From: Gemmatimonadota bacterium
Lineage (GTDB): Bacteria > 4572-55 > J002
Direction: 5' to 3'
DNA length: 7,221 nt
NCBI GenBank assembly: GCA_003697105.1
Contig: RFFQ01000004.1
Coordinates: 1 to 7,221, forward strand
Below, in pieces: positions 1 to 7,221 of the stretch. Below the pieces are notes generated by a model, which did no database searches, was not told the DNA's origin, and saw only the letters and a program-made list of their open reading frames with translations. The translations under genes were made by a program, and so were the position numbers. Each line of letters begins with the position of its first letter. Within the stretch, counting starts at the first letter, position 1.

Positions 1-10
1 AATTCTAACG

Positions 11-502
11 TCATTGCGGCCGTACCATTCGGACGGGAATAAAATAGCGGATACCTATGCCGGCATTCAGTTGCAATGTGGTGCGCGGCGCGAGGTCGAA
101 GATCGGGGCAAATTCCGCAAAAAGGTCAATTTTCGGGTGGTCAAACAGGTATTGAATACCCACCGGGAAGCGGATCCCCAACTGCCCATCGCCTTCTGTT
201 TTAAGACGCAAACCGGCGCCATAGTAGGCATAGAGCGGTTCATTTTTGACTTGCAACAAGCCGGGATCATAATAGAGGTAATCCACATGAAGGTGTAAGG
301 CGGATTTTCCACTGAATGACCACGCCGCCCCGGCATCGAGTGCGGTTTGGGCACTTGCCCAGGTATGAAAACTCATGCCGGTTGGTTCTCCCAGCATAAA
401 GCCGGCACTAAAACCGGTTTCTTGTCCGCTCACAGGGGATACCGTCAGGAATCCAATCCATCCGATGACCCACAGCCATGATAACGTTGATTTACAGTTC
501 AT
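11..502 (-). CDS. Small outer-membrane beta-barrel protein, unnamed family
   Basis: Predicted 163-residue exported protein. Residues 1-26 form a Sec signal peptide (short basic start, hydrophobic stretch rich in W, I, L and V, likely cut after SVSG near residue 26). The mature part is made of alternating polar/aromatic stretches with glycines at turns ([12 protein letters not shown] at 34-45, [10 protein letters not shown] at 91-100, [13 protein letters not shown] at 108-120, [10 protein letters not shown] at 145-154), the usual look of an 8-strand or similar barrel; it resembles the small barrels of the DUF3996/BAPKO_0422 kind, but I assign this from general pattern only. The last strand is followed by nine residues instead of ending in the classical C-terminal aromatic. 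The ATG lies inside the end of the phosphofructokinase gene (11-nt overlap), with only a weak Shine-Dalgarno (TTTAGG), so translation is probably coupled to the upstream gene. Function unknown; a structural or porin-like envelope role is an inference. Confidence 0.75.
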
Positions 503-1652
503 CGCCTAAACAAATTCCGAGTCGTTGGGCAGTTTTTACCCATGAATGATCCAAAGGTACCAGTTTTTTGCGTCCGGCGACCTCTTCCAATGGGACGGGA
601 ACGCATTCATTGTTTTTGATCGCAACCATCACCCCATACTGTTCCCGGGAAATCAGTTCGGAACAGACGGTGCCCAACCGGGTGGCAAGCAACCGGTCGG
701 CGGCGGAGGGGGTCCCTCCCCGTTGTAAATGCCCCAAGGAAGTCACCCGGGCTTCCAATCGTGTGATCTCCTGAAGTTGGCGTGCCAGACGCACACACAC
801 TTCTTCTTTTACTTCCGGTAAATAGACTTTTGGTGGCGGGGATTTCTCCTCTGGGGGGGTTGGAGTTTCCGTTGGCGGGTTTTCCGCCGCTTCCAATTTG
901 CGTTTGCGTTTGCGTTCTTTTTCGAGAGCCAACTGGGCGGCTTCTTCTTTGGTCAGTGCCCCTTCGGCAACGGCAATAATGCTAAATCGTTTTCCGCGCC
1001 GGCTTCGTTCCAGCAGTGCTTCGGTTACGACATCAATATCATAGGGAATCTCTGGAATTAAAATGACATCTGCCCCGCCAGCCATCCCGGCACCCAGCGT
1101 GAGCCATCCCGCATTATGCCCCATTATTTCGACAATAATAATCCGGTGATGACTTTCGGCGGTGCTATGGAGCCGGTCAATGGCTTCAGTAGCGATAGAC
1201 ATCGCGGTATCAAACCCGAACGTAATATCTGTATTCCACACATCGTTATCAATCGTTTTGGGGAGGGTGATGATATTCAATCCTTTTTTGTGGAGGCGAA
1301 ACGCATTTTTCTGGGTTCCGCCACCCCCCAAACAGACCAGTACATCCAGATGCTGTTTGTGATAGTTTTCGACCGCCACGTCGGTCATATCCATTAATTT
1401 TCTGCCGACCGGCATTTTGTGGGGTTTGTCCCGGCTGGTGCCTAATAATGTCCCTCCGAGGGTCAAAATTCCAGAGAGTGTACCCCGTTCCAGACGGATA
1501 AACCGGTTTTCTACCAAACCCCGAAAGCCATCTTTAAAACCGATAACTTCCCGATTATACGTTTTGATGGATGATTTACCAACCGCTCGAATCGCGGCAT
1601 TAAGCCCGGGACAGTCCCCACCGGAGGTCAAGATACCGATACATTTATTCAT
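492..1652 (-). CDS. pfkA: 6-phosphofructokinase (PfkA family, PKTIDND type)
   Basis: Phosphorylates fructose 6-phosphate to fructose 1,6-bisphosphate in glycolysis; cytoplasmic. Recognisable motifs in order: [10 protein letters not shown] (11-20), GTSRDKP (71-77), [10 protein letters not shown] (108-117), PKTIDND with the catalytic Asp (131-137), ESHHR (166-170), EIMGHNAGW (175-183), [10 protein letters not shown] (192-201) and GHLQRGG (307-313), whose His and Arg bind the sugar phosphate. The glycine at the position of E. coli Gly104 argues for ATP, while the Lys in PKTIDND is typical of pyrophosphate enzymes and of atypical ATP enzymes such as those of trypanosomatids, so the phosphoryl donor is uncertain. 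The Mg-ATP-contacting Asp103 of E. coli is Gly here. Residues about 233-281 are a charged, proline-rich insert not found in the compact bacterial enzyme; this explains the 386-residue length (usual about 320-370). The start is supported by AGGGAG at 1660-1665, 7 nt upstream. Confidence 0.93.
897..914 (+). repeat. Three tandem copies of TTTGCG inside pfkA
   Basis: The hexamer TTTGCG repeats three times without change. Read on the coding (minus) strand it gives alternating Lys/Arg codons (KRKRKRK at residues 246-252), the basic part of the phosphofructokinase insert. It looks like a slippage-derived expansion and could vary in copy number. Confidence 0.85.
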
Positions 1653-1659
1653 CTGGCTA

Positions 1660-1710
1660 CTCCCTGTGTTAAGCGTAATAACATCCTAACGGATTCCAAA
1701 TGTCTGCCAA
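1660..1710 (-). promoter_or_regulatory. Probable promoter and ribosome binding site of pfkA
   Basis: Read on the minus strand, TTGGCA (1705-1710) is followed after 16 nt by TAGGAT (1683-1688), matching the sigma-70 boxes at 5 of 6 and 4 of 6 positions. Transcription would start near 1676, giving a leader of about 24 nt that contains AGGGAG (1660-1665) 7 nt before the ATG. The spacing of all elements is coherent, but the promoter is a pattern match only. Confidence 0.45.
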
Positions 1711-1839
1711 AGCTGTTGCGGGTCGATTGAAACTCGTTTCTTAGCCGTTTGCCACCTAACGCCGGCTCTATCAAGCGGTGCCAACCGAAGCCGTTCCGCG
1801 CATAATGACAATTCTCTTTCAGGGGTGTGAAAACCGGCA

Positions 1840-1909
1840 TCCGAAAACGTACGAAGTCTACACCAGCGAACGAATGATGTCAACCATTTTGTTCACACTC
1901 GTTTTCGGA
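1840..1909. repeat. 10-bp perfect inverted repeat, 50-nt spacing
   Basis: TCCGAAAACG at 1840-1849 is the exact reverse complement of CGTTTTCGGA at 1900-1909. The right arm ends one base before the TTGACA box at 1911. A second pair, GTGTGAA (1825-1831) and TTCACAC (1892-1898), lies alongside but is not nested with the first, so the two cannot form one simple hairpin. It could be a spaced operator; it could also be chance. Confidence 0.4.
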
Positions 1910-1910
1910 C

Positions 1911-1985
1911 TTGACAAATCGATTCAAATCACGTTGTTTGCAATTGTAACTTGTTTTTTTCATGTTAACCAGAGGAGATCGACTC
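1911..1985 (+). promoter_or_regulatory. Possible promoter and ribosome binding site of the SHOCT-like gene
   Basis: A perfect -35 box TTGACA occupies 1911-1916. No good TATAAT-like box lies 16-18 nt further on (1934-1939 is TTGTTT); the GTTGTTTG at 1933-1940 partly resembles the TAnnTTTG box known from Bacteroidetes. The ribosome site AGAGGAG (1971-1977) is strong, 8 nt before the ATG at 1986, and is what fixes that start over the upstream TTG/ATG candidates near 1962. Confidence 0.4.
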
Positions 1986-2300
1986 ATGGCAGAATCCTAT
2001 TCCGAAGCGCATCTGAAAATTTTGCAGATGATCGAAGATGGAAAAATCAGTGCTGAAGAGGGTGTAAAATTGTTGGAGGCTCTGAAACCTCCGGAAAGTT
2101 CCGGCAGAGGCGGTGGCAAACAGCGACGAGAGGTCGCCTTCGATTTTGATTTTCCGTTTGATACCGGTTTCTGGGAAAAAATCGGCAAGAAAATCGAGAA
2201 AGAAGTCTCCCGGGCGGAAAAACAGTTTAAGGAGAAAATGCGCGAGTTTGAGGAACGCTACCGCGATGAATATCGCGATAAAGCAGATGACGACGCCTAA
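1986..2300 (+). CDS. Small SHOCT/YvlB-N-like protein with charged helical tail
   Basis: A 104-residue soluble protein with no signal peptide or membrane segment. Residues about 5-34 (SEAHLKILQMIEDGKISAEE, then GVKLLEALK) match the short helical repeat seen at the N terminus of YvlB/LiaX-type and SHOCT-like bacterial proteins: 'I/L..M...GKIS.EEG..LL.AL'. A Gly/Arg-rich linker (38-48) leads to an acidic-aromatic patch FDFDFPFD (53-59 region) and then a long, highly charged helix (62-100) rich in K, E and R with spaced F, W and I, likely a coiled coil or amphipathic helix. In known families this N-terminal module is often found in proteins that act on envelope stress or anti-sigma systems, but no partner is visible here and I would not assign a role. 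The ATG is chosen over an upstream in-frame start because AGAGGAG sits 8 nt in front. It is a single-gene unit ending in a hairpin terminator 6 nt after its stop. Confidence 0.82.
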   Translation: MAESYSEAHLKILQMIEDGKISAEEGVKLLEALKPPESSGRGGGKQRREVAFDFDFPFDTGFWEKIGKKIEKEVSRAEKQFKEKMREFEERYRDEYRDKADDDA

Positions 2301-2305
2301 CATCG

Positions 2306-2362
2306 AAAAGACCTCCCCACCGAACTTCATTTTACAAGGTAGCCGGTGGGGAGGTCTTTTTT
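2306..2362 (+). terminator. Strong intrinsic terminator between convergent genes
   Basis: A perfect 17-bp stem pairs 2306-2322 with 2344-2360 (core GACCTCCCCACCG against CGGTGGGGAGGTC) around a 21-nt loop, with a T run continuing to 2362. It lies 5 nt after the plus-strand stop at 2300 and about 20 nt before the minus-strand gene end at 2382. The flanking A run at 2306-2309 gives a short U tract on the other strand, so it probably works in both directions, better on plus. Confidence 0.9.
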
Positions 2363-2381
2363 AGATGGGAAGGGTCTGCTG

Positions 2382-3008
2382 TTAACTCGCTAAATCATCT
2401 TCCAGAGAGCGTTCACCCATGACGAGCATCAACCGGCGGGATAACCGGCTGGGGTTTTGATCCTGCTCGTAATCTTCGATAATTTGGTTCAACTGGAGCA
2501 ACCGCTCCTGCTCTTTCTGTTTCACGCGGCGGCGCACCTGCCACAGTACAAAGGCGAGTCCGGTGGCGTCACCCCCAATATCCACCAGCGCATTATCGAC
2601 ACCCCCCAACAGCGGGATAAAATTGGGCAGAAAATCAATGGGTAGGGCATCATAAATGGCGGAAACACCGGTAATCAGCGCATAGATAAACAGCACCCGG
2701 AACCAAAAGTACGAGAAGAAATGAGTCACTATCGCTAAAGTGCCACATCCTAACGTGAGCCAAAAAAATCGGGCAACGTGTTGCTGTTTAATGGCGTGTG
2801 CCAGTTGATCCGGTGAGGTTGAGCCGAAGAGAAAATCCTGTGCTTTTTGCCAAAGCCCTTTATTTTCAATCTTCTGGAGTGCTTGGTCGTAGTACGTTGA
2901 GGCAGGTATCGCGGCTTCAACCACCATCCAAATAAAAAACACCACTGTCAGGAAGATAAAGAGATTCCGAACCGGGTGTTTGAGGGCGTAATCTAAGTAC
3001 AGATTCAT
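2382..3008 (-). CDS. Multi-pass membrane protein with DUF1232-like core
   Basis: A 208-residue membrane protein. Hydrophobic segments lie at about 15-34, 80-96, 100-118 and 143-158. Between the third and fourth is YDALPIDFLPNFIPLLGGVDNALVDIGG (119-146, given in part: PIDFLPNFIPLLGGVDN), which closely follows the DUF1232/YkvA signature 'sPiDliPDfiPvlGylDDl', with the second and last Asp changed to Asn. The C-terminal 50 residues are charged and helical (RRRVKQKEQERLLQLNQIIE at 159-178) and probably cytoplasmic. Function of DUF1232 proteins is not established. The ATG overlaps the stop of the upstream NlpC/P60 gene as ATGA, and AAGGTGA (3013-3019) lies 4 nt before it, so the two are cotranslated. 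The gene ends near the bidirectional terminator. The DUF1232 relation is from motif recall; membrane character is clear. Confidence 0.78.
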   Translation of the reverse strand: MNLYLDYALKHPVRNLFIFLTVVFFIWMVVEAAIPASTYYDQALQKIENKGLWQKAQDFLFGSTSPDQLAHAIKQQHVARFFWLTLGCGTLAIVTHFFSYFWFRVLFIYALITGVSAIYDALPIDFLPNFIPLLGGVDNALVDIGGDATGLAFVLWQVRRRVKQKEQERLLQLNQIIEDYEQDQNPSRLSRRLMLVMGERSLEDDLAS

Positions 3009-3886
3009 GGAGTCACCTTGATAATCCGGCGTAAAGCTTCAAATTGGTATGATTTGAGCACGGTTTCCAGCGGTTCGGTTACGACGTTTTTGCGGTTGAG
3101 AGAGGCGTGCATCACCTCATCTTCACTGAAAAAAAGTGCGACGTGATGGTATTCCCCCATTAAAAAGAGGAGGTCGCCCGCTTGGGCATGTTCCAATGGA
3201 ACGGACACCCCACAGCGCCGCTGATCCCATGAATTTTTAGGCAAGATAATCTCCCACGCTTCCCGAAAGGCACGTTGTACAAATCCCGAACAATCGATTC
3301 CAGCAAAAGAGGCACCGCCCCACAGGTATTTTACGCCTAAAAATTGAGATGCGGCTTGTTTCAACTTACAGATTTGGTCCCTCTTGACCGGAACGAGTCG
3401 ATCCGGTTTTGCTCGAATCACTGCCTCCCACACCGGATGGAAATCATCACCCAACACACGGTTGACCGGTGTTGATTTGATCCAACCCAATGTTCGATCC
3501 AGAAGTTGCACCAGCAACCAACCTTCCGCTTCCGCTAAAATACGGATCGGGTCTGTGGGATAGACAATTTGGGTGTTCAAATCCCGTTTGGAGCGGCTTG
3601 GTGGGAAATAGCGAAACACCGGTAGCGCCGGTACTGTGGAGAATCCCCAACCGATTTCCGTCCGGTCTGCCGGGTTCGCCGCCACCCGCAGTTGGTCCTC
3701 AACCGGTAATGTGATTTTGGATTCAAGTGCCTGAAATAACTGCCTTTTTTGGCTTTCCAGTAAAACCGTCCCCCTCAATTGAAGTCGATCCGGGTGCAGA
3801 AAGGGAGTCACCTCGAAAATCGTGTAGCCGTAAGTGGTGATAATATCTGTCCGGAGCTGGTTAATCATCGCTTGAATTGTTTCCAT
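3005..3886 (-). CDS. NlpC/P60 cysteine peptidase with SH3-like domain, no signal peptide
   Basis: Predicted gamma-D-glutamyl-diaminoacid endopeptidase-type enzyme acting on peptidoglycan peptides. Numbering from the ATG at 3886 (293 residues): residues about 10-70 are a small alpha/beta region with 'LQLRGTVLLESQKRQLFQAL' that looks BON-like (weak); about 85-140 resemble a bacterial SH3 domain (PIRILAEAEGWLLVQLLDRTLGWI); the catalytic domain spans about 170-290, with YLWGG (187-191), IDCSGF containing the nucleophile Cys199, YHHVALFF with His248, and MHASL with His260. All three catalytic positions are kept. There is no signal peptide or lipobox, so a cytoplasmic role in recycling muropeptides, as for YkfC, fits better than wall cleavage. 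Start choice is open: a GTG at 3919 adds 11 residues and has AAGGA 13 nt upstream; the ATG at 3886 has no ribosome site but lies 6 nt after a good -10 box. It is followed by the DUF1232-like gene with an ATGA overlap. Confidence 0.88.
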   Translation of the reverse strand: METIQAMINQLRTDIITTYGYTIFEVTPFLHPDRLQLRGTVLLESQKRQLFQALESKITLPVEDQLRVAANPADRTEIGWGFSTVPALPVFRYFPPSRSKRDLNTQIVYPTDPIRILAEAEGWLLVQLLDRTLGWIKSTPVNRVLGDDFHPVWEAVIRAKPDRLVPVKRDQICKLKQAASQFLGVKYLWGGASFAGIDCSGFVQRAFREAWEIILPKNSWDQRRCGVSVPLEHAQAGDLLFLMGEYHHVALFFSEDEVMHASLNRKNVVTEPLETVLKSYQFEALRRIIKVTP

Positions 3887-3892
3887 AAAGCT

Positions 3893-3921
3893 AATATAAT
3901 CAGAATTTAGGCAATTCACAA
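3893..3921 (-). promoter_or_regulatory. Predicted promoter of the NlpC/P60 gene
   Basis: On the minus strand TTGTGA (3916-3921) and TATATT (3893-3898) are separated by exactly 17 nt, matching the sigma-70 boxes at 4 of 6 and 5 of 6 positions. The expected transcription start falls on or next to the ATG at 3886, which would make the mRNA leaderless. It also covers the alternative GTG start at 3919. Pattern match only. Confidence 0.45.
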
Positions 3922-3935
3922 GTGCTACAATTTCC

Positions 3936-3964
3936 TTGACATTTAGTAGGCTTTTGCCTATGGT
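3936..3964 (+). promoter_or_regulatory. Predicted promoter of the ferredoxin-reductase operon
   Basis: A perfect TTGACA (3936-3941) is followed after 17 nt by TATGGT (3959-3964; 4 of 6, with the key T-A-T...T bases kept). Transcription would start near 3971, 43 nt before the TTG start at 4014. Being a promoter, this stretch is unlikely to be coding, although the reading frame of the ferredoxin stays open back to 3936. Confidence 0.6.
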
Positions 3965-3998
3965 TGTGGCTTACAATTTGTTAGTTGGTCGCTTGTAT

Positions 3999-4003
3999 GG
4001 AGG
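3999..4003 (+). promoter_or_regulatory. Ribosome binding site deciding the ferredoxin start
   Basis: GGAGG (3999-4003) followed by AAA lies 10 nt before the TTG at 4014. The other candidate starts (TTG 3936, ATG 3960) lack a comparable site and overlap the promoter. Confidence 0.65.
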
Positions 4004-4013
4004 AAACGTTCGG

Positions 4014-4211
4014 TTGCGTTACGAGAATAAAATTATTAAGGTCGATGAAAATCTATGCGATATTTGCGGGGTGTGTGTCAGTGTTTGTCCGGTGGATTGT
4101 ATTGATATGCCGGAGCGGGCGTTGATCGTCCATAATGACACCTGCATCCAATGTAATAAATGTATTGATATTTGTCCGGTGAGAGCATTGCGCTATGACG
4201 AAAAAATATGA
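4014..4211 (+). CDS. Small 2x[4Fe-4S] ferredoxin
   Basis: A 65-residue electron carrier binding two [4Fe-4S] clusters. Two cysteine motifs are complete: [12 protein letters not shown] (Cys15, 18, 21, 25) and [12 protein letters not shown] (Cys44, 47, 50, 54), with an extra Cys29 after the first. The two-fold repeat and the length are those of clostridial-type ferredoxins. The frame stays open upstream to 3936, but those residues (hydrophobic, no family match) would overlap the promoter; a TTG at 4014 with GGAGG 10 nt in front gives a normal ferredoxin N terminus ([12 protein letters not shown]). Its end overlaps the reductase gene by 17 nt, so the two are translationally linked and the ferredoxin is the likely electron donor for that enzyme; in methanogenic archaea a ferredoxin encoded next to geranylgeranyl reductase serves this purpose. 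The start codon is the only doubtful point. Confidence 0.9.
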
Positions 4212-5379
4212 TGTGATTGTGGTGGGTGCCGGTCCCGGCGGTAGCATTGCGGCCTATGAAGCGGCAAAAGAGGGCTTGAAAACCCTGTTGATCGAAAAAG
4301 ATCGGGAGATTGGCATTCCGGTACGGTGTACGGAGGGTACCGGTCATGCGGGTATCGCCGAATTTTTAGAACCAAACCCCAAATGGATCGCCGCCGTGGT
4401 TGATGGGGCACGTTTTTTTGCCCCGGATGGGACCACCGTGGATGTCACCACGATGGGCGGGGGCTATATTCTGGAACGTCGTATTTTTGATCGTGAGCTT
4501 GCCAACCGTGCCGCTAAAGCCGGGGCCGAAATCCGGGTACGTACCGAAGTAACCGGCTTGGTGTTTGATGCCGCCGGACGAGTCTGCGGGGTTAAAACGT
4601 ACTTCATGAACCATCAAGAAGATATTCACGCCAACATCGTCATTGCGGCAGATGGGGTGGAATCTCGTGTGGGGCGCTGGGCGGGCTTGAAGACGGTCTC
4701 CAGTATGCACAATATGGAAAGTAACTGCCAGTATCACATGGCAAATGTTACCACCGAAAACAATTACTGTGAGTTTCATTTTGGCGAGGAGGTGGCACCG
4801 GGGGGTTATGCTTGGGTCTTCCCCAAAATGGATGGCACGGCAAATGTTGGTCTGGGGATTTCCGGTGATTATGCCCGCAAACGTCCGGCAATTGAGTACT
4901 TAAATGCGTTTATCCGGCGGCGCTGTCCCAACGCCCAACCCCTGGGATTCACCATTGGCGGTGTACCGGTTTCGACGACACTTAAAGCCATTTCGACCGA
5001 TCATGTGATGCTGGTGGGGGATGCGGCTCGCACGGTCAACCCGATGACGGGTGCCGGGATTGTCAATGCGATGAAAAGCGGGCGTGAAGCTGGTCAGGTC
5101 GCTGTTGAAGCGCACCAACGCGGTGATTTTTCGGCAAAAATCCTGAAACGATATGACAAACGCTGGGAAAATCTGATCGGAAAAGTCCATAAACGATACT
5201 ATCGCATCCGCGAGGTAGTAGATCAGTTTGATGATGACCAGTTGAACCGGATTGCCCACTTGTTGCAGGATGCCGATCCGGAAAAATTGACCTTGTTTGA
5301 AGTCTTTAAGACCGCACTATTGAAGCATCCGAAAGTTTTACTAGACTTGCGGTATTTGCTTTCCATTGGCTATATTTAA
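4195..5379 (+). CDS. Geranylgeranyl reductase family FAD-dependent oxidoreductase
   Basis: A 394-residue flavoprotein of the geranylgeranyl/digeranylgeranylglycerophospholipid reductase family, which saturates double bonds of isoprenoid chains. Seen in sequence: the FAD-binding Rossmann motif [12 protein letters not shown] (9-20) with the acidic Glu34 ending the second strand; PVRCTEGTG (42-50), corresponding to the conserved cysteine-containing loop near the flavin; ERRIFDREL (94-102); [12 protein letters not shown] (151-162); GGYAWVFPK (203-211), the substrate-side YxWxFP signature of this family; and [15 protein letters not shown] (275-289), the second FAD motif. The C-terminal part (310-394) is helical and basic. 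No membrane segment is evident; members are usually peripheral membrane enzymes. The substrate may be menaquinone side chain, polyprenyl phosphate, or archaeal-type lipid. Electrons probably come from the overlapping upstream ferredoxin. The ATG at 4195 has GGTGAG about 11 nt upstream, inside the ferredoxin gene. A lipoprotein adaptor gene follows after 11 nt. Confidence 0.92.
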
Positions 5380-5381
5380 TC

Positions 5382-5388
5382 GAGGTGA
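5382..5388 (+). promoter_or_regulatory. Ribosome binding site deciding the adaptor start
   Basis: GAGGTGA matches the anti-Shine-Dalgarno sequence well; the GAGG core ends 5 nt before the ATG at 5391. The GTG at 5385 lies within it and so is a poor start choice. Confidence 0.7.
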
Positions 5389-5390
5389 AG

Positions 5391-6575
5391 ATGGGTGTTC
5401 CGGCAATTTTTACCACACCATCCACAAGCCGTGGTCGTTTGTGGTGTATCGGGCTGTTACTGATTTTTTTGGGAGTGGCGGCATGTAGTAAGTCCGAAGA
5501 AACCCCGAAAAATTCCGACGCAAAAACGGAAAAACAGGACAAAACGAAACAAAATGCCCCGGGAAAAAAGGGGAATTGGAACTCCGAAGACGAGGAAGCC
5601 AATCGTGCCATTCCGGTTGAAGCAACGCGGGTTCAGGAAGGCAGTATTTCTGCCTATTTATTGCTTAGTTCCACCATTGAAACGGAGCTCGCCGTTGACG
5701 TTTACTCTGAATTGGCAGGTTTTGTGACCACCGTCCATGTAGAAGAGGGGGATCACGTTCAAAAAGGGCAAGTGCTGGTTACGCTGGATCAAAAAGAGTA
5801 TGCCTTGCAAGAAGCCAAGCAATTGTTGGCATTGGAAAATCAGGAAAAGGAATATAACCGGCTGAAAGGTCTGTATGAACGACAGTTGATTAGTAATGAA
5901 GATTTTAATACGGCTGAGTACCAGTATAAACAGGCACAATTGAACTGGCAAGAAGCGAAGCTCAACCTTGATCGTACCGAAATCACCGCGCCGATTGCCG
6001 GGGTCATCTCCAAACGATGGGTCACCACGGGTCAACGGGTCACCACGGCGGAGCCGCTCTTTTCCATCGTTAATTTGGATGAAATGATTGTTCGGGTCAA
6101 CGTGCCGGAAACCGATTTAGCCAAATGTTATGTGGGACAAGAGGTGTTGATCACCAGCGATTTTTTACCGGGGGAACGAATTTCGGGAACTATCAAGCGG
6201 ATTAGCCCGGTGATCGATGCCGCCAGTGGCACATTTAGTGTCACCGTGGGGATTTCCGACCCGCAACAGCGGCTTAAGCCAGGATCGTTTGTCAATGTAC
6301 ATATCATCACTGCCCGACATGATGCCGCAACGTTGATTCCTAAAGATGCGGTGATTTACGAAAGTGATCAACAATTTGTTTTCAAAATTGTGCAAGATAC
6401 GTTGGCACTTAAGACCCCATTGAAACTGGGATTAGAAGATGCCGAAAAATTTGAAGTTTTGGAGGGTCTGGCTGTCGGAGATACGATCATCGTGATCGGA
6501 CAGAATGGGCTGAAAGATAAATCTAACGTAGATGTGGTCAAGTGGCAAAAGATTACGTTTGAGGAAGGACTTTGA
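5391..6575 (+). CDS. Lipoprotein membrane-fusion (RND/HlyD-type efflux adaptor) protein
   Basis: Periplasmic adaptor subunit of an efflux pump, 394 residues. The N terminus has a basic region, a hydrophobic stretch (17-31) and a lipobox LGVAAC, giving a lipid-anchored Cys32. A charged Lys/Glu/Asn linker (33-70) follows. The core shows the order expected for AcrA/MexA-type proteins: lipoyl half (VDVYSELAGFVTTVHVEEGDHVQKGQVLVTLD at about 102-133, given here as key residues G111, G120, D121, V123, G126), a short coiled-coil hairpin (about 135-193), the second lipoyl half with APIAGVISKRWVTTGQRV (200-217), then beta-barrel (LVNVPETDL region, 232-300) and membrane-proximal domain to the end. The ATG at 5391 is preferred over the GTG at 5385 because GAGGTGA (5382-5388) is its ribosome site and contains that GTG. 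It lies 11 nt after the reductase gene. Unusually, no pump or TolC-like gene follows. Confidence 0.9.
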   Translation: MGVPAIFTTPSTSRGRLWCIGLLLIFLGVAACSKSEETPKNSDAKTEKQDKTKQNAPGKKGNWNSEDEEANRAIPVEATRVQEGSISAYLLLSSTIETELAVDVYSELAGFVTTVHVEEGDHVQKGQVLVTLDQKEYALQEAKQLLALENQEKEYNRLKGLYERQLISNEDFNTAEYQYKQAQLNWQEAKLNLDRTEITAPIAGVISKRWVTTGQRVTTAEPLFSIVNLDEMIVRVNVPETDLAKCYVGQEVLITSDFLPGERISGTIKRISPVIDAASGTFSVTVGISDPQQRLKPGSFVNVHIITARHDAATLIPKDAVIYESDQQFVFKIVQDTLALKTPLKLGLEDAEKFEVLEGLAVGDTIIVIGQNGLKDKSNVDVVKWQKITFEEGL

Positions 6576-6578
6576 GCA

Positions 6579-7221
6579 ATGAAAAATATATTGGTTACTG
6601 GTACGGCAGGGTATATTGGTTCTATTTTGGCTCGACAGCTATTGGGCAAAGGTTATTATGTCCGTGGACTTGATCGACTGATGTTTGGCGGTGAATCATT
6701 GGTAAGCATCTATAATCACCCTCAATTTGAATTTATGAAAGGCGATATTCGGAATGAAAATGATTGTCGACAAGCTATCTCTGATATGGACGCTGTGGTT
6801 CATCTGGCAGCTATTGTGGGTGACCCAGCTTGTGCAAAAGAGCCTGATTTAGCACGAGAAACAAACTGGGTTGCTTCAAAATTACTGTTTGACTTGTGTG
6901 AAACGTCAAACCATATTCAGCGATTTATTTTTGCCTCGACATGCAGCAATTATGGGAAAATGGAAAGTGACGGTTACGTAACAGAAGAATCCCCCTTATG
7001 CCCAGTATCACTCTACGCTGAGTTGAAAGTCAAATTTGAAAAATACATTCTTAAAAGCCAAACAAGACCTGATTTTATCCCGACATCGTTACGATTTTCA
7101 ACCGCTTATGGACTCTCATCACGGATCCGTTTTGATCTTACGGTGAACGAGTTCGTCCGAGAATTGACGATGGGAAGAGAGCTGTTAATATTCGGAGAAC
7201 AATTTTGGCGCCCATATTGTC
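6579..7221 (+). CDS. NAD-dependent sugar-nucleotide epimerase/dehydratase, partial (3' end outside the window)
   Basis: The first 214 residues of an extended short-chain dehydrogenase/reductase; the frame is open to the last base. Seen: the nucleotide-binding loop GTAGYIG (8-14), with Asp32 after the second strand, which favours NAD over NADP; KGDIRN (54-59); HLAAIVGDP (75-83); FASTCSNYG (118-126) with the catalytic Ser/Thr region; and YAELK (146-150), the catalytic Tyr-xxx-Lys. RFSTAYG (172-178) and FGEQFWRPYC (205-214) are the substrate-side landmarks of UDP-sugar epimerases; about 90-110 residues are missing compared with the usual 310-330. Such enzymes make activated sugars for surface polysaccharide; the exact sugar cannot be told. 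The ATG lies 3 nt after the adaptor stop, with GAGGAAGGA (6561-6569) 9 nt upstream, so the gene is read in the same unit. Its G+C is lower than that of the genes before it. Confidence 0.88.
   Translation, partial: MKNILVTGTAGYIGSILARQLLGKGYYVRGLDRLMFGGESLVSIYNHPQFEFMKGDIRNENDCRQAISDMDAVVHLAAIVGDPACAKEPDLARETNWVASKLLFDLCETSNHIQRFIFASTCSNYGKMESDGYVTEESPLCPVSLYAELKVKFEKYILKSQTRPDFIPTSLRFSTAYGLSSRIRFDLTVNEFVRELTMGRELLIFGEQFWRPYC

Follow-up and report, generated by a model that had tools for sequence, protein, structure and literature searches.

The window, by which we mean the whole stretch of 7,221 bp analysed here, is one entire contig (C73) of a 4.18-Mb MAG (199 contigs, 96.9% complete). On its forward strand, a ferredoxin gene overlaps a gene for a geranylgeranyl reductase (GGR), and the following features were identified.

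3936–3964, + strand: sigma-70-like promoter (TTGACA-17-TATGGT) 5′ of the ferredoxin gene, matching the consensus at 10 of 12 positions
3999–4003, + strand: Shine-Dalgarno GGAGG, spaced 10 nt from the TTG start (sequence)
4014–4211, + strand: ferredoxin gene, 65 aa, TTG start and TGA stop (Pfam Fer4, 2e-13; Fer4_7, 7.5e-13)
4056–4091, + strand: first [4Fe-4S] motif, 12 residues, all four Cys strictly conserved across 7 aligned ferredoxins
4143–4178, + strand: second [4Fe-4S] motif, 12 residues, all four Cys and the Pro strictly conserved across 7 aligned ferredoxins
4195–4211, + strand: 17-nt overlap of the ferredoxin and GGR frames (sequence)
4195–5379, + strand: GGR, 394 aa, probably of the archaeal digeranylgeranylglycerophospholipid-reductase type (GGR_cat, TIGR02032, PDB 3oz2)
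4225–4242, + strand: FAD-binding GAGPGG, with G11, G13, P14 and G16 unchanged across 10 bacterial homologues
4318–4329, + strand: PVRC with Cys45, at the position of the Sulfolobus GGR catalytic cysteine, invariant in 10 bacterial homologues
4798–4824, + strand: PGGYAWVFP, the PxxYxWxFP substrate-cavity motif, with GGYxWxFP invariant and a near match in 3oz2 and 3atq
5017–5058, + strand: second FAD-binding motif, 14 residues, GDA and GxGI invariant
5385–6575, + strand: RND/HlyD membrane-fusion protein gene (TIGR01730, 251 bits; cut-off 95)

An earlier, sequence-only reading had placed the pair at 3999–5379. Both genes are indeed there, but position 3999 belongs to the GGAGG ribosome-binding site and is not a coding start; TTG at 4014 is the in-frame start that agrees with the GGAGG spacing and with homologues. 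The two complete [4Fe-4S] motifs which that reading described ahead of the GGR were both recovered, each of the form C..C..C...CP and in a protein matched by Fer4 and Fer4_7, and the 17-nt overlap it had noticed proved exact. Judging from this arrangement, translational coupling of the two genes via the overlap is likely. The promoter-like site carries little weight alone, because four such sites were observed in the stretch versus 2.3 expected.

The surroundings of the pair consist of common bacterial genes. An NlpC/P60 endopeptidase gene and further ordinary bacterial genes are located 5′ of the ferredoxin gene on the divergent strand, among them an ATP-dependent 6-phosphofructokinase (492–1652, − strand) in which a Pro/Glu-rich insertion of ~50 residues (approximately residues 245–290) splits the match to PFK models. 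The RND membrane-fusion protein gene follows the GGR on the same strand, with ATG at 5391 a likelier start than GTG at 5385, and is itself followed by a sugar epimerase gene broken off at the contig end. The RND/HlyD gene is probably co-transcribed with the pair; no match to this adaptor was detected in the neighbourhoods of ten GGR homologues, so the linkage is not conserved. Elsewhere in the genome, 102 matches to Por_Secre_tail (TIGR04183), a marker of type-IX secretion tails, suggest an FCB-group-like host.

The GGR frame runs from ATG at 4195 to a stop codon at 5377–5379, and no other full-length GGR is encoded in its genome. The protein scored 87 bits with Pfam GGR_cat (cut-off 27) and 224 bits with NCBIfam TIGR02032 (cut-off 159), thus passing both, and the two landmark motifs named in the sequence-only reading (18 and 14 residues) are both present, in agreement with its description of a GGR flavoprotein. 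Its top NCBIfam score was obtained with NF041160, the Thermoplasmatales DGGGPL reductase (287 bits, below the cut-off of 780), and the archaeal equivalog NF041080 gave 179 bits (below the cut-off of 580). Thus, archaeal lipid reductases are the best-scoring NCBIfam models of known function, and we assigned the protein to the broad GGR family only, because the archaeal equivalog cut-offs were not reached. The MenJ equivalog scored 85 bits (cut-off 700); an actinobacterial MenJ-like protein displayed the reversed pattern, with 87 bits for the archaeal lipid reductase model and 239 for MenJ. BchP/ChlP identity was rejected at 151 bits for the BchP-ChlP profile (cut-off 343). Among solved structures, the Thermoplasma acidophilum reductase 3oz2 matched best (E 3.6e-79, aligned over 4–388), and Cys45 aligns with the PVRC of 3oz2 and with the KPC cysteine of 3atq. 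An AlphaFold model of the GGR alone was unusable (pLDDT 34).

A ferredoxin beside a flavoprotein of this superfamily could also indicate a FixC/FixX-like electron-transfer flavoprotein:quinone oxidoreductase and its ferredoxin, since FixC is itself a member of the GGR superfamily and has a ferredoxin-like neighbour in E. coli (ydiS-ydiT) and on a Rhizobium plasmid. We consider this identity extremely improbable and rejected it: the FixC model PRK10157 scored only 40 bits (cut-off 610), ETF genes are absent from the window, the GGR contains both the GGR_cat domain and the PxxYxWxFP motif, and FixC falls outside the clade described below.

Phylogenetic analysis was based on 61 sequences, with reference sequences taken from plasmid records and PDB alignments. 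The window GGR was placed inside a clade of 48 rows together with the Thermoplasma enzyme (support 88/93), and BchP, FixC, haloarchaeal reductases and the actinobacterial MenJ-like protein were all outside this clade. Such a tree had been proposed as a check by the sequence-only reading, and its result agrees with the profile scores in grouping the protein with the Thermoplasma GGR and not with FixC or BchP. A placement among unrelated FAD monooxygenases, which that reading had named as contrary evidence, was not obtained. The AU test did not reject a MenJ-like grouping without Thermoplasma (p 0.14), so the tree supports the Thermoplasma placement without proving it. Within the clade, the window GGR belongs to a subclade of 15 rows (93/91), 14 of which have the ferredoxin; mapping the presence and absence of the ferredoxin on the tree gave eight changes among 45 rows.

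To place the pair in a broader context, we analysed 290 bacterial genomes selected as relatives, in most cases one or two from each family, in which GGR was counted as present at E 1e-85 or better. GGR of the window type was detected in 42 of the 290 genomes (34 families), and a gene for a 2x[4Fe-4S] ferredoxin is located beside it in 30 of these 42 (25 of the 34 families), including the only relative of the window's class in the sample. The ferredoxin gene is mostly directly upstream of GGR, often overlapping it, and is downstream in three genomes; in one genome (G004), the two are fused in a single frame of 506 aa. The window ferredoxin is 40–49% identical to the ferredoxins adjoining homologous GGRs. 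Considering that homologous GGRs and two-motif ferredoxins adjoin in 30 of 42 genomes, with one fusion, the pairing is not due to chance. The sequence-only reading had named GGR homologues that never occur with a ferredoxin gene as evidence against itself, and these 30 genomes are the opposite of that. No ferredoxin gene was found beside GGR in the remaining 12 genomes. In another observation, G040 (L042/L114) has an in-frame TGA inside GGR and no ferredoxin gene within 1.5 kb upstream.

These data also bear on whether the pair is a remnant or a recent transfer without an active pathway, or whether the contig is an archaeal contaminant of the MAG. The window is the entire 7.2-kb contig, and among enzymes of known function the GGR is nearest to archaeal ones, both of which are compatible with such an origin. 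On the other hand, the flanks are all bacterial (PFK, NlpC/P60, RND adaptor), the motifs are intact, and the pair is present in 25 bacterial families, including the sample's only same-class relative. Archaeal contamination was rejected on the basis of the bacterial flanks and this conservation, and the explanation as a whole has very little probability in our view.

Other genes were observed next to the pair in some genomes. A UbiA gene lies directly upstream of it in G002 (L110, 1236–2201), G055 (L116, 7742–8701) and G046 (L115, 10114–11151); these proteins were rejected as DGGGP synthases, as they belong to a different UbiA group. A gene for a PgsA-like CDP-alcohol phosphatidyltransferase is located directly 3′ of GGR in G056 (L117, 8393–8929) and G046 (L115, 8174–8752), and is a candidate for ether-lipid head-group addition.

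We then examined the window's genome for genes of ether-lipid synthesis, a search that the sequence-only reading had suggested for both GGGP and DGGGP synthases. A GGGP synthase (GGGPS; C143:37712–38365) scored above the cut-offs of the geranylgeranyl-specific TIGR01769 (222 bits; cut-off 162) and of NF003198 (301; cut-off 247), and was far under the heptaprenyl model. A DGGGP-synthase (DGGGPS)-like UbiA (C101:33583–34422) contains an invariant NDxxD...D and has PRK12884 and the GGGP geranylgeranyltransferase PRK12882 as its best NCBIfam models, at scores below the equivalog cut-offs (226/269 and 211/296). It shows conservation with the homologues that cluster with GGR in other genomes, and the gene 2.6 kb downstream encodes a polyprenyl synthase. 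Three separate contigs carry the GGR pair, GGGPS and the DGGGPS-like UbiA. The genome also encodes a PlsC-type ester-lipid acyltransferase (PF01553, 104 bits) and MenA (NF004751, 345 bits; cut-off 264). Family searches of this genome found neither CarS nor a G1P dehydrogenase; its sole Fe-ADH_2 match was rejected as a G1P dehydrogenase, its sequence reading as 3-dehydroquinate synthase. The GGGPS gene lies directly after a WecA-like prenyl-phosphate sugar transferase gene (L119, 6463–8408), and the two possibly form one operon.

Among the 290 genomes, GGGPS was present in 35 of the 42 with GGR and in 13 of the 248 without it (Fisher p 2e-27), and in 25 of 31 versus 13 of 248 when the eleven seed genomes were excluded (p 1e-20), p-values which are inflated by shared ancestry. 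GGR also co-occurred with the DGGGPS-like UbiA (p 2e-25, inflated in the same way), for which a threshold of E 1e-35 was picked after the score list was known. All three genes were found together in 31 genomes, and seven of the 42 GGR-containing genomes are without GGGPS. The evidence for a GGR–GGGPS linkage holds apart from these p-values, because physical clustering is independent of them: in G103, G135, G126, G115 and G252, GGR and GGGPS share a strand and lie no more than ~130 nt apart, and G115 and G252 contain a DGGGPS–ferredoxin–GGR–GGGPS run, with all four frames overlapping in G115. In G121, GGR adjoins a DGGGPS-like UbiA. As a separate observation, G121 (L235, L238) and G258 (L234, L237), which belong to one family, each have two GGR copies without a ferredoxin; GGGP synthase was not detected in either genome.

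The main rival explanation, because MenA is present and the genome has only one GGR, is that the pair acts in a MenJ-like manner and saturates isoprene units in the side chain of menaquinone. MenJ saturates this side chain in Actinobacteria. The presence of MenA implies that menaquinone is probably made, the MenJ-like grouping is the one left unrejected by the AU test, and menaquinone-specific GGR paralogues have been proposed in Archaea (PMC10821996). However, the GGR scored far lower with MenJ than with the archaeal lipid reductase (85 vs 287 bits), it co-occurs with GGGPS, and its clustering partners elsewhere are GGGPS and DGGGPS, whereas the neighbourhoods sampled contained no MenA or MqnP gene within ~9 kb of GGR. 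We regard menaquinone as an unlikely main substrate, although GGR could act on both the ether-lipid precursor and menaquinone.

Reduction of free GGPP or polyprenyl phosphate, which would yield prenyl diphosphates or lipid carriers in saturated form for use in other products, appears less probable again. It would leave the link with GGGPS and DGGGPS unexplained, and the BchP-ChlP score speaks against it. Some observations do point in this direction, namely the promiscuity of GGRs in vitro (PMC9385802), the position of the window genome's GGGPS directly after the WecA-like gene, and, in G002, G046 and G055, the presence of a non-DGGGPS UbiA paralogue upstream of the pair.

The sequence-only reading had offered menaquinone, a polyprenyl carrier or archaeal-type ether lipids as what a working ferredoxin–GGR pair might saturate. 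Our analysis supports such a pair, and archaeal-type ether lipids are the likeliest of the three options, because genes for GGGPS and a DGGGPS-like UbiA are present in the genome and such genes co-occur or cluster with GGR elsewhere. Based on gene content and sequence features, a reasonable hypothesis is that the main role of the pair is ferredoxin-driven saturation of archaeal-type ether-lipid precursors, and we consider this probable. The ferredoxin and GGR would form one redox unit, in which the 2x[4Fe-4S] ferredoxin may donate single low-potential electrons in succession to the FAD of GGR, and the reduced flavin would then hydrogenate geranylgeranyl double bonds. GGR would act mainly on digeranylgeranylglyceryl phosphate or derivatives of it, which GGGP synthase and the DGGGP-synthase-like UbiA would supply within the same cell, and the predicted products are saturated archaeol-type lipids alongside ordinary ester phospholipids. 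In this scheme, the inferred elements are the transfer of electrons from ferredoxin to GGR, the identity of the substrate, how far saturation proceeds, the stereochemistry of the glycerol and the lipid production itself.

The pair bears on the 'lipid divide', namely on whether living bacteria produce archaeal-type lipids. The published FCB work reconstituted the two ether-forming steps in E. coli and obtained unsaturated lipid only; we regard the ferredoxin and GGR as strong candidates for the saturation step lacking there and its electron donor. We would give roughly even chances to the broader idea that many bacterial families, this FCB-group-like lineage included, natively make fully or partly saturated archaeol-type lipids via a ferredoxin-driven module, such that mixed membranes are normal and widespread. 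If this is true, mixed archaeal/bacterial membranes would be an ordinary bacterial trait and not an engineered curiosity. The DGGGPS–ferredoxin–GGR–GGGPS run found in two genomes provides a compact unit for heterologous reconstitution without culturing.

Earlier publications already cover both the FCB bacterial pathway of archaeal type and the synteny of GGR and ferredoxin in Euryarchaeota. In the open-access papers searched, no report was found of a bacterial ferredoxin partner, a ferredoxin–GGR fusion or GGR–GGGPS clustering, which is weak evidence of absence. In Methanosarcina acetivorans, according to two reports (PMC9385802, PMC12042123), the GGR of the GGR–ferredoxin pair MA1484-MA1485 (Isobe 2014) works poorly in E. 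coli without the adjacent ferredoxin, and with the ferredoxin it yields archaeol, mainly anaerobically. Similar to that system, a ferredoxin gene adjoins a GGR probably of the archaeal lipid family in the window, and the need for low-potential electrons for full saturation in Methanosarcina is assumed, by analogy, to apply to the window pair as well. In contrast, the Methanosarcina ferredoxin gene is described as downstream of GGR, whereas that of the window is upstream and overlapping, and belongs to a bacterial pair of predicted activity. The T. acidophilum GGR (3oz2) has the FAD, PVRC and Y.WVFP motifs in common with the window protein, and a 4Fe-4S protein is presumed to supply electrons to this archaeal enzyme in vivo (PMC10821996). 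The menaquinone reductase MenJ, the chlorophyll-related BchP/ChlP and FixC belong to the same flavoprotein superfamily but gave far lower scores and lie outside the clade.

For the FCB pathway (Villanueva 2020, PMC7852524), the paper reports that, in E. coli, FCB GGGPS and DGGGPS produce an unsaturated archaeol containing eight double bonds, that GGRs are found in FCB genomes with the archaeal-type pathway, and that the published Cloacimonetes MAGs are without G1P dehydrogenase (egsA/araM) and CarS; no description of a ferredoxin partner was found in its main text. Like the organisms covered there, the window's genome combines GGGPS, a DGGGPS-like UbiA and a GGR probably of archaeal type with an ester-lipid acyltransferase, with neither egsA/araM nor CarS found. 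The sole co-location given there is GGGPS with DGGGPS in Cloacimonetes, whereas in our sample the ferredoxin gene adjoins GGR in 25 families and GGR is clustered with genes for the two ether-forming steps.
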